This document shows, piece by piece, positions 1 through 61,784 of a DNA stretch of 61,784 nt. The position numbers were made by a program, and so were the translations under genes. The DNA comes from Peptococcaceae bacterium. GTDB taxonomy: Bacteria; Bacillota; Desulfitobacteriia; Desulfitobacteriales; Syntrophobotulaceae. Below the pieces are notes generated by a model, which did no database searches, was not told the DNA's origin, and worked only from the letters and a program-made list of their open reading frames with translations. The DNA lies in NCBI GenBank assembly GCA_012839895.1, contig DUML01000099.1, forward strand, positions 1-61,784. The letters are read 5' to 3'. Positions within the stretch are counted from its first letter, which is position 1; each line of letters begins with the position of its first letter.

Positions 1-99
1 CAGACATATTCGCAGCTCCTCCTGGTTTTGATTGGTGTGGTAACCTTATCTTACCAAGCAGTTGCGTTTATGTCTTTATTCATAAACACTTATTTATGA
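1..99 (+). CDS. C-terminal tail of a membrane protein (partial)
   Basis: Frame 1 is open from the window edge to a TGA at 97-99. It encodes 32 residues with a strongly hydrophobic central stretch (LLLVLIGVVTLSYQAVAF) and ends a few residues later. That is what the last transmembrane helix of a permease or other polytopic protein looks like. The family cannot be named from so little. An inverted repeat TTCATAAA/TTTATGAA (79-86 and 93-100) overlaps the stop codon and could help end transcription, although no T-run follows. Moderate to low confidence. Confidence 0.4.
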   Translation, partial: QTYSQLLLVLIGVVTLSYQAVAFMSLFINTYL

Positions 100-214
100 A
101 TTTGCGAAATTAATGATACCTTATCTACATCTGAAAATACAAATTCAAATACTTAAAACATAGAGACAGGCTAATACAGGCTAATAATGTATTTAGTTTA
201 AAGGAGGGCTATTG

Positions 215-1402
215 ATGAATCCAAGAAAAACTTTTGTATTAAGTAGAATCTTAGTATTTCTAGGTTTAATTTCCTGTCTCTTTTTACTGGCACCTACCAA
301 ACAAGCCAATGCAGATCAAGGATTGGTTCTCTCAACCAGATACCCCGGGATCAGTGCATCTCCAGGCGAAACTATCACTTTCCCTTTAGAAATCATGAAT
401 AACACCAGCCTTAGCCAAGTTGTAAATTTAAATGTTATGACTCAACCAAAGGATTGGAAAACTTCTCTGAAAGGCGGAGGCCGGGCTATCCATCAGGCTT
501 TTGTGAGCAGCCAGAATTCCGCTTCAGTTGATTTGTTAGTAAGTATCCCTGATGAAGCTCAAATAGGAGAATATTCCCTGCGCGTCTCCGCAACCAGTGA
601 AAACGGTAATTTGCAGGATTTCCTGACCTTAAGAATAAAAGTAGCGGAAGGCGAAGTAGGCGCAGATAAACTCACTGCTAAATACTCTGAACTTAAAGGT
701 CCCAGTGATGCCACCTTTACTTTTAAAGTTGACCTTGTGAACAACGGCAGTAATGAACAATTATATAGCCTTGGCGCCCAAAGCCCTGAAGGCTGGCAAG
801 TAAGCTTTACACCCTCTTACGAGAACCAGCAGGTGGCCAGCATTGGAGTTAAACCTGGCGAAACTAAAAGCCTGGATGTTAAAATTACGCCTCCCGTAAG
901 TATTGAAGCCGGAGAATATATAATTCCCATTCGAGCCGCCAGCCCGGTAAACACTGTAACCCAAGACCTTAAAGTTATTATTAGCGGGACTTATAAATTG
1001 CAATTTTCCACGCCGTCGGGCCGCTTGAACACGGATATAGTCGCCGGCCGGGAGAAAAAAGTTAATCTTGAAGTAAAAAATACCGGCAGCACAGACTTAA
1101 ACAATATTAGTTTTTCTTCCGCCGAACCAATTAACTGGTCTGTTACTTTCGAACCCATGGTCATCGAAAACCTTAAACCCAATGAAAGCCGTCAAGTTAC
1201 GGCAACTATTACAGCTGATAACAAAGCTATTGCCGGTGATTATCTTGTCTCTCTGACAGCCTCTTCCCCGGAAGTTAAAAGCACTGCTGATTTAAGAGTT
1301 ACGGTGAAAACTTCAACTCTTTGGGGCTTAGTCGGAGTGCTCATTGTCTTGGCAGTAATATTCGGCGTCTATAAAGCTTTCCAAAAATATGGGAGGCGGT
1401 AA
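215..1402 (+). CDS. NEW3-domain secreted protein anchored by a C-terminal helix
   Basis: The protein has about 395 residues. It starts at ATG 215, six bases after a good GGAGGG site; a TTG three bases earlier is less likely. Residues 1-34 form a signal peptide ending near the Ala-Asp after NANAD. Three consecutive beta-sandwich repeats follow (about 40-145, 150-255 and 265-365), each with the PGE / V.N.G / P..W signature of NEW3 (alpha-galactosidase-associated) domains. A single membrane helix (WGLVGVLIVLAVIFGVYKAF) and a short basic tail end the protein, so it should sit outside the cell with its C-terminus in the membrane. The gene is two bases upstream of an ABC ATPase gene, and a permease follows. 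The NEW3 protein is probably the extracytoplasmic part of this exporter-like complex. Its ligand is unknown. Confidence 0.8.
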   Translation: MNPRKTFVLSRILVFLGLISCLFLLAPTKQANADQGLVLSTRYPGISASPGETITFPLEIMNNTSLSQVVNLNVMTQPKDWKTSLKGGGRAIHQAFVSSQNSASVDLLVSIPDEAQIGEYSLRVSATSENGNLQDFLTLRIKVAEGEVGADKLTAKYSELKGPSDATFTFKVDLVNNGSNEQLYSLGAQSPEGWQVSFTPSYENQQVASIGVKPGETKSLDVKITPPVSIEAGEYIIPIRAASPVNTVTQDLKVIISGTYKLQFSTPSGRLNTDIVAGREKKVNLEVKNTGSTDLNNISFSSAEPINWSVTFEPMVIENLKPNESRQVTATITADNKAIAGDYLVSLTASSPEVKSTADLRVTVKTSTLWGLVGVLIVLAVIFGVYKAFQKYGRR

Positions 1403-1404
1403 CT

Positions 1405-2355
1405 TTGGGCCTGGAAAAAGAGTACGCCATTGAAACCATAAATTTATGTAAAAAATACGGTAACTTAGTTGCTGTGGATAACCTTAATTTACAGGTGGAA
1501 AAAGGCACTGTTTATGGCCTATTAGGGCCTAACGGTGCCGGAAAAACTACCACCATCCTCATGCTCTTGGGCTTAACGGAACCTACTTCCGGCCAAGCCA
1601 TTATTGCCGGCTATGATTCCAGCCGCAACCCTTTGCAAGTTAAATCCCTTGTAGGCTACATGCCTGATAATGTTGGTTTTTATGAAGAATTAACTGGAGA
1701 AGAAAATTTGCTTTATACTGCTGAGTTGAATGGCTTGCCGCGCTCCCTGGCTAACAAAAGAATTGCCCAAGCCTTGGAAAGGGTAGGGCTTAAGGCTGCC
1801 GGTGGGAGGAAAGTCAGCGAATATTCAAGAGGGATGCGTCAAAGACTGGGTATCGCCGATGTCCTCGTAAAGGACCCCCAAATCATCATTATGGATGAAC
1901 CTACTTTAGGAATTGACCCGAAGGGCATCCATGAACTGCTGGCTTTGATTACCAGTTTAGCCAAGGAAGACGGCCGGACTATTTTGATCTCCTCCCACCT
2001 CCTCCACCAAATTCAAAAAATCTGTGATCAGGTGGGTATTTTTGTTCAAGGTAAGCTTATCGCTTCCGGAACCCTTAAGCAGTTGGAATCTCAATTGCTG
2101 CCAAGTGATTGTCTGGAGATAGAGCTAAAAACAAGCCCTTCCGATGAAAACCTCCTTGCTCTTTGCCGGGCATTTCCCGGGATCCGGGAGCTTAAGTGGG
2201 AAAACGATTTGCTGGTCTTAACCTGCGACAGAGATTTGCGGCAGGATTTTGTACCGGCGCTAACCGCCAATGGCTACTGCCCTATTCACTTAAGTTTGAG
2301 AGGCACTTCGCTGGACAGCATTTATTTAAGGTACTTCCGAAAGGAGGAGGCTTAA
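1405..2355 (+). CDS. ABC transporter ATP-binding protein (ABC-2 type)
   Basis: The 316-residue cytoplasmic ATPase starts at TTG 1405, with GGGAGGCGG just upstream inside the end of the NEW3 gene. It carries Walker A GPNGAGKTT (about residue 40), the signature YSRGMRQRL (about 142), Walker B IIIMDEPTLG (about 162) and the switch histidine in ISSHLLHQ. The C-terminal 90 residues are the extra domain typical of CcmA/NatA-like ABC-2 ATPases. It abuts the permease gene with no gap and should energise that permease, together with the upstream NEW3 protein. The cargo (drug, polysaccharide, sodium or peptide) cannot be told from sequence. Confidence 0.88.
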   Translation: MGLEKEYAIETINLCKKYGNLVAVDNLNLQVEKGTVYGLLGPNGAGKTTTILMLLGLTEPTSGQAIIAGYDSSRNPLQVKSLVGYMPDNVGFYEELTGEENLLYTAELNGLPRSLANKRIAQALERVGLKAAGGRKVSEYSRGMRQRLGIADVLVKDPQIIIMDEPTLGIDPKGIHELLALITSLAKEDGRTILISSHLLHQIQKICDQVGIFVQGKLIASGTLKQLESQLLPSDCLEIELKTSPSDENLLALCRAFPGIRELKWENDLLVLTCDRDLRQDFVPALTANGYCPIHLSLRGTSLDSIYLRYFRKEEA

Positions 2356-3363
2356 TTGGTAAAAACAATAAAACTGCCAAGCCCTAAATTCAGGCTCCAC
2401 CTGAACAAACTTCAACTGGCAAATAGAGGCTTTTGGGCGGTAGTCAAAAAAGAGGTCGGCGACCATCTAAGCGGGAAGCGCTTTCTGATCCTTTCTCTCA
2501 TAGTCCTGGTGACCTGCCTGGGAGCCCTCTATGTCGCTGCCAGCACGATTCGTTCCAATGTCAGCCAGGATGAGCTAGATTTTGTTTTCCTAAGATTATA
2601 TACTACCGCCGGCTCTTCCATGCCGTTTTCTTTTCTTTCCTTTATCGCTTTTATGGGGCCCCTAATAGGTTTGATTTTAGGCTTTGATGCCATTAACGGA
2701 GAAAGAGACAGGCGCACCCTAAGCAGAGTGCTTTCTCAGCCTATTTACCGGGATGCCCTGATTAATGGCAAATTTGTAGCCGGGGTAATAGTGATAGCAA
2801 TGGTGATTTACGGCTTAGGGTTTTTAGTGGCAGGGCTAGGTTTAATCTTAACCGGTGTCCCCCCGACATTGGATGAATTGCTGCGGCTTTTAATTTATTT
2901 GACTTTGAGCGTTATTTATATTTCTTTCTGGCTGGCGCTGGCAATTCTCTGCTCGTTATTGTTCCGGCAAACTTCAACCTCAGCCTTAGCCGGGATAGCT
3001 ATTTGGCTCTTTTTAGGGGTCTTCTTTGGCCTCCTGGCAGGCATAATTGCAGACGGCCTCTATCCGGTGACGGATAGTTCCACTGCGGAACAAATTATAG
3101 CCAACGATAAAGCCGAAAGACTTTTAAGCAGGGTCTCACCTACTTTTCTTTATAACGAAGCCGTATCTACCATTATGAACCCTTCAATCCGAACCCTCGG
3201 CCTGGTTTTAATCCAACAGACTTACGGAGCCATTAAAGGCACCCTTTCTTTAGGTCAGAGCCTCCTTCTAATTTGGCCTCATGTGGTGGGTTTAATCGCC
3301 GCAACATTAATCTGCTTCGCCCTGGCGTATATTAGTTTTATGAAGCAAGAGATTAGAGCCTAA
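2356..3363 (+). CDS. ABC-2 type permease (NatB/NosY-like)
   Basis: The 335-residue membrane protein starts at a TTG directly after the stop of the ATPase gene, with AAAGGAGGAGG in the end of that gene. A cytoplasmic N-terminal segment (about 1-40, ending in VVKKEVGDHLSGKRF) is typical of NosY/NatB-like ABC-2 permeases. Six hydrophobic segments follow, with an extracytoplasmic loop of about 70 residues between helices 1 and 2 and another near residue 230. The motif GFDAINGERDRRTLSRVLSQP is the usual cytoplasmic coupling loop of this family. It forms the membrane channel of the three-gene NEW3-ATPase-permease operon. The substrate is unknown. Confidence 0.85.
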   Translation: MVKTIKLPSPKFRLHLNKLQLANRGFWAVVKKEVGDHLSGKRFLILSLIVLVTCLGALYVAASTIRSNVSQDELDFVFLRLYTTAGSSMPFSFLSFIAFMGPLIGLILGFDAINGERDRRTLSRVLSQPIYRDALINGKFVAGVIVIAMVIYGLGFLVAGLGLILTGVPPTLDELLRLLIYLTLSVIYISFWLALAILCSLLFRQTSTSALAGIAIWLFLGVFFGLLAGIIADGLYPVTDSSTAEQIIANDKAERLLSRVSPTFLYNEAVSTIMNPSIRTLGLVLIQQTYGAIKGTLSLGQSLLLIWPHVVGLIAATLICFALAYISFMKQEIRA

Positions 3364-3390
3364 TTAAACAGGGCTATTGCCAAACGAAAA

Positions 3391-3437
3391 TGTACTGACC
3401 CCCAATTGTTAGATTCTAACTTACGGGGGTCAGTGCA
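3391..3437. repeat. 47-bp palindrome resembling two joined IS3-type ends
   Basis: TGTACTGACCCCC is followed by AATTGTTAGA, and the mirror image (TCTAAC, then GGGGGTCAGTGCA) comes straight after with almost no spacer. TGxACTGACCCCC followed by GTTAGA is the layout of IS3/IS150-group terminal inverted repeats. The sequence therefore looks like left and right ends with no transposase between them. It lies between convergent genes and the strong hairpin could also act as a terminator. The IS assignment is from memory of the family ends. Confidence 0.5.
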
Positions 3438-3519
3438 ACGGTCCCAAGTTTAGCGGCAACTGCCATTTTTATTCATTCTTTATATTTGATATTAGCGAGA
3501 AATTTCTTCTTTTTATCCT

Positions 3520-5196
3520 TTAGAAGAGCCCGGAAATCTTCCCTGTGCTGTCAACGTCAATATTTTCAGCAGCGGGCACTTTCGGCAAACCAGGCATGGT
3601 CATTATATCCCCGGTCAAAGCAACGGCAAAACCCGCTCCCGCGGCTATTTTGACGTTGCGGATGGAAATTTTGAAGCCTGTAGGCCTTCCCAGTTTCTTG
3701 GGGTCGTCCGACAGGGAATACTGGGTTTTAGCCATACAAACCGGGACATCCCCGTAACCGATCTTTTCAATTTGCTCAATATCTGCGGAACTGGAACCGA
3801 TAAAGTCCACCCCGTCCGCCCCATATATTTTAGTGGCAAGCTGGGTGATTTTTTCTTTAAGCCCCAAGTTAAGATCATAAGCAAAATTAAACTTTTTAGG
3901 TTCTTCCATACATTTAATAACTTCCGTCGCTAAGGCTACTCCTCCCTTGCCGCCTTTTTCCCAGACTTCGGACAAGGCCACCCGGACGCCAAGCCTCCGG
4001 CATTCTTCTTTGATAACATCAAGTTCAGCTTGACTGTCGGTCGGGAAACGGTTAATAGCGACAACAGCCGGCAGGCCAAAATGGACGGTAATATTCTCGA
4101 TATGCTTCAAAAGGTTGGGAAGGCCCTTTTTCAGGGCAGCCACGTTTTCCTGGCATAAATCGGCTTTAGCTACCCCGCCATGGGATTTTAAAGCCCGGAC
4201 CGTGGCTACAATTACAACGGCATCAGGCCTTAAGCCGCTTAACCGGCATTTAATATCCAGGAATTTTTCCGCACCTAAGTCGGCACCGAAGCCGGCCTCG
4301 GTAACTACATAGTCTCCAAGTTTCAAAGCCATCTTAGTTGCTATCAGACTGCTGCAGCCGTGAGCAATATTGGCGAATGGCCCGCCATGAATAAAGGCAG
4401 GCGTATGTTCCAAAGTTTGGACAAGATTAGGTTTTAAAGCGTCTTTTAACAGGGCGGCAACAGCCCCCTGGCACTTAAGTTGACCGGCTGTCACCGGCTC
4501 CCCTTTACGGTTATAGGCAACAATTATTCTTGCCACCCGCCTTTTTAAATCCTCAAGGTCATCGGCAAGACAGAGAATAGCCATTATTTCGGAAGCAACT
4601 GTGATATCAAAACCGTCTTCCCGGGGTGTTCCATTGACCTTGCCTCCCAAACCGCTGACAATAAACCTTAACTGCCGGTCATTCATGTCCAGGCACCTTT
4701 TCCAGACAATTCTCCGGACATCGATATCCAGTTCATTGCCTTGTTGGATATGATTATCCAACATAGCGGCAATAAGATTATTGGCGGCCCCAATAGCATG
4801 AAAATCGCCGGTAAAATGCAGGTTGATATCTTCCATCGGCACTACTTGGGCATAACCGCCCCCTGCTGCCCCTCCCTTTATGCCGAAAACCGGGCCCAAG
4901 GAGGGTTCACGCAAAGCAATAATTGTCTTATGCCCCAAATAGTGCAAAGCGTCCCCTAATCCTACCGAAACAGTGGTTTTCCCTTCTCCGGCAGGGGTAG
5001 GATTAATGGCTGTGACCAAAATTAATTTACCGTTAGGTGCATCTACTTTAGTCCTTAATAGATTGTAATCAACTTTAGCTTTATACTTGCCATAAGATTC
5101 GATATAGTCTTCAGGAATGTCCAGTTTTTCTGCAATCTCTAAAATAGGTTTTAGTCTTGCTGCTTGAGCGATTTCCAAATCACTTTTAAATGCCAC
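3520..5196 (-). CDS. fhs: Formate--tetrahydrofolate ligase
   Basis: This cytoplasmic enzyme joins formate to THF with ATP to give 10-formyl-THF, the entry of the methyl branch of the Wood-Ljungdahl pathway. The P-loop TPAGEGKTT (about residue 60), [34 protein letters not shown] and the final ISGLF are hallmarks of the family. From GTG 5196 it is 558 residues, the usual length, and begins [12 protein letters not shown] like its relatives. A second start at GTG 5247 adds 17 residues with no family equivalent, but it has the better ribosome site (AAGGAG within the end of metF). The two genes are likely translationally coupled and the real start is open between these two. It is last in the minus-strand C1 operon. 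Confidence 0.96.
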
Positions 5197-5248
5197 TCTC
5201 TTCCTCTCCCTTGCCGTTTTTTGTTGTCTATGAATCTGGCAGTACACC

Positions 5249-6808
5249 TTAATCTCCTTTTTTCTTGGGGTGGCTGATTTTTAATCTTTCGGCCGAATGG
5301 TCTTTGCCCAGATAAAAATTCAACCATGAAGATGTATTTTTCAGCTTCCAGTTACAGGGGTTTACCTGGTAGGAATTTAAATTTTCTTCTTCCCGATACT
5401 TTTTCAAGTTAGCAAAGGCTCTGACCCAGATACATTTTTTTTGACCCGGATATACTTCGCACCAGCCGTAATAACTTCCCCCGCAAGGGCCGTTTCTTTG
5501 GTTTTTCGGGCAATCACCCATTGGGCAAACATACGCCGTATCGATCAAAGCGCAGTCTCCACAATCCTGGCAGTTATATAAGGCAGCCTTCAGGCTATGC
5601 TCCAGAGCGTGAAACCCCTTTTCCAGCCGGGTGCCTTCAATTTTGGCGGAAAGGCTGCGCATTGCCGGGAACAGGTTCTTCTCCGGAACAAAAAATAACT
5701 TGTGAAATCTCCGGGAAATCTTATACCTTAGCTCTTGCTTTGTATCGTCTTTTGCCGGTGGAGGAGCCATTTCTTCCTTATTCAGGCCGGTTTTTTCGTC
5801 CGGGGCAAAAAGGTAATAGCCTTGGTCCTGGGGATAAACAAATTCCCTGATAAGCTCCTGCCAATTAGCTAAATACTCTTCACCCCTATTTATTATATAG
5901 GCGACCTGTTCATAGGCAACATCCAGCCCGCCGATATGAACTCCTTGATAACCCATCCTTTTCAAAACAGCATAAAGCTTGGCTGCCCGCTCCAATCTTT
6001 TTTGGGCGCCTTTATCAGCACTTGCCCTTTCCAGTTCGACCTCGGCCAGGAGCTTATCCGTAACCACACAGCCGGGGAATTTTTGTTGGTTCATGAGCTT
6101 AGCAGCCTGGTAAGTTAAAAGAAAAATATTGCCGAAAAGCGGAATTTGCCAATTATTTTGCCGAGCAACGAGGAGTAATTCATGATATTTGCGGGCATCA
6201 TAGCCTACCTGGGAAACAATAAATTCAGCCCCGTTAGCAATTTTCTTTCTAAGCTTTGAATACTGAAGTTTAACTTCTGCTTCAGTGGCTTTAAAAGGCG
6301 ATACTACAGCACCGACACAAAAATTAGCCGGTTGAAAAACAGTTTGCTTCGAAGACGGGGCCTCCAAACCACGCTTCATTGCAGTTATTAATTGCAAGAG
6401 CTGGGTAGAATCAAGGTCAAAAACCGGCTTCGGGGTTCCCCAGCTGCCTTCAACCACATAATCGCCGGTAAGAACTAATATATTATGTAAACCTAAACGC
6501 TCCAAGGCATATAACTGGCTTTCCAGCTGAGAGCGGTTCTTATCTTTACAGGTTAAATGAATAATAGTTTCCAGGCCCATATCGGCAATTTCCTTGCCGA
6601 TTACTTCCGGTTTAATGCCTATGTGTCCCCCGGGGTTATCAGTTAAACTGACGGCATGAACAAGATTGCCCTTGGCGGCCTGCTCAGCCAGTTTCAGAAC
6701 CTTTTCCTGACATGGTTCCCAAGCTCCCCGCCCGGGTACAAGTTCCCAAGTTACGATAAACTCTTTGGCTTGCAACCGCTCTTTTAGTGTTTTTCGTGTT
6801 TTTCCCAA
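5249..6808 (-). CDS. metF: Methylenetetrahydrofolate reductase fused to a MetV-type Cys-rich domain
   Basis: The protein has 519 residues and starts at TTG 6808 after GAGGTG. Residues about 1-310 are the MetF TIM barrel, which reduces methylene-THF to methyl-THF ([31 protein letters not shown]-like segment, LVLTGDY). After a linker, residues about 410-470 form a Cys-rich tail with [29 protein letters not shown] and C-I-W. This is the MTHFR C-terminal/MetV-type metal-binding domain. In some acetogens MetV is a separate subunit; here it is fused. It probably lets the enzyme take electrons from partners other than NADH, but the electron donor is not shown. The downstream fhs start overlaps its end. 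Confidence 0.92.
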
Positions 6809-6979
6809 CCCTGAACACCTCTATTTACCCTCAAAGAGTTTGTCTTTCTTAAAGAGCTTGGTAATTCTATTTTAGGTATAAACAAGTTATTATAATAACA
6901 TCCTAGCCCAAAGAGGTCAAATTTAGAGATTAGCTTTTACAGATATAGCTTTGCTTATTAAGATTTACAGATTTGCCGT

Positions 6980-7681
6980 TTACATGTTTAGCCTGTTGCA
7001 ACTATCCCCGGTTCCGCTTATCTTCGGATAAAAATCACTCAAATCAACTTTCCCGCCTTTTGGCACTATTACAAAATCCCTCGACTCTGAACCGCAAACC
7101 AATTTCTTCAATAAAGAACAGTTCCCTTCCTCTACAATGAACTCCAGACCCGCTGCTACAGCAAACTCCTCGGATCTTTTCAGAAGCTCTTTTAATTCTT
7201 CTTCCCCGGAAACAGCGGAATCAATGTAGAGGAGAAAACGGTACTCCTTAAGCATAGCCTTGATAATTCTTTTCGCTCTCTGCTCTCCGTAACGCCTCTG
7301 CAAACGATCCAGTTCGGCAGTTATTCCTTTGGGACTCTTTAGCCAGCCTTTGCTTAAGAAATAAGTTCTGCTTCTGCGGACAAATTTTTTGTCGCCGGCA
7401 CTTAATAAAATCTCAATACAGTCCTCGGTCCGGGGGATAATCAATTGGGCGGTGGAAGCAATTAAACCGGCAGTAGCATTACCGCAACAGCCGTAGCCTA
7501 AAAGGATGGCCTCATAGCCATTCAGGCTGTCAATTTCCAATTGCAACTTAGTCCGCAATTGTTCAGGATTATTATGGTACTCCGAAGGAACCCAAACCAC
7601 AGGATAGGACAGGCCTTTTTCCTTCAAAATTTTAGATAATTCATCTTTTAAAACTTCACAGCAGATTATGGCTTTTTTCAT
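6980..7681 (-). CDS. DUF1638 domain protein
   Basis: The 233-residue protein belongs to the DUF1638 family, as shown by the N-terminal KKAIICCEVLKDEL, LLGYGCCGNATAGL (about 80) and IPRTEDCIEILLS (about 100), with conserved Cys residues that look like ligands. The family is usually found beside corrinoid proteins and pterin-dependent methyltransferases of methylotrophic anaerobes, and its biochemical role is unknown. Here the gene follows a stub of exactly such a methyltransferase by 15 bases and precedes metF and fhs. A role in one-carbon or corrinoid handling is therefore likely by context. The final 30 residues (after VCGSESRDFV) are more variable. Confidence 0.8.
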   Translation of the reverse strand: MKKAIICCEVLKDELSKILKEKGLSYPVVWVPSEYHNNPEQLRTKLQLEIDSLNGYEAILLGYGCCGNATAGLIASTAQLIIPRTEDCIEILLSAGDKKFVRRSRTYFLSKGWLKSPKGITAELDRLQRRYGEQRAKRIIKAMLKEYRFLLYIDSAVSGEEELKELLKRSEEFAVAAGLEFIVEEGNCSLLKKLVCGSESRDFVIVPKGGKVDLSDFYPKISGTGDSCNRLNM

Positions 7682-7696
7682 GCGATTAATCCATTC

Positions 7697-7807
7697 CTAT
7701 TTTCCTTCTTGCAAACTGCTCATTCTGATAAAGTCAGCATCTCTCTCCTCAATAGCTTTCTTAACGGATGGGATAGTCCCATTAATTTTTTCACCAATAA
7801 TAATCAC
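7697..7807 (-). pseudogene. N-terminal stub of a pterin-binding (DHPS/MtrH/MtgA-like) methyltransferase
   Basis: This short frame starts at GTG 7807 with GGAGGG seven bases upstream. It encodes 36 residues beginning V-IIIGEKINGTIPSVKKAIEE and ending at TAG 7697. IIIGEKINGTIPSV..AI..RDA.FI is the start of methyl-THF:corrinoid methyltransferases of the dihydropteroate synthase fold, which are normally about 260-290 residues. Homology ends after DADFIR and eight unrelated residues follow. It lies directly behind two operator-like repeats and 15 bases before DUF1638. It is either a deletion remnant or a short leader peptide kept for translational coupling. Confidence 0.7.
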
Positions 7808-7819
7808 TCTTTTCCCTCC

Positions 7820-7858
7820 CTAGACAAGTCTATAATATCTATTCTAGACAAGTCTATA
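7820..7858. promoter_or_regulatory. Two GntR-operator-like repeats
   Basis: CTAGACAAGTCTATA occurs twice, at 7820-7834 and 7844-7858, 24 bp apart. Each holds the inverted repeat TAGAC-AA-GTCTA. The pair sits between the end of the GntR-family gene and the ribosome site of the methyltransferase stub, so it is placed to control the stub-DUF1638-metF-fhs transcript. Sites of this form are typical for HutC-type GntR regulators. Binding is inferred. Confidence 0.65.
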
Positions 7859-7896
7859 CAACTATAAATATAAATAATAACTTTGCTTGCAACCTG

Positions 7897-8610
7897 CTAT
7901 TCCAAGGCTGAAAAAGGCGACCTGGCGTACAATTTGCAATAATCCCCTCGATAATAGGTAATTCCCAGCCCGATTGGTTCTTTTTGATAATTGAACAGTT
8001 TTTGTTCCACCACCAAAAGAGGCTGGTGGTTATAAAGGGAAAGCTGCCGAGCGATTTCATCGTCAGGCAATTGAGCGGAAATGGTCAATTCCTTCTGAAT
8101 CGCAAATAAAGAGGTATATTTGGATACCATTTCCGGGAAAGTCCCGTATTGAATCTCTTTTTCCACAACCGGCATACCTTTATAGTAAATGAGATATTTA
8201 AGGTCATAAGCTACTTTTTCACTGTTGCTGTAAAAAAGCCTTTTCACCAGGATTATTTTTCTATTGCTTGACAGGTGTAGACTATTCATCACTTCAGGAG
8301 GGGGAAGGACTATTTTTACTTCCAACAAACGGGTACGGTCAATGCGGCTGATTAAATTAACCAATTCATTGTAATAAAGTAAATATTTTTCTGAGTCCGG
8401 CTCTTTGACAAAGCTACCTTTACCGGCAATGGAAGCAATATAGCCTTCAGTGCTCAATAAAAAAAGGCTTTTCCGCACTGTCATCCGGCTGACATTATAT
8501 GTCGCACATAAAGAATTCTCGGAAGGAATAGAATCACCCGGCTTTAAGTTCCCATTTCTTATTTTTTCTTTAATCTCTTCCGCAATTTGCAAATATTTAG
8601 GCAGTTCCAT
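7897..8610 (-). CDS. GntR family regulator, HutC type (UTRA domain)
   Basis: The 237-residue cytoplasmic regulator has an N-terminal winged helix (residues 1-70: YLQIAEEIKEKIRNG, PGDSIPSENSL, YNVSRMTVRKSLFLLSTEGYI). A C-terminal UTRA effector domain (about 90-235) ends in GLGITYYRGDYCKLYARS, the usual close of HutC/FarR-like proteins. It is transcribed with the upstream trigger-factor-like gene (14-base gap). It is followed by two repeats that are good candidate operators, so it probably controls the C1 operon and responds to a small ligand. The ligand is not known. Confidence 0.88.
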   Translation of the reverse strand: MELPKYLQIAEEIKEKIRNGNLKPGDSIPSENSLCATYNVSRMTVRKSLFLLSTEGYIASIAGKGSFVKEPDSEKYLLYYNELVNLISRIDRTRLLEVKIVLPPPEVMNSLHLSSNRKIILVKRLFYSNSEKVAYDLKYLIYYKGMPVVEKEIQYGTFPEMVSKYTSLFAIQKELTISAQLPDDEIARQLSLYNHQPLLVVEQKLFNYQKEPIGLGITYYRGDYCKLYARSPFSALE

Positions 8611-8624
8611 ACAGGTTATTGCTC

Positions 8625-9677
8625 CTAAAATTTCAGATATTCAGGCAAACTGGCAAGAACATTTTGGGGTTCATTCTCGTGCAAAACTGCTTTAGAAATA
8701 ATATAATCGGTAGCCTTCTCCATTAAAATAGACTGCCGCAGCCGATCCAAGGCTCCAGGCATGCTTTCGAGTTTTTTTCGTTGTGTTTCGTAATCAAAGC
8801 TTAAATCCATAAACAGACCCGGCTGTTTGGCCAAAGCTTCTTTAATATCCTCTTCTGTTACTTCAGCCGCAATATCCTCAGCAACCGCGCAGAGCAGCAA
8901 GTTCTTTTTTACCCTCGCCTCAGCCTGAGGACGCAATTCTTCTTGGACATCCCGCAGACTACGCCCGGTAGATTTTAGGTAGCTTTGCATATTCTGACGA
9001 CCAATTTGTTTTTGAATTTGTTCAAATTCAATCATAATCTGCTGCTCGATTACCTCTTCCGCTAAGGTTAGTGGATTGGTAGCAAGGAGTTGTTCAATCA
9101 CCGCTTCTTTCTTATTGTTATTCGTCTTATCTTCAGCCATGGAAATTAGAGATTTGCGGATCTCTTCAATTAGCTCGTCCAGGGAAGAAAAGGGCATGTT
9201 CGCCAGGAGCTTGGCATCGTCATTTTCGGCATGGTGTTGTTTGCGCAGACCGTCCAGCTGCTGGGCTATATCCTCTTCAGTAACAATAACCGGAGTATAG
9301 GTCGCTTCTAAACCTTCGTACTGCTTAAGCTCAATCTCAGGTTCAACTCTAACTTGAACTTCAACGAGGCACGGTTTCCCCACTTCTGTCGCTTGCGGCA
9401 TAATTTTTGGGAAGGTTAGAGGTTGAATCCCAAGTTCTTTAAGAGCACTGGTATAGTAAGTCGGCAAAATTTTTTCCAGTGCTTTATAAGCTATTCCTTC
9501 TAACCCGGGATATTGCTTCAGTACAGCTTCGTTGCTTAAAGGAAAGACATTTTTCTGTTCTTTCCCGTCGGTAGCTTTCCGGTATTCTTCCAGCAATGCT
9601 TTTTTAAAAGTTTCAGCTTCGATTTCAATAAGGAATGTTACTTCGTCTTGGTCTTTTTTTAAGATTTTAGCAGGCAT
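8625..9677 (-). CDS. Trigger-factor-like chaperone lacking the PPIase domain
   Basis: The 350-residue protein follows trigger factor at both ends. Residues 1-145 resemble the N-terminal domain with its linker (KPCLVEVQVRVEPEIELKQYEGL). Residues about 150-350 resemble the helical chaperone domain (SLDELIEEIRKSL, EEVIEQQIMIEFEQIQKQI). The FKBP-type PPIase domain of about 90 residues that normally separates these is absent and the reading frame is continuous. The GFRKGKxP ribosome-docking signature is also missing; the equivalent stretch reads QKNVFPLSNEAVLKQYPG. The gene leads the GntR-C1 region, so it could be a dedicated chaperone for a cofactor enzyme, as proposed for trigger-factor-like proteins of dehalogenating relatives. 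That role is inference. Confidence 0.75.
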   Translation of the reverse strand: MPAKILKKDQDEVTFLIEIEAETFKKALLEEYRKATDGKEQKNVFPLSNEAVLKQYPGLEGIAYKALEKILPTYYTSALKELGIQPLTFPKIMPQATEVGKPCLVEVQVRVEPEIELKQYEGLEATYTPVIVTEEDIAQQLDGLRKQHHAENDDAKLLANMPFSSLDELIEEIRKSLISMAEDKTNNNKKEAVIEQLLATNPLTLAEEVIEQQIMIEFEQIQKQIGRQNMQSYLKSTGRSLRDVQEELRPQAEARVKKNLLLCAVAEDIAAEVTEEDIKEALAKQPGLFMDLSFDYETQRKKLESMPGALDRLRQSILMEKATDYIISKAVLHENEPQNVLASLPEYLKF

Positions 9678-9745
9678 GTTTCTCCTCCTATATTTGTAGT
9701 CTTTTTACCCTTCCTGGTCATAATGCATTTCTGTAAGCGTCACTA

Positions 9746-9780
9746 TTAATAGTACAATCTATCCACTAATAGTACAATCT
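9746..9780. repeat. Direct repeat TAATAGTACAATCT x2
   Basis: TAATAGTACAATCT appears at 9747-9760 and again at 9767-9780, a 20-bp period or about two helical turns. It lies about 70-100 bases upstream of the trigger-factor-like gene. A second direct repeat, AATATATTAATTATTCC-like, follows at about 9797-9830. Both lie in an AT-rich promoter region and could bind a regulator. No known motif is recognised. Confidence 0.4.
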
Positions 9781-9880
9781 CTTAGCAGTATTCTATAATA
9801 TATTAATTATTCCAATATATTAATTATTTCCCCTAATTTTTGTTTTACTAAATATTTTAGAAAACCGAAAAACTCAGAAC

Positions 9881-10168
9881 TTAATAATCGAAATTCCCTT
9901 CTTTATTGCCCTGCCGGCTTAGGATTAGCTTCCCTTTCCCCGCAAGGATCAGCATCTTAGCGAAATGTTCATCCAGCTTGCGGGCGATCTGCCAAAAGAG
10001 TACTCCTCCGATTAAAGCGGCTTCAAGAAATTTGAAGCATGTCTTCTCACTGATCTTAAGGCTCGCACAAAACTCACTCATATCCTGAGTTTCCTTGCAA
10101 TTTTGCAAAGCACTCAAAATCATCTGGTAAGTCCGAATTTCTTTGGCCAACCTGCTCAAAGACAACAC
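9881..10168 (-). CDS. Small unknown protein downstream of a VWA protein
   Basis: This is a 95-residue frame from GTG 10168, 29 bases after the stop of the VWA gene and in the same direction, so the two are probably co-transcribed. It is helical, with heptad-like spacing in the first half and a central segment FKFLEAALIGGVLFWQIARKL that may be amphipathic or membrane-associated. The region around CASLKISEKTCFKFLEAALI could be a degenerate helix-turn-helix. I recognise no family. The start is uncertain because no clear ribosome site precedes it. Confidence 0.45.
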   Translation of the reverse strand: MLSLSRLAKEIRTYQMILSALQNCKETQDMSEFCASLKISEKTCFKFLEAALIGGVLFWQIARKLDEHFAKMLILAGKGKLILSRQGNKEGNFDY

Positions 10169-10197
10169 CGCCTTCTTACCGTTTCTGCCCGGTTTTT

Positions 10198-11448
10198 TTA
10201 CCGTTTCCGTCTGGTATTATAATTCGACTGTTTCATACTCTTCCTGAGGTTGGAAGTATAGGATTCTTTCGCCATAAGTTGGTAATTCAACTCCAGTTCA
10301 CTAATTTCCTTCAATACTTCCGGATCTTTTGTAAGACTGTATATACCGTTTAACTTCTCCTTCTGGCTTTCCAAAAGATCCCTGGCCCCCTGGAAATCCC
10401 CGCTGTCTGCTCTGCTGATAGCTTCTTCTTTAATCTGGGCGGTTTCGAAGATCTCTACCTCCTGAATGACTTTAAGGTCAAGAGTGGACTCCAGCAAACT
10501 TTCCTCATCACTGACCTCAATATTCATGTTAATTTCAAAATCTACAGAAGCCAAACCATCCAAGACATCATCATATTTAAACCTAACAGTCCCCAAGTTT
10601 TGCTTACCTATCGACCCTCCTTTGACACCCAATTCTACCAGGACGGTCTTGGTTTCCCCGCTGTAAATATCCGGCAGACTGATTTTAACTTCATCTCCCC
10701 ACTGTGGTTCATAACCCAGTATTCTCAGCACCTCTACCCCCTGGGCAGGCCGGATACCAAGCTCCAGATTCTGACCTGTGATACTGAGTAGCCCCTGCAG
10801 TTCTTGGCGGAAGATTTCGGGCAGGTTATCAGGACTGGCGATGTAATAGAAACTTCCTTTTCCCGCTTCAGCGATATCCACCAGCAAGTCTTCCTGGAAA
10901 TCATCCCCTACTCCCAGGGTAGATACAGAGACATTGTTCTCAGCCAATCCTTTAACCTTCGCTACGATCTTCTCCGGTTCGGTCACTCCAACATTGGCCA
11001 GGCCGTCTGTGAGCAGAAGGACTCTTTTGACTTGTTCTTTCCTATAATTATCTCTGACTAACCCTGCCCCTTTGAAAAGCCCCCCGCTTAAGTTGGTGGA
11101 TCCACCTGGACGGATTGATTTGACCATCAGTGCCATCTGATCCTTATGCACAGCCTTCTGAGGAGAAACCAACGTATTAACTTCGTCGTCAAAGGTAACT
11201 ATGGAGACAGTATCCTCACTGTCTAAATGGTTAAGGGCAAAGACAACCGCCTTCTTGGTAAAAGAAAGCTTGTCACCGCTCATAGAACCGGACCTGTCGA
11301 GTACAAAGCTCAGATTGAGAGGCATCCTGCTCTGCTCCAGTTTTACCTTTGGCTGGACGATCTGCAGCATCAGGTAGACCTTCTGAAGAATATCCGGTTT
11401 TAAATATTTATGGCTGAGAAAGAGATTAAGCTTAACCTTTTCGTTCAT
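10198..11448 (-). CDS. von Willebrand factor A domain protein
   Basis: The protein has 416 residues from ATG 11448, which has an excellent GGAGGTG site; an in-frame start 24 bases upstream has none. Residues about 40-210 are a VWA domain with a complete metal-ion-dependent adhesion site: DRSGSMSG, the Thr in GGSTNL and the Asp in LLTDGLANVG. A beta-rich middle (GDEVKISLPDIYSGETKTVLVELGV) and a helical C-terminal part with acidic segments follow. There is no signal peptide, so it should be cytoplasmic, like YfbK-type VWA proteins. Its ribosome site lies inside the frame of a truncated phosphatase, so it may use that older promoter. Partner and function are unknown. Confidence 0.85.
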   Translation of the reverse strand: MNEKVKLNLFLSHKYLKPDILQKVYLMLQIVQPKVKLEQSRMPLNLSFVLDRSGSMSGDKLSFTKKAVVFALNHLDSEDTVSIVTFDDEVNTLVSPQKAVHKDQMALMVKSIRPGGSTNLSGGLFKGAGLVRDNYRKEQVKRVLLLTDGLANVGVTEPEKIVAKVKGLAENNVSVSTLGVGDDFQEDLLVDIAEAGKGSFYYIASPDNLPEIFRQELQGLLSITGQNLELGIRPAQGVEVLRILGYEPQWGDEVKISLPDIYSGETKTVLVELGVKGGSIGKQNLGTVRFKYDDVLDGLASVDFEINMNIEVSDEESLLESTLDLKVIQEVEIFETAQIKEEAISRADSGDFQGARDLLESQKEKLNGIYSLTKDPEVLKEISELELNYQLMAKESYTSNLRKSMKQSNYNTRRKR

Positions 11449-11539
11449 AGAAAACACCTCCGTTAAAATCAAAACTTTTACTTTTTAAGTTGATTGTACT
11501 GAAGGTTAGTGACAGGTGAGTGACAGTCCGAATAATCTC

Positions 11540-11650
11540 CAAGTAGATTAACTGATCCAGCAGCGGATTATATGCCGCTTTTTTTAATAAGGCTATAAAT
11601 TCGCTATAGCAGCCATGGATATCCGAAATGGCTAATAATCTTTTTTTCAT
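11540..11650 (-). pseudogene. N-terminal stub of a PP2A/ApaH-type serine/threonine phosphatase
   Basis: ATG 11650 has a strong GGAGGT site and is followed by KKRLLAISDIHGCYSEFIALL and DQLIYL, the start of calcineurin-like protein phosphatases (D-x-H motif). The next expected element, GDYVDRG, is replaced by unrelated sequence. The frame runs out at 11432 inside the VWA gene, for a total of 72 residues. Only about the first 37 residues are homologous. This is a deletion remnant whose translation signals survive. Confidence 0.7.
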
Positions 11651-11831
11651 CTTAATGACCTCCTATCTCAATTTTTCTTTGTCAATATTGTAGAATACAT
11701 TGCCATTAGGAGGCTAAGAGGCAAATTTCCCGGGGAAAGTAACTTTCCCAAAGCCCTGGAGGCCTTACAGTAATAGCAGTTATTTGAGCACCTTCTTACC
11801 ATTCAAAGCAAATTTCGTCCATAACGTCTAT

Positions 11832-12512
11832 TTAAGCTTCGCTATCATTTTGTTTTTTATCTTGTTTTTTATTTGGCTTCTTGCTTTTTCTTTTAGGAAG
11901 ATCGTCATTTCCGGAATAGGCGACCATCATATCCGGAGGCATAGTAGAAGGTGTAGTGACAATAAGCAGCTTTAATTGGGGGGAAAGCCTTAAAGCGCCG
12001 TGTTTTATATTGGAATCATAGTAGATACTGTCGCCTTCCTGGAGCAGGTATTCATTCATTCCCACAAAATAGCGCATTTCGCCTTCAATTACCAGAATAA
12101 ACTCTTCTCCCGGATGGGAGAAAAAGCTGATTTCCTCTTCAGATTTAGGCCGTTTTTTGCTGCCGTTGATATCGTCGCCTTCAATACAGTAGTAAATGCC
12201 CATGGATTTTCGTTCATTACCTTTGGTTAAGGATTCAACAATACGCTGGGGAAGAACAATTTCTTGTCGTTCATTTTTTTTGACAACGGGAGAATCGGTG
12301 CTGGGAGCGGAAAACAAAGCAGTCACCGGAACTCGGAAAGCTTCGGCAATCTTTTCTAAAGCGACTAATGAAGGGCTGACCAAACCCCGTTCGATTTTAC
12401 TCAAATGACTGATAGTCAAGCCGGTTTTTTCTGAAATTTCCTTTATACTGCAATTTTGTTTTTGACGAATTAAACGGATATTTTTACCGATTTCTATCAA
12501 GTGCGTTACCAC
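11832..12512 (-). CDS. XRE-family regulator with C-terminal cupin domain
   Basis: The 226-residue protein has a lambda-repressor-type helix-turn-helix at residues 6-65 (IGKNIRLIRQKQNCSIKEISEKTGL, SHLSKIERG, PSLVALEKIAEAF). A cupin fold follows at about 120-200 (FFSHPGEEFILVIEGEMRYFVG, LQEGDSIYYDSNIKHGAL), and then a Lys-rich tail. This is the SutR/PuuR-like architecture that senses small molecules through the cupin. It is divergent from the Mo/W oxidoreductase operon across a 0.4-kb AT-rich region and probably controls it. The ligand is unknown. The basic tail KKPNKKQDKKQ is unusual and may add non-specific DNA binding. Confidence 0.87.
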   Translation of the reverse strand: MVTHLIEIGKNIRLIRQKQNCSIKEISEKTGLTISHLSKIERGLVSPSLVALEKIAEAFRVPVTALFSAPSTDSPVVKKNERQEIVLPQRIVESLTKGNERKSMGIYYCIEGDDINGSKKRPKSEEEISFFSHPGEEFILVIEGEMRYFVGMNEYLLQEGDSIYYDSNIKHGALRLSPQLKLLIVTTPSTMPPDMMVAYSGNDDLPKRKSKKPNKKQDKKQNDSEA

Positions 12513-12956
12513 TCCTCTATGTAGGCATTTGCTGATAATTATACCTTAAAATGGTTTTAAAAAAAACGTTTATTGTTATTTATGTTTTATTATTGTTTTA
12601 TCATAGTAAAAATATTTTGACTATTCGGAAAAGGTACTTGAAATTATAAGCCAAATGTAATTAAATTAATATGTAATAATTTTACTGACAAGAAAATATA
12701 TTTATTAAGAAGAAACTATCTCGGCCCGGTTCTATCCTTATGGTACTTAGTAACGGCTTAGGAAAAGCTATGTACTATTTGGTATGAAGTATTCCGGGCT
12801 ATTCTGTTATGGACGGACATGAAATCTCAAAATCTATCAATAAAAAGAACTTTCAATAAAAAACTGATGAGGAGTGATGCGAAAAAGATCGTTCATTTAA
12901 AGAAGAGCTTCTAAAAAATGCCTGAACAAAAGGAGTTTGGAAAGGAGTGTTCAATT
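12513..12956. promoter_or_regulatory. Divergent promoter region, XRE regulator / oxidoreductase
   Basis: These 440 bases hold no convincing gene. They are AT-rich and carry repeated TTTATTGTT/TTTTATTATTG elements at about 12568-12605. Those could be operator half-sites for the XRE-cupin protein. No clear terminator or RNA structure is visible. The proposed ribosome site for the oxidoreductase (AAAGGAG) lies at the right edge. Confidence 0.4.
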
Positions 12957-15551
12957 GTGACAGCAGTGAAGGAAAAGGTCAAAGAGGATGTCTGGATTCC
13001 GACTTCCTGCAATATGTGCTTCAACAGTTGCAATATAAGGGTGCATAGAGTAGACGGAGTGGTTGTAAAAATCGAAGGAGATCCAAGGAGTCCTCTGGGC
13101 GAAGGCAGAATTTGCGGTAAAGGGAATGCGGGAATTATGCAGCTTTATGATCCCAACCGCAAAACAAAACCAATGAAAAGAACCAACCCGGAAAAAGGTA
13201 TCGGAATCGATCCCGGTTGGGTAGAAATTAGTTGGGAAGAGGCTTATAACATTCTCCAGTCGGAATTGGAAAAAGCCATAGCTAAAAAAGGGCCTAAAAA
13301 TATTTGTCATCATTGCTTCATTACTAATTTCCCCGGAACCTTTAATGCCATCGCTTTCTTCGGAATGGCTTTGGAAGCTCCAAACTTTATAATTCCCGAT
13401 ATCTGTGGGGCAGCGATTCACGGCATAGAAGGTCTCCTAACCAGTGGTTGCAACGCCGCCCCTGACTACAATTATTGTAAATATATCATCCAATTCGGCT
13501 CCCAGGCAGGTACTGCTACCCGCCACGGCTATAATATGACTGTTAAGCGTTTTGCTGATGCCCGTGTCAGAGGGACGAAACTGGTCAGCGTGGATCCCCA
13601 TATGAGCGCCGGTCCGGAAAAAGCTGATATTTGGCTGCCAATTAGGCCGGGAACCGATGCAGCTTTAGCTCTTTCTATTGCTTATGTCTTAGTACATGAA
13701 CTTAAAATATATGATCGGGAGTACCTGAAAAAGTACACAAACGCCGCCAGTTTGGTAGATGTAGAGACCGGGCGGATTTTCAGAGAAGAAGGCACAAATA
13801 AACCTTATGTTTGGGATTTAAGCGATTCTTCGGCTAAAGTCTTTGATGATCCGGGTATAGGCGAACTGGCTCTGGAAGGAGAATATGTTGTTAACGGTAA
13901 AACTTACAAAACAGGTTTTCAGATGTATGCCGAGCATATCAAAAAATATACGCCTGAAGAAGCTGAAAAGATCACTACAATACCAGCAGCAAAAATACGG
14001 CAAGTAGCCAAGGAATTCGGTGAAGCTGCCAGCATAGGAAGCACTATTGTCATTGACGGGGTGGAAATGCCCTATCGTCCGGCTTGTGCCGATTCCTTCT
14101 CCGGTATTTCCCGTCATAAACACGGTTTCTTAAGCCACTGGGCTATTCTGTCGCTCAATACCCTGATTGGTTCCGTTAATGTTCCCGGTGGGTTTATCGC
14201 TTATGCGCCCATTAGTTTAGGATTCCCGGAAACCGGACGCCCGGCCTGGAAACCAACTATATGGGAAGAAGAAAACTTACTGGAAAGCTGCGGCTTAAAC
14301 TTTACAGAAAACCTTTCCACCTATAGACATATCCGTGAGGGCATCGGAGATAAAGGAGATATGGCCCTTTTCGGCCTTCAGCCTTTAAATGAATTGGATC
14401 CCCACTTCCTTTATATCACCCAGATGAACCCTGAAAAATACGGTCGAGAAAAAATGGACTTCTTATTTGTCTATGCCGGTAATCCTATTAAAAACTGGGG
14501 CAACCATAATGAAATGGCGGAATTCTTAAAGAGTTTTGATTTTATTGCCGGGATGGACCTCTATTTGAATGATTCGTCCTATTTCTATGATTTATATCTT
14601 CCTGAAGCAAGTTATTTGGAAAGATATGACTTCCCACCTACTCTTTACAATAATCACCGGACCAATGGGGGAATCGGTGTACCTTGGTGCTGGGGGATCC
14701 GCCAGCCTGTTGTGGAGTCCAGGGATAATGCCCCGGGTGTAGGCGATTTCTTCAATGAATTGGCAAGACGGATGGGTATAACAGATAAATGGAATAAGGC
14801 CTTGAACTTTATTTGGAAAATGGAAGGCGAAAATGCCCTTAAACCGGATAAGTTCTATACCTTTCCGGAAATTCTCGATCATATTTATAAAAATTGGTTC
14901 GGTCCCAACCGAGGCCTGGAATGGTTCAAAGAAAACGGGCTGATAACCTATCCCCGGAAAGTTGAAGAAGTCTATCTCTTCCCTCAAATGCAGACCAGGA
15001 TACCTTTCTACTTTGATTTTATGCTGGAAGCCAAAGAAAAGGTGGCCAAAGAGGTCGAAAGAATGGGTATCCCTTGGGAATTGGATGATTACCAGCCGCT
15101 CCCCGATTGGAAGCCTTGCCCTGATTATGAAATTCATGATGAAGAATATGATTTGCTGCCCATCTATTACACCAATGCTGTTAATGTGGATACTTGGATG
15201 CTGCACAATGCCTGGATTAATGAAATAAATGAAAGTGAACCCTATGGCTACAATATTGAGATTAATAGCGAAACTGCCAAGGCTAAGGGTCTGAAAAGCG
15301 GAGACAAAGTAATTTTAAGGGCTGCCAATGGTTATGAAGTCAGCGGCAGGCTCATAGTAGTTGAGGGGCTGCATCCGGAATGCCTGGCAGTCGGCGGCGG
15401 CTGTTGGGATATCAAATCCGATTATATGCCCACTGCCAAAGGAAAAGGAGTCTCGGTAAATAACTTGATTGAGGCCTTTAATACCAAGCGGCTCTGCCAT
15501 GTCAGCTCTACCTTTGATCAGTGTGTCCGGGTTAAGGTTATCAAGGCTTAA
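12957..15551 (+). CDS. Molybdopterin (Mo/W) oxidoreductase catalytic subunit
   Basis: The protein has about 864 residues from GTG 12957, preceded by AAAGGAG; an ATG at 12918 would add 13 residues with a weak site. It is a DMSO-reductase-family catalytic subunit. The N-terminal [4Fe-4S] motif is CNMCFNSC..C (about C18, C21, C25 and C53, GRICGKGNAG). The bis-MGD domains include FGSQAGTATRHG and SVDPHMSAGPEKADIWLPIRPGTDAALAL, and the C-terminal cap domain includes GDKVILRAANGYEVSG. A Cys in DICGAAIHG (about 150) sits where the metal ligand is expected. There is no Tat signal, so it should face the cytoplasm. It forms an operon with four-cluster ferredoxin and NrfD subunits. The substrate is unknown; it is not a typical formate dehydrogenase. 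Confidence 0.88.
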   Translation: MTAVKEKVKEDVWIPTSCNMCFNSCNIRVHRVDGVVVKIEGDPRSPLGEGRICGKGNAGIMQLYDPNRKTKPMKRTNPEKGIGIDPGWVEISWEEAYNILQSELEKAIAKKGPKNICHHCFITNFPGTFNAIAFFGMALEAPNFIIPDICGAAIHGIEGLLTSGCNAAPDYNYCKYIIQFGSQAGTATRHGYNMTVKRFADARVRGTKLVSVDPHMSAGPEKADIWLPIRPGTDAALALSIAYVLVHELKIYDREYLKKYTNAASLVDVETGRIFREEGTNKPYVWDLSDSSAKVFDDPGIGELALEGEYVVNGKTYKTGFQMYAEHIKKYTPEEAEKITTIPAAKIRQVAKEFGEAASIGSTIVIDGVEMPYRPACADSFSGISRHKHGFLSHWAILSLNTLIGSVNVPGGFIAYAPISLGFPETGRPAWKPTIWEEENLLESCGLNFTENLSTYRHIREGIGDKGDMALFGLQPLNELDPHFLYITQMNPEKYGREKMDFLFVYAGNPIKNWGNHNEMAEFLKSFDFIAGMDLYLNDSSYFYDLYLPEASYLERYDFPPTLYNNHRTNGGIGVPWCWGIRQPVVESRDNAPGVGDFFNELARRMGITDKWNKALNFIWKMEGENALKPDKFYTFPEILDHIYKNWFGPNRGLEWFKENGLITYPRKVEEVYLFPQMQTRIPFYFDFMLEAKEKVAKEVERMGIPWELDDYQPLPDWKPCPDYEIHDEEYDLLPIYYTNAVNVDTWMLHNAWINEINESEPYGYNIEINSETAKAKGLKSGDKVILRAANGYEVSGRLIVVEGLHPECLAVGGGCWDIKSDYMPTAKGKGVSVNNLIEAFNTKRLCHVSSTFDQCVRVKVIKA

Positions 15552-15563
15552 GGGGGGAGAAAG

Positions 15564-16154
15564 ATGAGTTATTGTATGGTTATAGATTTAAAAAGATGTG
15601 TGGGCTGTCATGCTTGTTCCGCGGCTTGCAAAGCGGAAAACGGTACACCGCCGGGAAATACCAGATCTAAGGTAATGAAAAAAGAGATCGGCAAGTATCC
15701 GGAGGTGCGCAGGATCAGTATTCCCATGCTTTGCATGCAGTGTGAAGATCCGGCTTGTGTGGCAGTCTGTCCTTCAGGCGCTACCGTAAAGAGAGAAGAT
15801 GGCATTGTCAGCATTGATAAAGAAAAATGCATTGGCTGCCGCGCTTGCATTATTGCCTGCCCTTATGGGGCGCGCTATTTCCGGGGAAACGATTTGGGGT
15901 ATTTTGGAAAAGATCTTACTCCTTTTGAAGAAATAAAATACCGGAACCAACCCAAAGGTGTTGTGGACAAATGTGATTTTTGTTTGGAAAACCGTTTAGC
16001 CCAAGGGTTAGAGCCGGCCTGTGTCCAGACCTGTGTAACCAAAGCCAGGTATTTCGGCCAAAAAGAAGAACTGACCGAACTGATTGTCAGCAGAAAAGGC
16101 TATCAGCTGCGCCCTGAATTAGGGACCAATCCTTCGGTGTATTATTTGCCTTAG
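15564..16154 (+). CDS. Four-cluster ferredoxin subunit (DmsB/PsrB-like)
   Basis: The 196-residue electron-transfer subunit starts 12 bases after the catalytic gene, with GGGGGGAG upstream. Four Cys groups can be read in order: CVGCHACSAACKAEN (about 13), CMQCEDPACVAVCPSGA (about 57), CIGCRACIIACPYGA (about 91), and CDFCLENR with EPACVQTC (about 135-155). This is the arrangement for four [4Fe-4S] clusters. It should carry electrons between the Mo/W subunit and the NrfD membrane subunit on the cytoplasmic side. All cluster ligands appear intact. Confidence 0.92.
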   Translation: MSYCMVIDLKRCVGCHACSAACKAENGTPPGNTRSKVMKKEIGKYPEVRRISIPMLCMQCEDPACVAVCPSGATVKREDGIVSIDKEKCIGCRACIIACPYGARYFRGNDLGYFGKDLTPFEEIKYRNQPKGVVDKCDFCLENRLAQGLEPACVQTCVTKARYFGQKEELTELIVSRKGYQLRPELGTNPSVYYLP

Positions 16155-16194
16155 CAGCAAAAATAAAAATACTTCAAAAGGGGGAAGAAAGCAG

Positions 16195-17040
16195 ATGAAT
16201 GATCAATATAGCCTGTATATAGATTATCGTCCTCAAAAAGAATGGAGCAAAGCGCCTATGATGCTGGAAATGTCTTTTGGGGCCATTGGCGGAGGACTCT
16301 TTCTGGTTTCCGCTTTGCTGGGACTAAATACGGGGATAATTTTAGGTTTTCTTTTGTTGGTTGTAGGCAAAGGTGTCTTCCTCTTAGCCGACTTAGGTAA
16401 GCCCGAACGTTTCCTAAAGGTTCTGGCCAAGCCCTTTAAATCTTGGATTAGTTTCGGTGCTTGGGTTTTTCTGCTCTTTATCCTGTTTGGTTTCTTTTAC
16501 TGCTTGCCACTGCTAACCGGTTCAGGTCCCGGTTCCGGATTCTTGAAAATTTTCACTATAATTTTGGCTTTAATTCTTATCACCTACGACGGTTTTTTCC
16601 TTGCGGCTTCTAAAGGTATTGAGGCCTGGAATTCGGGACTTTTGCCAATACTCTACGGAATAAGCGGTTTAACGGCAGGAACGGGAATAGGCATGGCCAT
16701 GGCAGCCAATGAACAGGCTCAGTTATTGCAACAGATTAACGCCGTTCTTCTTATTGTGCTGGCCTTTCTGGTTTTTTCCTATGTAAATTTCCTGCGCAAG
16801 TCCACCCTGGGAGCCAGAGAAGCGGCAAAATTACTGTTAGAGGATTTAAAAGGTCCTTTTTGGGGAGGCTTAGTTGGAGCCGGTATCCTTCTGCCCCTCT
16901 TATTGGTAGGATTAGCGGCATTAGGTTTAACGGCCGGTTCATCCGCCCTGATGCTTTTAGCTGCAGCTTTAGAAATATGCGGCGTATTCTTTCTCAGGTT
17001 TGTGATTCTTAGGGCAGGGGTTTATTCTCCGGTTATTTAG
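16195..17040 (+). CDS. NrfD/PsrC-like membrane subunit
   Basis: The 281-residue integral membrane protein has about eight hydrophobic helices and a soluble N-terminus of about 20 residues. The segment FLLADLGKPERFLKVLAKP (about 65-80) is typical of the NrfD/PsrC family, which exchanges electrons with menaquinone without heme. It follows the ferredoxin gene by 40 bases with GGGGGAAG upstream and ends the A/B/C operon. The complex should link the cytoplasmic Mo/W site to the quinone pool. Direction of electron flow is unknown. Confidence 0.88.
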   Translation: MNDQYSLYIDYRPQKEWSKAPMMLEMSFGAIGGGLFLVSALLGLNTGIILGFLLLVVGKGVFLLADLGKPERFLKVLAKPFKSWISFGAWVFLLFILFGFFYCLPLLTGSGPGSGFLKIFTIILALILITYDGFFLAASKGIEAWNSGLLPILYGISGLTAGTGIGMAMAANEQAQLLQQINAVLLIVLAFLVFSYVNFLRKSTLGAREAAKLLLEDLKGPFWGGLVGAGILLPLLLVGLAALGLTAGSSALMLLAAALEICGVFFLRFVILRAGVYSPVI

Positions 17041-17068
17041 CGGAGTATAATGTTCCAGTAGACTGTAA

Positions 17069-17095
17069 AAGGGCTGTTGTTTTACAACAGCCCTT
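17069..17095 (+). terminator. Hairpin after the oxidoreductase operon
   Basis: AAGGGCTGTTG and CAACAGCCCTT form a perfect 11-bp stem with a 5-base loop, 28 bases after the NrfD stop. No T-run follows, so it may be an mRNA-end stabiliser or an imperfect terminator that lets some transcript reach fdhD. Confidence 0.6.
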
Positions 17096-17239
17096 CCACT
17101 TCACCCTTCCACTTCAAAGTCTGGCAGAGGATTCTTATTCCCAGGCTACGAATTTCTCCACTAAATCTAATATTCTCCGCACTTTTATGATTGCTTTGTA
17201 AGGATATTTACCGTCCTTCTTGAATCGAACTCAAGAAAC

Positions 17240-17283
17240 CAGGATAAAACGAGGATAAAAAGAGAGTAAAAAGAGGATAAAAA
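17240..17283 (+). repeat. Four tandem ~11-base AGGATAAAA units before the FdhD-like gene
   Basis: Units close to GAGGATAAAA repeat four times in a row directly upstream of the FdhD-like start. Each one resembles a weak Shine-Dalgarno element, with the last at the right spacing from ATG 17285. Slippage between the units could change distance or ribosome loading. Confidence 0.5.
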
Positions 17284-17284
17284 T

Positions 17285-18001
17285 ATGGAATTAATTACAG
17301 AAAAAAGGTTCATCTATAAGATTAATGAAGCAGGCAGGCAAAGGATAGGGGATATTTTGCTTAGGGAAGCGACTTATCGTTTTTTAGTCAACGGCCAAGC
17401 AATAACGAATTTTAACTGCACACCGGAAAATGTCAGGCAATTAGCCCTTGGCTACGCTTTCAGTCAGGGTTTGTTTTCTGATTTAAGGAACATAGAAAAT
17501 CTGCAAATAGATGAAGATAATAAAGAAATTTATTTAACAATCAAGCCACAGGAAAAAGTAGCCGAGCCGGAAATAGAAACAGCAGATTCAAAAAAAGAAA
17601 TAATCTTAACGGTAGCGGAAATTCATGCTTTGAATGAAGAATTCACCCGCAGGTGTAATCTTTACCGTCTGACGGGGGCTTCTCATAGTTGCGCTTTAGC
17701 AACTCGGGACGGAATCATCATTTATATGGATGATGTTGCCCGCCATAATGCCTTAAACAAAGTCATAGGAGAAATGCTTCTCCAGGAAATCCAGCCTGCC
17801 CACAAAGTTTTTATTTTCAGCGGGCGGCTTGCTCTGGATATGATAGAGAAAGCCGGAAAAGTTGGAGTGAAAATTCTCATAGCTCCAGGTGCTCCAACTT
17901 TAGCGGCAGTTGAATTAGCTGAAAGCCTGGGATTAACTCTTTTGGGCTTTGTGCGTCCCGGTAATATTAACATTTATACTCATTGGCAACGCATTAAATA
18001 G
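17285..18001 (+). CDS. fdhD: FdhD-like sulfurtransferase variant lacking the CGxCG motif
   Basis: The 238-residue cytoplasmic protein has the FdhD fold markers: LVNGQAITNFNCTPENVRQLALGYAFSQG (about 35-62), TGASHSCALA (about 130), YMDDVARHNALNKVIGE (about 150) and FSGRLALDMIEKAGKVGVKIL. FdhD moves sulfur from IscS to the bis-MGD cofactor of formate dehydrogenase-type enzymes. The catalytic Cys pair (SSCGxCG), expected near residue 100, is absent; that stretch reads VAEPEIETADSKKEIIL. Cys136 in SHSC could substitute. The gene lies behind the Mo/W complex and probably serves it. Family confidence is high, but canonical catalysis is doubtful. Confidence 0.85.
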   Translation: MELITEKRFIYKINEAGRQRIGDILLREATYRFLVNGQAITNFNCTPENVRQLALGYAFSQGLFSDLRNIENLQIDEDNKEIYLTIKPQEKVAEPEIETADSKKEIILTVAEIHALNEEFTRRCNLYRLTGASHSCALATRDGIIIYMDDVARHNALNKVIGEMLLQEIQPAHKVFIFSGRLALDMIEKAGKVGVKILIAPGAPTLAAVELAESLGLTLLGFVRPGNINIYTHWQRIK

Positions 18002-18079
18002 AAATAAAACCAGAAAACAATCCGGCCTGCTCCAATGGATTTATTAATTCTGATAGTGCCGGATCTTAAAAAAAGCAGC

Positions 18080-18120
18080 AAAGACTATGGAGAATCTTCT
18101 CAAACATAGTCTTTCTTTTT
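18080..18120 (+). terminator. Intrinsic terminator after the FdhD-like gene
   Basis: AAAGACTATG and CATAGTCTTT form a 10-bp stem and are followed by CTTTTTG. It lies 80 bases after the fdhD-like stop and before the coat protein genes. Confidence 0.75.
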
Positions 18121-18210
18121 GCGTTTTGTGCGCCTATCCAATTTATTCCGCATAATCGAACTAAAAAAGGGTAAATTAATTACGAAAATACGCGTTTAGG
18201 AGGTATCCAA

Positions 18211-18432
18211 TTGAGACAACTAACTCCAACTGAAATTTCATCACTAAGAGAGTTCTTGACAATGGAAACTACGGGATTAATTACATTAAAAACTTCAGAA
18301 CCATTAATCAGTGATGAACTATTAAAACAAGCCTGTAGAACCGGAATTGCTGCAGCTGAGGGACGTATCAAAGCCATTCAGCAGTTTATTCAGGAGAATA
18401 ATATTGCTGATGTTCAGGGGGTGCAACAATGA
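18211..18432 (+). CDS. Small CotF-partner-like spore coat protein
   Basis: The 73-residue helical protein starts at TTG 18211 after a full AGGAGG site. It overlaps the next gene, a CotF-family protein, by four bases, so the two are translationally coupled. Its sequence (LREFLTMETTGLITLKTSE, LLKQACRTGIAAAEGRIKAIQQFI) resembles the N-terminal half of CotF-like proteins and small proteins commonly paired with them. It is probably a ferritin-like helical component of the spore coat. Moderate confidence in the role. Confidence 0.65.
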   Translation: MRQLTPTEISSLREFLTMETTGLITLKTSEPLISDELLKQACRTGIAAAEGRIKAIQQFIQENNIADVQGVQQ

Positions 18433-18731
18433 GCTTTTGGGATGAAAAAATCTTTGGCAAAGATTCATTGACCGATGATAAATATCTTGCTCTAAGTATG
18501 TTAGGGGCTTCTAAGGCATCTGCCCTTGCCTATTTAACTGCAACTTTAGAATCTGCTACCCCAGAAATCAGACACCTTTATTTCGGCTTCTGTACTCAAA
18601 TTACACAGGCACATGAAGCACTAACTGGACTTTGTGTTGAAAGAGGATGGTATCACGCTTACGGGCAACCTGTTGATCAACTAAAGGAGGCCTTCAGCGA
18701 TTCTGTTAGTGTCATGAGTCCTAATGCTTAG
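18429..18731 (+). CDS. CotF-family spore coat protein
   Basis: The 100-residue protein shows the CotF signature DDKYLALSMLGASKASALAYLTATLESATPEIRHLYFGFCTQ, written here as two adjoining parts of one helix pair, and ends soon after HEALTGLCVERGWYHAYG. CotF proteins are small helical proteins of the spore coat. The start overlaps the preceding gene by ATGA. Together they mark the organism as a likely spore former. Transcription ends at the hairpin at 18770. Confidence 0.8.
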   Translation: MSFWDEKIFGKDSLTDDKYLALSMLGASKASALAYLTATLESATPEIRHLYFGFCTQITQAHEALTGLCVERGWYHAYGQPVDQLKEAFSDSVSVMSPNA

Positions 18732-18769
18732 AAGCTGTACCTCCAATTTTATTTTACCCGACCTATTTT

Positions 18770-18802
18770 CCTTCTCAATAATTTGAGAAGGATTTTCTTT
18801 TT
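18770..18802 (+). terminator. Intrinsic terminator after the coat protein pair
   Basis: CCTTCTCAA and TTGAGAAGG form a perfect 9-bp stem with a 4-base loop. The T-rich sequence ATTTTCTTTTTA follows. Confidence 0.85.
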
Positions 18803-18821
18803 ATTTTGTTGCTCTTTATAT

Positions 18822-19126
18822 CTAATGTTCACTACATTTCATTTCGTTTAAGATTGTTATAGAATCAATATTCCATTTTAATTTATTTAAACTTAAACTA
18901 AATAACAATTCACCGGAATATATTTTTTTGACTATATAATTTTCACCATAATCAATAATTAAGAAACTAACCATTATATCCATAGAGTTTACAGAACGTC
19001 TAATTGTTTTAAAGTCAATTGAAGGCGCTTTATAACATTATTGGGCTCATAAAAATATAAATATAACCCAAAACAAATAATACTTAATAGAAGAATGACC
19101 AGAATTAATAAGTTTTTCCGACTCAT
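18822..19126 (-). pseudogene. Frameshifted small membrane-anchored protein
   Basis: ATG 19126 has an AGGAGG site eight bases upstream. It opens a frame with an N-terminal membrane helix (NLLILVILLLSIICFGLYLYF) that stops after 45 codons. From about codon 32 another frame continues with IDFKTIRRSVNSMDIMVSFL and KKIYSGELLFSLSL to TAG at 18822. The total span is 305 bases, not a multiple of three. The two halves read as one protein of about 100 residues if one frame change is allowed near 19030. It is either a decayed gene or a sequencing error. No family recognised. Confidence 0.55.
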
Positions 19127-19296
19127 TTAAAGAGCCTCCTAAAATTATCTGGTAAAAGAAATATATTCATTAGTAAGGAAAGCAATGAAATAAATCCCAA
19201 GTGGTGAATTTATATTGCTTTTCGACCTATTTATAGGTTGTCCCCAAATGTCCCCAATAATAAATTATTTGGTAGTTCTATGCATTTCCGGCATAA

Positions 19297-19324
19297 AACA
19301 AAATCCCGCAATCTCTTGCAGGAT
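19297..19324 (-). terminator. Terminator of tRNA-Thr
   Basis: Read on the minus strand, ATCCTGCAA-GAGA-TTGCGGGAT is followed by TTTGTTTT, about 13 bases after the CCA end of the tRNA. It is a good intrinsic terminator. Confidence 0.8.
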
Positions 19325-19336
19325 CTGGGTTTCAGC

Positions 19337-19411
19337 TGGAGCCGATGGTCGGATTCGAACCGACGACCTGCTCATTACGAGTGAGCTGCTCTACCCCTGA
19401 GCCACATCGGC
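19337..19411 (-). tRNA. tRNA-Thr (anticodon CGT)
   Basis: On the minus strand the 75-base gene folds as a full cloverleaf. The acceptor arms are GCCGATG and CATCGGC. The D arm is GCTC...GAGC, the anticodon stem is GCTCA/TGAGC with loop CTCGTAA, and the T arm is GTCGG-TTCGAAT-CCGAC. The anticodon is CGT (codon ACG, Thr). The 3' TCCA is encoded. It is a single tRNA, not in a cluster. Confidence 0.95.
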
Positions 19412-19783
19412 ATAAAAATAATTGCTTGGATTAAATTACTTATCGCTAAAATACATATCGTTCTTGAAGTATTAATTCATGAATAGCTCTGTCAGGCTTA
19501 AACAGTATACCATATCAAATTTGATTTGTTAAGAATTTTTTTGTTTTTTATTGGTCACTCCTTTTGCCCATTTTCGCACGTCTGCCTTATTGGGACTCAT
19601 ATTGCTTATTCGCCTTTTTTCCCTCTTCTCCTCACTCTTTTTCTTTCTTACTTTTTCTTTCTTCTTTTTACTCCTTTTCTTACTCTTTTTCTTCTATTTA
19701 CTTTTATATTGATTCCTTCTTTTTTTATTTTGTGTCCAAGCTTTTTCCATAGTAGAATATTTAATTGAGGTGTTGCAAAAATA
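19412..19783. other. Non-coding gap with a long pyrimidine-rich tract
   Basis: There is no credible gene here. Bases 19612-19735 are almost entirely C and T on the plus strand (repeats of CTTTTTCTTTCTT, TACTCCTTTT). The open frames across it are low-complexity Phe/Ser/Leu strings and are not believed to be coding. The tract is just upstream of the metallophosphoesterase gene and may be its 5' leader. Confidence 0.5.
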
Positions 19784-20962
19784 ATGAATACGTCTCTGAA
19801 ATTAATGGGTACATTTTTTCTTTTTGTCTATCTTTTGCTTAACTACTATATTGGCCTGCGCAGTTTGCAAGCCTTACGCTACTTTCTCCCTTCCTTAAGC
19901 GGCTTCCTCTTTTGGCCGCTCCTGCTGGTTCTTGCTTTATCTTACCTTGCCGATCGGATCTTCAGGTTGAACTCTTCGTTCTTGCAACTTATCGGCTCTT
20001 TTTGGCTGGCATTTTTCTTTTATCTTTTAGTGATTTATCTGGCCATTGACTGCGCAGGCTTCTTAATCTCTGTTTTAAAAGCAAAACCTACCTTAAGCCA
20101 ATATTGGCAGAATAAATTGGTTTATCTTCTAGGCTTAGGTTTAGCGGCTATAATCATCCTATGCGGGACCTACTGGGCTCGCAGCCCTCATGTCGCCCAT
20201 TATAATCTTGACATTGCCAAACAGCCTGCGGGACTGGAGAATTTAAAAATTGTCCTCATTTCCGATTTACATATTGAACCCCATTTAAATGCCGATTACC
20301 TGGAAAAGGCCGCCGAGAGGATTACTGCTTTAGAACCTGATTTAATCATGATCGCCGGGGACCTGGTAGAAGGAACTATTGACGAGCCGAGCGCAGAAAA
20401 ATTAAGCGCGGTAATCACTAATCTTAAAGCTAAATACGGTATCTATGCCTGTTTAGGCAATCATGAATATTATGGCGGCCAAGCGGATGAGATCACCGAA
20501 TTCCTTAAAAACCTAGGAGTAGTGGTCCTACGGGACGAAATTGTTAGCGCCATAGAAGATAAAGTTTATATCGCCGGGCGCAATGATTACGGTGCCCGTC
20601 ATGCTATCAAGGAAAAGCGCAAACCGCTCACGGAGATTCTCTCCGGCGTCGATACCGCTAAACCTATCATCCTGCTCGACCACCAACCCCAAGCAGTAAG
20701 GGAAGCACAGGAGGCAGGGGTGGATTTAATGCTTTCCGGTCATACCCACGGAGGACAGCTATTTCCTGCCGATTTAGTGACCAGGTCTCTTTTCCTTATT
20801 GACCGGGGCTGGTGGCAAGAAAACAACTTTAACCTAATAGTCTCGACAGGCTTGGGCTACTGGGGTCCCCCGATCCGAACCAGCTCCCGCTCTGAGATCG
20901 TAGAAATCGAGCTGAATTTCACTCCAAACAAAGCTCCTAGCGAAATTAACACTAAAAGTTGA
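19784..20962 (+). CDS. Membrane-anchored metallophosphoesterase
   Basis: The 392-residue protein has four N-terminal membrane helices (about residues 8-25, 42-60, 72-95 and 112-130), followed by a calcineurin-like phosphoesterase domain. The metal ligands are readable in order: ISDLHIEPH (D-x-H, about 157), AGDLVEG (about 192), LGNHEYYGG (about 223) and SGHTHGGQLFP (about 320). This is the YkuE/YaeI-type architecture, proposed to act on lipid or cell-surface phosphoesters. Gene length and motifs are intact. It stands alone; the substrate is not known. Confidence 0.88.
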   Translation: MNTSLKLMGTFFLFVYLLLNYYIGLRSLQALRYFLPSLSGFLFWPLLLVLALSYLADRIFRLNSSFLQLIGSFWLAFFFYLLVIYLAIDCAGFLISVLKAKPTLSQYWQNKLVYLLGLGLAAIIILCGTYWARSPHVAHYNLDIAKQPAGLENLKIVLISDLHIEPHLNADYLEKAAERITALEPDLIMIAGDLVEGTIDEPSAEKLSAVITNLKAKYGIYACLGNHEYYGGQADEITEFLKNLGVVVLRDEIVSAIEDKVYIAGRNDYGARHAIKEKRKPLTEILSGVDTAKPIILLDHQPQAVREAQEAGVDLMLSGHTHGGQLFPADLVTRSLFLIDRGWWQENNFNLIVSTGLGYWGPPIRTSSRSEIVEIELNFTPNKAPSEINTKS

Positions 20963-21066
20963 CTTTTTTCCAAGCAGCTAATAATTCCTAGGAAAACGAA
21001 AACACTAAATGCTTGGGAGACTGTTACCCAAGGGGGATCATGATAAATTTCTAATGTCAAAAGAGA

Positions 21067-21810
21067 ATGCTTATTTGTCACGGAAAGGTGGCTTGTTCTT
21101 TGGAATTACGTCTTTTGCTGATTGCTGTTACCCCAGTGCTGGCCTTAGGTTTGGCAGTTTATTTTACAGACCGGTATGATCGGGAACCTTTCTTCCTGCT
21201 TCTGAAAGTCTTCGCCTGGGGCTGCCTGGCTATTATTCCGACTATTGTAGTAGAAAGAACCCTGCTGGCGATAAACATTTTTACCGGTATTGGCGCCAGC
21301 GCTTTTAATGCCTTTATTGTCGCCGGCTTAACCGAAGAGTTCTTTAAAAGAGAGGTAGTCTTAAGAGGTGTTTATCTCCACAAGGCCTTTAACGAGAAAC
21401 TCGACGGCATTATTTATGCTGTTTTTTCTGCTTTAGGCTTCGCTATGATTGAAAATATAATGTATGTATTCGTCAATTACTCCATTAACCCTTATGTCGG
21501 AATATCACGGGGCCTTTTCTCCGTGCCGACCCATGTTCTGCTAGGAGTTACCATGGGTTATTACCTTTCTTTAGCTAAGTTTTCTTATAACTATTACTTG
21601 GAACGGATGTATTTAAGAAAAGCCCTGCTGGTTCCGACTTTTTTACATGGCATTTTTGACTTTATTCTTATGGCTGATGTGCCAATCCTCTTGGCTTTAT
21701 TTATTCCTTACGTTCTATACCTTTGGATAATAAACTTAAAGAAATTAAATAAATATTATCGTGATTCCAAACAAAGGTTTTTAGCCGATACTACTCTACA
21801 TATTAAGTAG
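21067..21810 (+). CDS. prsW: PrsW family intramembrane protease
   Basis: This polytopic protein of up to 247 residues carries the glutamic-protease/Abi-type motifs: TEEFFKREVV (EE..K, about 90), FAMIENIMYVF (F..xE, about 126), SVPTHVLLG (His, about 157) and FLHGIFDF (HG, about 193). In Bacillus, PrsW makes the first cut of the anti-sigma factor RsiW. No sigma or anti-sigma gene is nearby. The start is open: ATG 21067 has a weak site, while TTG 21100 has AAAGGTGG upstream and would start directly at the first membrane helix. Motifs are intact. Confidence 0.85.
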   Translation: MLICHGKVACSLELRLLLIAVTPVLALGLAVYFTDRYDREPFFLLLKVFAWGCLAIIPTIVVERTLLAINIFTGIGASAFNAFIVAGLTEEFFKREVVLRGVYLHKAFNEKLDGIIYAVFSALGFAMIENIMYVFVNYSINPYVGISRGLFSVPTHVLLGVTMGYYLSLAKFSYNYYLERMYLRKALLVPTFLHGIFDFILMADVPILLALFIPYVLYLWIINLKKLNKYYRDSKQRFLADTTLHIK

Positions 21811-21849
21811 AAGGGCTAAAGATCACTGTATCAAAAAAGGGCCATGAAA

Positions 21850-21880
21850 AAGGAACCGGTTTGGCAGTCGGTTCCCTTTT
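21850..21880. terminator. Bidirectional terminator between prsW and DUF378 gene
   Basis: AAAAGGGAACCG-like and CGGTTCCCTTTT arms (GGAACCGG...TCGGTTCC) form an 8-bp stem with A-rich and T-rich flanks on the two sides. It could therefore stop transcripts from both convergent genes. Confidence 0.8.
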
Positions 21881-21913
21881 CCTGTAAAATACATTTCTTA
21901 GTTAGAATAAAAT

Positions 21914-22147
21914 TTAGGAAATTGGTTCAACTTTTCTCTCTTTGACCATTTCTTCGTTAGGTTTAAAAAGTAGAGTAATGCAGTATAAACCACTAAGACC
22001 GACCAGTGCGTAAATAATCCTCGGAGGAAGCGGACTGACCCCGCCAAAGATTGACGCTACCAGGTCAAATTGGAAAAGACCTACAAGTCCCCAGTTAATT
22101 GCCCCAATGATAATAATCGCCAGAGCAATTCTCTGCCAAGTGTTCAT
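21914..22147 (-). CDS. DUF378 small membrane protein
   Basis: The 77-residue protein opens with the DUF378 signature WQRIALAIIIIGAINWGLVG and FDLVASIFGG. A second membrane helix (IIYALVGLSGLYCITLLF) and a short charged tail follow. The start ATG 22147 has GGAGGTG in the right place. The function of this two-helix family is unknown. It is monocistronic, facing prsW tail to tail. Confidence 0.88.
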   Translation of the reverse strand: MNTWQRIALAIIIIGAINWGLVGLFQFDLVASIFGGVSPLPPRIIYALVGLSGLYCITLLFKPNEEMVKERKVEPIS

Positions 22148-22274
22148 AAAATCACACCTCCTTTTTCCACAATTAACTTATCCTTTATTTAGGATTGCGA
22201 AAAAACGTCATTTTTATTCCTAAATTTTCTTATTTTTATATTTTTTAATTTTATTCTTTTTTACCCCAAAAAGA

Positions 22275-22319
22275 GGGGCTGCCCCTTTACGAATAACTCT
22301 TCGTTTTGCGGGCAGCCCC
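22275..22319 (-). terminator. Terminator of the gene at 22357
   Basis: On the minus strand GGGGCTGCCC pairs with GGGCAGCCCC over a 25-base loop, and CTCTTTTTGGGG follows. It lies 38 bases after the stop of the upstream minus-strand gene. Confidence 0.75.
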
Positions 22320-22356
22320 AAATTCTTGGCATGATTATTTTGATTATTTAAAGCAT

Positions 22357-22878
22357 TTAGATGGCATTTAACATATTGGGAATAGCTTTATAAAATTTTT
22401 CCACTTGTTTGGCTAAAATTTTGCAGGAAGCTTCTCTGTCCTCCAGCTCATCGTTGATGTTGTCCAGGAAAGATCCCGCTAAGGCTTTTAACCAATTGTT
22501 ATCCGGGTCGGTTTCTATAGCATCACTATATTGGTCATAGCGGGCAAAGATATGCCGGTGCAATTCTTCAATATCATCCTCGTCATAATTGGAAAGTTCT
22601 TTAAGCTGATGGAAAAGCAGGAAATGCATTCTATCCAAGGCTTCATTATAGATATCTTCGTCTCTTTCCCACCTGGTATACTGCTTAATCATAATAAACA
22701 TATTAAGGATTGCCGTTTCTATGTAGAGATCATCCCGGTCTACCTTTCCTAAGCCAATTTTTTCTAATGTCTCTAAATCACAAAGGAAATCGTTGGTCTC
22801 ACTTCCTACCAAGTAATAGAGGACTTCCCCTGTTTCTTGCGGAGTTGCTTTCTGGCGTTCTACTTTGTCAGCCATATT
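22357..22878 (-). CDS. Unknown acidic cytoplasmic protein
   Basis: The protein has 173 residues from ATG 22878, which has AGAAGG seven bases upstream; the in-frame start 15 bases earlier has none. It has no signal or membrane segment, is strongly acidic (YDEDDIEELHRH, DNINDELEDREASC), and is mostly helical, with aromatic residues spaced through IMIKQYTRWERDEDIYNEAL. I do not recognise a family. It is a single gene with its own terminator, between DUF378 and an MFS gene on the other strand. Confidence 0.6.
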   Translation of the reverse strand, partial: NMADKVERQKATPQETGEVLYYLVGSETNDFLCDLETLEKIGLGKVDRDDLYIETAILNMFIMIKQYTRWERDEDIYNEALDRMHFLLFHQLKELSNYDEDDIEELHRHIFARYDQYSDAIETDPDNNWLKALAGSFLDNINDELEDREASCKILAKQVEKFYKAIPNMLNAI

Positions 22879-23134
22879 AAAACCTTCTTTCAAGTTTTTT
22901 TATTCTTTTTCGACTTTAATGCAGCTTTCTTTTTCTATTAAAACACTTCTAAACTAACTGTGCAATTCATACCTTAAATTTTTGTTAGAATTTCTAAAAA
23001 AATGCCTAGATTGAAGCTGATTTAGCAGGGATTTAGCAATATATAGCGTATAGCTATTCAAAAATAAGTAATTTTAAAATTAGAAAAATTGGCCGAAGAA
23101 CAGCCTGTTCCTAGGAAACGAAAGGAGTTAAATT

Positions 23135-24556
23135 ATGACAGACTCTCAAGGTTTGAGCAATGTTACTAAGCAAAGCCTGCAGCGCGTTGTGCTCACTATT
23201 TCTGTGGCAGGTTCTTTTCTCACCCCTTTTATGATCTCCGCACTAAACATTGCCCTGCCTTCAATTCAGAAGGAATTTTCAGTTGACGCTGTTGTTTTAA
23301 GCTGGATAGCGACATCCTATCTCCTGGCTACCGCAGTCTTCCTGGTACCTATCGGCAAAATAGCAGATATTTATGGACGGGCAAGAATCTATAAATATGG
23401 GATAATAATCTTTACTTTGTTCTCTTTTGCCTCCGGGCTTGCTCATACTATCGAGTTTTTAATCTTGACCAGAGTCTTGCAGGGACTTAGTGCTGCCATG
23501 ATCTCCACTACGGGGATGGCTCTTATTACTTCTGTTTTTCCTCCACAAGAGAGGGGTAAAGCCATAGGCATTAGTGTTTCAGCGGTCTATATCGGCTTAT
23601 CTATTGGCCCTTTCCTGGGCGGGATACTTACCCAAACTCTCGGCTGGCGCAGTATCTTTTTCACTATTGCCCCCTTAGGCCTTTTCGTTATTTTTCTCAT
23701 CTTTAAATTTCTTCATACTGACTGGGCTGATGCTAAGGAAGAAAAATTGGATCTTCCCGGCAGTTTGATCTACGCCATTACTTTAGTAGCCATTGTTTAT
23801 GGTTCCAGCCTTTTGCCGGACCTCCCGGGAATCCTGTTGATGCTTTGCGGAATTCCCGGTTTTATCCTCTTTATTAAACGCCAACTTACAGTTCCCAACC
23901 CTGTTTTTGAGGTCAGGCTCTTTAAGAACAACAAAGTATTCGCTTTTTCCAATATCGCGGCATTAATTAACTATGCCGGCTCCAATGCTACAACTTTCCT
24001 TTTAAGCCTTTACCTGCAATATATCAAAGCAATGACCCCGCAACAAGCCGGTGTAATTCTGATTATCCAACCCGTAGCCATGGCTCTCCTTTCTCCCCTC
24101 GCCGGCAGGCTTTCCGATAAGAAAGAACCGGCTGTGATTTCTTCCCTGGGGATGGGGTGTACAGCCCTAGGGTTATTCATGCTTACTTTTTTGAGTGCAA
24201 CCACTCCCCTCCTTCTAATTATCTGTGCCCTGCTGGTGCTCGGCATTGGCTTCGCCTTGTTTTCCTCGCCTAATACCAACGCCATCATGGGTACTGTAGA
24301 AAAAAGATACTATGGTATTGCTTCGGCTTCGGTCTCTACCATGCGACTTTTAGGCCAAATGCTTAGCATGGCTCTGGCTACCCTTCTTATTTCTCTGTTC
24401 GTTGGGAAAAACCAAATCTCCCCGGAATACTATCCGGCTTTCCTGGATAGCATCCATGTCAGCTTCCTAATCTCCACCTTACTCTGTACAGTCGGTATCT
24501 ATTTCTCCTCAGCCCGGGGCAGTCTCCACCAAAACAATAAGAAAGGCGGAAAGTAA
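23135..24556 (+). CDS. MFS drug exporter, 14-helix DHA2 type
   Basis: The 473-residue inner-membrane protein has 14 predicted helices. The family motif A variant is GKIADIYGRARIYKYG (about residues 68-83), motif C-like glycines are in GISVSAVYIGLSIGPFLGGIL (about 148-168), and a second motif A copy is GRLSDKKEP (about 328). This is the EmrB/QacA-like proton antiporter layout, used to expel drugs or metabolites. The start ATG 23135 has AAAGGAG upstream. No regulator or membrane-fusion partner is adjacent, so it probably works alone. The substrate is not predictable. Confidence 0.88.
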   Translation: MTDSQGLSNVTKQSLQRVVLTISVAGSFLTPFMISALNIALPSIQKEFSVDAVVLSWIATSYLLATAVFLVPIGKIADIYGRARIYKYGIIIFTLFSFASGLAHTIEFLILTRVLQGLSAAMISTTGMALITSVFPPQERGKAIGISVSAVYIGLSIGPFLGGILTQTLGWRSIFFTIAPLGLFVIFLIFKFLHTDWADAKEEKLDLPGSLIYAITLVAIVYGSSLLPDLPGILLMLCGIPGFILFIKRQLTVPNPVFEVRLFKNNKVFAFSNIAALINYAGSNATTFLLSLYLQYIKAMTPQQAGVILIIQPVAMALLSPLAGRLSDKKEPAVISSLGMGCTALGLFMLTFLSATTPLLLIICALLVLGIGFALFSSPNTNAIMGTVEKRYYGIASASVSTMRLLGQMLSMALATLLISLFVGKNQISPEYYPAFLDSIHVSFLISTLLCTVGIYFSSARGSLHQNNKKGGK

Positions 24557-24809
24557 AGAGAAAGAGAAAAGAGAAAAGAGAATAGAGAAAAGAGAATAGA
24601 GAATTGAAAATTTAAAACTGAAAACTGAGAATTGAGGATTAAAAATAAAAAAATTAAAGTACATTTACTATATTCCGCGGGCTTACCTTTCTTGTTTATA
24701 ATTTAATAAGCAAGAAAACACTGCTTACCAGCAAACTCCTAATGCATTTGTTAACTCTTTGCCATAAAATTAACATTGTAATTACACCTTTATCTTTTTT
24801 TAATTTTAT
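24557..24809. other. Non-coding gap with purine-rich repeats
   Basis: AGAGAAA, AGAGAAT and similar units repeat from 24557 to about 24612, followed by variants of GAATTGA/AAAACTGA. The tract is the strand complement in style of the pyrimidine tract at 19612. A weak hairpin TTTCTTG...CAAGAAA lies at about 24689-24717. No gene is visible. Confidence 0.45.
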
Positions 24810-24827
24810 TTACAACTGCAGTTGTAA
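24810..24827. promoter_or_regulatory. 18-bp perfect palindrome upstream of the CWB2 gene
   Basis: TTACAACTGCAGTTGTAA is a perfect inverted repeat that ends 52 bases before the start codon of the surface protein. It contains TACAACTGCAGTTGTA, which resembles operators of winged-helix repressors with TACA/TGTA half-sites. No repressor gene is next to it. Confidence 0.55.
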
Positions 24828-24879
24828 AAAGTTATTATTTTCCCACATTCTTAAAATTATTTGATAAGGAGAGTTAACT

Positions 24880-27000
24880 TTGCAAAGGAAATCAAAAGTT
24901 GTTTCTTTTCTGTTGGTAACAGTGTTGCTATTTAGTTTTATTTTTCCTACCGCCCTCTTCGCCTTAGATAACAATGCCCCTGTGGATAGGATCTATGGCG
25001 CCGACAGATACGAAACAGCCTTAAACGTAGCTAAAACCGCCTATCCGGCAGGCGCGGAAACTGTTGTACTGGCTCCGGGAGCTCAAGCCAACCTGGTTGA
25101 CGCTCTCACCGCCGCTCCCTTAGCCTATTCCAAAAATGCTCCCATTCTCTTGACCAAGAACAATGAATTGCCTTCTTCGGTTAAGAGCTACCTGGCATTA
25201 AAAACCGAGACTGTCTATGTTGTTAGTAAAGCTATCAGCAGTGCGGTAATTGACGAGCTTACAGCCATGGACATTGAAGTTATTGAACTGGGCGGTAACA
25301 ACCGTTTTCATACTGCAACCAATATTGCTGAAGAGCTGGAGAACGTTACAGGCATATTTGTGACTACCGGTGTTAATAACGCCGATGCCCTTTCCATTGC
25401 TCCTATTGCAGCTGCTAATGGTATGCCTATTCTTTTAACCAATTTAAACGGCCTGCCCGCAGAAGAAGCAGCTTATTTGAAAGAAATTAAAGATAATATA
25501 ACTCAGTCTTATGTTATCGGTGGGTTATCCGCCGTACCACAGGCTGTTGAAGATGTTTTGCCCGGCGAAGTTTTAAGAATTTCCGGTAATGACCGTTTTC
25601 TTACCAACTTGGCAGTGCTGGAAACTTTTTATGCCGGTGTTCCCAAGTTTGAAGCTATTTTTGCCGCTAACGGCACCAATGCCCATCTGGCTGACGCTTT
25701 GGTAGCTTCCACTCTGGCAGCCGCTAAAGGTGCGCCAATGGTACTCGTAAACTATGAATTTGATGCTGCTGCCAAAGCTTTTGTAGACAGCAAACTTTCC
25801 GCAAATGGCCGAGTAACTGCCCTAGGCGGCGAAGCTATTGTCGCTCCTTCCGTTCTTACGCCCAACTATGTAAGAGCCGAAGATTTTGGGGTTGTAACTT
25901 CTGCAGTTAACGGTTATTCCGTTGGTTTTAGACTTCTCAGCGGTACCGACAAAGTTGCCGCTATAGAAGTAAGCCTCTTTGACCAACACGGCCAGATTCT
26001 CGCCAAAAACGTCAGCAGGAACAAGCTGTTCAGTATTACCGGCAACAACAACCAATTCTCCAGCCCCTTTAACATTAACGGCAGTTATGCCGGCGATGAC
26101 TACTGGGATTATGGCGAATGGGCAGGTTCAGTATATGATATCCCGGCTAAAGCCGTTATTACAGTGCACCACTTTGACGGCCAGACCTTTACAGTAGAAA
26201 ACACCAACCTAACCGGTAACCCTGAGGACCTCTTGACTGAAGATGAAAAACACCTTAAAGCTGAAGACTTTGGCGTTGTAACCAGCGCTGCCTCCGGTGT
26301 TTACGGCTACTCGGTTGGCTTCTCCCTGATTGACGGTAAAGACGCCAGCGATCTCTCCGCTATTGAAATCAGCCTCTATGATGAAAATAATAACCTTCTG
26401 GCCAAAAATACCGCCACTCATCGAGTTCTGCGCCTGACTGCAACTCAGCTTTCTTCTCCATTTAATATCGACGGTCCTTTTGCCGATGACGGCTACTGGA
26501 ATTATGGTGCTTGGAACGGTACTATCGAAGATATCCCGGCCAAAGCTGTCATTAAAGTAACTTATGCCAACGGCCGCACTTATACCGTAGAAAATACCAA
26601 GTTGACCGGTGATCCTGCCAAACTTAGGCAGCCTGAAATCACCACAAGCCTAGCCGACAATGTTACGGTTGGAAACGACATCGAATACAGTGTGTCAACT
26701 GTCGCTAACCGTTATACTGGTCAGGTCGTCCGGGTGAAAACAACTCTAACTGAAGGTAATGCTCAAGATTTTGCCTTAATGTATCAAGAAGGGGACGAAT
26801 TCAAACCCCTGCCCTTTAAAGACGGTGTAGCCTGGTTCGGCCCCGCCGCCGGGTTCCCCTTCTCCGATGCTACCAGTAATTTTAAAATTAACTTCCAAGA
26901 AGCCGGGACTTATACCTTTAAAGTTGAGGTAGTAAGGTTGAGCGACGGCCAAGTTCTTGCTACAGCTACCCAAAGTGTAACGGCTGAGACAGCTGAATAA
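24880..27000 (+). CDS. Cell-wall-binding repeat 2 (CWB2) surface protein
   Basis: The 706-residue secreted protein starts at TTG 24880 after AAGGAGAG. It has a signal peptide (residues 1-29, ending after LFA). Three CWB2 repeats cover about 35-330, each opening with R.YGADRYETA- or R.SGNDRF-like sequence and followed by ..N.ADALSIAPIA and ILLT; they anchor proteins to the cell wall. Two copies of a novel-looking module of about 115 residues follow (about 330-450 and 460-585). Each starts AEDFGVVTSA and contains SPFNI.G...D.YW.YG.W.G...DIPAKAVI. A final Ig-like domain (about 590-706) ends the protein. Its target is unknown. Confidence 0.9.
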   Translation: MQRKSKVVSFLLVTVLLFSFIFPTALFALDNNAPVDRIYGADRYETALNVAKTAYPAGAETVVLAPGAQANLVDALTAAPLAYSKNAPILLTKNNELPSSVKSYLALKTETVYVVSKAISSAVIDELTAMDIEVIELGGNNRFHTATNIAEELENVTGIFVTTGVNNADALSIAPIAAANGMPILLTNLNGLPAEEAAYLKEIKDNITQSYVIGGLSAVPQAVEDVLPGEVLRISGNDRFLTNLAVLETFYAGVPKFEAIFAANGTNAHLADALVASTLAAAKGAPMVLVNYEFDAAAKAFVDSKLSANGRVTALGGEAIVAPSVLTPNYVRAEDFGVVTSAVNGYSVGFRLLSGTDKVAAIEVSLFDQHGQILAKNVSRNKLFSITGNNNQFSSPFNINGSYAGDDYWDYGEWAGSVYDIPAKAVITVHHFDGQTFTVENTNLTGNPEDLLTEDEKHLKAEDFGVVTSAASGVYGYSVGFSLIDGKDASDLSAIEISLYDENNNLLAKNTATHRVLRLTATQLSSPFNIDGPFADDGYWNYGAWNGTIEDIPAKAVIKVTYANGRTYTVENTKLTGDPAKLRQPEITTSLADNVTVGNDIEYSVSTVANRYTGQVVRVKTTLTEGNAQDFALMYQEGDEFKPLPFKDGVAWFGPAAGFPFSDATSNFKINFQEAGTYTFKVEVVRLSDGQVLATATQSVTAETAE

Positions 27001-27038
27001 ATGTTTAGAGCTTGGTTTTGTGGTTAAGTAAAAAAATT

Positions 27039-27100
27039 GCTCCCCCTTAGGGTAGATAAGGTAAAAGATTTAACCTGCTATCCAAGGGGAGCTTCTTTTA
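27039..27100 (+). terminator. Terminator of the CWB2 gene
   Basis: GCTCCCCCTTAGGGTAGA-type and TCTACCCTA-like arms (GCTCCCC with GGGGAGC, plus inner GGTA/AACC pairing) form a long stem, followed by TTCTTTTAT. It lies 38 bases after the stop. Confidence 0.75.
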
Positions 27101-27214
27101 TAATTTGAAATTATATATTTTTGGATTAATATAATATTGAAATTATTCTCTTTATATTAATAGAATATTTATAATTTATACCTTATTAAAAGTTCAAATG
27201 ACTGAAGTTTGGCT

Positions 27215-27895
27215 TCAAGATGGCCACCATAAGAAAAGTTTCTGGGTAGACTTCAATTCTTCTATGAGCTGCTTGCGGAACTGAGCCTCATCTTCCTGGG
27301 GTGGCGCTATTTTCATTACTTTGTCCACAATTGCCTGACAAACCTTATCCACTTCTCCGCTTTCCTCTAACTTAGTAAAAGCAAGCTCCAACCAATCGAA
27401 GCCGGCCCCTATTATGGAGAAAGGAGCAATTTTTTCTATACTCCGCAGTTCACTTATCAGCTTGCCATTGCTGAGATTATAATTTTCGCCGTTAGTCTGC
27501 ATCGTCCTGAGAATGGCATACTGCTCATTTCCTTTAATGATCCCCAAGCGCTTATGCTTTTGATCAAAATCACAGATAAAAGTAAAATATCCCCTGGGTA
27601 AACCTGCTTGTATTTCCTGCATGAAGGTATCGCTGATCTTAGGTATTTCGAAGCCGTGAACATATTTTTCATTGCCTTTTTTATCATAAGCAAGGAGCTG
27701 CAGCACTGAATGTTTCGCTTTTTCCCAAATAAAATTACTGACTTCTTCCGAGAATTTAAATTCTTCCGCCATAGCTTTAAAATGTTTGCCTTTGACCAAT
27801 TTGTTTCTAAGCCACTCATAAATATAATAGCCAAGTAGGGCAGCCATAGCCCAGACGAATCCTGTGATAATTATTTTCAAATTATCAACTCCCAA
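27215..27895 (-). CDS. Unknown membrane-anchored protein
   Basis: The protein has about 226 residues. An N-terminal membrane helix (IIITGFVWAMAALLGYYIY) is followed by a soluble domain rich in aromatic residues (GLPRGYFTFICDFDQKHKRLG) and a helical C-terminal third (KVCQAIVDKVMKIAPPQ). The start may be TTG 27895 or TTG 27880; a GGGAGTTGGGAGTT repeat lies across the site. I recognise no family. The long upstream region contains a structured, terminator-like RNA element on the same strand, which may control this gene. Confidence 0.55.
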   Translation of the reverse strand: MGVDNLKIIITGFVWAMAALLGYYIYEWLRNKLVKGKHFKAMAEEFKFSEEVSNFIWEKAKHSVLQLLAYDKKGNEKYVHGFEIPKISDTFMQEIQAGLPRGYFTFICDFDQKHKRLGIIKGNEQYAILRTMQTNGENYNLSNGKLISELRSIEKIAPFSIIGAGFDWLELAFTKLEESGEVDKVCQAIVDKVMKIAPPQEDEAQFRKQLIEELKSTQKLFLWWPS

Positions 27896-28082
27896 CTCCC
27901 AAATAAAATTTGCTTTTTCATAAAAAACTAGGATTAATGCTATTATTTATCATTTTATCTTTATCCAGAGAACTTAGTCAATTTAATAATTTTTTTCTTG
28001 AAAAAAGCCAAGAACCAAACAAAAAAACTTAGAAAACCAAAAGAAGCCAAAAAATACTGAAAAAAGTGCAGAAAAACTAAGA

Positions 28083-28195
28083 TACCCGGCAACTTAACTG
28101 CCGGGTACTTGCACCGCTACAGGGCGGTGAGCCTTTGAGAAGGGTTATTGACCTTTCGGTATTTCCCCTATCTCCATTCTTATTGTTTTTCGAGA
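28083..28195 (-). ncRNA. Putative structured leader or attenuator RNA
   Basis: Read on the minus strand, four hairpins follow each other: ACC-GAAA-GGT, CCTT-CTCA-AAGG, ACCGC-CCTGTA-GCGGT, and a strong 9-bp stem TACCCGGCA/TGCCGGGTA followed by CTTAGTTTTTC. The last is terminator-like. The unknown gene at 27895 lies about 190 bases downstream on the same strand, so the element could be its riboswitch or attenuator. I cannot match it to a known class. Confidence 0.4.
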
Positions 28196-28359
28196 CAAAA
28201 AAATTATTCTTGACTCTCCTAGTAAATTCTTGAAATTTATCCAGCACAAAGGTTCTCGCCAAAGAATTAAAAAGCTATGTTTTCTTGCGCCTTTTCTTTG
28301 AAATTTAGCTTTAATAGTCGTATAATAAGCCTAAGATTCAATTGTCAAGGGGGGTCTTT

Positions 28360-28581
28360 ATGGCTTTATGGCAAAAGGGTATTGATGATCCGGATATTAA
28401 GATAAGACGTTATCACTGCCCTGAGTGTGGGGAGTACTCACTGCATATTAAATACGAATCATTTGCGGAGTGTGAAAACGGCTGTTTTCTTACGGATTCA
28501 TCTGTAATTGATAAACTTATTGAGAGCAAAGATTATAAGGGAGTATTTCAAGAGGACGAATTGAAATACAATTTTATTTAA
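28360..28581 (+). CDS. Small zinc-ribbon-like protein
   Basis: The 73-residue cytoplasmic protein starts at ATG 28360 after CAAGGGGGG; an in-frame ATG 18 bases earlier is less well placed. Two Cys groups, HCPECGEY and ECENGC, are separated by about 16 residues and look like a zinc ribbon. The rest is acidic and helical (IDKLIESKDYKGVFQEDEL). No family recognised. It precedes a diguanylate cyclase by 35 bases and may be co-transcribed with it. Confidence 0.6.
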   Translation: MALWQKGIDDPDIKIRRYHCPECGEYSLHIKYESFAECENGCFLTDSSVIDKLIESKDYKGVFQEDELKYNFI

Positions 28582-28616
28582 CTGCTCCCCCTAAAGGAGT
28601 TTAAATTAGGGATTTG

Positions 28617-29852
28617 ATGTTTCTTTACTATAAGCCATTGAAATATCTGCTGGTGGTGAAAGGTATCAATAACGGTCAAAAAAAAACCTGGTCATTTGCG
28701 GTCATAAAGGGGATAATTTTAAAAAAGTTCCATGATAATAGCAGTGTTTTAGCTGATTGTGCAGTTATTAATACCCGAAGGATTTATTATTTATCAATTA
28801 TTGCTATCCCATTGCGTATTATCGATATTTATCTGTTCGCGTTCACAAAATCCTATGACACACTGGTTCAGAAGACATGGAGTCAGGGAATTATTGCCTC
28901 CCATTCTATATTGCTGATTTTTATGATCGGGTTTTTCTTAACTTCTCATAAACTAAAAAACAGAATAGAACCAAATGCAACCATGTTCGTATTGCAATAC
29001 CTTGTTATGGTTGTTATCATGACCTCCGGTATTGCCATTGTTACCCTTGATCAATTGGTAACGACTAATATCACACCGTTTTTAATAGTATGCATTGTCA
29101 GCGGATCAGTTTTTTTAATCAGACCGTTGGTTTCCTTTTTAATTTACGTTACTTCGTATGTGGCATATTATTGTTTAATTGGGCTAACCATAACCGACCA
29201 GCATATCCTGCTTTCCAATCGAGTTAACGGAATTACCGCCATTGGACTCGGTTTCTTGCTTAGCATTATCCTGTGGCATTATAATTACACCAATATAGTC
29301 CAAAAGAGGCGCATTGAAGTACAACAAAAACAATTAGAACAAATGGCATATTATGATCCGCTTACTGATTTGCCTAACAGGCGCTTGTTAGAGAAATTGG
29401 TCAAGCGAGAGTTTTCTTCAATGCAGCGTTACGGTTATGAAACGATTCTGATCATTTTAGATATCGATAACTTCAAAAACATTAATGATACATACGGGCA
29501 TCGGGCAGGTGACGATATCCTTAGGCAAATGGCCGATCTATTAAAAAACAACGTTAGAGAATCAGATACTGTGGCCAGGTTTGGCGGAGAAGAATTTATT
29601 ATCCTTATGCCCAATGCTTCTGTAGAAGAAGGATATGCCTATGCCGAAAGACTAAGAAATTTGATTACGGAAACAAGATTCACTATCGGGCCGATTGAAT
29701 TACAAATTACTTCCAGCTTCGGTATATCTTCTATGCGCGATATCAATAGCCAAACTTTAGAGGATTATTATTTCCTTGCCGACAAAGCACTCTATTTGGC
29801 CAAACAAAGCGGCAAAAACAGAGTTGAAAAAGCTAATGGGGACAGGGATTAG
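28617..29852 (+). CDS. Membrane diguanylate cyclase (GGDEF)
   Basis: The protein has about 411 residues. The N-terminal part (about 55-225) has six membrane helices; it does not match a named sensor module by eye. A short coiled linker (QKRRIEVQQKQLEQMAYYD) leads into a complete GGDEF domain (about 240-405) with DPLTDLPNRR, LDIDNFKNINDTYGH and active-site GGEEF. An RESD I-site lies five residues before GGEEF, so product inhibition is expected. It should make cyclic di-GMP from two GTP. There is no EAL domain. The signal sensed by the membrane part is unknown. An alternative TTG start lies three bases upstream. Confidence 0.87.
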   Translation: MFLYYKPLKYLLVVKGINNGQKKTWSFAVIKGIILKKFHDNSSVLADCAVINTRRIYYLSIIAIPLRIIDIYLFAFTKSYDTLVQKTWSQGIIASHSILLIFMIGFFLTSHKLKNRIEPNATMFVLQYLVMVVIMTSGIAIVTLDQLVTTNITPFLIVCIVSGSVFLIRPLVSFLIYVTSYVAYYCLIGLTITDQHILLSNRVNGITAIGLGFLLSIILWHYNYTNIVQKRRIEVQQKQLEQMAYYDPLTDLPNRRLLEKLVKREFSSMQRYGYETILIILDIDNFKNINDTYGHRAGDDILRQMADLLKNNVRESDTVARFGGEEFIILMPNASVEEGYAYAERLRNLITETRFTIGPIELQITSSFGISSMRDINSQTLEDYYFLADKALYLAKQSGKNRVEKANGDRD

Positions 29853-29865
29853 ATTAATAACCTTT

Positions 29866-29903
29866 AAGAAAAAATGCCTTGTAGAGAGGGCTTCTTTTTT
29901 TTT
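29866..29903 (+). terminator. Terminator of the GGDEF gene
   Basis: AAGAA....GCCTT and AGGGC.TTCTT pair imperfectly across a short loop, and a run of nine T follows. It lies 14 bases after the stop. Confidence 0.65.
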
Positions 29904-30005
29904 GGGGGTTTTTCACGCTAAGAAATTATAACCTTTCTAGCTTTATCTTGGCTTGGCTTTCTTCTATAATAATTTTAGGTAATTAAAGAAAGCAGGTGAA
30001 AATAA

Positions 30006-30248
30006 TTGTTGATTATCGACCGTTTTGAAGAAAACTGGGCTATTATCGAAGCTCAGCTAAGGGAAACGCCTAATAAAGTTATTTTTAAACTTCCCAGGTC
30101 TATCCTGCCGGATGGGTTAAAAGAAGGGGATTGTTTAGATATAATAATAAAGAAAAATGAGGCCGCTACAGAACTTAGAAAAAATCAAGCTTCCGTTCTC
30201 CTGCACAAACTAACAAACAATAATAAAGAGGAGGATTCTCTTGGCTAA
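30006..30248 (+). CDS. DUF3006 family protein
   Basis: The 80-residue cytoplasmic protein starts at TTG 30006, with AGCAGGTG upstream. LIIDRFEENWAIIEA, KLPRSILPDGLKEGD and a Lys/Asn-rich tail mark DUF3006. This small beta-barrel-like family is usually found next to ComEC-type hydrolases. It overlaps the next gene by eight bases, so translation is coupled. The function is unknown; a regulatory or stabilising role for the hydrolase is plausible. Confidence 0.82.
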   Translation: MLIIDRFEENWAIIEAQLRETPNKVIFKLPRSILPDGLKEGDCLDIIIKKNEAATELRKNQASVLLHKLTNNNKEEDSLG

Positions 30249-31356
30249 AAAAAGGAAAACTATCCCGGATAAAGAACCCTTTATCAGTAGAACTTGGTTT
30301 ATCTTTGCTTGTTTGATCATTTTTGCCCCTGTAGGGATTTATTTGCTCTGGAAATATAAAAAGTATGACCCTGCCCTGCGCGTCGTGCTCTCCGGTGCTT
30401 TTGCTTTATTATTCCTTTATAACAACTGGAACTTATTCTTCCCCAATACTGAAACCGTAAGTAAACCAAATTTTTCACTTTCAATTGACTCCCCAGCCCA
30501 GGAAGCAAATTCAAACCAAAAGTCTCAAGTTAACGATCCTCAAGAAGAATATATTCCTCCGGTCCTCCCTTCACCGGATTTTGCAGACAAACGCTTGCTT
30601 AAAGTACACTTTTTGGATGTGGGCCAAGCAGACAGTATTGTTATCCAGACTCCCGGAGGTAAGACCTTATTGGTAGACGGCGGAAATCAAGAGGACGGGG
30701 ACTTTGTTAAAAACTACCTTGTCGGTTTGGGGGTAAAAGAACTTACTGCCGTTATCGCTACCCATCCTCATGAAGACCATATCGGCGGCTTGCCGGCAGT
30801 AATTGAATCTTTCCCGGTGCAGAGCTTTTACCTGCCCGAGGCTACCCATACTACCAAAACCTTTACCGATTTGTTGCAAGCTGTGGAAAAAAGCGGGGCC
30901 CAAACCATAACTGCCAAAGTGGGCAAGAGCATCCCCACAGATGAACTTAATTTAGCCATGATTTTTTTAGCTCCTAACAGCAATAAGTATGCAGAGCTCA
31001 ATAATTACAGCGCAGTCTTAAAAGTTACCTATAAAGATATTTCCTTCTTACTGACGGGTGATGCTGAACAACTGTCCGAAGAAGAAATGCTGAAATATAA
31101 CCGTAATGTTAACGCCACCGTTCTGAAAGTCGGGCACCATGGAAGTAAGACTTCCTCGTCTTTAGACTTCTTGAAAAAAGTCAGGCCGGCTTACGCTGTT
31201 ATTTCCTGCGGCCAAGATAATGAATACGGCTACCCCCATCCGGAAGCAATAGCCAACTTAAAAGAAGTTGAAGCCGGAACTCTCCGGACCGACGTTTTGG
31301 GAACCATAGTGATAGAAACAGACGGGGAAAAATTGGGCATTAAAGTTCAAAAATAG
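30241..31356 (+). CDS. ComEC-like MBL-fold hydrolase, membrane-anchored
   Basis: The 371-residue protein starts at TTG 30241 (AGAGGAGG upstream). Two membrane helices lie near the N-terminus (about 17-34 and 43-60), followed by a low-complexity linker and a metallo-beta-lactamase domain (about 115-371). That domain has FLDVGQADSIVIQTP, the THPHEDHIGG metal motif (about 176), LTGDAE and VGHHGSK. This matches the C-terminal hydrolase domain of the DNA-uptake channel ComEC, here without the channel. Free-standing forms are common in Firmicutes and may be secreted nucleases or phosphodiesterases. It is paired with DUF3006. Confidence 0.88.
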   Translation: MAKKRKTIPDKEPFISRTWFIFACLIIFAPVGIYLLWKYKKYDPALRVVLSGAFALLFLYNNWNLFFPNTETVSKPNFSLSIDSPAQEANSNQKSQVNDPQEEYIPPVLPSPDFADKRLLKVHFLDVGQADSIVIQTPGGKTLLVDGGNQEDGDFVKNYLVGLGVKELTAVIATHPHEDHIGGLPAVIESFPVQSFYLPEATHTTKTFTDLLQAVEKSGAQTITAKVGKSIPTDELNLAMIFLAPNSNKYAELNNYSAVLKVTYKDISFLLTGDAEQLSEEEMLKYNRNVNATVLKVGHHGSKTSSSLDFLKKVRPAYAVISCGQDNEYGYPHPEAIANLKEVEAGTLRTDVLGTIVIETDGEKLGIKVQK

Positions 31357-31527
31357 TCTATAATCCAGCCAGAGAATCTTATTCTAATAATATAGAGATT
31401 ATATTCTAATTCTAATTTGGGTTTAATATATTTTGTTTAGAAACATCCTAAATACTTAATTCCAAATTCTTAAAATTAACTGGAGTATCATAATTTTAAA
31501 ACATTAAATTGGAGAATGATTAATTTA

Positions 31528-32013
31528 ATGAAAGAAGAAATCCAGCAATTTTTACTAACTCACTTAAACTTTTTACCGCCGGAATTGCTTGTAATCATTG
31601 TCTCGGCTACTCCTATCCTGGAATTAAGAGGCGGTATCCCTTTAGGACTGGGCTTTGGTTTTTCCTTTTGGGAAACCATGCTCTTATCCCTTATAGGTAA
31701 TATCCTGCCGATTTTGCCTACGTTAATAATATTTCAACCCCTCAGTAAAATTCTATTGAAATATCGCTGGTACAAAAGCTTTTATAATTGGCTTTATGGC
31801 AGGACCCTGAAAAAAAGTACCCAAATTCAAAAATATGGCGCAATCGGCCTGATGCTCTTTACTGCAGTTCCTTTACCTACCACCGGCGCTTATACCGCTT
31901 GTGTCGCAGCTTCGATCTTCGCTCTGCCTGTAAGGATTTCTTTTCTGGCCATCTCAGCCGGTGTTTTGATTGCCGGTTTCGGTGTAGGTATCGCTTTATA
32001 TTCAATATTTTGA
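31528..32013 (+). CDS. COG2426 small multidrug export-like membrane protein
   Basis: The protein has 161 residues from ATG 31528; ATG 31516 overlaps the ribosome site GGAGA and is unlikely. There are four to five membrane segments. The family motif VSATPILELRGGIPLG (about 25-40) and the second half GLMLFTAVPLPTTGAYTA (about 115) are intact. The family is annotated as putative small multi-drug export protein on weak evidence; its real transport role is not established. It is monocistronic, followed by a hairpin. Confidence 0.82.
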   Translation: MKEEIQQFLLTHLNFLPPELLVIIVSATPILELRGGIPLGLGFGFSFWETMLLSLIGNILPILPTLIIFQPLSKILLKYRWYKSFYNWLYGRTLKKSTQIQKYGAIGLMLFTAVPLPTTGAYTACVAASIFALPVRISFLAISAGVLIAGFGVGIALYSIF

Positions 32014-32050
32014 TTATCGAGATTTTAATTATCCAAATTCTAATTATATT

Positions 32051-32072
32051 AAACAGGCTCTAACGCCTGTTT
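32051..32072 (+). terminator. Hairpin after the COG2426 gene
   Basis: AAACAGGC-TCTAAC-GCCTGTTT forms a perfect 8-bp stem with A/T flanks, 37 bases after the stop. It is a probable intrinsic terminator although the T-run is short. Confidence 0.65.
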
Positions 32073-32148
32073 AACGCCAAATACTATGATATTTGCTAAA
32101 TAATCTTTACAATTTGTTAAGTTAAATTATATTTTTAACAGATAGATA

Positions 32149-32180
32149 TAAAGAAATGACCTTCAACGGTCATTTCTTTA
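32149..32180. repeat. 13-bp perfect inverted repeat
   Basis: TAAAGAAATGACC and GGTCATTTCTTTA surround the 6-base loop TTCAAC. It has A-rich and T-rich flanks in both directions and is not next to a stop codon. It may be a second terminator or the foot of a small RNA. Confidence 0.55.
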
Positions 32181-32584
32181 TACATTTTATAACCATTTTT
32201 AAAATCATGGTTAACAATTCCTCAAATACCTTTAAGTTTAAATTGAATTTTGTTTAAAATAGTTCTATTATTATAATATCTTCGTTTTACTCATTTAGTT
32301 TAATTTTTTTTAACCTCTCCTAATTAAGGAGAGGCTTTTTTACGTTTAACCAGGAAATTTGAGAGTGAAGCTTCTTTTTAAAAATCATATATTATTATAG
32401 TATAATGAAAATTAAAGTATTATAATTTTATTTAAAGAGCTAATTAATAATAAAAGGAAGCCCAAAATTGCGCAAAATCTAAAAGTATTTAACTTAAATT
32501 TCCTTTCCAGGGTATGATACCATTTCAAGGTTATTTGGGTATAATGTATGATAGAATAAGTTTAGTTGAGAGGAAAGATGGAAG
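32181..32584. other. AT-rich gap with a third hairpin before the MurC-type gene
   Basis: There is no gene in this stretch. CCTCTCC-TAATTAA-GGAGAGG followed by CTTTTTT at 32314-32341 is a very good plus-strand terminator with no gene in front of it, so a short RNA may start after 32181. The rest is AT-rich promoter-like sequence leading to the TTG start of the Mur ligase gene. Confidence 0.5.
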
Positions 32585-33940
32585 TTGCAGTTACATATCC
32601 ATTTTGTAGGCATTAAAGGAACTGGGATGAGTGCGCTTGCCCAGGTCACCTCGAAAATAGAGAACGCTGTTATTACCGGTTCAGATGTATCTCAAAAATT
32701 TTTTACCGACGCTATTTTAGAAAGAGCCGGTATTCCTGTTTTAGAATTTAATCCAGATAATGTTGTAAACAGCAATATAGTAGTTAGGTCTGCCGCTTAT
32801 GACGATAGTCATCCTGAGATTGTCAAAGCCAAGGAACTAAATATTACCATTTTCACTTATCCGCAATTTTTGGGCAAATTAATGGCTAAGAAAAAGGGTA
32901 TTTGTGTAGCCGGCACTCATGGCAAGACTACTACTACGGCTATGGTTGGCAAGATTCTTTTGGATAATGGCTATGACCCCTCCATCGTAGTGGGCAGTGA
33001 CGTCCCCTGCATCGGAGGGAATGCCCACGCCGGACAAGGGGAATTTTTCCTTGTTGAATCCTGTGAATATCGGAGACACTTCCTCAATTATTCGCCGGAA
33101 CACTTGATCATAACGAATATGGAATTTGACCATCCCGATTATTTTAAAGATTTAAACGATGTCCTGGCAGCATTTAGCGAACTTGCCGGCAAACTTCCGG
33201 CTCACGGCAATTTAGTCATTTGGCGGGAAGACCCCAACTGGCAGTCAATTAAGACCAAGGCTCACATTACTACCTACGGATTATCAGAAGAAGCTGATGT
33301 ACGAGCCAGCAATATTGCTTACAATAATTCAGGGTGCAACTTTGAAGTGCTTATAAAGGGTAAATCTATTGGCTCTCTCCAACTGATTGTTTCCGGCCGG
33401 CACAATATTTTAGATGCCCTGGCTGCTATCGCCCTTACCGAAAGATTAGGTGTGCCGACTGGCTCAATCCTTGAGTCTTTGAAAAGCTTTAACGGCACAA
33501 AACGAAGATTCGAACTCTTGGGGACCCGGAAAGGTGCAGTAATAGTGGATGACTACGCCCATCATCCCACCGAAATTCAAACCACCCTGGATGGGGCAAG
33601 GCGTTGTTATCCCGATAGAAGAATCCGCGCTGTGTTTCAACCCCATACCTTTACCCGGACCGAAAAACTCTTTTACGAATTTTCCCAGGCTTTTCAGGAG
33701 GCTGACGAAGTAGTCCTAGCCGAAATATTCTCTTCTGCCCGGGAGAAAAAATCTGCGCATAATAATCTATCTTCCGCTTCCTTGGCTGATGTAATCCAAG
33801 CCAGGGGGATTAATACCAAGTTCTTCCCAACCTTGGAAGAGATTAGCTCTTACCTGGCTGAAACCTTGGAAGAAAGAGACTTGGTTATTACCTTAGGCGC
33901 CGGAGACATTTACAAAGTAGGTCTGAATTTAGTTTCTTAA
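32585..33940 (+). CDS. murC: UDP-N-acetylmuramate--L-alanine ligase (MurC-type Mur ligase)
   Basis: The 451-residue cytoplasmic ligase adds the first amino acid of the peptidoglycan stem to UDP-MurNAc with ATP. The N-terminal Rossmann motif is HFVGIKGTGMSALAQ (usually GIGGxGM), the ATP loop is AGTHGKTTTTAM (about 107), the middle domain includes ITNMEFDHPDYF, and the C-terminal domain includes DDYAHHPTEIQTTL (about 320) and FQPHTFTRTEKL. Length is normal. The start is TTG 32585 with AGGAAAG upstream. HHPTEI and the order of domains favour MurC over Mpl, but the altered glycine motif and lack of neighbouring mur genes leave a second, specialised MurC possible. Confidence 0.85.
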   Translation: MQLHIHFVGIKGTGMSALAQVTSKIENAVITGSDVSQKFFTDAILERAGIPVLEFNPDNVVNSNIVVRSAAYDDSHPEIVKAKELNITIFTYPQFLGKLMAKKKGICVAGTHGKTTTTAMVGKILLDNGYDPSIVVGSDVPCIGGNAHAGQGEFFLVESCEYRRHFLNYSPEHLIITNMEFDHPDYFKDLNDVLAAFSELAGKLPAHGNLVIWREDPNWQSIKTKAHITTYGLSEEADVRASNIAYNNSGCNFEVLIKGKSIGSLQLIVSGRHNILDALAAIALTERLGVPTGSILESLKSFNGTKRRFELLGTRKGAVIVDDYAHHPTEIQTTLDGARRCYPDRRIRAVFQPHTFTRTEKLFYEFSQAFQEADEVVLAEIFSSAREKKSAHNNLSSASLADVIQARGINTKFFPTLEEISSYLAETLEERDLVITLGAGDIYKVGLNLVS

Positions 33941-34157
33941 GTGTTAGATTCTCAGGCAATAATACGTCTAATATTAATGCTTTAAAAATAATTGTTAATG
34001 CTTAAAAATATAATTGCTTTGCTAATAAATGCTTTAATGATTTTCTAAAGCTTTATAAATGCATTAATAACTTTGGGCAAATATTTTAACAGTTTATAAA
34101 AAATACTTTATTTATTAAATAAAATACTATTAGCAAATATTATTAGCGAGGAGAAAA

Positions 34158-34946
34158 ATGTTTAAGAAATTATTATTGTTATTAGTTCTTATTATTTTTT
34201 TCTTAAGTGGCTGTGCCCAAACTACTCCTTCTACCGAGGTAACGCCTCCTCCGCAGGATAACCCTCCCCAGGAAAACGGGGATAAGGATTATCCCCTTCC
34301 CCCTAAGGATTATGTAGATAACTTTTTATTAAAAATTGGAGAGGCCACCAGGGAAACCATCAGCTATAAAGATATAGCCAGCGTTGCCGTCCTTGTCAAC
34401 AAGCAAAATGAACTGCCTGCTGACTATGTTCCCCCGGATTTAGTCTATGTGAACATCCCTTTTACTTTTAATGAAAAAGTAGAAAAAAGAATGATGCGTA
34501 AAGAGGCAGCAGAAAAGCTTGAGGAACTTGTGGCGGCAGCCAAAGAAGAAAACATCATTTTATATGGAGTATCAGGCTATCGTTCTTACCAGACTCAAAA
34601 GGCTCTCTTTGCTTACTTCACCCAACGGGACGGCAGTGAAGAAAAAGCCAATATGATCAGTGCCCGTCCCGGCGAAAGCGAACATCAAGCGGGCCTGGCT
34701 ATGGATGTTTCTTCTCAGAGTGTCAACTTCGGTCTTGTGGAGAATTTTGGCGATACCAAGGAATATGCCTGGCTTAAAGACCATGCCCATAAATACGGTT
34801 TTATCATCCGCTATCCTAAAGGCAAAGAACACATCACAGGATATTCCTACGAACCTTGGCATATAAGATATGTAGGAGTTGACCTGGCTACCAAGCTTTA
34901 TGAAGAAGACTTAACCTATGAAGAATACTTGTTCTTTAAAATTTAA
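34158..34946 (+). CDS. VanY-type D-alanyl-D-alanine carboxypeptidase lipoprotein
   Basis: The 262-residue lipoprotein has a signal ending in the lipobox LSGC (Cys near residue 21). A Pro-rich spacer follows, then a peptidase M15B domain. The zinc and catalytic motifs are intact: YRSYQTQKALF (about 138), SEHQAGLAMDV (about 173) and EPWHIRYVG (about 235). It trims the terminal D-Ala of peptidoglycan stems outside the cell. It is close downstream of the MurC-type gene but has its own AT-rich promoter region. It overlaps the end of the convergent HAD gene by 11 bases. Confidence 0.88.
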   Translation: MFKKLLLLLVLIIFFLSGCAQTTPSTEVTPPPQDNPPQENGDKDYPLPPKDYVDNFLLKIGEATRETISYKDIASVAVLVNKQNELPADYVPPDLVYVNIPFTFNEKVEKRMMRKEAAEKLEELVAAAKEENIILYGVSGYRSYQTQKALFAYFTQRDGSEEKANMISARPGESEHQAGLAMDVSSQSVNFGLVENFGDTKEYAWLKDHAHKYGFIIRYPKGKEHITGYSYEPWHIRYVGVDLATKLYEEDLTYEEYLFFKI

Positions 34947-35532
34947 AAGTGCCGGCTGTCAGGCCTTTACTGCAGGCAAGCTTGGCTACTTCACACTTTA
35001 TATCTTCCCAGTTATAACACCTGGTGACCCCTGTAGGAAGCTTTCCTTGGTTGTAAGGGGCATCCAGCAAAAGGACAGGGACCCCGATAGCGGCTATTTC
35101 AAAAGCATTGGTCGTAAAATCTTCCACAAATACATCCAAGCAATACTCCCTAACCGCAAAGGTTTTACTGGCCCCTCCGGCAAAAATTATTTTCTCATCC
35201 GGCAAACCATATTTTTTGAACCATTTCCTGGTTACCTGCTCCTGGATACCCAGTTTGCGGGCAGTTATGAAAATTATCTCATGCCCGGCTTGAAACCAAG
35301 ACTCAATAGTGGCCAGGGCTCCAGCCATTGGTTCAGGTGCGAAATACAGATATTCAACATTCGCATCGAAAAAAGCGCTTAAATCCTCCTGGGAAACCTC
35401 AAAAAGTTCAGTCATCTTGTAATTATCGATTTGTGCAAGGTTTTTGCCGTAATGTTTGTTAAGCTCCCGCAAAAAAACCGGAAAACTATTAGCCACCACT
35501 CCGTCAATATCCAGTCCGATTTTTAATCCCAA
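34936..35532 (-). CDS. HAD-superfamily 5'-nucleotidase-like phosphatase
   Basis: The 198-residue cytoplasmic protein has HAD motif I GLDIDGVVANS (residues 5-15), motif II in IIFITARKLG (about 85) and the acidic motif III/IV in DVFVEDFTTNA (about 132). It resembles NT5C/YorS-type deoxyribonucleotidases and related uncharacterised HADs. It begins two bases after the nadE stop, so the two are one operon. It might act on a nucleotide linked to NAD metabolism, but this is inference from position. Confidence 0.8.
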   Translation of the reverse strand: MGLKIGLDIDGVVANSFPVFLRELNKHYGKNLAQIDNYKMTELFEVSQEDLSAFFDANVEYLYFAPEPMAGALATIESWFQAGHEIIFITARKLGIQEQVTRKWFKKYGLPDEKIIFAGGASKTFAVREYCLDVFVEDFTTNAFEIAAIGVPVLLLDAPYNQGKLPTGVTRCYNWEDIKCEVAKLACSKGLTAGTFKF

Positions 35533-35534
35533 TC

Positions 35535-36314
35535 CTAATCCAGCCTTTCTAATTTTGGTAATTCTATAGTATACGGCAGCTGGCGCTTATGTTCACTTCC
35601 GGCATGCAGTTTTTCAATTTTCGCTGCTACCTCTGCCGGAATTTTTTCTCCAAGGAGATAGCGATCTAAAAGCTCATAAGACAATCCCATTTCCTGTTCA
35701 TCGGTTTGCCCTTCCCACAAACCCGCTGTCGGTGTCCGGGAGACTATTTTTTCCGGCAATCCTAAAACCTTAGCCCAGAGGCGAACTTCAGTTTTGGTTA
35801 ATGAAGCTATTGGCAGAAGGTCCGCTCCGCCGTCACCGTATTTGGTAAAATAGCCAACATAACTTTCCGCAGCGTTATCAGTCCCAACCACCAAATAATT
35901 TTTCAGATTGGCAACTGTATAAAGAGTAGCCATCCGGAGCCTGGCTTTAAGGTTTCCTTGGCTCATTTGCCGTAGATTCTGCTCATAGCAGCCTTTAGCG
36001 GCTAACGCCTTTTCCACTTTGTCAAATATTAAGCTCTGAGCCTCCCCAAGATCAATCTCAATAACTTCCAGTCCTAAAGTTTCAGCAACGAGCAAGGCAT
36101 CTTCTCGATCTGCCGGATTGGAATGGCAAGGCATAATCACCCCTAGTGAATTATCCGGACAGGCTTTCTTGCAGAGGCCTGCCACCACGGCCGAATCTAC
36201 TCCGCCTGAAATGCCAAAGACTAAGCCTTTGGTCCCAGCTTGGGCATTCTTTTCTCTAAGCCATTCAACCACAATTTTTTGCCTTTGCAGGATTTTTTCC
36301 TTATCCCACATCAT
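35535..36314 (-). CDS. nadE: NAD(+) synthase, ammonia-dependent
   Basis: The 259-residue enzyme converts deamido-NAD to NAD using ammonia and ATP. The N-type ATP pyrophosphatase loop FGISGGVDSAVV (about residue 34) and the family motifs VGTDNAAESYVGYFTKYGDGG (written here as two joined segments about 143-163) and LPIASLTKTEV are present. There is no glutaminase domain, so the nitrogen source is ammonia. AAGGAG is six bases before ATG 36314. It leads the nadE-HAD operon. Confidence 0.93.
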   Translation of the reverse strand: MMWDKEKILQRQKIVVEWLREKNAQAGTKGLVFGISGGVDSAVVAGLCKKACPDNSLGVIMPCHSNPADREDALLVAETLGLEVIEIDLGEAQSLIFDKVEKALAAKGCYEQNLRQMSQGNLKARLRMATLYTVANLKNYLVVGTDNAAESYVGYFTKYGDGGADLLPIASLTKTEVRLWAKVLGLPEKIVSRTPTAGLWEGQTDEQEMGLSYELLDRYLLGEKIPAEVAAKIEKLHAGSEHKRQLPYTIELPKLERLD

Positions 36315-36709
36315 GTTCTACTCCTTTCCATTATTAACTTCTTTTCGGCTGCTGAAGCCGTTTTTCAGCCTCAATTGTCGTTTCTTAATTAATCTTTAAG
36401 AGAAATTAATCAAATCTTTGGCTTGGCCGCTAAAAGAAAAACAAATTTACTAGGAAAATTTACTTTTTTAAGGTTCGAATCTTAATTTTTAAGATTTAAT
36501 CCACAATATCCACAGCTTTATCCACAAATTCTTTGCCGGCCTGCCGAAATTTGCCTTTGACTCTTAACCTTAGCCATTATTAAACATTGTACAATAATAC
36601 TTTATTTTTTTACTTTCTTAAAAGTTATTTTTTCAATTTCGAGCGCCTTTTTTAAGATTTGGCAATTCTCAAAAATTCAATGTTATATTTTCTCTTTACC
36701 GACAAAATC
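36315..36709. other. Gene-free gap with a cluster of DnaA-box-like sites
   Basis: There is no gene in 395 bases. At 36498-36527, TCCACA occurs three times (36500, 36509 and 36521); the last is a full TTATCCACA DnaA-box consensus. The surrounding sequence is AT-rich. It is probably a chance or titration cluster rather than an origin, because no dnaA, dnaN or gyrase genes are near. Confidence 0.35.
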
Positions 36710-38092
36710 CTACCACAAATAGGACTTTAGTACTTTTTGACTGACTCTTATTGCTTCTTCGACAGCTTCCGGAGCAGGACCTCCGGTAATATTTCTTTTT
36801 TCTACACAGTTTTCTAAGGAAATCTCCTGGTAAAGATCGGCTGCAAATACTGGAGAAATCTCTTGCAGTTCTGCCAAAGGTATATCCTCTAAAGCACAGC
36901 CTCGCTTCGTGCATTCCAGGACTAACCTGCCAACGATAGCGTGGGCTTCCCGGAAGGGAACATTTTTCTTAACCAGGTAATCCGCCAGATCCGTAGCATT
37001 AGTAAAGCCTTTCCTGGCTTCTTCGGCCATAATCTTGGTATTAACCTTCAAAGTGGCCAGCATTGGCTCCATAACCAATAAACATTTTTGCACGGTATCC
37101 ACAGCGTCAAAGACACATTCTTTGTCTTCCTGCATGTCTTTGTTATAGGCTAAAGGCAACCCTTTCATAACAGTTAAAAGGGTTATTAAATCCCCGTACA
37201 CCCTGCCGGTTTTGCCTCTGACCAGTTCGGCCACATCCGGGTTCTTCTTTTGCGGCATAATACTTGACCCGGTAGCATAGGCGTCATCAATAATTATAAA
37301 AGAAAACTCCCCGCTGGACCAAATAATCAGCTCTTCACACAGCCGGCTTAAATGCATCATTAAAATTGCAGCCGCGCTTAAAAACTCCAGGGCAAAATCC
37401 CGGTCACTTACACCGTCTAAGCTGTTTAATGTTACTCCTGCAAAACCAAGTTCCTGGGCAACTTCTTCCCGTTGTAAGGGGAAAGTGGTCCCGGCTAAAG
37501 CTCCTGACCCCAAAGGGGAGATGTTTAGCCTTTGGCGAGCATCCCTTAAACGACCCAGATCCCGCAGGAACATCTGGACATAAGCCATGAAGTGATGAGC
37601 CAGGGTGATGGGCTGGGCCTTTTGAAGGTGGGTATAACCCGGCATCCAGGTGCGTAAGTGCTGGGCGCTCAAATTCATTAATGTTTCAATAAGTTTCACC
37701 AGCAAGTCTTTAATACGGTCAATTTCTTCCCGCAGGAAAAGGCGGAAATCCAAAGCAACCTGGTCATTGCGGCTCCGGCCGGTATGGAGTTTCTTACCCA
37801 AATCCCCGATCCTCTCTGTTAATAACTTTTCAATATTCATGTGAATATCTTCCGCGCCTATTTCAAACTGTACCCTGCCTTCTTCAATGTCGGTAAGCAA
37901 GGTTTCAAGTCCCTCAACTATTTTGGCAGCCTCTTCGGCGGTCAGGATTCCAATTCTGCCCAGCATCTTGGCATGAGCAATGCTTCCCCTGATATCGTGT
38001 TTATATAAGCGCTGATCGAAGGAAATGGAGGAATGGAAATCTTCCACTAAAGCATCCGTATCCTTCTCAAAACGGCCTCCCCATAGTTTCAT
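36710..38092 (-). CDS. argH: Argininosuccinate lyase
   Basis: The 460-residue enzyme splits argininosuccinate to arginine and fumarate, the last step of arginine synthesis. The N-terminal KLWGGRFEKDTD, the TGRSRNDQVALD segment (about 110), AQPITLAHHF (about 157) and the fumarase/aspartase-family signature GSSIMPQKKNPD (about 278) are intact. Length is normal. It is last in the argF-argG-argH block, with 267 bases before it that hold a hairpin and tandem palindromes, so it may have its own promoter. Confidence 0.96.
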   Translation of the reverse strand: MKLWGGRFEKDTDALVEDFHSSISFDQRLYKHDIRGSIAHAKMLGRIGILTAEEAAKIVEGLETLLTDIEEGRVQFEIGAEDIHMNIEKLLTERIGDLGKKLHTGRSRNDQVALDFRLFLREEIDRIKDLLVKLIETLMNLSAQHLRTWMPGYTHLQKAQPITLAHHFMAYVQMFLRDLGRLRDARQRLNISPLGSGALAGTTFPLQREEVAQELGFAGVTLNSLDGVSDRDFALEFLSAAAILMMHLSRLCEELIIWSSGEFSFIIIDDAYATGSSIMPQKKNPDVAELVRGKTGRVYGDLITLLTVMKGLPLAYNKDMQEDKECVFDAVDTVQKCLLVMEPMLATLKVNTKIMAEEARKGFTNATDLADYLVKKNVPFREAHAIVGRLVLECTKRGCALEDIPLAELQEISPVFAADLYQEISLENCVEKRNITGGPAPEAVEEAIRVSQKVLKSYLW

Positions 38093-38159
38093 TTTTAAAC
38101 TCCTTTCAATCCTATAAATTTATAAATAATATTTAAGATACTTTTTCCAAATTACCTCC

Positions 38160-38245
38160 AGTATACTGCTAGTATACTGCAAAAAGCGATTTTTTCCCAG
38201 CTATAACAAAATAATGATAACCGCTTGTCTCGGCAGTTATCATTA
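38160..38245. promoter_or_regulatory. Tandem AGTATACTGC repeats and a hairpin before argH
   Basis: AGTATACTGCT and AGTATACTGC stand side by side at 38160-38180, each holding the palindrome AGTATACT. Next to them TAATGATAAC and GTTATCATTA (38212-38245) form a 10-bp stem over a 14-base loop. The hairpin could end or attenuate transcription from argG into argH. The short palindromes could be operator sites. Confidence 0.45.
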
Positions 38246-38359
38246 CAATCCGATTTTAGGAAACTAAAGCTCTGAGAGTCTGCTGCTCTTCAGAAAATAA
38301 TCATTTTATATCTAGATTGCCGTTTGGCTATAGTCTAAATTGTCATTGGCTACTGTCAG

Positions 38360-39565
38360 TTATCTTAAACCAGCCTTTTTTTCCATTAAAGCCCTGACTT
38401 TTAAAGGCAGGCCAAAAAGATTAATGAATCCTTCCGCATCCTTCTGGTTGTAAACCGCATCTTCGCCGAAAGTGGCAAATTCCTCGTTGTAAAGGGAGTA
38501 AGGGGATTTTACCCCTGCCGGAATGCAGTTTCCTTTATAGAGTTTCAGCCTCACCGTACCGGTTACATTTTTTTGCGTAACTTGGACAAAAGCGTCCAAG
38601 GCTTCCCGCAAAGGCGAGTACCATACCCCGTCATAGACTAATTCGGCATAACGCAGGGCGACTTGCTCTTTATAATGTAAAGTCATCCGGTCAAGGGTTA
38701 ATTGCTCCAGATATTGATGGGCAGTATAGAGGATAGTCCCGCCCGGTGTTTCATAAACGCCCCGGGATTTCATGCCTACAAGTCTGTTTTCCACCATATC
38801 CACAATCCCGATGCCGTTTTGGCCGCCAAGGGCATTAAGCTTTTCCATAAGCTTAAGAGGTGGCAGCTTCTCCCCGTCAAGCCCCACCGGAATACCCTGT
38901 TCAAAGTCGATTTGGACATAAGTAGGCTTATCCGGGGCTTTTTCCGGAGAAACACCAAGAAGATAAAGGTCATCCTTGGGCTCGTTCCAAGGATCCTCCA
39001 AGTCCCCTCCTTCATGGCTTAAATGCCAGAGATTGCGGTCCATGCTGTAAGGCCTTTCTTTAGTTACAGGGACAGGGATACCCCGCTCCTTGGCATAATC
39101 AATGGCATCTTCCCGGGATTTAATGTTCCATTCCCGCCAAGGGGCAATGATTTTAAGATCAGGATTTAAGGCTTTAACTGTGAGTTCAAAGCGCACCTGG
39201 TCATTGCCTTTGCCGGTAGCTCCATGGGCAACGGCTACAGCCCCTTCCTTTTCAGCTATTTCTACTAACCTCTTGGCAATTAGCGGACGAGCAAAAGAGG
39301 TGCCCAAAAGATATTTTCCTTCATAGATTGCTCCCGCCCGAAGGGTTGGGAAAATAAAGTCAGTAATAAATTCTTCTTTTAAGTCTTCAATATAGATTTT
39401 GGAAGCCCCGCTTTTAAGGGCTTTTTCCTTCAAAGGCTCCAGCTCTTCCCCCTGGCCCACGTCTGCAGACATAGCGATAACTTCGTATCCGTAATTTTCT
39501 TTAAGCCAAGGGATAATAATGGAGGTGTCCAGCCCTCCGGAATAAGCCAGTACTACTTTTGCCAT
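38360..39565 (-). CDS. argG: Argininosuccinate synthase
   Basis: The protein has 401 residues from ATG 39565, which has AAAGGAG upstream; an in-frame start 72 bases earlier gives an extension with no family match. It joins citrulline and aspartate with ATP. The ATP-pyrophosphatase motif [15 protein letters not shown] (residues 6-20), [15 protein letters not shown] (about 115) and EGGDLEDPW are typical. Length matches the family. It lies 95 bases downstream of argF in the same direction. Confidence 0.96.
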
Positions 39566-39660
39566 AATATTTTTCTCCTTTCCTTCCACTCCTGCAAACT
39601 TCTCGCTTAGCCGTTTTTTATTTATCTCACATAACAAAGGGCGTTTTGTCTCGCGACTTA

Positions 39661-40605
39661 CTACATTACTAAAGCCATTATGGCTTTATGAGCATGCAAC
39701 CTGTTTTCAGCTTCTTCAAATACTGCGGATTGGGGTCCTTCTATGACATCTTCCGTAATCTCTTCCCCTCGGTGCGCCGGTAAACAGTGCAGGACGATAG
39801 CTTCGGGATGAGCAAGCTTTAAGATTTCCCCGTTAATTTGATAACCGGCAAAAGCCCGCTTCCGAATTTCACTTTCGCTTTCCTGCCCCATACTGGCCCA
39901 TACGTCTGTATAAAGAATATCCGCATCCTGGGCCGCTGTCTTAGGATCTTCCATAACGGTGACTGATCCTCCGCTTGCGGCGGCATTATCCGTAGCCATT
40001 TTCACAATCTCCGGCGCAGGCTGGTACCCTTGAGGAGAGGCTATAACGACGTGCATGCCCATTTTGGTGCCTCCCAGGAGCAGAGAGTGAGCCACATTGT
40101 TCCCGTCTCCTATGTAAGTAAGCTTTAAACCCTTAAGCTCCCCTTTGTATTCCTTAATTGTCATCAGATCGGCTAGAACCTGGGTAGGATGAAGGTAATC
40201 AGTCAAACCGTTAATTACCGGAACGGTAGAATATTTAGCCAAGTCCAGGACCTCTTGGTGGCTGAAAGTTCTGATCATAATCCCATCAACCATCCGGGAA
40301 AGCACCCTGGCGGTATCGGCTATAGGCTCCCCTCTGCCCAGCTGGATATCCCTGCTGCTTAAAAACAAGCCGGTGCCGCCCAGCTGGTAAATCCCCACTT
40401 CAAAAGAAACCCTGGTTCTGGTGGAGGATTTGGTAAAGATCATAGCCAAGGTCTTACCTTTTAAAACGGGATGAGGAATTCCCGCTTTAACTTCAGCTTT
40501 TAATTCCAAAGCCACATCAATCATCTGCTGGATTTCTTCCGCTGTAAAATCCTGCAAAGAAAGAAAATCCCGGCCCCGGAATTGCTCCTTATTTAGTTGA
40601 ACCAT
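39661..40605 (-). CDS. argF: Ornithine carbamoyltransferase
   Basis: The protein has 314 residues from ATG 40605, which has GGAG eight bases upstream; the longer frame start lacks a site. It makes citrulline from ornithine and carbamoyl phosphate. The carbamoyl-phosphate loop is KSSTRTR (about 52), [11 protein letters not shown] is at about 130, and the ornithine-binding motif is [10 protein letters not shown] (about 270). Length and motifs are normal. It leads the arg block, and an ArgR-box-like palindrome lies about 140 bases upstream. Confidence 0.95.
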
Positions 40606-40743
40606 CTTTATATCTCCTTCGCCAATCAAGATCTTGGTTTACTCGTCTATTATACCTATCTTAAGGGCTTAAGCCAACTATAGGCAGACAAGAATTGTAT
40701 TTTTGTATATATTTGCAACTCCATGTATTATTATACTTATTGA

Positions 40744-40757
40744 TGCATAATTATGCA
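40744..40757. promoter_or_regulatory. ArgR-box-like palindrome upstream of argF
   Basis: TGCATAATTATGCA is a perfect 14-bp palindrome, close to the ArgR consensus TGAATAATTATTCA. It lies 139 bases before the argF start. A looser half, CATGTATTATTATAC, is just upstream. ArgR control in response to arginine is inferred. Confidence 0.55.
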
Positions 40758-40874
40758 ATAGGTATCTAGTTTATATCTAGTACCCGTAAATTTTTTACTG
40801 TTATGTTCTCATGTTATTTTGCCACCTTGTACCTTCATTTTTATTATCGGGTTATCTACTTTTTTTGCTTATAA

Positions 40875-43800
40875 TCATCTTGTCCGCTCTTGGGTCCCAT
40901 AATAGTCATTAGGCTGGTTTCTGAAGGCTCTTTCCAGCATTAGCTTCACCCTGTTCAGCTGATTTACTTCACTTGCCCCGGGGTCATAATCAATAGTCAC
41001 TACATTGGTCTGGGGATAGATTTCTTTGAGGGTCTTCAGCATCCCCTTCCCGGTAATATGATTTGGCAAGCAGGCAAAAGGTTGCATACAAATGATGTTA
41101 TGGGCGCCTTCTTCGATTAACTCCACCATTTCAGCCGTTAAAAGCCAGCCTTCCCCGGTATGGTTACAAAGGGAAAGAATCGACCTGACGCTCTCCGCCA
41201 TCTCATAAATGGTTAAAGGGGCTTTAAACCTCCGGCTTAAGGCTAAGGCGGCCCGCATGTCATCACGGTAATGCTCCACATATTTAACAAAGAGATTGCC
41301 GAGGATTTTTTGTTTCCGTCCTCCGGCCAAATAACGGTGTTCAAATTCCCGGCCATAACCGCAATAAAGGAAGAATTCAGTTAACCCGGGAATTACAATC
41401 TCACCGCCGGCTTTCTCAATAACTTCGGCCATGTTGTTATTGGCTGCGGGATGGTATTTTACCAGGATTTCTCCCACCAAACCCACTCTTGGTTTTTGCT
41501 CTTCGCTAATTTTTATTCTTTCAAAATCCCGGACAATTCCCTTGAGATTATCCCGGAAAACTTTACGCTCTCCTGTCCTGACATTGGGTTTGCAGATCTC
41601 GAGCCACTTCCTAACAAGCTCGTCCGCACTCCCGGCAACCAACTCATAGGGCCTTACCCGATAGAGCACTTTCATTAACAAGTCGCCGTAAACCATGGCC
41701 ATAACCGCTTTGGTAAACATGGAAGGCGTGATCTTAAAACCGGGACACTTTTCCAGGCCGGCTACGTTTAAGGAAATTATTGGTATGTGTCTTAAGCCAT
41801 TGGCATCCAGGGCTTTTTTCAAAAGGGCTAAATAGTTGCTGGCCCGGCAAGGCCCGCCGGTCTGGGTCATTACGACTGAAGTGTGCTTAAGGTCATACCG
41901 TCCGGATTTTAAAGCTCTAAGCAGTTGGCCAATAACAATTATTGACGGGTAACAGGAGTCATTATTAACATATTTCAGCCCTTCTTCAATATCCTCTCTC
42001 TCTACTTTGGGCAAAATCTCAAAATGGTACCCTTCGGAGCGAGCCACTTCCTGGGCCAACTCAAAATGAATGGGTGCCATCTGGGGAGCAAGGATGGTAT
42101 GGGTCTTCCGCATTTCTTTGGTAAAGAGAGGCCTGGGGACCGCTGTTTGCGATTTGTTTGTTCCGTCAGGTCCGTCAGGTAAATTCGTGCTCCGCAAAGG
42201 CAGCGAAGAAGGTAGCGGACCGGCTGCTTGAGCTTTTCTGGCTTCCATAGCAGCCTTAAGGGACCTTAGCCTGATCTTAATTGCCCCTAGATTACTGACT
42301 TCATCAATCTTAAGCAGGGTATATATTTTGTTTTTTTGCTGCAAAATTTCCTGGGCTTGCTCGGCGGCAATGGAGTCCGGACCGCAGCCAAAGGAATTGA
42401 GCTGCACCAGTTCCAAATTATCCTGACGGGCTACAAAATCGGCCGCTTCATAAAGACGGGAATGATACATCCATTGGTCAAGCACTCTTAAGGGGCGCTG
42501 GACTCTTCCCAGGTGGGCAACCGAATCTTCGGTCAGAACAGCCATGCCCAAGGAAGTAATAAGATTGGGAATACCGTGATTAACTTCCGGGTCAAGATGA
42601 TAGGGCCGGCCGGAAAGGACAATTCCACAGCGTTTGTTTTCCTCCAGCCAGGCAATTACTTCTTCTCCTTTGCGGCGAATGTCCTCCTTGACCTTCTTGT
42701 CCTCTTGCCAGGCTTTTTCCACAGCCCGAGATATTTCCGATATAGAAATATTAAACTCCCGAAATTCTTCGTAAAGCCTTTGCACCAATCTTTTCTTATT
42801 GTGATAAGGGAGAAAAGGATTGTGGAACTTCACCCGGTTTTCTTTGATACTGTCTATATTTGCCCGGAGGACTTCGGAATAAGAAATCACAATCGGGCAG
42901 TTATAAACATTGTCAGCTCCCTCAAATTCTCTTCTCTCCCTGGGAACACAAGGATAAAATATATGTTCTACTCCTTGCTTGATTAACGCAATAACATGCC
43001 CGTGGGCCAGTTTGGCCGGATAGCAAACTGTGTCGGAAGAAATGGTATCCATTCCTAACTCGTAAAGCCGGCGCTGGGAAGGAGGGGATAACACTACCCG
43101 AAACTTCAACTCTGTAAAAAATGTAAACCAGAAAGGATAATTTTCATACATATTAAGCGCCCTGGGAATCCCGATGACTCCCCGGGTAGCCTCTTCAAGG
43201 GGTAACGGCCGGTAACCGAAAATCCTTTTGATCTTATAGTCATAAAGGTTAGGAATATCCTCGCCTTTCTCCAGGCCTGCTCCCCTTTCGCAACGGTTGC
43301 CTGTAATCAGCTGCCGTCCGTCACTAAAGATATTCACAGTCAGCAAACAGTTATTGGAACACTTTTGGCACCTTTCCATCTTGGACTCTACGCTAAAGTT
43401 TTTTAGTTCCCTCTCCTTAATCAAGGAAGTGACCGTCCCTTCCCGCCAATTTCTTTTGGCTAGGAGAGCGGCGCCAAAAGCCCCCATCAAACCGGCAATA
43501 TCAGGCCGGACCACTTCCCTGCCCGTTATTAACTCTAAACTGCGCACTATGGCATCATTTAAAAAAGTTCCTCCCTGGACAATAATTTTTTCCCCTAGTT
43601 CCTCAGGGCTTTTGAGTTTAATCACTTTATACAGGGCATTCTTAATCACTGAATAAGACAAGCCCGCTGAAATATCACCTAAGGAGACGCCTTCCTTCTG
43701 GGCTTCCCTGACTTTGGAATTCATAAAAACAGTACATCTTGACCCCAAATCGGCAGGAGCCTGGGCTTTCAGCCCCAGCCGGGCAAAATCCTCCACACTC

Positions 43801-45188
43801 ATTCCCAGAGTTCGGGCAAAGGTCTCCAGAAATGAGCCGCAGCCGGAGGAACAGGCTTCATTTAACATGATGTTTTCGATGACTCCGTCCCGCACCTGCA
43901 GACATTTCATGTCCTGCCCCCCGATATCCAGGATAAAATTAACTCCGGACAGGAAATAGTCCGCAGCGGTATAATGGGCTATGGTTTCCACCTCACCCCG
44001 GTCAAAGGTTAAAGCAGCCTTGACCAGTTGCTCGCCATAACCGGTGACAACCGCATAACCTATGCTCACACCTTCCGGCATATTAGCATAAAGATCTTTA
44101 AGCATTTTTAGAGCGGACTGCAAAGGGTTGCCTTCATTATGGCCATAGGCGGAATACAAAAGGTTTCCCTCTTCATCAATTAACGCGGTTTTAGTGGTAG
44201 TGGAGCCTACGTCCATTCCCAAAAAACAAATTCCTTTATGGGTCTTAAGGTCTTTTCTTTTTACTTTTTGGCGGGAATGCCGGCGGAGGAAATTCCGGTA
44301 GTCTTCTTCATCTTGAAAGAGAGGATCGAGCTTGGCAGTTTCAAACATAAAACTGTTTTTATCCGTTTTGATTTTTGCCAGCAGGTCTTCAAAAGTTACT
44401 TCCTTTTCTTTTTTAGACATTAAGGCTGCTCCGATAGCCACATAAACCTGGGAATGTTCAGGAACTACCATATCCTCGTCTTTAAGGTTTAGAGTCTCCT
44501 TAAACCTAAGTCTCAGTTGCGGCAAAAAATGCAAAGGGCCTCCCAAAAAACCGACTTTGCCCTTAATTTTTCGTCCACAAGCCAAACCGCCGATAGTTTG
44601 ATTGACGACAGCTTGGAAAATTGATGCTGCAATATCCTCTTTTCTCGCTCCTTCATTAAGCAAAGCCTGGATATCTGTCTTGGCAAAGACGCCGCACCTG
44701 GCTGCAATAGGATAGATAGCCTGATAATTTTCGGCTAATTTATCCAGCCCGGCGGCATCAGTCTTTAAAAGGACCGCCATTTGATCGATAAAGGCGCCGG
44801 TCCCCCCGGCACAAATACCGTTCATTCTTTGGTCAACACCTTTATCAAAAAAGGTGATTTTGGCATCTTCTCCACCTAATTCAATCACAACATCCGTATT
44901 GGGTATATATCTTTCTATAGCCTTGCTGCCGGCCATCACTTCCTGGACAAAGACAAGGCCTAATAATTCAGAAACAGAAAGACCACCCGACCCGGTTACT
45001 GCTACAGTAAGTCTGTGGCCCTGATACTCCTTATTTATTTCCCGTATTTGCTCTGTGAGAGTTTTCCAGATATCAGAATAATGCCTTTGATAACTTTTAT
45101 AGAGCAAGTTATCGGCACTGTCTAGAAGGGCAAGCTTCACAGTAGTCGAACCAATATCTATGCCTAAATGTAATTTGTCAGAAACCAG
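40875..45188 (-). CDS. Acyl-CoA dehydratase activase-like giant protein (two BadF ATPase units, DUF2229, HgdB-like tail)
   Basis: The protein has about 1437 residues. Two ASKHA ATPase units lie at about 5-255 ([23 protein letters not shown]) and 320-570 ([24 protein letters not shown]). Next come a DUF2229 region (about 600-1000) with [11 protein letters not shown], a CYPAK motif and FYPCVPRER, and a C-terminal Cys-containing HgdB-like part ([21 protein letters not shown]). Such proteins use ATP to lower the potential of Fe-S electrons, as for 2-hydroxyacyl-CoA dehydratases and double-cubane proteins. The physiological substrate is unknown. In-frame ATG/GTG/TTG starts are missing before GTG 45140, which would cut the first phosphate motif. 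CTG 45188, behind GGGGGAGAGG, restores it. No dehydratase genes are adjacent. Confidence 0.85.
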
Positions 45189-45459
45189 TATCCTCTCCCC
45201 CTTAATTTTTTAATTCGAAAAATAGCGGTTCAAATAAGCCTAGATTCGCAACTCTTATTTTTCCAATTAAGAGGGAAATTATTCATATTTGAAACTTCCA
45301 AGGAATATCTTAAAAGTAGTGTTTGCCCTTTCTTTTGTTTTTGATAGCTTTTTTATCAAAGTTTTATTAAAATCTGAAGATTTTCTATCTTCTTAAGAGC
45401 AGGCATGATATGATTAAAACAAAGATTAAAGGCGCTGTTATTAAAGGAGCTGTTAAAGA

Positions 45460-46350
45460 ATGAAAAAAAGTATTGGGGTTTTTCTTGTTGTGCTCTTTTG
45501 CACATTAGCCCTCGTAGCCTGTTCCTCCGGACCCAAAGATTTGACTAAAGGTAAAACACCGGAGAAAATTGTGGAGGAATCCTTTGCTAAGTGGTACGAA
45601 CTAGATAGTTATGATCTCGATTTAAATTCCCAGATTAAAATGTCTTTAGGCCAGCAAGTTATGGATATGTCCATGACCGGAACTATCTCCGCTTTCCAGA
45701 ACCCCTTAAAAATGAAAATGGTTATGGATGTCGCCATACCGGGAATGAACGAAAAAGTGGCCATGGAACAATACATGGTGGAAGAGGAGCAAAAAGTCAT
45801 TATTTATCAACAGGTTCAAGGCATGTGGCAAAAAATGACCATTGATGACCCGGCAATGCTGGAATTAATGTCCATGGATCCCCGGGAGAATTTAAAACTT
45901 TTTATGGATAATCTGACGGAAGCGGAAATTCTGGGAGAAGAGACAATCGGCGACAAAGTGACCGTCAAAATTAAAATCGTTGCTTCCGGCAAAATTTTCG
46001 AAGACATTTTCCAGGATATGGCCGGAACCAGTCTTGGCATCTCTGACGATATCTTTGACACTGAACTACTCTCCCAACTAGGCGATATGGAATACCTGAT
46101 ATGGATCGAAAAGAGCACTTTGGAAACTGTCAAATGCCAGATGGACCTAACTGAAACAATGCGTAACTTAGGTTCCGCCCTGGCAGCTAAAATAAGCGAG
46201 CCGGAAATGGCTGAACTTCAGGAACTTTTCAGTACCATGGAAATGTCTCTAGAATACACGGTGTTTAACCAGAATAACGTCCAGGATTTTACTATTCCTG
46301 AAGAAGCCAAAAACGCTCAAGAGATAACCTTACCAAGCACAGGAGCTTAA
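45460..46350 (+). CDS. Lipoprotein of the LppX/LolA-like DUF6612 type
   Basis: The 296-residue lipoprotein has a signal ending in the lipobox VACS (Cys near residue 21). The mature part is a large beta sheet (MSLGQQVMDMSMTGTISAF, EQYMVEEEQKVIIYQQV, TLETVKCQMDLTET). It is unusually rich in Met in strand positions. This matches the DUF6612 lipoproteins of Firmicutes, which resemble lipid-binding LppX/LprG folds. It may bind a hydrophobic molecule at the membrane surface. It is a single gene with its own terminator, upstream of an amino acid SBP gene. Confidence 0.72.
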   Translation: MKKSIGVFLVVLFCTLALVACSSGPKDLTKGKTPEKIVEESFAKWYELDSYDLDLNSQIKMSLGQQVMDMSMTGTISAFQNPLKMKMVMDVAIPGMNEKVAMEQYMVEEEQKVIIYQQVQGMWQKMTIDDPAMLELMSMDPRENLKLFMDNLTEAEILGEETIGDKVTVKIKIVASGKIFEDIFQDMAGTSLGISDDIFDTELLSQLGDMEYLIWIEKSTLETVKCQMDLTETMRNLGSALAAKISEPEMAELQELFSTMEMSLEYTVFNQNNVQDFTIPEEAKNAQEITLPSTGA

Positions 46351-46386
46351 ATTAACTGCTCATATTTCCCTGCTTTTTGAATAAAG

Positions 46387-46421
46387 CTTCTGGAGTTTAA
46401 AAAAACTTCAGAAGTTTTTTT
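46387..46421 (+). terminator. Terminator of the DUF6612-type lipoprotein gene
   Basis: CTTCTGGAGTTT and AACTTCAGAAG form a long stem over an A-rich loop, followed by TTTTTTTG. It is a strong intrinsic terminator. Confidence 0.85.
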
Positions 46422-46526
46422 GTGAATTAGCGATTTAACTCTTTACTTATTTATCGAACTAAAGTATAATGGGGATGCTCACGCGAGTATTATCTTATCT
46501 TAGATTCATGAAAGGGGAATTTAGAG

Positions 46527-47366
46527 ATGAAAAAAAGTTTAGTTCTTGTACTTAGCCTGCTTTTGGTACTGGCTTTGGCTATCGGTTGCGCCAGCCAAAA
46601 ACCGGCCGAACCCGCTCCAAACGACCAACAACCGGCAGAAAATACCGACACTTCCTGGGAAGACATCAAAGCCAAAGGTTATTTCATAGTCGGTTTAGAT
46701 GATTCTTTCCCGCCAATGGGTTTCCGTGATGATAAAGGTGAAATTGTCGGTTTCGACATTGACATGGCCAAAAAAGCAGCTGAAAAATTGGGCGTAGAAG
46801 TCAAGTTTCAACCTTGTGTCTGGTCCGGCATTATTATGGAACTTAACAACAAAAATATTGACGTGGTATGGAACGGTATGACCATCACCGCTGAAAGACA
46901 GGAGCAAATTAACTTCAGCAGACCTTACCTGAATAACAGGCAGATAATAATTGTCAAGAAAGATTCTCCCATTAAGACCAAAGCTGACTTAGCCGGCAAA
47001 AAAGTAGCCGTGCAAGGCGGCAGCTCCGCAGTTGATGCCGTTAAAGCCGATGAAGCGACTTTCAAAACTATCGGGGAATTAGTGGAATTCAGCAACTATA
47101 CCGAAGCATTAATGGACGTTAAAGTAGGCAGAATGGATGCCGTTGTTATTGATGAAGTTGTCGGCAAATACTATCTAACCAAAGAACCCGGCCTTTACAC
47201 CGTCTTGGAAGAGGATTTTGGTTCTGAACAATACGGCATCGGCTTCCGCAAAACCGATGAAGCCTTCCGCGCCGAGCTGCAAAAAGCTATTGATGATATG
47301 ATCGCCGACGGGACTGCTAAGGAAGTCTCCGAAAAATGGTTTGGCGAAGATATTATCTTAAGGTAA
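46527..47366 (+). CDS. Amino acid ABC transporter substrate-binding lipoprotein
   Basis: The 279-residue lipoprotein has a signal with lipobox AIGC (Cys near 22). A type II periplasmic-binding domain of the polar amino acid family (SBP_bac_3) follows: GYFIVGLDDSFPPMGFRDDKGEIVGFDIDMAKKAA opens it (about 55-90), then NGMTITAERQEQINFSRPYL (about 112-131) and VVIDEVVGKYYL. It captures a polar amino acid or cystine for the permease and ATPase encoded next. A 330-base gap with a hairpin separates it from the permease gene, which may raise its expression relative to the membrane parts. Specificity cannot be read. Confidence 0.9.
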   Translation: MKKSLVLVLSLLLVLALAIGCASQKPAEPAPNDQQPAENTDTSWEDIKAKGYFIVGLDDSFPPMGFRDDKGEIVGFDIDMAKKAAEKLGVEVKFQPCVWSGIIMELNNKNIDVVWNGMTITAERQEQINFSRPYLNNRQIIIVKKDSPIKTKADLAGKKVAVQGGSSAVDAVKADEATFKTIGELVEFSNYTEALMDVKVGRMDAVVIDEVVGKYYLTKEPGLYTVLEEDFGSEQYGIGFRKTDEAFRAELQKAIDDMIADGTAKEVSEKWFGEDIILR

Positions 47367-47696
47367 GTGTTTTCTAAAACCCCATTAAGTTTTACCATTA
47401 GGTATTAGCTTTAAATATTAGCGTTAGGTATTAGCCTTTAAGCTTTATATAATCTAAATCTAACGATAAAACTGAATTAACTAAAATACCAAATAATAAT
47501 AAAAAATTAAAAGTTAAAATTTTAATTATCTAAGTAGTTTAGGCTGTTGCCGGGGCAACAGCCTACTACTTGCAAGTATGGCCTTATTCAAGTTGGCATT
47601 ATTTATGACGTTAATTAATTTCCAGAACAAATTTCGTTAAATATATGGTATTCTATTAGAGTGATTGTCCTACTACTAAGCTTTTAGGAGAATGCT
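47367..47696. other. Gap with a perfect hairpin inside the amino acid transporter locus
   Basis: AGGCTGTTGCC-GG-GGCAACAGCCT at 47541-47564 is an 11-bp perfect stem. It may terminate most SBP transcripts and protect their 3' ends. TATTAGC repeats at 47400-47440 are low complexity. No gene is visible. Confidence 0.55.
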
Positions 47697-48347
47697 ATGG
47701 AATTGGATTATATTTTTAACTCAACCATTGCCATCATGAAAGGCTTCAAAGTGACATACGGCCTTTTCTTTTCGACTCTATTAATCTCACTTCCCTTGGG
47801 GCTTCTTATTGCCCTGGCCCGAATTTCGAAATCCCGCCTGTTACAAAGTGTTACAGGTACTTATATATGGTTATTAAGAGGAACCCCTCTCTTGTTACAG
47901 GTCTTCTTCATTTATTTTGGACTGTCCGCTTTCGGCATCCGCCTGGAAAATATGCCTGCGGCAATTGTGGCTTTTGGCCTTAATTACGCCGCTTATTTTG
48001 CTGAAATATTCCGCGCGGGAATTCAATCCATTGACCGCGGCCAGTATGAAAGCGCCGATGTCTTAGGCTTAAGCTACAGCCAAACCATGAAAAGGATTAT
48101 AATTCCCCAGATGATCAAAAGGATCTTGCCGCCGGTCAGTAATGAAGTTATAACCCTGGTTAAAGACACTGCCCTGGTCTTCGGAATAGGCTTAACCGAT
48201 GTTCTCAGGTCGGCTCAAATTATTGTCACCAGGGATTTCAGGATTACCGCTTTTTTGATCGCCGCTGTCTTTTACCTGCTGAATACTTTAATTCTGACCT
48301 TGGTCTTTAAGAAATTGGAGCAACGTTATGCTTATTACCATGGCTGA
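47697..48347 (+). CDS. Amino acid ABC transporter permease
   Basis: The 216-residue membrane protein has about five helices. The HisM/GlnP-type motifs are TYIWLLRGTPLLLQVFFIYFG (about 57-78, written as adjoining parts) and the cytoplasmic EAA-like loop ESADVLGLSYSQTMKRIIIPQ (about 117-137), which contacts the ATPase. The start ATG 47697 has AGGAGAATGCT upstream. It lies between the SBP and ATPase genes and completes a polar amino acid importer. Confidence 0.92.
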   Translation: MELDYIFNSTIAIMKGFKVTYGLFFSTLLISLPLGLLIALARISKSRLLQSVTGTYIWLLRGTPLLLQVFFIYFGLSAFGIRLENMPAAIVAFGLNYAAYFAEIFRAGIQSIDRGQYESADVLGLSYSQTMKRIIIPQMIKRILPPVSNEVITLVKDTALVFGIGLTDVLRSAQIIVTRDFRITAFLIAAVFYLLNTLILTLVFKKLEQRYAYYHG

Positions 48348-48470
48348 TTAGAAAATCATAAGAAGTTTGCTCAAAAAGCAGATAAAGATTCTTAACTTCG
48401 CCGGCACTCTGTTCAGAATGTTCAAAATGCCAGTATGTTTTTAAGGAAAGAGCAAAAGGATGTTTTACCA

Positions 48471-49235
48471 ATGAAAATCTTAATCGCCAAGAATTTAACC
48501 AAAAGATTTAACCAGCTTGAAGTTTTAAAAGGGATTAATCTGGAAGTGGAAAAAGGAGAAGTAATTGCTATTATCGGACCCTCCGGCTCCGGTAAAAGCA
48601 CCCTTTTAAGATGTTTAATCCGTCTGGAAACCATTGAGCAAGGCAGCATTGAAATAGCAGGCAAACCTATGGTTTCTCAAGGTCCAGACGGAAGAAGCGT
48701 CTATGCGCCTGAAAAAGATATCCGGGCCTTACGCCTTAAGATGGGCATGGTCTTTCAGAATTTTAACCTTTTCCCGCATAAAAGCGTCCTGGAAAATATT
48801 ATTGAAGCTCCGATGACTGTCAACAATATTCCCCGGGCTGAGGCTGAAAATATTGCCGACCAACTTTTAGCAAAAGTAGGTTTATCCCAAAAAAGAAACA
48901 ATTATCCCTGTGAGCTTTCCGGGGGACAGCAACAAAGAGTGGCTATTGCCAGAGCTTTGGCCATGAATCCGGAAATTATGCTTTTCGATGAACCCACTTC
49001 AGCTTTAGACCCTGAACTGACCGGAGAAGTCCTTAAAGTAATGAAAGCCCTGGCTGAAGAACATATGACCATGCTGGTGGTTACCCACGAGATGGGTTTT
49101 GCTAAAGAAGTTGCCAACAGGGTAATCTTTATGGACAACGGCGAAATAATCGAGCAAGGTAGGCCGGATGAGGTTTTCAATACTCCTAAGCATCCCCGTA
49201 CTCAAGCTTTTCTCGGTCAAATTCTAAGAACCTAA
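48471..49235 (+). CDS. Amino acid ABC transporter ATP-binding protein
   Basis: The protein has 254 residues from ATG 48471; an ATG 36 bases upstream adds residues with no family match. Walker [10 protein letters not shown] (about 34), Q-loop [13 protein letters not shown] (about 88), signature [15 protein letters not shown] (about 142), Walker [12 protein letters not shown] (about 166) and the switch His in VVTHEMGFA are all intact. It is a GlnQ/HisP-type ATPase that powers uptake by the adjacent permease and SBP. A terminator follows at 49281. Confidence 0.93.
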
Positions 49236-49280
49236 TAAGGCTAAAGTTGCTTTTTCGGATCCAAACCTATCCAGCATTCT

Positions 49281-49327
49281 AAAGGACGTTATGTCCACTA
49301 TTTCCTAGCAGGGCATATCGTCCTTTT
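49281..49327 (+). terminator. Terminator of the amino acid transporter operon
   Basis: AAAGGACGTTATG and CATATCGTCCTTTTT pair across a 19-base loop, with the T-run included in the right arm flank. It lies 46 bases after the ATPase stop. Confidence 0.75.
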
Positions 49328-49504
49328 TATGGCACTATTTACATCTGGTGCCTTTCATTTATAATGGAAGTAGAATTCTCGCCTCTAAATCGCCATATTT
49401 TTGGAGAGTCCGTTAAATTCCTGTGGTATTTAGTAAGAGAAAATTCTTAGAATACTTGCCTTTTAATATAATATTAGTGAACTTCTCTCAAAGGAGGATA
49501 AAAC

Positions 49505-49909
49505 ATGAGCAAACTGTTATACAGATCCAGGGATAATAGAATCCTGGCGGGGGTTTGCTCCGGAATTGCAGAATACTTTGATATTGACCCCGCTTTTGTC
49601 CGAATCATTTGGCTAATTTCTGTTTTTGCCGGTATCGGAATTATCGCCTATATTATTTGCTGGCTAGCTATACCTGAGAGAAGTTACAGCCCCTTTAACA
49701 CTGCCGACGGGTCGGATATGTACCCGGACAGGGAAGGCTCTTCTGCAGAGAGGGAAAAAAACAGGCGCTTCCTAGGTATAGCCTTAATAATCATTGGTTC
49801 GATCTTTATGCTCGACAAGCTTTTCCGTTGGTTTAACCTGGATATAGTTATCCCTTTAGGAATAATAGCTCTAGGCCTCTATATTTTATATAGCGCGAGG
49901 AGGGGATAA
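49505..49909 (+). CDS. PspC-domain membrane protein
   Basis: The 134-residue protein has a PspC domain at residues 1-60 (KLLYRSRDNRILAGVCSGIAEYFDIDP, then a helix ending in WLAIPE). A charged spacer and two more hydrophobic segments (FLGIALIIIGSIFML, IVIPLGIIALGLYILYSA) follow. PspC proteins take part in envelope-stress sensing. The next gene starts one base after the stop, so the two form an operon. AAAGGAGG precedes ATG 49505. Confidence 0.87.
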   Translation: MSKLLYRSRDNRILAGVCSGIAEYFDIDPAFVRIIWLISVFAGIGIIAYIICWLAIPERSYSPFNTADGSDMYPDREGSSAEREKNRRFLGIALIIIGSIFMLDKLFRWFNLDIVIPLGIIALGLYILYSARRG

Positions 49910-49910
49910 A

Positions 49911-50252
49911 ATGCGTAAAAATACCGCCCTTGGCATAATCATAATCTTAATAGGAGTTGTCTGGCTATTAAGCAATTTAAATGTCTTTTCTTTTTCCATT
50001 ATAGATGTTTTTTTCCGGGCTTTAGCCAAACTCTGGCCGCTAATCTTTATTGGTATTGGCTTTAATCTTGTACTTAAAGAAAATGGCGTCTTAAAGCTTC
50101 TTATCTGGCTCATCATTTTTGTTTCACTCTTCTTGTATGGTATCATGCTTAACAATTCCGCCAGTGATTACGAATATCAGTCTTATGCCTCCAATTATGC
50201 GAAAAACAACACTTATACTTTAACAATAAAGTGCCTGCACAAAGGAGTTTGA
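49911..50252 (+). CDS. LiaF/LiaI-like transmembrane protein, probably truncated
   Basis: The 113-residue protein has four hydrophobic segments (LGIIIILIGVVWLLSNL, LWPLIFIGIGFNLVL, LLIWLIIFVSLFLYGIM) of the LiaF N-terminal/DUF5668 type. Full-length relatives continue into a soluble beta-helix domain of about 120 residues. Here the protein ends soon after SYASNYAKNNTYTL with CLHKGV, and no continuation in another frame is evident. It may be a natural short form or a truncated gene. It is coupled to the PspC gene upstream. Confidence 0.68.
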   Translation: MRKNTALGIIIILIGVVWLLSNLNVFSFSIIDVFFRALAKLWPLIFIGIGFNLVLKENGVLKLLIWLIIFVSLFLYGIMLNNSASDYEYQSYASNYAKNNTYTLTIKCLHKGV

Positions 50253-50387
50253 ACATAGCTACTGACATATTTTTGGCTTTCTTATCATAGGAAACTTGAC
50301 CAAATACGGAAATGAGCGTTAAAGATAGTAATGTTAAGCAAATAAAATGCGCAGCGTTAAGGAATGCCAAGGTTAACTTCAGATAGT

Positions 50388-50439
50388 AAATCCCCTCCGG
50401 CTAACGGTAAGGACTAACTTCCGAGAGCAGAGGGGATTT
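50388..50439 (+). terminator. Long hairpin after the PspC operon
   Basis: AAATCCCCTC and GAGGGGATTT form a 10-bp stem over a 32-base structured loop, followed by ATTATT. A second weak hairpin (GAGCG...CGCTC then TTATTTTTTTT) follows at 50450-50480 and could end transcription. Confidence 0.6.
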
Positions 50440-50514
50440 ATTATTGCAAGAGCGTTCGCAGAGCGCTCGTTATTTTTTTTGAAATAAACATCTCTAGAAT
50501 TTACAATAATTATG

Positions 50515-51300
50515 CTATACAGCCTTAACCATGCCGCCGTCCACGAAAATGGTGCTGCCGGTAACAAAGGTACAGGCTTCGGAAACCAAAAATGTCACCA
50601 CTTTGGCAAACTCCTCCGGCTCCCCGTATCTCCCCAGAGGAATAGTCTTGCGGGACTGGGCTGCGACTTCTTCCGGGGTAATTCCCAGTTTTTCAGCTTT
50701 AACCCTATCTAGGTGAGCAACCCTTTCTGTAGCAATCCGGCCCGGAGCAACAGTATTGACCAAAATGTTATAAGGAGCCAATTCTTCAGCCAAAGATTTG
50801 GAAAGGCCTAAGACGCCCATGCGAAAAGTATTGGAAAGAATCAGGTTGGGGATGGGCACTTTAACCGAAGAAGAAGCCAAATTAATAATCCGGCCGCCCT
50901 TTTGTTTCAGATCCGGCAATACCTCCCGGATAAGCCGGATATAGCTGAGCAGGTTTAGCTCGTAGGCTTTTTGCCAATCTTCATCGTTAAAGTTTTCAAA
51001 GCCCCCTGCGGGCGGGCCTCCGGCATTATTAATCAAAATATCGATCTTGCCTAAAGTGTCTCTGGTATATTGCACTAAAGCCTTGATATCCTCAGCCTTG
51101 GTTATGTCCGCTTCAAAATGGGCGACTTCACCTTTTCCTAAGGCTTGCAGTTCTTCATAGGCGGCCTTAAGTCCCGGTCCGTCATTACTGGTAATCATCA
51201 CTTTGGCGCCTTCAAGCACTAATTGGGTTGCTATTGCCTTGCCTAAACCCTGGCTGGAGGCAACAACCAACGCTACTTTACCCTCTAAATTTAGATCCAT
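50515..51300 (-). CDS. SDR-family oxidoreductase with altered active site
   Basis: The 261-residue Rossmann protein resembles 3-oxoacyl-ACP reductases. The cofactor loop is VASSQGLGKA (usually TGxxxGxG), then NNAGGPP (about 90), the catalytic-Ser region NLASSSV (about 140) and VNTVAPGRIATERV (about 185). The catalytic YxxxK is replaced: where Tyr and Lys are expected the sequence reads SNTFR. This S...R pattern defines a subgroup of SDRs whose reaction is not established. It follows the FAH-family gene on the same strand with a 48-base gap, so both may serve one pathway. Confidence 0.85.
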   Translation of the reverse strand: MDLNLEGKVALVVASSQGLGKAIATQLVLEGAKVMITSNDGPGLKAAYEELQALGKGEVAHFEADITKAEDIKALVQYTRDTLGKIDILINNAGGPPAGGFENFNDEDWQKAYELNLLSYIRLIREVLPDLKQKGGRIINLASSSVKVPIPNLILSNTFRMGVLGLSKSLAEELAPYNILVNTVAPGRIATERVAHLDRVKAEKLGITPEEVAAQSRKTIPLGRYGEPEEFAKVVTFLVSEACTFVTGSTIFVDGGMVKAV

Positions 51301-51348
51301 TCCAAAAAACCTCCTGTACAGTTAATTTTGAGTTTCCGGCTTTTTAAC

Positions 51349-52227
51349 TTACCGGACTAATTTCAAGTCCCTAACCGGATTAACAAGGGGTTCAAAGCCG
51401 CAAATACGGCACTCCACAACATCCCCTTCATTAATAACTACCGCACCCGGCGTCCCGGTGGAAATAATATCGCCGGGCAGCAGGGTCATAACTTGAGAGT
51501 GGAAAGCCACCAAGGTCTCCGGCCGGAAAGTCATATTGGCAATAATATTCTCCCGATGAACCTTGCCGTTAATAATCGTAGCCACTTTTAAGTTATCGAG
51601 ATCTGCAACCTCATCAGGAGTGACGAGCTGCGGCCCGAAACTGAAAAAAGTGTTAAAGCTCTTGGCACGGGTTAGGTAACGGGGATTTTGTTTTAATATA
51701 TCTTCCGCAGTCATATCAATGATTGTTGTATAGCCGGCAATATAATCCATCACTTCTTTTTCCCCGATACCGTAACAACGTTTTTTGATGATTACCCCTA
51801 ACTCCGCTTCAGCTGTCGTCCGGTTAGATTGGCGGGGAATTTCTATGTAGTCACCGGGGCCGATAATTGCGGTATCAGGTTTCATAAAGCTGGCCGGCTC
51901 TGTTTTTGGCGTACTAGCCTCCAAATCTGCAGCATGCTCCACATAGTTTAAACCAATTCCCCAAATTTTACGCGGATGACGGTAAAGTGGCGCGTATTGG
52001 ACTTTATCAGGAGGAATAACATATTTTGACCAGTGACTTATGTTCTGCAGGCCTTCCGTTTCCCACCAAGCCTTTAAAGCATCAAGCTGCTCCTTAGCAA
52101 TTATTGAGAATAAGTCCTCCTCAAAATCCTGCCCAAGAGCTTTCAAAGCCCGGACAGGCAGCAAGCCTTGCGGTGTGACAAGCGCAGCAATTTCCTCTTC
52201 TCTCTGTTTAATAGAGGCCAGACGCAT
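51349..52227 (-). CDS. Fumarylacetoacetate hydrolase (FAH) family protein
   Basis: The protein has 292 residues from ATG 52227 with GGGAG eight bases upstream. An N-terminal domain of about 85 residues is followed by the FAH catalytic domain: IWGIGLNYVEHAAD (about 90), FMKPDTAIIGPGDYIEIP (about 115), the metal-binding Glu residues in TAEAELGVIIKKR (about 140) and GDIISTGTPGAV near the end. Members hydrolyse, hydrate or decarboxylate 2-oxo acids such as acylpyruvates and 2-oxo-enoates. It forms a small operon with the SDR. Substrate unknown. Confidence 0.86.
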   Translation of the reverse strand: MRLASIKQREEEIAALVTPQGLLPVRALKALGQDFEEDLFSIIAKEQLDALKAWWETEGLQNISHWSKYVIPPDKVQYAPLYRHPRKIWGIGLNYVEHAADLEASTPKTEPASFMKPDTAIIGPGDYIEIPRQSNRTTAEAELGVIIKKRCYGIGEKEVMDYIAGYTTIIDMTAEDILKQNPRYLTRAKSFNTFFSFGPQLVTPDEVADLDNLKVATIINGKVHRENIIANMTFRPETLVAFHSQVMTLLPGDIISTGTPGAVVINEGDVVECRICGFEPLVNPVRDLKLVR

Positions 52228-52472
52228 AGTTATCACTCCCTATAATTATCTTTTTACAGCCCTAAGCTAAGCAAAGCAACGTTTCACCGAAAAACATCAG
52301 TCAAATCCACAAAATTTTCCAACGATTAACAATGGTCTAATATTAAAATTTTATAATAAAACCCAAAAACTATCAACGGTTGAGGCGTTCCCAAAAGACA
52401 ATTAATTCATATACATATCCTGTAAGCACTATTATCCTGAAAGCACTATCTTGAGACAGGGGGCGTTCGCCG

Positions 52473-52676
52473 ATGCAAGAACTAAAAGTAACTGTAGAAA
52501 TCCGTGAGGAAAACGAATGGTTCGTGGCTGTTTGTGAGGAGTATAACCTTTCCGTCAAAGGTCTGACTATTGAAGATGCCCTTACTGAACTCCAACGCAA
52601 GCTGCATGAGTACCTGGAAGACGAACAGCTAAGTGTTAATGTCTCCATAACCTTTATGATTAAAATGCCCGTCTAA
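52473..52676 (+). CDS. HicB-like antitoxin-fold protein, orphan
   Basis: The 67-residue protein folds as a HicB/UPF0150 partial RNase H domain: VEIREENEWFVAVCEEYNLSVKG, then the helix TIEDALTELQRKLHEYLE. There is no C-terminal DNA-binding part, and no HicA toxin (short basic dsRNA-binding protein with the catalytic His) lies on either side. It may be a stand-alone regulator or the remains of a toxin-antitoxin pair. A weak GGGGGCG precedes ATG 52473. A shadow frame on the other strand overlaps it and is not believed. Confidence 0.7.
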   Translation: MQELKVTVEIREENEWFVAVCEEYNLSVKGLTIEDALTELQRKLHEYLEDEQLSVNVSITFMIKMPV

Positions 52677-52700
52677 CAGTTAATTAAATCTTCACTTTAC

Positions 52701-53639
52701 TTAACTTCCTACCCTCTTCTCCACCATTCTCCAGAATTTAGCCGTAGCGATAGTCAAAATAACCGCCAGGGCAACCCGGACCAGTAATAAATACAAAACA
52801 TTAATACCCAAGGGGGTAAAAATTAGCGTATCCTCTATTACGGCATGGCAGCATACTAAAAAAATACTGACGAGATAAATGTCTTTTTTAGACAGGTTTT
52901 CTTCTTTAGCCGTCTGGATTATCACTCCTGCTCCATAAGCAATGCCGAATAAAAGCCCTGCTAACAAGGTTACCCCTGTTTTATCGCTCACTCCCAACAA
53001 ACGGGTCAAAGGACTCATCAGCCTGGCTAGGAGAGGTAAAATTTCCACGTCTTTTAAAATTTGAATAAAAATCATTACCGGGATAACAATGACAGCAATC
53101 TGTAAGACAGAATTAAGCCCCGCCAAAACCGAGCTAAGTAAAATATCCGGCCAAGCGGTTAATGTCTCGTCCGGAGTCATAGATAAAAGGTACACTGCCC
53201 TTTCTTGCCCGCCACTCCAAAAAATATTTATTAAGAAAGCGGCTAAAAAACTGATACCAAGACGTATTAAAGCCACTAGCCAGGGCTTAACTCCCATTTT
53301 TAAAGTAATAGCAGTTTCTACCAGTAAACTATGGGAAAAACTAAGCATGACAGCCAGTATATAAACCTGTTTAACCGTAAGCTCCATGGTAAGCATGGCA
53401 CCAATGGCCGCGTAGAAATACAATAGGTTCCCCAGAACCAAAACTATAGCTGATTCCCCCGTAAGGCCGAAAATCCCCATAATAGGTTTAAGTGCCTCAC
53501 TTAAAATCTGGATTATGGATGTATATTTTAAAATTGTTACTATAACAGTAACAGGGAAGACAACCTTTCCCAGCTCCAAGACAGTTGCAAACCCTTTTTT
53601 CAACCCTTCTTTCCACGAACTAAGCTTCATCCTTTTCAT
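52701..53639 (-). CDS. Nucleoside-recognition (Gate) domain membrane protein
   Basis: The 312-residue protein has about eight membrane helices and two Gate-domain halves. The first is about 15-140 (GKVVFPVTVIVTILKYTSIIQ, MGIFGLTGESAIVLVLGNL) and the second about 180-300 (LTRLLGVSDKTGVTLLAGLLFG, CCHAVIEDTLIFTPLGIN). The motifs GxxGESA and H-x3-ED are typical of SpmA/SpmB-like and nucleoside-recognition proteins, which may form transport gates. Transport of a nucleoside or other small molecule is possible but unproven. It stands alone on the minus strand. Confidence 0.8.
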   Translation of the reverse strand: MKRMKLSSWKEGLKKGFATVLELGKVVFPVTVIVTILKYTSIIQILSEALKPIMGIFGLTGESAIVLVLGNLLYFYAAIGAMLTMELTVKQVYILAVMLSFSHSLLVETAITLKMGVKPWLVALIRLGISFLAAFLINIFWSGGQERAVYLLSMTPDETLTAWPDILLSSVLAGLNSVLQIAVIVIPVMIFIQILKDVEILPLLARLMSPLTRLLGVSDKTGVTLLAGLLFGIAYGAGVIIQTAKEENLSKKDIYLVSIFLVCCHAVIEDTLIFTPLGINVLYLLLVRVALAVILTIATAKFWRMVEKRVGS

Positions 53640-53673
53640 AACCTAAACCTACTCTCCAAATTTCCTTTCCCAG

Positions 53674-53769
53674 GTTAAACGGGCCATAATGATTGCCCGT
53701 TTAAACTCAAGTAAAAAATGCGCCATGCCTGGCTGTTAAAATCAGCGGCCAGGTTTGGCGCGCCATCTT
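53674..53769 (-). terminator. Two hairpins downstream of ridA
   Basis: On the minus strand GGCGCGCCAAACCTGGC and GCCAGGCATGGCGC form a long GC-rich stem at 53715-53769, followed by ATTTTTTAC; this fits as the terminator of the aminotransferase-ridA operon. A second palindrome, GTTAAACGGGC/GCCCGTTTAAAC (53674-53706), stands just beyond. Confidence 0.75.
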
Positions 53770-53777
53770 TATTATTT

Positions 53778-53868
53778 ACTTTATTACAATGGCTTTATCA
53801 AAAACGACTTTATTACAAACAACTTTATCAAAAATCGACTTTAAGACAATCGACTTTATTACAATAAT
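53778..53868. repeat. Degenerate tandem repeat of ~15-bp units
   Basis: Six units of 14-16 bases follow each other, alternating ACTTTATTACAA-type and CTTTATCAAAAA-type cores, each with ACTTTA or CTTTAT at the start. It lies between the ridA stop and its terminator. It has no spacers and is not a CRISPR. It may be slippage-derived or a binding array. Confidence 0.55.
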
Positions 53869-53898
53869 TATAAAAAAGGTTTAAACAATGAATAAGTG

Positions 53899-54336
53899 TT
53901 AAACGGATTTTACACTAACAACCATTTGAATCTCCACAGGGGCATTCCCAGGTAGGGAAGATACTCCTACAGCGGCCCTGCAGCCAATTCCGTCAGGCCC
54001 CAACTCTTCATACAAATATTCGGAAGCAAAATCAGCCAAACGAGGATGAGCTGTAAAAGATTCCTCAGCCTGAATAAAAACTGTCATTGAGAGCACTTTA
54101 GCCAACTTCTCGTTTTTGTCCAGCATGTTGCGGGCGGCTTCCAAGGCGTTTGCCGCAGCCAAACGTACTGCTTCCCGGTAGGTGACAAGTGGTTCGTCGG
54201 CACGAACCTTTCCGGACAAAACCAAAACATCCCCATCTCTGGGGGTCATCCCCGAAGTGAACACCAGGTCGCCATGACGTACAGCCGGCACGTATTTACC
54301 TTGTGGTATAGGGATATTGGGTTTTTCTTTACTCAT
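53899..54336 (-). CDS. RidA family enamine/imine deaminase
   Basis: The 145-residue cytoplasmic protein has the RidA (YjgF/UK114) fold: PIPQGKYVPAVRHGDLVFTSG (split at about residue 20), RLAAANALEAARNMLD (about 75) and the active-site Arg and Glu in GCRAAVGVSSLPGNAPVEIQMV (about 117-138). RidA hydrolyses reactive enamines released by PLP enzymes. It starts inside the last codons of the aminotransferase gene (four-base ATGA overlap). It probably disposes of intermediates of that enzyme. Base composition matches the aminotransferase gene. Confidence 0.88.
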   Translation of the reverse strand: MSKEKPNIPIPQGKYVPAVRHGDLVFTSGMTPRDGDVLVLSGKVRADEPLVTYREAVRLAAANALEAARNMLDKNEKLAKVLSMTVFIQAEESFTAHPRLADFASEYLYEELGPDGIGCRAAVGVSSLPGNAPVEIQMVVSVKSV

Positions 54337-55541
54337 ATGCGATACCTCTCTACAAGAGTAATTAACCGTTCAATTGCGGCAACAGCCGCTTTGTGATCCT
54401 GGGAAAAATTAATACGAAAACAATCGGTAAACTGTGGACCAAACTCGGTACCGGGCGTTACCACTACATCGGCATGGATGCGTAGGATCTTCACAAAATC
54501 TAATAAGGACACAGTGAGTTTCGGCAACTTGACGAACAGATAACTGCCTGCCTCAGTGGTACGGGCAGTCAGACCGGCGGCGCGTAACTTATTAAGCAAA
54601 TCATCGCGGATCTGCTGGTGTGCCGCGATCCGTTCCTTAAGCCAACCCTCGGGCTCGTTGAACCAAGCCTTTAACACAGCTTGGCTGTAGCCGGGGGCAC
54701 GCAACGAGACAATGGCCTGCAGTTTCTCCATGCGATCAATTAGCCGCGCCGAACCAAAAGCAACGCCCAAGCGGTAACCGCTCAATGATTCGGTTTTGGA
54801 TGGGCCGATAACGGTAACCAGCTTGTCGGGATCCATGCCCTGGCTGCACAGGTGAATGTATTCCCTGCCGTCAAATACCTGCCGGGAATACAATTCGTCA
54901 GCAATAACAGTCACACCGTATTTATTGGCAAGTTCAGCGATGCCGCGAATCTCATCGGCGGAGTAGATCGCGCCGGTAGGGTTATTGGGATTGGAGAATA
55001 AAAAGACTTTGACACCGGCTTTAAAACTTTCCTCAAGCTCTTTAAGATCGAGTCCCACGCCCACAGTGGTTCCCAAGTAGTCCAGGGAGACGGGCACCAA
55101 CTCACCGTCCAAAAAGTAAACCATCTTGCGGTTGGCAAAATAGTCCGGTTCAAGGATGGCCACCTTGTCGCCCCGCCCTACGGCAGCGGCCATAGCCAAA
55201 AACAGCGCAGCCTGGGTTCCGGGCGTAATAATCAATTGTTCGTCCGCATCTATGGCCTGACCGGTAAAGCGGCTGAGTTTTTGGGCTACATCTTCACGGA
55301 TGTCCCCGCGGCCCCGGTATTCGGTATAAGCCTGCCGGCCACCGGAATGAACCCCTTCAACAAAAAGATCCAGCGTACCGGGAATCGGCTCAAAAGCATC
55401 CACATCGCCGTGGGAAAAGTCCACTGGCACCCCGGTAAGTTTTTCGCCGCGCAATTCCAGGCCGTTCACTTGCTGACGTACCTCTTGCCCAGGCGCATTT
55501 TCCACTCCCAACCGCGCAAATTTCTGTTCTAATAGATCCAT
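54333..55541 (-). CDS. PLP-dependent aminotransferase, class I/II
   Basis: The protein has 402 residues from ATG 55541 (AAAGGAG upstream); a longer frame start adds an unrelated 21 residues. The fold type I features are GTQAALFLAMAAAVG (about 105), FSNPNNPTGAIYSADE (about 180), VIADELYSRQVF (about 213), the PLP-lysine region GPSKTESLSGYRLGVAFGS (about 246-264) and the carboxylate-binding Arg in FRINFSQD near the end. Substrate specificity is open. The gene is visibly more GC-rich than most neighbours and is coupled to ridA, which suggests the pair arrived together. TGTACATTCTTTAC/TGTACGTTCTTTAA direct repeats lie upstream at 55598-55625. Confidence 0.9.
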   Translation of the reverse strand: MDLLEQKFARLGVENAPGQEVRQQVNGLELRGEKLTGVPVDFSHGDVDAFEPIPGTLDLFVEGVHSGGRQAYTEYRGRGDIREDVAQKLSRFTGQAIDADEQLIITPGTQAALFLAMAAAVGRGDKVAILEPDYFANRKMVYFLDGELVPVSLDYLGTTVGVGLDLKELEESFKAGVKVFLFSNPNNPTGAIYSADEIRGIAELANKYGVTVIADELYSRQVFDGREYIHLCSQGMDPDKLVTVIGPSKTESLSGYRLGVAFGSARLIDRMEKLQAIVSLRAPGYSQAVLKAWFNEPEGWLKERIAAHQQIRDDLLNKLRAAGLTARTTEAGSYLFVKLPKLTVSLLDFVKILRIHADVVVTPGTEFGPQFTDCFRINFSQDHKAAVAAIERLITLVERYRI

Positions 55542-55875
55542 GTTGCAGTCTCCTTTTTGCTGCATATTGTTTAACTTTCCATCATGATAAAGGCTTGTGT
55601 ACATTCTTTACTGTACGTTCTTTAAGGTCTTTAAGTTCAATTTAGATAGGCAAATATACTTTAAACATAAGTACAGAACTTGTTTTTCAGTATACGATAT
55701 TTTTGGGCGGACTTCAACTGGAGCTGCCCGTTCGATAGAAATAAGGCCTTACATATTAGGCCTTCCAAGAATTATAATAAAATGAATTATTTATTGAATC
55801 CAAACAATACTAAAAGGTGTTTTTACAAAACTTAAAAACATGATAGAATAGATTTGAATAAAGGAGGTTTGAAAT

Positions 55876-56595
55876 ATGGGAAAGCTATTAGAAAAATATA
55901 CAGGTCATTTTTCGCCGACCACTCTTGATTCCCTTAAAGGGAAAACCAGCAACTACATGATCGAAGAAGAAGTTTACACTTTTATGCGCAATGCTATTTT
56001 ATCCGGAGTATTTCCCCCCGGTTATCATTTTTCCGAGGCTGAGATGGAAGATCTTGAGGACAGACTCGGAGCTACAAAAGCAATGGTTCGCGAAGCACTC
56101 GTCCGTCTAACCTCCGATAATTTGGTTCAGTATAAACCCGAAGAGGGCTTTACAGTCTCGGTCTTAAAACTTGAAGACTTAAGGGAGATCTATTTCTTAA
56201 GAAGCATCCTGGAAGGAGCTGCGGCTCGCTTAGCCTGCGAAAACTTAAGCGCTGAGGATATACAAAAATTAGAAGGCCTTTGCCGCCAGATGAAGTATAG
56301 CCTAGAAAATAAAGAAGTTGCTCAATTATCGTTATTAAATACTGATTTTCACGAAACTATTTACTCCTCAGCCAATTCCCCCCGCCTTTATAAAATGATT
56401 GTCCAGCTTTGGAACGGCTTTTTCCATTCCAGTATTAGTTTCTTAGCAAAACGCGCCCCGCAATCCGTAAGCGAACATCACGCTATTTTTGAAGCGCTGA
56501 AAAACCGTGACTGCGAAAAAGCGGAAAGAATGATTCGAGAACACACCATGAGTTCTCTAAAAGATTTGGAAGAATACTGGAGCAAACGTTTATAA
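55876..56595 (+). CDS. GntR family regulator with FCD domain (FadR type)
   Basis: The 239-residue regulator has an N-terminal winged helix (about 28-100: YTFMRNAILSGVFPPGYHFSEAE split by the turn, LGATKAMVREALVRLTSDNLVQY). An all-helical FCD effector domain follows (about 105-235), with the metal-binding pattern D...H in LNTDFHETIY and HH in SVSEHHAIFEAL and IREHTMSSL. FCD ligands are usually organic acids. It is convergent with the hydratase gene and near FAH and aldolase genes, so it is the likely local regulator. AAAGGAGG precedes ATG 55876. Confidence 0.88.
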   Translation: MGKLLEKYTGHFSPTTLDSLKGKTSNYMIEEEVYTFMRNAILSGVFPPGYHFSEAEMEDLEDRLGATKAMVREALVRLTSDNLVQYKPEEGFTVSVLKLEDLREIYFLRSILEGAAARLACENLSAEDIQKLEGLCRQMKYSLENKEVAQLSLLNTDFHETIYSSANSPRLYKMIVQLWNGFFHSSISFLAKRAPQSVSEHHAIFEALKNRDCEKAERMIREHTMSSLKDLEEYWSKRL

Positions 56596-56620
56596 GGGGC
56601 TAAGTAAAAGCCCCTTTATA
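56594..56620 (+). terminator. Terminator of the FCD regulator gene
   Basis: AAGGGGCT-AAGTAAA-AGCCCCTTTATATTT is a 7- to 8-bp stem overlapping the stop codon region, followed by T-rich sequence. Confidence 0.8.
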
Positions 56621-56669
56621 TTTCTGTATAGTATACTTTACAGTATATTTAGTATATTTTTGTATATTT

Positions 56670-56835
56670 TTGCATCGCTTAGCGAACCGTTAAAGCAGAG
56701 AAGCGTCGTGAGCGCAGCTTTTGCAGCGTTAAACTGCACCGTGGTTCACAGGGGTGAGTACCCGGAGGTTAAGGTGCGGTAGCTGTAGCAGCAAGCGAAC
56801 AGCTTCGGCGCGTAGTGAGCTGGTAAGGCAAAAAT
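56670..56835. other. GC-rich, probably structured intergenic element
   Basis: About 165 bases between AT-rich ends (TATTTTTGCATCG at left, GGCAAAAATATA at right, roughly inverted) contain many short inverted repeats: GAGCGCAGC/GCTTTTGC, CCGTGGTTCAC and GCTGTAGCAGCAAGC/GAACAGCTTCGGC. Its composition contrasts with the flanks. It sits between convergent genes and looks like a small repeat element or a non-coding RNA. No known family recognised. Confidence 0.4.
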
Positions 56836-56844
56836 ATATTTTTT

Positions 56845-59190
56845 TTATACTTTTTGGGCGGCATAGTAATTGACTAAGCTTCCGTGGAGAAGAATTTTTC
56901 TTTCTTCTTGACTCAAGTTCCTAAGATACAATTTTATTTCTTTAACACCTTCGGTATTTATGATATAGGCTGGAATGACTTCCGCCCCTTCCTTAACCCT
57001 TTGACGAATAGCCGGGAGCCAGACATAATCACCCACTTCATAATTCTCGTCACTGGTAAAAGGCAACATTCCCCAGTTAATCAGGTTGCTGCGGTAACGC
57101 TTGGTAGCATATTCCCGGGCGATATTTGCCCAACCTCCCAAAACCTTTTGGCAAGAAGCGGCTTGTTCTCTGGCTGAACCGTCACCGGGCTTAACGGCAA
57201 AAATTACAGTACCCAAGCCGGTATCTTTCCAGGACTCAGCCTGCTTTTCGGCAGTATTGGCCAAAAAACCTTGAAGCTTTGCGAGAACTTCTTGTAAGGA
57301 TTCAGGAATTGGGAAATCCGTCCTTTCCCCTCGGATATAGGCTTGCCTTTGAAGCTCAATTTGTTGGATGACCTTGGCTCTCTTCACATACCCGGGATCC
57401 TTCCGGGATAAAGTAAATTCAGCCAGCTTCAAAGGGTTGGAACGATAGGAGGAAGTGTCGCCGGAAGGGATCAATTCATCGGTAGTAGTTACTGTATCCT
57501 GGATGGATGCCGCCACTTGTAAGAGCATGTTCTCCGGCATAGCAATCATTTGCGGCCAGTCCGCAATATTGGGACCAAATCTCAGTGCCATTTCGGGTTT
57601 GGCCTTTTGATACCCCTGGTAAACCCTTTTGCGGTAAATCTCACCCGCAAAATGATATTGATAAGAAGGGACTTGATACTCAATTTCTGTGGCTGGGGTC
57701 AAATAACCGCCGTTTATGGCCGTAGCAGCGATGGATCGGGCATCCATCAAAGCCACGGAAGCAATTTGTCCTTCCCCGGGTTTGGAGCCTTCCCTGTTAG
57801 GGAAGTTGCGGGTAGTATGCCTAATGCTTAAACTGCCGTTTGCCGGTACATCTCCGGCTCCGAAGCAAGGACCGCAAAAAGCGGTTTTTATAACAGCTCC
57901 GGCTGCAATTAACTTCGCCGCCGTCCCGTTTCTAATCATTTCCAAATAAATAGGCTGGCTGGCCGGGTAGACACTTATTGACAACATCTCATTTTGGGCA
58001 GCCTGCTGCTCGGTAATAGCTGCAGCTTCCAGGATATTTTCAAAGGTTCCGCCTGCACAACCGGCAATTATCCCCTGGTCAATTTTTATTCTTCCCTCAA
58101 CAATCTTATCTGTAAGAGAAAAATTCAAATCAGGTTTACCTAGCTGTTTTTTCCCTTCTTCTTCCGCCATTTTTAAAATGTCGTAAGGATTTTTATTTAA
58201 CTCGGAAATAGTATAGACATTACTGGGGTGAAAGGGCAAAGCAATCATCGGTTCAATTTTGTCCAGCTCCACTATGACCGCTCCGTCATAACAGGCTGTC
58301 TCCCCGGGCTGAAGGCTTTGGTAAGCTTCCGGCCTGCCGTGGATGGCAAAGTATTCCCTTACTTTCTCGTCTGTGACCCAAATAGAGCTTAAGCAAGCGG
58401 TCTCCGTAGTCATAACATCTATCCCGTTACGGTAATCTATGGACAAGTTAGCAATCCCCGGTCCGACAAATTCCAGAATTTTATTGACCGCAAAACCATT
58501 TTTAAAGACAGCGCCAATTAGAGCCAGGGCTACATCCTGCGGACCTACTCCGGGGCGAGGCCGGCCTGAAAGATAAACGGCAAGGACTTCAGGATATTTA
58601 AGGTTATAGGTTCGGCTTAAAATTTGTTTGACTAACTCCGGCCCACCTTCGCCTACGCCCATAGTCCCCAAAGCGCCGTAACGAGTATGGCTGTCCGAAC
58701 CCATAATCATAAGGCCGCAGCCGGCCATCATCTCCCGGACATATTGATGGATTACCGCCTGATGAGCAGGTACAAAAATTCCACCGTATTTCTGAGCGGC
58801 AGACAGACCGAAAACATGATCGTCCTCATTAATGGTCCCACCTACCGCGCAAAGGCTGTTATGGCAGTTTGTCAAAACGTAAGGAACAGGAAATTCTTTT
58901 AGCCCACTGGCCCGGGCAGTCTGGACAATTCCCACATAGGTTATATCATGGGAGGCTAAAGCATCAAATCGGATTTTTAAATTCTCCGGATCCCCGCTTT
59001 GGTTATGGTTTTGCAAAATTCTATATGCTATGGTCTGTTTCCGCGCTTCCAGCAGCTTAGAATCGTCGATAGCCAAAGACTCAGGCTTAACCTGGTTGCC
59101 GCCCAGACCTTGGAGGAGGCCTTGCCCTGAAAGCTCGTAAAGATCTTTACCATTTATTAAAAGCGTTGGCCGGGGAATAAGCCGAATCAT
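56845..59190 (-). CDS. Aconitase-superfamily hydratase
   Basis: The protein has 781 residues from ATG 59190 (AAGGAG nine bases upstream; the longer frame start lies before that site). It has the aconitase order: a substrate loop region SDSHTRYGALGTMGVGEGG (about 170-190), the [4Fe-4S] ligands in GCAGGTFEN (about 385) and CGPCFGAGD (about 450), and the swivelling C-terminal domain with active-site RGSxA-like region near ALRFGPNI/GDTSSYRSNP. Members dehydrate and rehydrate 2- or 3-hydroxy di- and tricarboxylates. Divergence from AcnA/AcnB and LeuC means the substrate is not citrate for certain. FAH and aldolase genes are adjacent. Confidence 0.87.
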   Translation of the reverse strand: MIRLIPRPTLLINGKDLYELSGQGLLQGLGGNQVKPESLAIDDSKLLEARKQTIAYRILQNHNQSGDPENLKIRFDALASHDITYVGIVQTARASGLKEFPVPYVLTNCHNSLCAVGGTINEDDHVFGLSAAQKYGGIFVPAHQAVIHQYVREMMAGCGLMIMGSDSHTRYGALGTMGVGEGGPELVKQILSRTYNLKYPEVLAVYLSGRPRPGVGPQDVALALIGAVFKNGFAVNKILEFVGPGIANLSIDYRNGIDVMTTETACLSSIWVTDEKVREYFAIHGRPEAYQSLQPGETACYDGAVIVELDKIEPMIALPFHPSNVYTISELNKNPYDILKMAEEEGKKQLGKPDLNFSLTDKIVEGRIKIDQGIIAGCAGGTFENILEAAAITEQQAAQNEMLSISVYPASQPIYLEMIRNGTAAKLIAAGAVIKTAFCGPCFGAGDVPANGSLSIRHTTRNFPNREGSKPGEGQIASVALMDARSIAATAINGGYLTPATEIEYQVPSYQYHFAGEIYRKRVYQGYQKAKPEMALRFGPNIADWPQMIAMPENMLLQVAASIQDTVTTTDELIPSGDTSSYRSNPLKLAEFTLSRKDPGYVKRAKVIQQIELQRQAYIRGERTDFPIPESLQEVLAKLQGFLANTAEKQAESWKDTGLGTVIFAVKPGDGSAREQAASCQKVLGGWANIAREYATKRYRSNLINWGMLPFTSDENYEVGDYVWLPAIRQRVKEGAEVIPAYIINTEGVKEIKLYLRNLSQEERKILLHGSLVNYYAAQKV

Positions 59191-59276
59191 TTTAAACATC
59201 TCCTTCATAAGCTTCTGCCCTTTGTCTGATCAATAACAACATTATAACATAATCGAAATTAAGAATACTTACCACC

Positions 59277-59906
59277 TTATGACAACCTAACAATAAAACT
59301 GCCTACTTCTTGCTCTCCCCACTTGCAGACCAGCCGGTCGCCGTCGCCGACCGGGCCTACTCCGGCCGGAGTACCGGTAAAGAATATATCATCCTTACCC
59401 AGCCCCAAGTGTTTGGCAGTGTATTCGAAAAGGGTTGGCAAGTCCAAAATCAAGTTTTTCAAGTTCCCGCGCTGGACTTCCACACCGTTTTTTTCCAAAG
59501 TAAAATCCTTTTCCAGCGCTGCTTTGAGCCCCATAAAGGGTTGCCAAGGAGAGATTACAGCGGAATTAATAAACGCTTTTGCCAACTCCCAAGGATATCC
59601 TTTAACTTTAAGTTCATTCTGAAGATCCCGCAAAGTAAAATCAATGCCAATGGTCATATAATCAATCAAGTCTTCCAGCTTTATCCCCGGCTCATATTGA
59701 CGGGCAATATGCGCAACAAATTCAACTTCATACAACAATTGTCCCTTATCACCAGGGAGAAATATTTCCTGGCCGTTGGCTTCCACCAGGGCATGGGTCG
59801 TCTTGGTAAATAACAAAGGATAAGCCGGCACAACGTTATTCACTTCCTGGCCATGTTCGCGGTAATTCCGGCCTATGCAGAAAATGTTTTTTACATTAAT
59901 AGTCAT
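59277..59906 (-). CDS. FAH family protein, short form
   Basis: The 209-residue protein consists of the FAH catalytic domain alone: IFCIGRNYREHGQEV (about 8), the metal Glu residues in LYEVEFVAHIARQY (about 63) and DDIFFTGTPAGVGPV (about 172). This matches YcgM/FAHD1-like acylpyruvase or oxaloacetate decarboxylase members. It lies 86 bases upstream of the hydratase gene in the same direction and is probably in its operon. It would split or decarboxylate a 2-oxo acid made by that pathway. Substrate not known. Confidence 0.87.
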   Translation of the reverse strand: MTINVKNIFCIGRNYREHGQEVNNVVPAYPLLFTKTTHALVEANGQEIFLPGDKGQLLYEVEFVAHIARQYEPGIKLEDLIDYMTIGIDFTLRDLQNELKVKGYPWELAKAFINSAVISPWQPFMGLKAALEKDFTLEKNGVEVQRGNLKNLILDLPTLFEYTAKHLGLGKDDIFFTGTPAGVGPVGDGDRLVCKWGEQEVGSFIVRLS

Positions 59907-60013
59907 TTTCTCTACCTCCTAAATCGGCTATAATACCAGGCCTTAAAGCCTTTCATATGTTTAATCATTATACCCTATTTGGTTCCCGGGGACAAACACT
60001 TGCTATATTAAAA

Positions 60014-60037
60014 ACAGCGGTTGCCTTAAACCGCTGT
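60014..60037 (-). terminator. Hairpin with T-run on the minus strand
   Basis: ACAGCGGTTT-AAGGC-AACCGCTGT is followed by TTTTTAATA when read on the minus strand. It could stop read-through from the aldolase gene before the FAH-hydratase operon. Confidence 0.65.
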
Positions 60038-60167
60038 CAATTTAGTAACAAACATTCCCATTTCCTTTGAGCCTTTTGGTGGCTAAGGCCAAAAACATCC
60101 ACTTGCCAAAATTATACTTGATTGGTGTATAATAATTGATAACTTTTTTCGATTGGGAGGAGAAGGT

Positions 60168-60437
60168 GTGAGCATTTTTGAAGCTACTATGCTAATTTGT
60201 TTTGGTGCCGCCTGGCCGTTTTCAATTTACAAATCCTATACTTCGAAATCCGTACAAGGAAAAAGTTTCTTTTTCCTGGTAATTCTCCTCATTGGGTATT
60301 TAGCGGGGATTTTGCATAAGATTTTTTATAATTTTGATTACGTAATCTATCTTTATATTCTTAATTTTTGTATGGTTTTTACCGACAGCCTGCTCTACCT
60401 TAGGAACCGCCGCCTCAGCCAAGACAAAACTAAATAG
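60168..60437 (+). CDS. Small PQ-loop/SemiSWEET-like membrane protein
   Basis: The protein has 89 residues from GTG 60168, with GGAGGAG five bases upstream; a TTG at 60153 overlaps that site. Three membrane segments match a PQ-loop/MtN3 triple-helix unit: MLICFGAAWPFSIYKSYTS, FFFLVILLIGYLAGILHKI and VIYLYILNFCMVFTDSLLYL. The P-x-x-x-K pattern WPFSIYKS with SKSVQGKS resembles the PQ-loop signature. Such units dimerise as sugar or amino acid carriers. It lies on the opposite strand between the aldolase and FAH genes. Confidence 0.75.
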   Translation: MSIFEATMLICFGAAWPFSIYKSYTSKSVQGKSFFFLVILLIGYLAGILHKIFYNFDYVIYLYILNFCMVFTDSLLYLRNRRLSQDKTK

Positions 60438-60441
60438 TCCC

Positions 60442-60463
60442 AATAGTTGCCCAACTATTTTTA
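60442..60463 (+). terminator. Terminator of the PQ-loop gene
   Basis: AATAGTTG-CC-CAACTATT is followed by TTT. The stem ends at the stop codon of the convergent aldolase gene. Confidence 0.7.
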
Positions 60464-61345
60464 AGCCCTGACCTTTTCTAAAATCTCAGCCAGTTCTTTT
60501 TTGTCCTGCTCGCTTAAAGGCAACAAAGGTTTACGGGCTTCGCCGCCATAAAGGCCAATTAAATCGAGAGCAGCTTTTAAGCCGCTGACCCCCCAGCGAG
60601 CTGTAACGGCGTTATTAATATCCAATAGCTTAAGCTGGAGTTCTTTAGCTTCCGTATGTTTACCTGCTTCCACCAATTCCTGGATTTCTGCGCATTCATT
60701 GGGCATGATATTGGCTAAGGCCAACGTCCCCCCCTTGGCACCAAGAGCCAGGCTGGGATAGAGGAAACTGGCTGAGCCGGCAAAGACTGCGAAATCCAGG
60801 TTTCGTGTATTCTTAATTATTTCCGCAATTTGAACTATATTTCCACTTGAATCCTTTACTCCAATAATGTTGGGATGAGCAGCCAACTCCGAAATCAATT
60901 TGGCCGAAAGATTAATTCCGGAATTAGCGGGCATGTTGTATAAAATAATGGGGATTGGGCTCTTATCGGCTACCTCTATGTAGAAATTTCTTAGCAAAGT
61001 GTCATTCATGGCTCTTTTATAATAATTGGGACTTAAGACTAAAGCGGCTGCTGCGCCGGCCTTCGCCGAATATTCATTAAGCTCCACAGTTTCTTTGGTG
61101 GATTCAGAACCTGTACCGACAATAACCGGTTTTTGGCCGTTAACCATTTCGCAAACTGCAGTGATCAGTTGCCTTTTTTCTTCCGGGCTTAAGACTACAA
61201 ACTCCCCGTTTGAACCCATAACAACAATTCCGGCCAGTTTGGAACTTAACCAAAAATTCATGTTTTGCTCAAGTTTAGCATAGGCAATTTCATCATTTTG
61301 AAAAGGAGTAGCAATCGGGGCATAGATGCCGTGTAATTTAAACAT
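60461..61345 (-). CDS. DapA/HOGA-type pyruvate-dependent aldolase
   Basis: The 294-residue TIM-barrel enzyme belongs to the dihydrodipicolinate synthase/N-acetylneuraminate lyase family. The substrate loop GSNGEFVVLSPEEK (about 44-57), catalytic Tyr in ILYNMPANSG (about 135) and Schiff-base Lys in GVKDSSGN (about 163) are present. GSNGEF instead of GTTGES points away from lysine synthesis and toward 4-hydroxy-2-oxoglutarate aldolase-like or 2-oxo-3-deoxy-acid aldolases, which release pyruvate. It fits as the last step of an acid-degradation route with the adjoining FAH and hydratase genes. GGAGGT precedes ATG 61345. Confidence 0.88.
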   Translation of the reverse strand: MFKLHGIYAPIATPFQNDEIAYAKLEQNMNFWLSSKLAGIVVMGSNGEFVVLSPEEKRQLITAVCEMVNGQKPVIVGTGSESTKETVELNEYSAKAGAAAALVLSPNYYKRAMNDTLLRNFYIEVADKSPIPIILYNMPANSGINLSAKLISELAAHPNIIGVKDSSGNIVQIAEIIKNTRNLDFAVFAGSASFLYPSLALGAKGGTLALANIMPNECAEIQELVEAGKHTEAKELQLKLLDINNAVTARWGVSGLKAALDLIGLYGGEARKPLLPLSEQDKKELAEILEKVRA

Positions 61346-61698
61346 TGGAAAACCTCCTTTATTAACTAATAGTATTATATGGATTGTATTAACTTGAATT
61401 ATATTAACTGGATAGCATTAAAATAATTCCAAGGCAGGATGTCTAAATATTAATTATTAATAATATAATTACTCTCGCTTTTAGACAAGGAATATTACCG
61501 GTATCGTAAAGATATATTTTCGCCATTTTTTGACAAAAACTTTAAAAGCCCTAAGCTAAATAAGCTAAAACAGTATGGTTGCTGCCTATAATAGGCTCTA
61601 TAATAAATATTGGGGTAAGCAGCAGGAAAAAAATAGAGCATAAGCGAAAACCTACCGAGTAAATAAACCCACCACGATCATTTACAGGAGGTTTTCCT
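61346..61698. other. Intergenic gap, aldolase promoter and possible IS left end
   Basis: There is no gene in 353 bases. The left part is the AT-rich promoter region of the aldolase gene (repeats of ATTATATTAACT). The right part, from about 61600, leads to the transposase start and should contain the left inverted repeat of an insertion sequence, but I cannot place it without the right end. Confidence 0.4.
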
Positions 61699-61784
61699 TA
61701 TGCTTAACTCTAATTATATCCAAACTTTGCTCGGAATCAAAGATGCAATTGTAACAAATATAGAAAATGATGCTGATGAATCTG
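61699..61784 (+). CDS. Start of a probable ISL3-family transposase (partial)
   Basis: ATG 61699 has AGGAGG eight bases upstream and opens a frame that runs off the window. The 28 residues read MLNSNYIQTLLGIKDAIVTN followed by an acidic stretch. N-terminal [FIY]IxxLLG[IL]KD is typical of ISL3-family transposases, which continue into a zinc ribbon and a DDE domain. Too short for certainty. Confidence 0.45.

Follow-up and report, generated by a model that had tools for sequence, protein, structure and literature searches.

Based on gene order in related genomes, we propose that a 36-codon reading frame in the window, by which we mean the whole 61,784-nucleotide stretch of DNA analysed here, is very probably all that survives, at the 5′ end, of a second methyl-THF:corrinoid methyltransferase gene whose expression signals were retained. 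We regard it as the remnant of a second methyltransferase because a full-length methyltransferase gene precedes DUF1638 in eight relatives, operator-like sites stand before the methyltransferase in five genomes and an intact methyltransferase is encoded on another contig, C32, of the same genome. Because the genome retains an intact homologue of the lost gene elsewhere, the frame looks like an ordinary relic and not like a novel regulatory device: we see here ordinary gene decay in a reshuffled one-carbon (C1) locus. From the regulator to DUF1638, it contains the following elements.

7897..8610, minus strand: GntR/HutC-type regulator with GntR and UTRA domains (Pfam GntR 2e-20, UTRA 1.9e-17)
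7844..7858, no strand assigned: distal twin site, which together with base 7859 contains the GntR-type core GTATAGAC
7852-7859, minus strand: distal core GTATAGAC, at -52 from the stub start
7820..7834, no strand assigned: proximal twin site, 24 bp from the distal copy
7828-7835, minus strand: proximal core TTATAGAC, at -28 from the stub start
7814..7822, minus strand: Shine-Dalgarno sequence of the stub, TAGGGAGGG, 6 nt before the GTG
7697..7807, minus strand: methyltransferase stub, GTG start, 36 codons (36 aa), ending in TAG
7724-7807, minus strand: stub codons 1-28, the methyltransferase part, with residues MIIIGEKINGTIPSVKKAIEERDADFIR, those of the methyltransferase family
Remainder of the stub, minus strand: codons 29-36 and the TAG, a tail unrelated to the methyltransferase
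6980..7681, minus strand: DUF1638 gene (PF07796, E 1.1e-39)

The first-pass annotation had recognized a methyltransferase in the first 28 residues of the frame, and a protein search bears this out. Stub residues 1-32 match NCBIfam NF005719/PRK07535 (methyl-THF:corrinoid/FeS protein methyltransferase) with an E value of 1.5e-8, covering only the N-terminal strand and helix of that family; a Pfam search of the stub gave no match because the piece is very short. For each of residues 1-28, at least one of 15 intact homologues has the same amino acid at the matching position, and none of them has residues 29-31 (MSS); the methyltransferase therefore breaks off at codon 28. Intact relatives measure 263-269 aa, and therefore about 240 residues are missing, as the annotation had also stated. 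The stub resembles the AcsE/MtgA/MtvA-like methyltransferases (PRK07535, Pterin_bind) in its first 28 residues but is without most of the TIM barrel, including the folate and corrinoid sites, and hence cannot be an active methyltransferase. Its 36 codons leave no room for the full-length Pterin_bind barrel (~265 aa), no further methyltransferase fragment occurs in the window, and no C-terminal fragment was found elsewhere in the genome. Compared with the C32 methyltransferase, the 28 codons show no decay: 15 differ synonymously and 2 change the amino acid (75% DNA identity over 84 nt). This pattern indicates a gene that worked for most of its past and was lost recently, or else a remaining piece under constraint.

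How might the gene have been lost? We suggest that the methyltransferase gene lost codons 29 to ~267, plus whatever separated it from DUF1638, either in a single deletion or through a recombination that moved DUF1638 up to codon 28. The regulator encoded upstream would bind the twin sites and now control DUF1638 through the old methyltransferase promoter, while the C32 methyltransferase would supply the enzymatic activity. The tail beyond codon 28 has no convincing match to the C-termini of the methyltransferase or of the amidohydrolase that in some relatives separates methyltransferase and DUF1638, and a rearrangement may thus have been involved. A 13-bp near-repeat (12 of 13 positions) links the stub tail (7708-7720) with the 3′ flank of the GntR gene (7886-7898), which by our estimate is about what chance would yield in 400 bp.

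The comparison of relatives' loci that the annotation had called for gave a divided answer. Eight relatives (G014, G006, G019, G068, G050, G031, G032 and G009) do have a full-length methyltransferase gene immediately ahead of DUF1638, with gaps of 41-111 nt, in keeping with the proposal that an ancestral methyltransferase was deleted and its signals retained; the exact order GntR-methyltransferase-DUF1638 was met in none of the relatives, all of them from other genera, where the GntR gene is usually divergent or downstream. Several other family members carry the order MetF-FocA-Fhs-FchA-FolD-methyltransferase-amidohydrolase, after which comes DUF1638 in G021 and, in the others, CODH genes, DUF1638 being lost or broken there. 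Genus g3 (G002, G012, G017, G023) provides the mirror case, in which the methyltransferase is intact and DUF1638 survives as pieces, frameshifted or with internal deletions, that lie between the genes for the amidohydrolase and CooS at these positions.

L110:13601-14060, broken DUF1638
L112:781-1345, broken DUF1638
L113:621-1180, broken DUF1638
L114:13701-14440, broken DUF1638

Mirror decay of this kind implies that one or the other gene of this pair has been lost repeatedly, which makes reading the stub as a relic economical. Truncated operon genes are known relics of the same sort: the 5′ end is kept, the rest is gone, an intact paralogue is present elsewhere and the downstream gene is intact. 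The stub differs in nothing essential, except that it has no base-level decay yet. In the same region, SDR and FAH genes located some 42 kb away (window 50515-52236) adjoin the GntR gene in G011 (L054:39-1448), with 82% and 86% identity, respectively; their displacement is a sign of reshuffling.

It had been claimed that the stub heads the C1 operon. It does head DUF1638. For the C1 set as a whole this holds only possibly, and doubt is cast on the claim by the separate promoter-like site and GntR-type core that MetF-Fhs possesses (candidate promoter/operator, 6876-6920). The elements downstream of DUF1638 are these.

6892..6920, minus strand: promoter-like site TTGACC-17-TATTAT before MetF-Fhs, a consensus match only
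6876..6883, no strand assigned: GntR-type core GTATAAAC/GTTTATAC, just downstream of the promoter-like site and before MetF
5249..6808, minus strand: MetF-type methylene-THF reductase with a MetV-like C-terminal domain (PF02219 2.4e-23, PF12225 1.7e-27)
3520..5247, minus strand: formate--THF ligase, Fhs (PF01268 1.6e-274)

The promoter-like site matches the consensus at 10 of 12 positions and has a TG before the second hexamer. MetF-Fhs is thus not clearly in one transcription unit with the stub and DUF1638.

Operators of HutC-type GntR proteins share a GTnTAnAC core, as for TreR, PhnF and NagR. The twin sites ahead of the stub, noted at the outset as operators, are two exact 15-bp copies of CTAGACAAGTCTATA, a pair that appeared in none of 100 shuffles of the window; together with the stub ribosome site they occupy the 89 bp that follow the GntR gene, and the stub comes next. 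The distal core fits GTnTAnAC and the proximal core has one mismatch. The window core GTATAGAC and the TGTATATACA sites of relatives are therefore of the same core type and lie at C1 genes, although the predicted twin sites have diverged from the relatives' consensus. An operator matrix derived from the sites of relatives and of C32, the window's own sites excluded, placed the distal site 4th, the core in front of MetF 5th and the proximal site, a weak match, 188th in the entire window. GntR-type TGTATATACA sites stand immediately before the methyltransferase in five same-family genomes (G017, G002, G012, G023, G021). In G021 the intact methyltransferase is preceded by twin sites, likewise 24 bp apart, at -31 and -55, close to the -28 and -52 of the window cores, a parallel that further favours retention of the old expression signals.

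The regulator itself is an orthologue of the family's C1-pathway GntR (69-76% identity), and in 10 same-family genomes such orthologues are neighbours of MetF, of a RACo-type activator gene or of both. TGTATATACA-like sites precede the methyltransferase and CODH genes in several genomes that have this orthologue. The stub pointed the way to a likely one-carbon (Wood-Ljungdahl) GntR regulon in this bacterial family, predicted from TGTATATACA before MetF, methyltransferase and CODH genes, as well as to the repeated loss of methyltransferase or DUF1638 from the pair; the GntR protein would be expected to bind all of these candidate sites. We also observed that TGTATATACA-like sites recur before MetF in those genomes with close GntR orthologues for which the sequence upstream of MetF was inspected, and that they lie upstream of MetF, methyltransferase and CooS genes at L110, L112, L113, L114, L057 and L077. 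The sole exact TTGTATATACA of the genome is found before the C32 MetF.

The genome contains two divergent one-carbon gene sets, one on C32 (G000:C32, L077) and one at window positions 3520-7858. On C32 an intact methyltransferase (4757-5557, an open frame of 270 aa) follows MetF-FocA-Fhs-FchA-FolD. Besides this one intact methyltransferase, a Pterin_bind search of the genome returned a 291-aa frame, read as FolP, and a 1223-aa protein, read as MetH, and no AcsE-like methyltransferase. Between the two sets, MetF shares 65% and Fhs 82% identity, and the paired proteins are not sisters in trees; judged by their sequences, the two sets are old and divergent. A recent duplication from C32 within the genome was considered as the origin of the stub and rejected, given these trees and the 75% identity of the 84 nt of stub DNA.

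What else could a short frame with such good expression signals be? The first-pass annotation had offered a leader peptide as its alternative, in which ribosomes load at the stub site, halt 15 nt before DUF1638 and aid its start. The ribosome site is as well formed as had been described: UAGGGAGGG pairs with the anti-Shine-Dalgarno sequence at -12.1 kcal/mol, the strongest of 18 starts scored, and the stub is probably translated in view of it, a product that need not matter. The DUF1638 site has -4.4 kcal/mol, the weakest of the eight DUF1638 starts compared. The 15 bases between the stub TAG and DUF1638 were confirmed, both share one frame, DUF1638 abuts or overlaps its upstream gene in some relatives, and the 28 codons are without amino-acid decay. 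With its short frame, strong site and stop shortly before a weak-site gene, the stub does look like a translational leader. Unlike such leaders, however, it is not conserved, leaves a 15-nt gap, has no RNA structure and derives from an enzyme gene. No similar stub was seen among more than 150 methyltransferase N-termini in scans of 74 genomes of the order and a phylum sample of 398 genomes, none of the same genus; the only other short N-terminal matches came from G023 (19 residues, with a stop), G052 (a frame of 134 aa) and, near contig ends, G163 and G344. The gap is unfavourable in that it nears the ~20 nt at which, after a steep fall, both E. coli and Haloferax volcanii have almost no reinitiation left (PMC10666635). 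Shuffled sequences fold at least as well as the RNA (z +1.6), on which ground an RNA switch was dropped as well. The signs of coupling to DUF1638 are circumstantial, and a leader peptide is unlikely. Also unlikely is a co-option in which the promoter and operators of the methyltransferase, together with its first 28 codons, would serve DUF1638 control, with selection keeping the stub and the corrinoid-maintenance gene under GntR control apart from the other C1 genes. The locus mainly teaches caution: what looks like a convincing small frame, strong ribosome site included, may turn out to be the truncated beginning of an enzyme gene.

The remaining alternatives dispute the break itself or the stop behind it. 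A draft genome in 132 contigs with 2.9% contamination might conceal, through an assembly or consensus error, a methyltransferase that is intact in the cell. The junction DNA, however, has no second copy in the genome, where the only match is the 78% identical start of the methyltransferase, which makes a repeat-driven misjoin unlikely. The contig is moreover continuous over 61.8 kb, the frame is clean and a C-terminal methyltransferase fragment turned up nowhere, so that we rate such an artefact as very improbable. More improbable still is a stub-DUF1638 fusion by read-through of the TAG, for instance with pyrrolysine, despite the single TAG, the shared frame and the methyl-corrinoid context. 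We discarded it because no pyrrolysyl-tRNA synthetase (PylS) scored above cut-off in the genome; the weak PylS matches resemble those of most control genomes and are read as other class II synthetases, and methyltransferase and DUF1638 are separate genes in intact relatives.

Returning to the loss of the methyltransferase, we note that the gene left behind may make sense of it. DUF1638 has a single match in the genome. In Phaeobacter inhibens methionine rescues mutants of this gene, which co-occurs with a RamA-like corrinoid activator, a genetic link to corrinoid reactivation (PMC5764234). The literature on this domain is thin; a genetic study and a proteomic mention were drawn on here. To keep DUF1638 and drop a redundant methyltransferase would be biologically sensible. 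The genome encodes one RamA-like activator, whose gene lies on contig C86 next to those for a corrinoid protein and a methyltransferase of the UroD type. The same contig carries a CODH-like gene with just 29% identity to the CooS of relatives.

Follow-up and report, generated by a model that had tools for sequence, protein, structure and literature searches.

A GC-rich block on the minus strand of the 61,784-nucleotide stretch of Peptococcaceae DNA analysed here (the window) is not a plain terminator; its RNA structure is conserved, and we consider it rather probable that a small, structured noncoding RNA of about 104 nucleotides is encoded there as a gene in its own right, with a predicted SigG/SigF-type promoter of its own and a terminator-like hairpin at its end. 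The predicted RNA occupies 28072..28175 (minus strand), a conserved block running from the start of its first helix to a T-run, with the 5′ end placed by the promoter spacing and the 3′ end by the terminator-like stem. A sequence-only reading of this DNA had described four minus-strand hairpins, including a GAAA loop and a strong terminator-like stem, in a GC-rich block within an AT-rich gap about 190 bases ahead of an unknown gene at 27215. This description is borne out: 28083-28168 is 55% GC, against 25% in the flank on the gene side and 30% in the other flank, and about 187 bases separate the end of the last stem from the start of the gene. The extent that it gave, 28083-28195, holds for the RNA only in part, as 28176-28195 belongs to the putative promoter, and the 5′ end of the RNA is put near 28175 because of the conservation and the promoter layout. 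The gene at 27215 encodes a DUF4253 protein (PF14062), and the proposal that the block is its riboswitch or attenuator is not upheld, since DUF4253 is the next gene in only four of 15 copies and promoter-like boxes precede the RNA itself.

Structure and covariation of the RNA

The minus strand of 28072-28175 folds into four helices, P1, P2, P3 and the terminator-like P4. The folding energy of 28060-28215 (minus strand) is −50.8 kcal/mol vs. −33.9 ± 3.6 kcal/mol for dinucleotide shuffles (z = −4.70), a value equalled by none of 200 shuffles. The plus strand comes close to this (z = −4.43) because the stems are palindromic, and the minus strand is preferred as the RNA because of G-U pairs: standard pairs fill 355 of 375 pair cells on the minus strand, 34 cells being G-U, and 330 of 375 when the complement is read as RNA.

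In the RNAalifold consensus, P1 (28137..28175, minus strand) pairs GGAGATAGGGG with CCCTTCTC and has an A-rich internal loop; 88% of its cells are paired, and three of its eight pairs have changes on both sides. The inner hairpin P2 (ACCGAAAGGT, 28151..28160, minus strand), ACC-GAAA-GGT with a GNAA-type loop, is paired in 100% of cells, with the first pair covarying from A-U to G-C. It is followed by an invariant core (28112..28136, minus strand), consisting of a single-stranded AAAGG and then hairpin P3 (CACCGCCCTGTAGCGGTG, 28112..28129, minus strand), and CCGCCCTG is unchanged in all 14 rows of the alignment. P4 (28082..28108, minus strand) is a terminator-like hairpin, GTACCCGGCAGTTAAGTTGCCGGGTAT, with a 12-pair stem followed by CTTAGTTTTT, and changes on both sides occur in five of its 11 consensus pairs. 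The window copy thus resembles an intrinsic terminator, with its GC-rich stem and U-tract, but a strong U-tract lies 3′ of the last stem in only six of the 14 strong copies, and one copy (G003) keeps the 5′ half and has no last stem. The strong U-tract (28072-28081 in the window) is seen in all four copies flanked by DUF4253 genes and in G009 and G015; it is weak in the remaining eight, and in seven of these eight the next gene is a convergent MFS gene.

The covariation check that the sequence-only reading had proposed gave a clear result. The consensus holds 27 pairs in the four helices, 10 of which show compensatory changes, with 21 cells altered on both sides, and neither number was matched in any of 500 shuffles. 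When pairing partners were slid along the alignment, pairing fell from 94.7% to 36-50%, a test biased in favor of the consensus structure because this was derived from the same alignment. The divergent copy in Syntrophobotulus glycolicus has a different first helix and retains AAAGG, CCGCUCUGUUGCGG and a GCCGGG stem, its core reading AAAGG-CCGCUCUGUUGCGG. That the block is a stand-alone structured RNA gene is a well supported prediction.

Distribution among genomes

At E < 1e-13, a DNA search of 100 genomes matched the genome of the window and 13 others, all from the same family. Strong copies are thus present in 14 of the family's 25 genomes, and Dehalobacter restrictus is one of its members. 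A covariance model built from these 14 copies recovered the same 14 at E < 1e-18 among 73 genomes of the order, together with the divergent S. glycolicus copy (G007) at 3.9e-5. In a 398-genome sample of the phylum, the model gave no convincing score outside the family, though both large covariance-model searches used stricter filters, with which weak matches can be lost. A scan of 84,980 species genomes for the core pattern found 115 stretches, about 90 chance matches being expected from base composition by our own estimate; the covariance model scored strongly in six of 80 of these stretches and in none of the other 35 (best 25.7 bits). The six confirmed stretches lie on Peptococcaceae or Gracilibacter contigs and appear to correspond to family members already found. 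The same scan gave no Dehalobacter records, and near records may be omitted from that collection. A search of plasmids and phages gave a single match of 40 nt, in a Spiroplasma plasmid, and none in phages.

Weak model matches outside the family (G045, G055, G064, G054, G126, G377, G354, and G202) were rejected. The alignments of the first six cover mainly the terminator-like stem and lack the invariant core, and we attribute such weak matches to the recurrence of terminator-like stems at unrelated loci. Stems of the GCCGGG type or similar occur at such loci in these and in other genomes (L055, L056, L062, L063, and L073). Within the family, a second weak match in G023 (L061, C144:76008-76114, 21.7 bits) was also set aside, as the terminator stem is missing; this locus in a genome of genus g3 carries AAGGCAAUCCGCCC...GCGG and may be a decayed paralogue or a chance resemblance. 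In genus g11, the covariance model did not find the RNA genome-wide in any of the three genomes, and it was likewise not found near the Mur ligase gene (L070, L071, and L072, the last beginning 568 bases from the gene). The best reading of these searches is that the RNA is new and restricted to one family.

A putative forespore-type promoter

Directly before the first helix, all 14 strong copies carry GNATA-N17/18-NNNNNTA, while the other upstream DNA has diverged. In the window, the putative −35 element is GAATA (28205..28209, minus strand), the GNATA lying at −35/−36 of the first helix in 14/14 strong copies, and the −10 element, 17 nt past it, is AACAATA (28181..28187, minus strand), with NNNNNTA again in 14/14. 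The upstream regions of the copies align without gaps. For scoring, we took the SigG consensus to be GNATR, a spacer of 17-18 and CATNNTA, with weights of our own, and the distance from the best site to the first helix was 35 or 36 bases in all 14 strong copies. In AT-rich DNA, 0.24% of positions reach such a score. For single copies, the P-value against shuffles was 0 in two and 0.03-0.14 in the other 12, so that most single matches are not significant and it is their fixed position that makes the case. In a comparison of 12 lineages, from which three near-identical Dehalobacter-like rows were left out, the fixed −35 letters have a pairwise identity of 0.96 and the 35 nt above them one of 0.32. 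In S. glycolicus, the top-scoring site is elsewhere, and GTATT-N17-AAAAATA can be seen by eye at the shared position.

Promoters of small acid-soluble protein (SASP, ssp) genes, which are SigG-dependent in Bacillus, offer a comparison in the same genomes. Of 30 loci given, 27 were scored, and 26 of these share the layout seen before the RNA, 59-79 bases upstream of the start, one of the 26 scoring poorly. These promoters resemble the boxes before the RNA in their elements (GAGTA/GTTTA/GTATT, 17-18 nt, AATAATA/AAAACTA), but they drive protein genes, and the RNA has GNATA at −35. Many SASP genes of the family (L076-L101) also have a long conserved leader like AATAATAAGAACGACTCCCAAACAAA together with an upstream CAATTACCTGAGTAA, conservation beyond what a promoter needs, which may represent a regulator site or a leader element. 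From these layouts, the presence of a putative forespore-type promoter before the RNA appears fairly well supported.

The RNA might instead stand alone under a vegetative or mother-cell promoter and have no tie to the forespore, which we regard as rather unlikely, though it survives better than the other alternatives. Some −10 boxes, AATAATA and TATAATA, are also SigA-like, and several −35 boxes, GAATATT or GCATATT, are near what we take to be the SigE −35. However, SigA-like sites are scattered and none lies at a common position across the copies, and the fixed GNATA occupies the place of TTGACA; as for SigE, the TA at −10 positions 6-7 in 14/14 copies suits SigG/SigF better, by the consensus as we presume it to be. 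The same alternative would also gain from the weakness of co-occurrence at the genus level. Among the 25 family genomes, SigG was above cut-off in 20, SigF in 18 and SASP in 20, and the RNA is present in 15 of 20 SigG-positive and none of five SigG-negative genomes, a pattern made of few independent events. The five negatives all belong to one genus (g5), which is without SigG, SASP and the RNA, and a second genus (g11) accounts for three of the five genomes that have SigG but not the RNA, so that the co-occurrence may reflect one or two events. In the other two, the Mur ligase locus next to which the RNA usually lies is absent (G001) or the contig stops inside the Mur ligase gene (G006). The pattern fits a spore RNA, on these few events.

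Genomic context and the DUF4253 gene

The locus of the RNA is conserved on one side. In 14 of 15 copies, the S. glycolicus copy among them, it adjoins a Mur ligase gene oriented away from the RNA, the exception (G008) lying at a contig end. On the other side, the next gene varies: DUF4253 in four of 15 copies (the window, G008, G011, and G005), a CoA-binding protein in two (G015 and G007, the latter by translation likeness), DUF378 in one (G021), and an opposite-strand gene in eight, MFS in seven of them (G014, G017, G019, G023, G002, G012, and G003) and another gene in G009. Diverging from the RNA in the window is a gene for a 79-aa cysteine-containing, zinc-ribbon-like protein (28342-28581, plus strand; MALWQKGIDDPDIKIRRYHCPECG...), relatives of which also occur near the RNA in G011, G009, G015 and S. 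glycolicus (L069 5639-5944).

The downstream DUF4253 gene (27215..27895, minus strand; 226-aa ORF; PF14062, E 3.9e-13), which we do not count as part of the RNA gene, nevertheless raises an alternative in which the block is a cis-acting leader, a riboswitch or attenuator, with transcription starting near 28175 and ending early at the last hairpin unless a signal opens it. The shared strand, the 187-base spacing, and the strong U-tract of every DUF4253-flanked copy speak for this, as does the finding that a DUF4253 protein occurs in only four of the 61 genomes searched, each time adjoining the RNA. This co-location favors some link to the gene, or else loss of the gene elsewhere. A leader function is improbable in our view, however: the gene is not next in 11 of 15 copies, an opposing gene is next in eight, and a separate promoter-like site for DUF4253 lies at 27981-27952. 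No Rfam class matches the block either. In a search of the whole window against Rfam 15, the sole gathering-level match was a tRNA, and the block alone (E up to 10) gave chance matches only (best E 0.35). The sequence-only reading, too, had failed to match it to eight riboswitch classes, TPP, SAM and T-box among them. Terminating riboswitches and attenuators similarly combine a structured domain with a terminator-like hairpin downstream, but here no gene or pathway is consistently downstream across the 15 copies and no known aptamer class in Rfam was matched, and membership of this class is not supported.

Two further alternatives are very remote. One takes the block for a mere transcription terminator, maybe bidirectional between convergent genes, whose sequence is kept by common descent; a convergent MFS gene does end near the hairpin in seven of 15 copies, and GCCGGG-type stems recur at unrelated loci, but the invariant part is P2/P3 with AAGG rather than the terminator stem, the promoter boxes are conserved, and the G003 copy keeps its 5′ half without the last stem. 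A plain terminator with unconserved preceding hairpins, which the sequence-only reading had named as the outcome that would overturn it, fails because those hairpins are the best conserved part. The other, a short peptide gene with the frame GK(Y/C)RK(V/A)NN..RL(S/T)AL* across P1-P3, can point to a frame open in 11 of 14 copies and to an in-frame ATG in three (G011, G014, and G019) or TTG in two (G017 and G023), but the window (with TAG directly before the frame) and eight other copies have no in-frame start, indels break the frame in G008 and G021, a stop interrupts it in G005, it is not seen in G007, and a ribosome binding site would have no room. With an in-frame start in five of 14 copies and a broken frame in three of 14, a conserved coding frame was rejected, and the changes within it are explained by base-pair covariation.

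Comparison with forespore RNAs of Bacillus

We return to the reading that we prefer, a small RNA gene with its own forespore-type promoter, for which precedents exist. Membership in the CsfG family (ylbH, RF00516) was rejected, as none of 25 family genomes exceeded the cut-off and, among the matches listed, none was at the locus. The neighbors of the CsfG gene are ylbG-ylbH, vs. Mur ligase and MFS genes here. As summarized in one account, CsfG (Rfam ylbH, RF00516) of Bacillus is a stand-alone small RNA under SigF/SigG and restricted to the forespore (PMC9147052). The RNA described here is likewise small and, as predicted, stand-alone, and its forespore expression would follow from the promoter layout. 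The same source presents Bvs196 of Bacillus velezensis as an independently transcribed forespore RNA that is mainly SigG-dependent, has a stable conserved structure and influences spore resistance (PMC9147052). Bvs196 is 294 nt long in Bacillus vs. about 104 nt here, and the two are likened by description, not by sequence. Among the papers listed for forespore small RNAs, csfG, DUF4253, sporulation or noncoding RNA in Dehalobacter, the family itself and Peptococcaceae structured RNAs, none names this RNA.

Possible function and implications

The preferred reading draws on the conserved structure and locus, the variable identity of the next gene, the promoter-like boxes and the restriction of the RNA to genomes that have SigG and SASP genes. 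In this model, transcription of the RNA would take place in the forespore and begin at a dedicated promoter of the SigG/SigF (forespore sigma factor) type, and the transcript would end at the terminator-like hairpin P4; the RNA is probably switched on during spore formation. It might then act in trans, with the exposed invariant AAGG and the YCUGUW hairpin loop conceivably pairing with forespore mRNAs, or, alternatively, an RNA-binding protein might hold the AAGG and the YCUGUW loop. SASP mRNAs were rejected as targets, as a duplex test on the mRNA starts found no excess pairing over shuffles (mean z −0.27 over the pairs listed). More tentatively, and with appreciable doubt, we propose a new class of forespore RNA confined to the clostridial family of Dehalobacter, Syntrophobotulus and their relatives, in which the invariant AAGG/CCGCYCUGUWGCGG hairpin may capture a protein or an mRNA during spore maturation.

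To our knowledge, few small RNAs acting late in sporulation are known, and those that we met for comparison, CsfG and Bvs196, are both from Bacillus. The present analysis would add a candidate, with a promoter, a structure, a core motif and a phyletic range, from a clostridial family that includes the organohalide-respiring Dehalobacter. Since Dehalobacter has kept a putative forespore-type promoter, one may also ask whether these bacteria form spores, and the candidate can be tested in the spore-forming Syntrophobotulus glycolicus.
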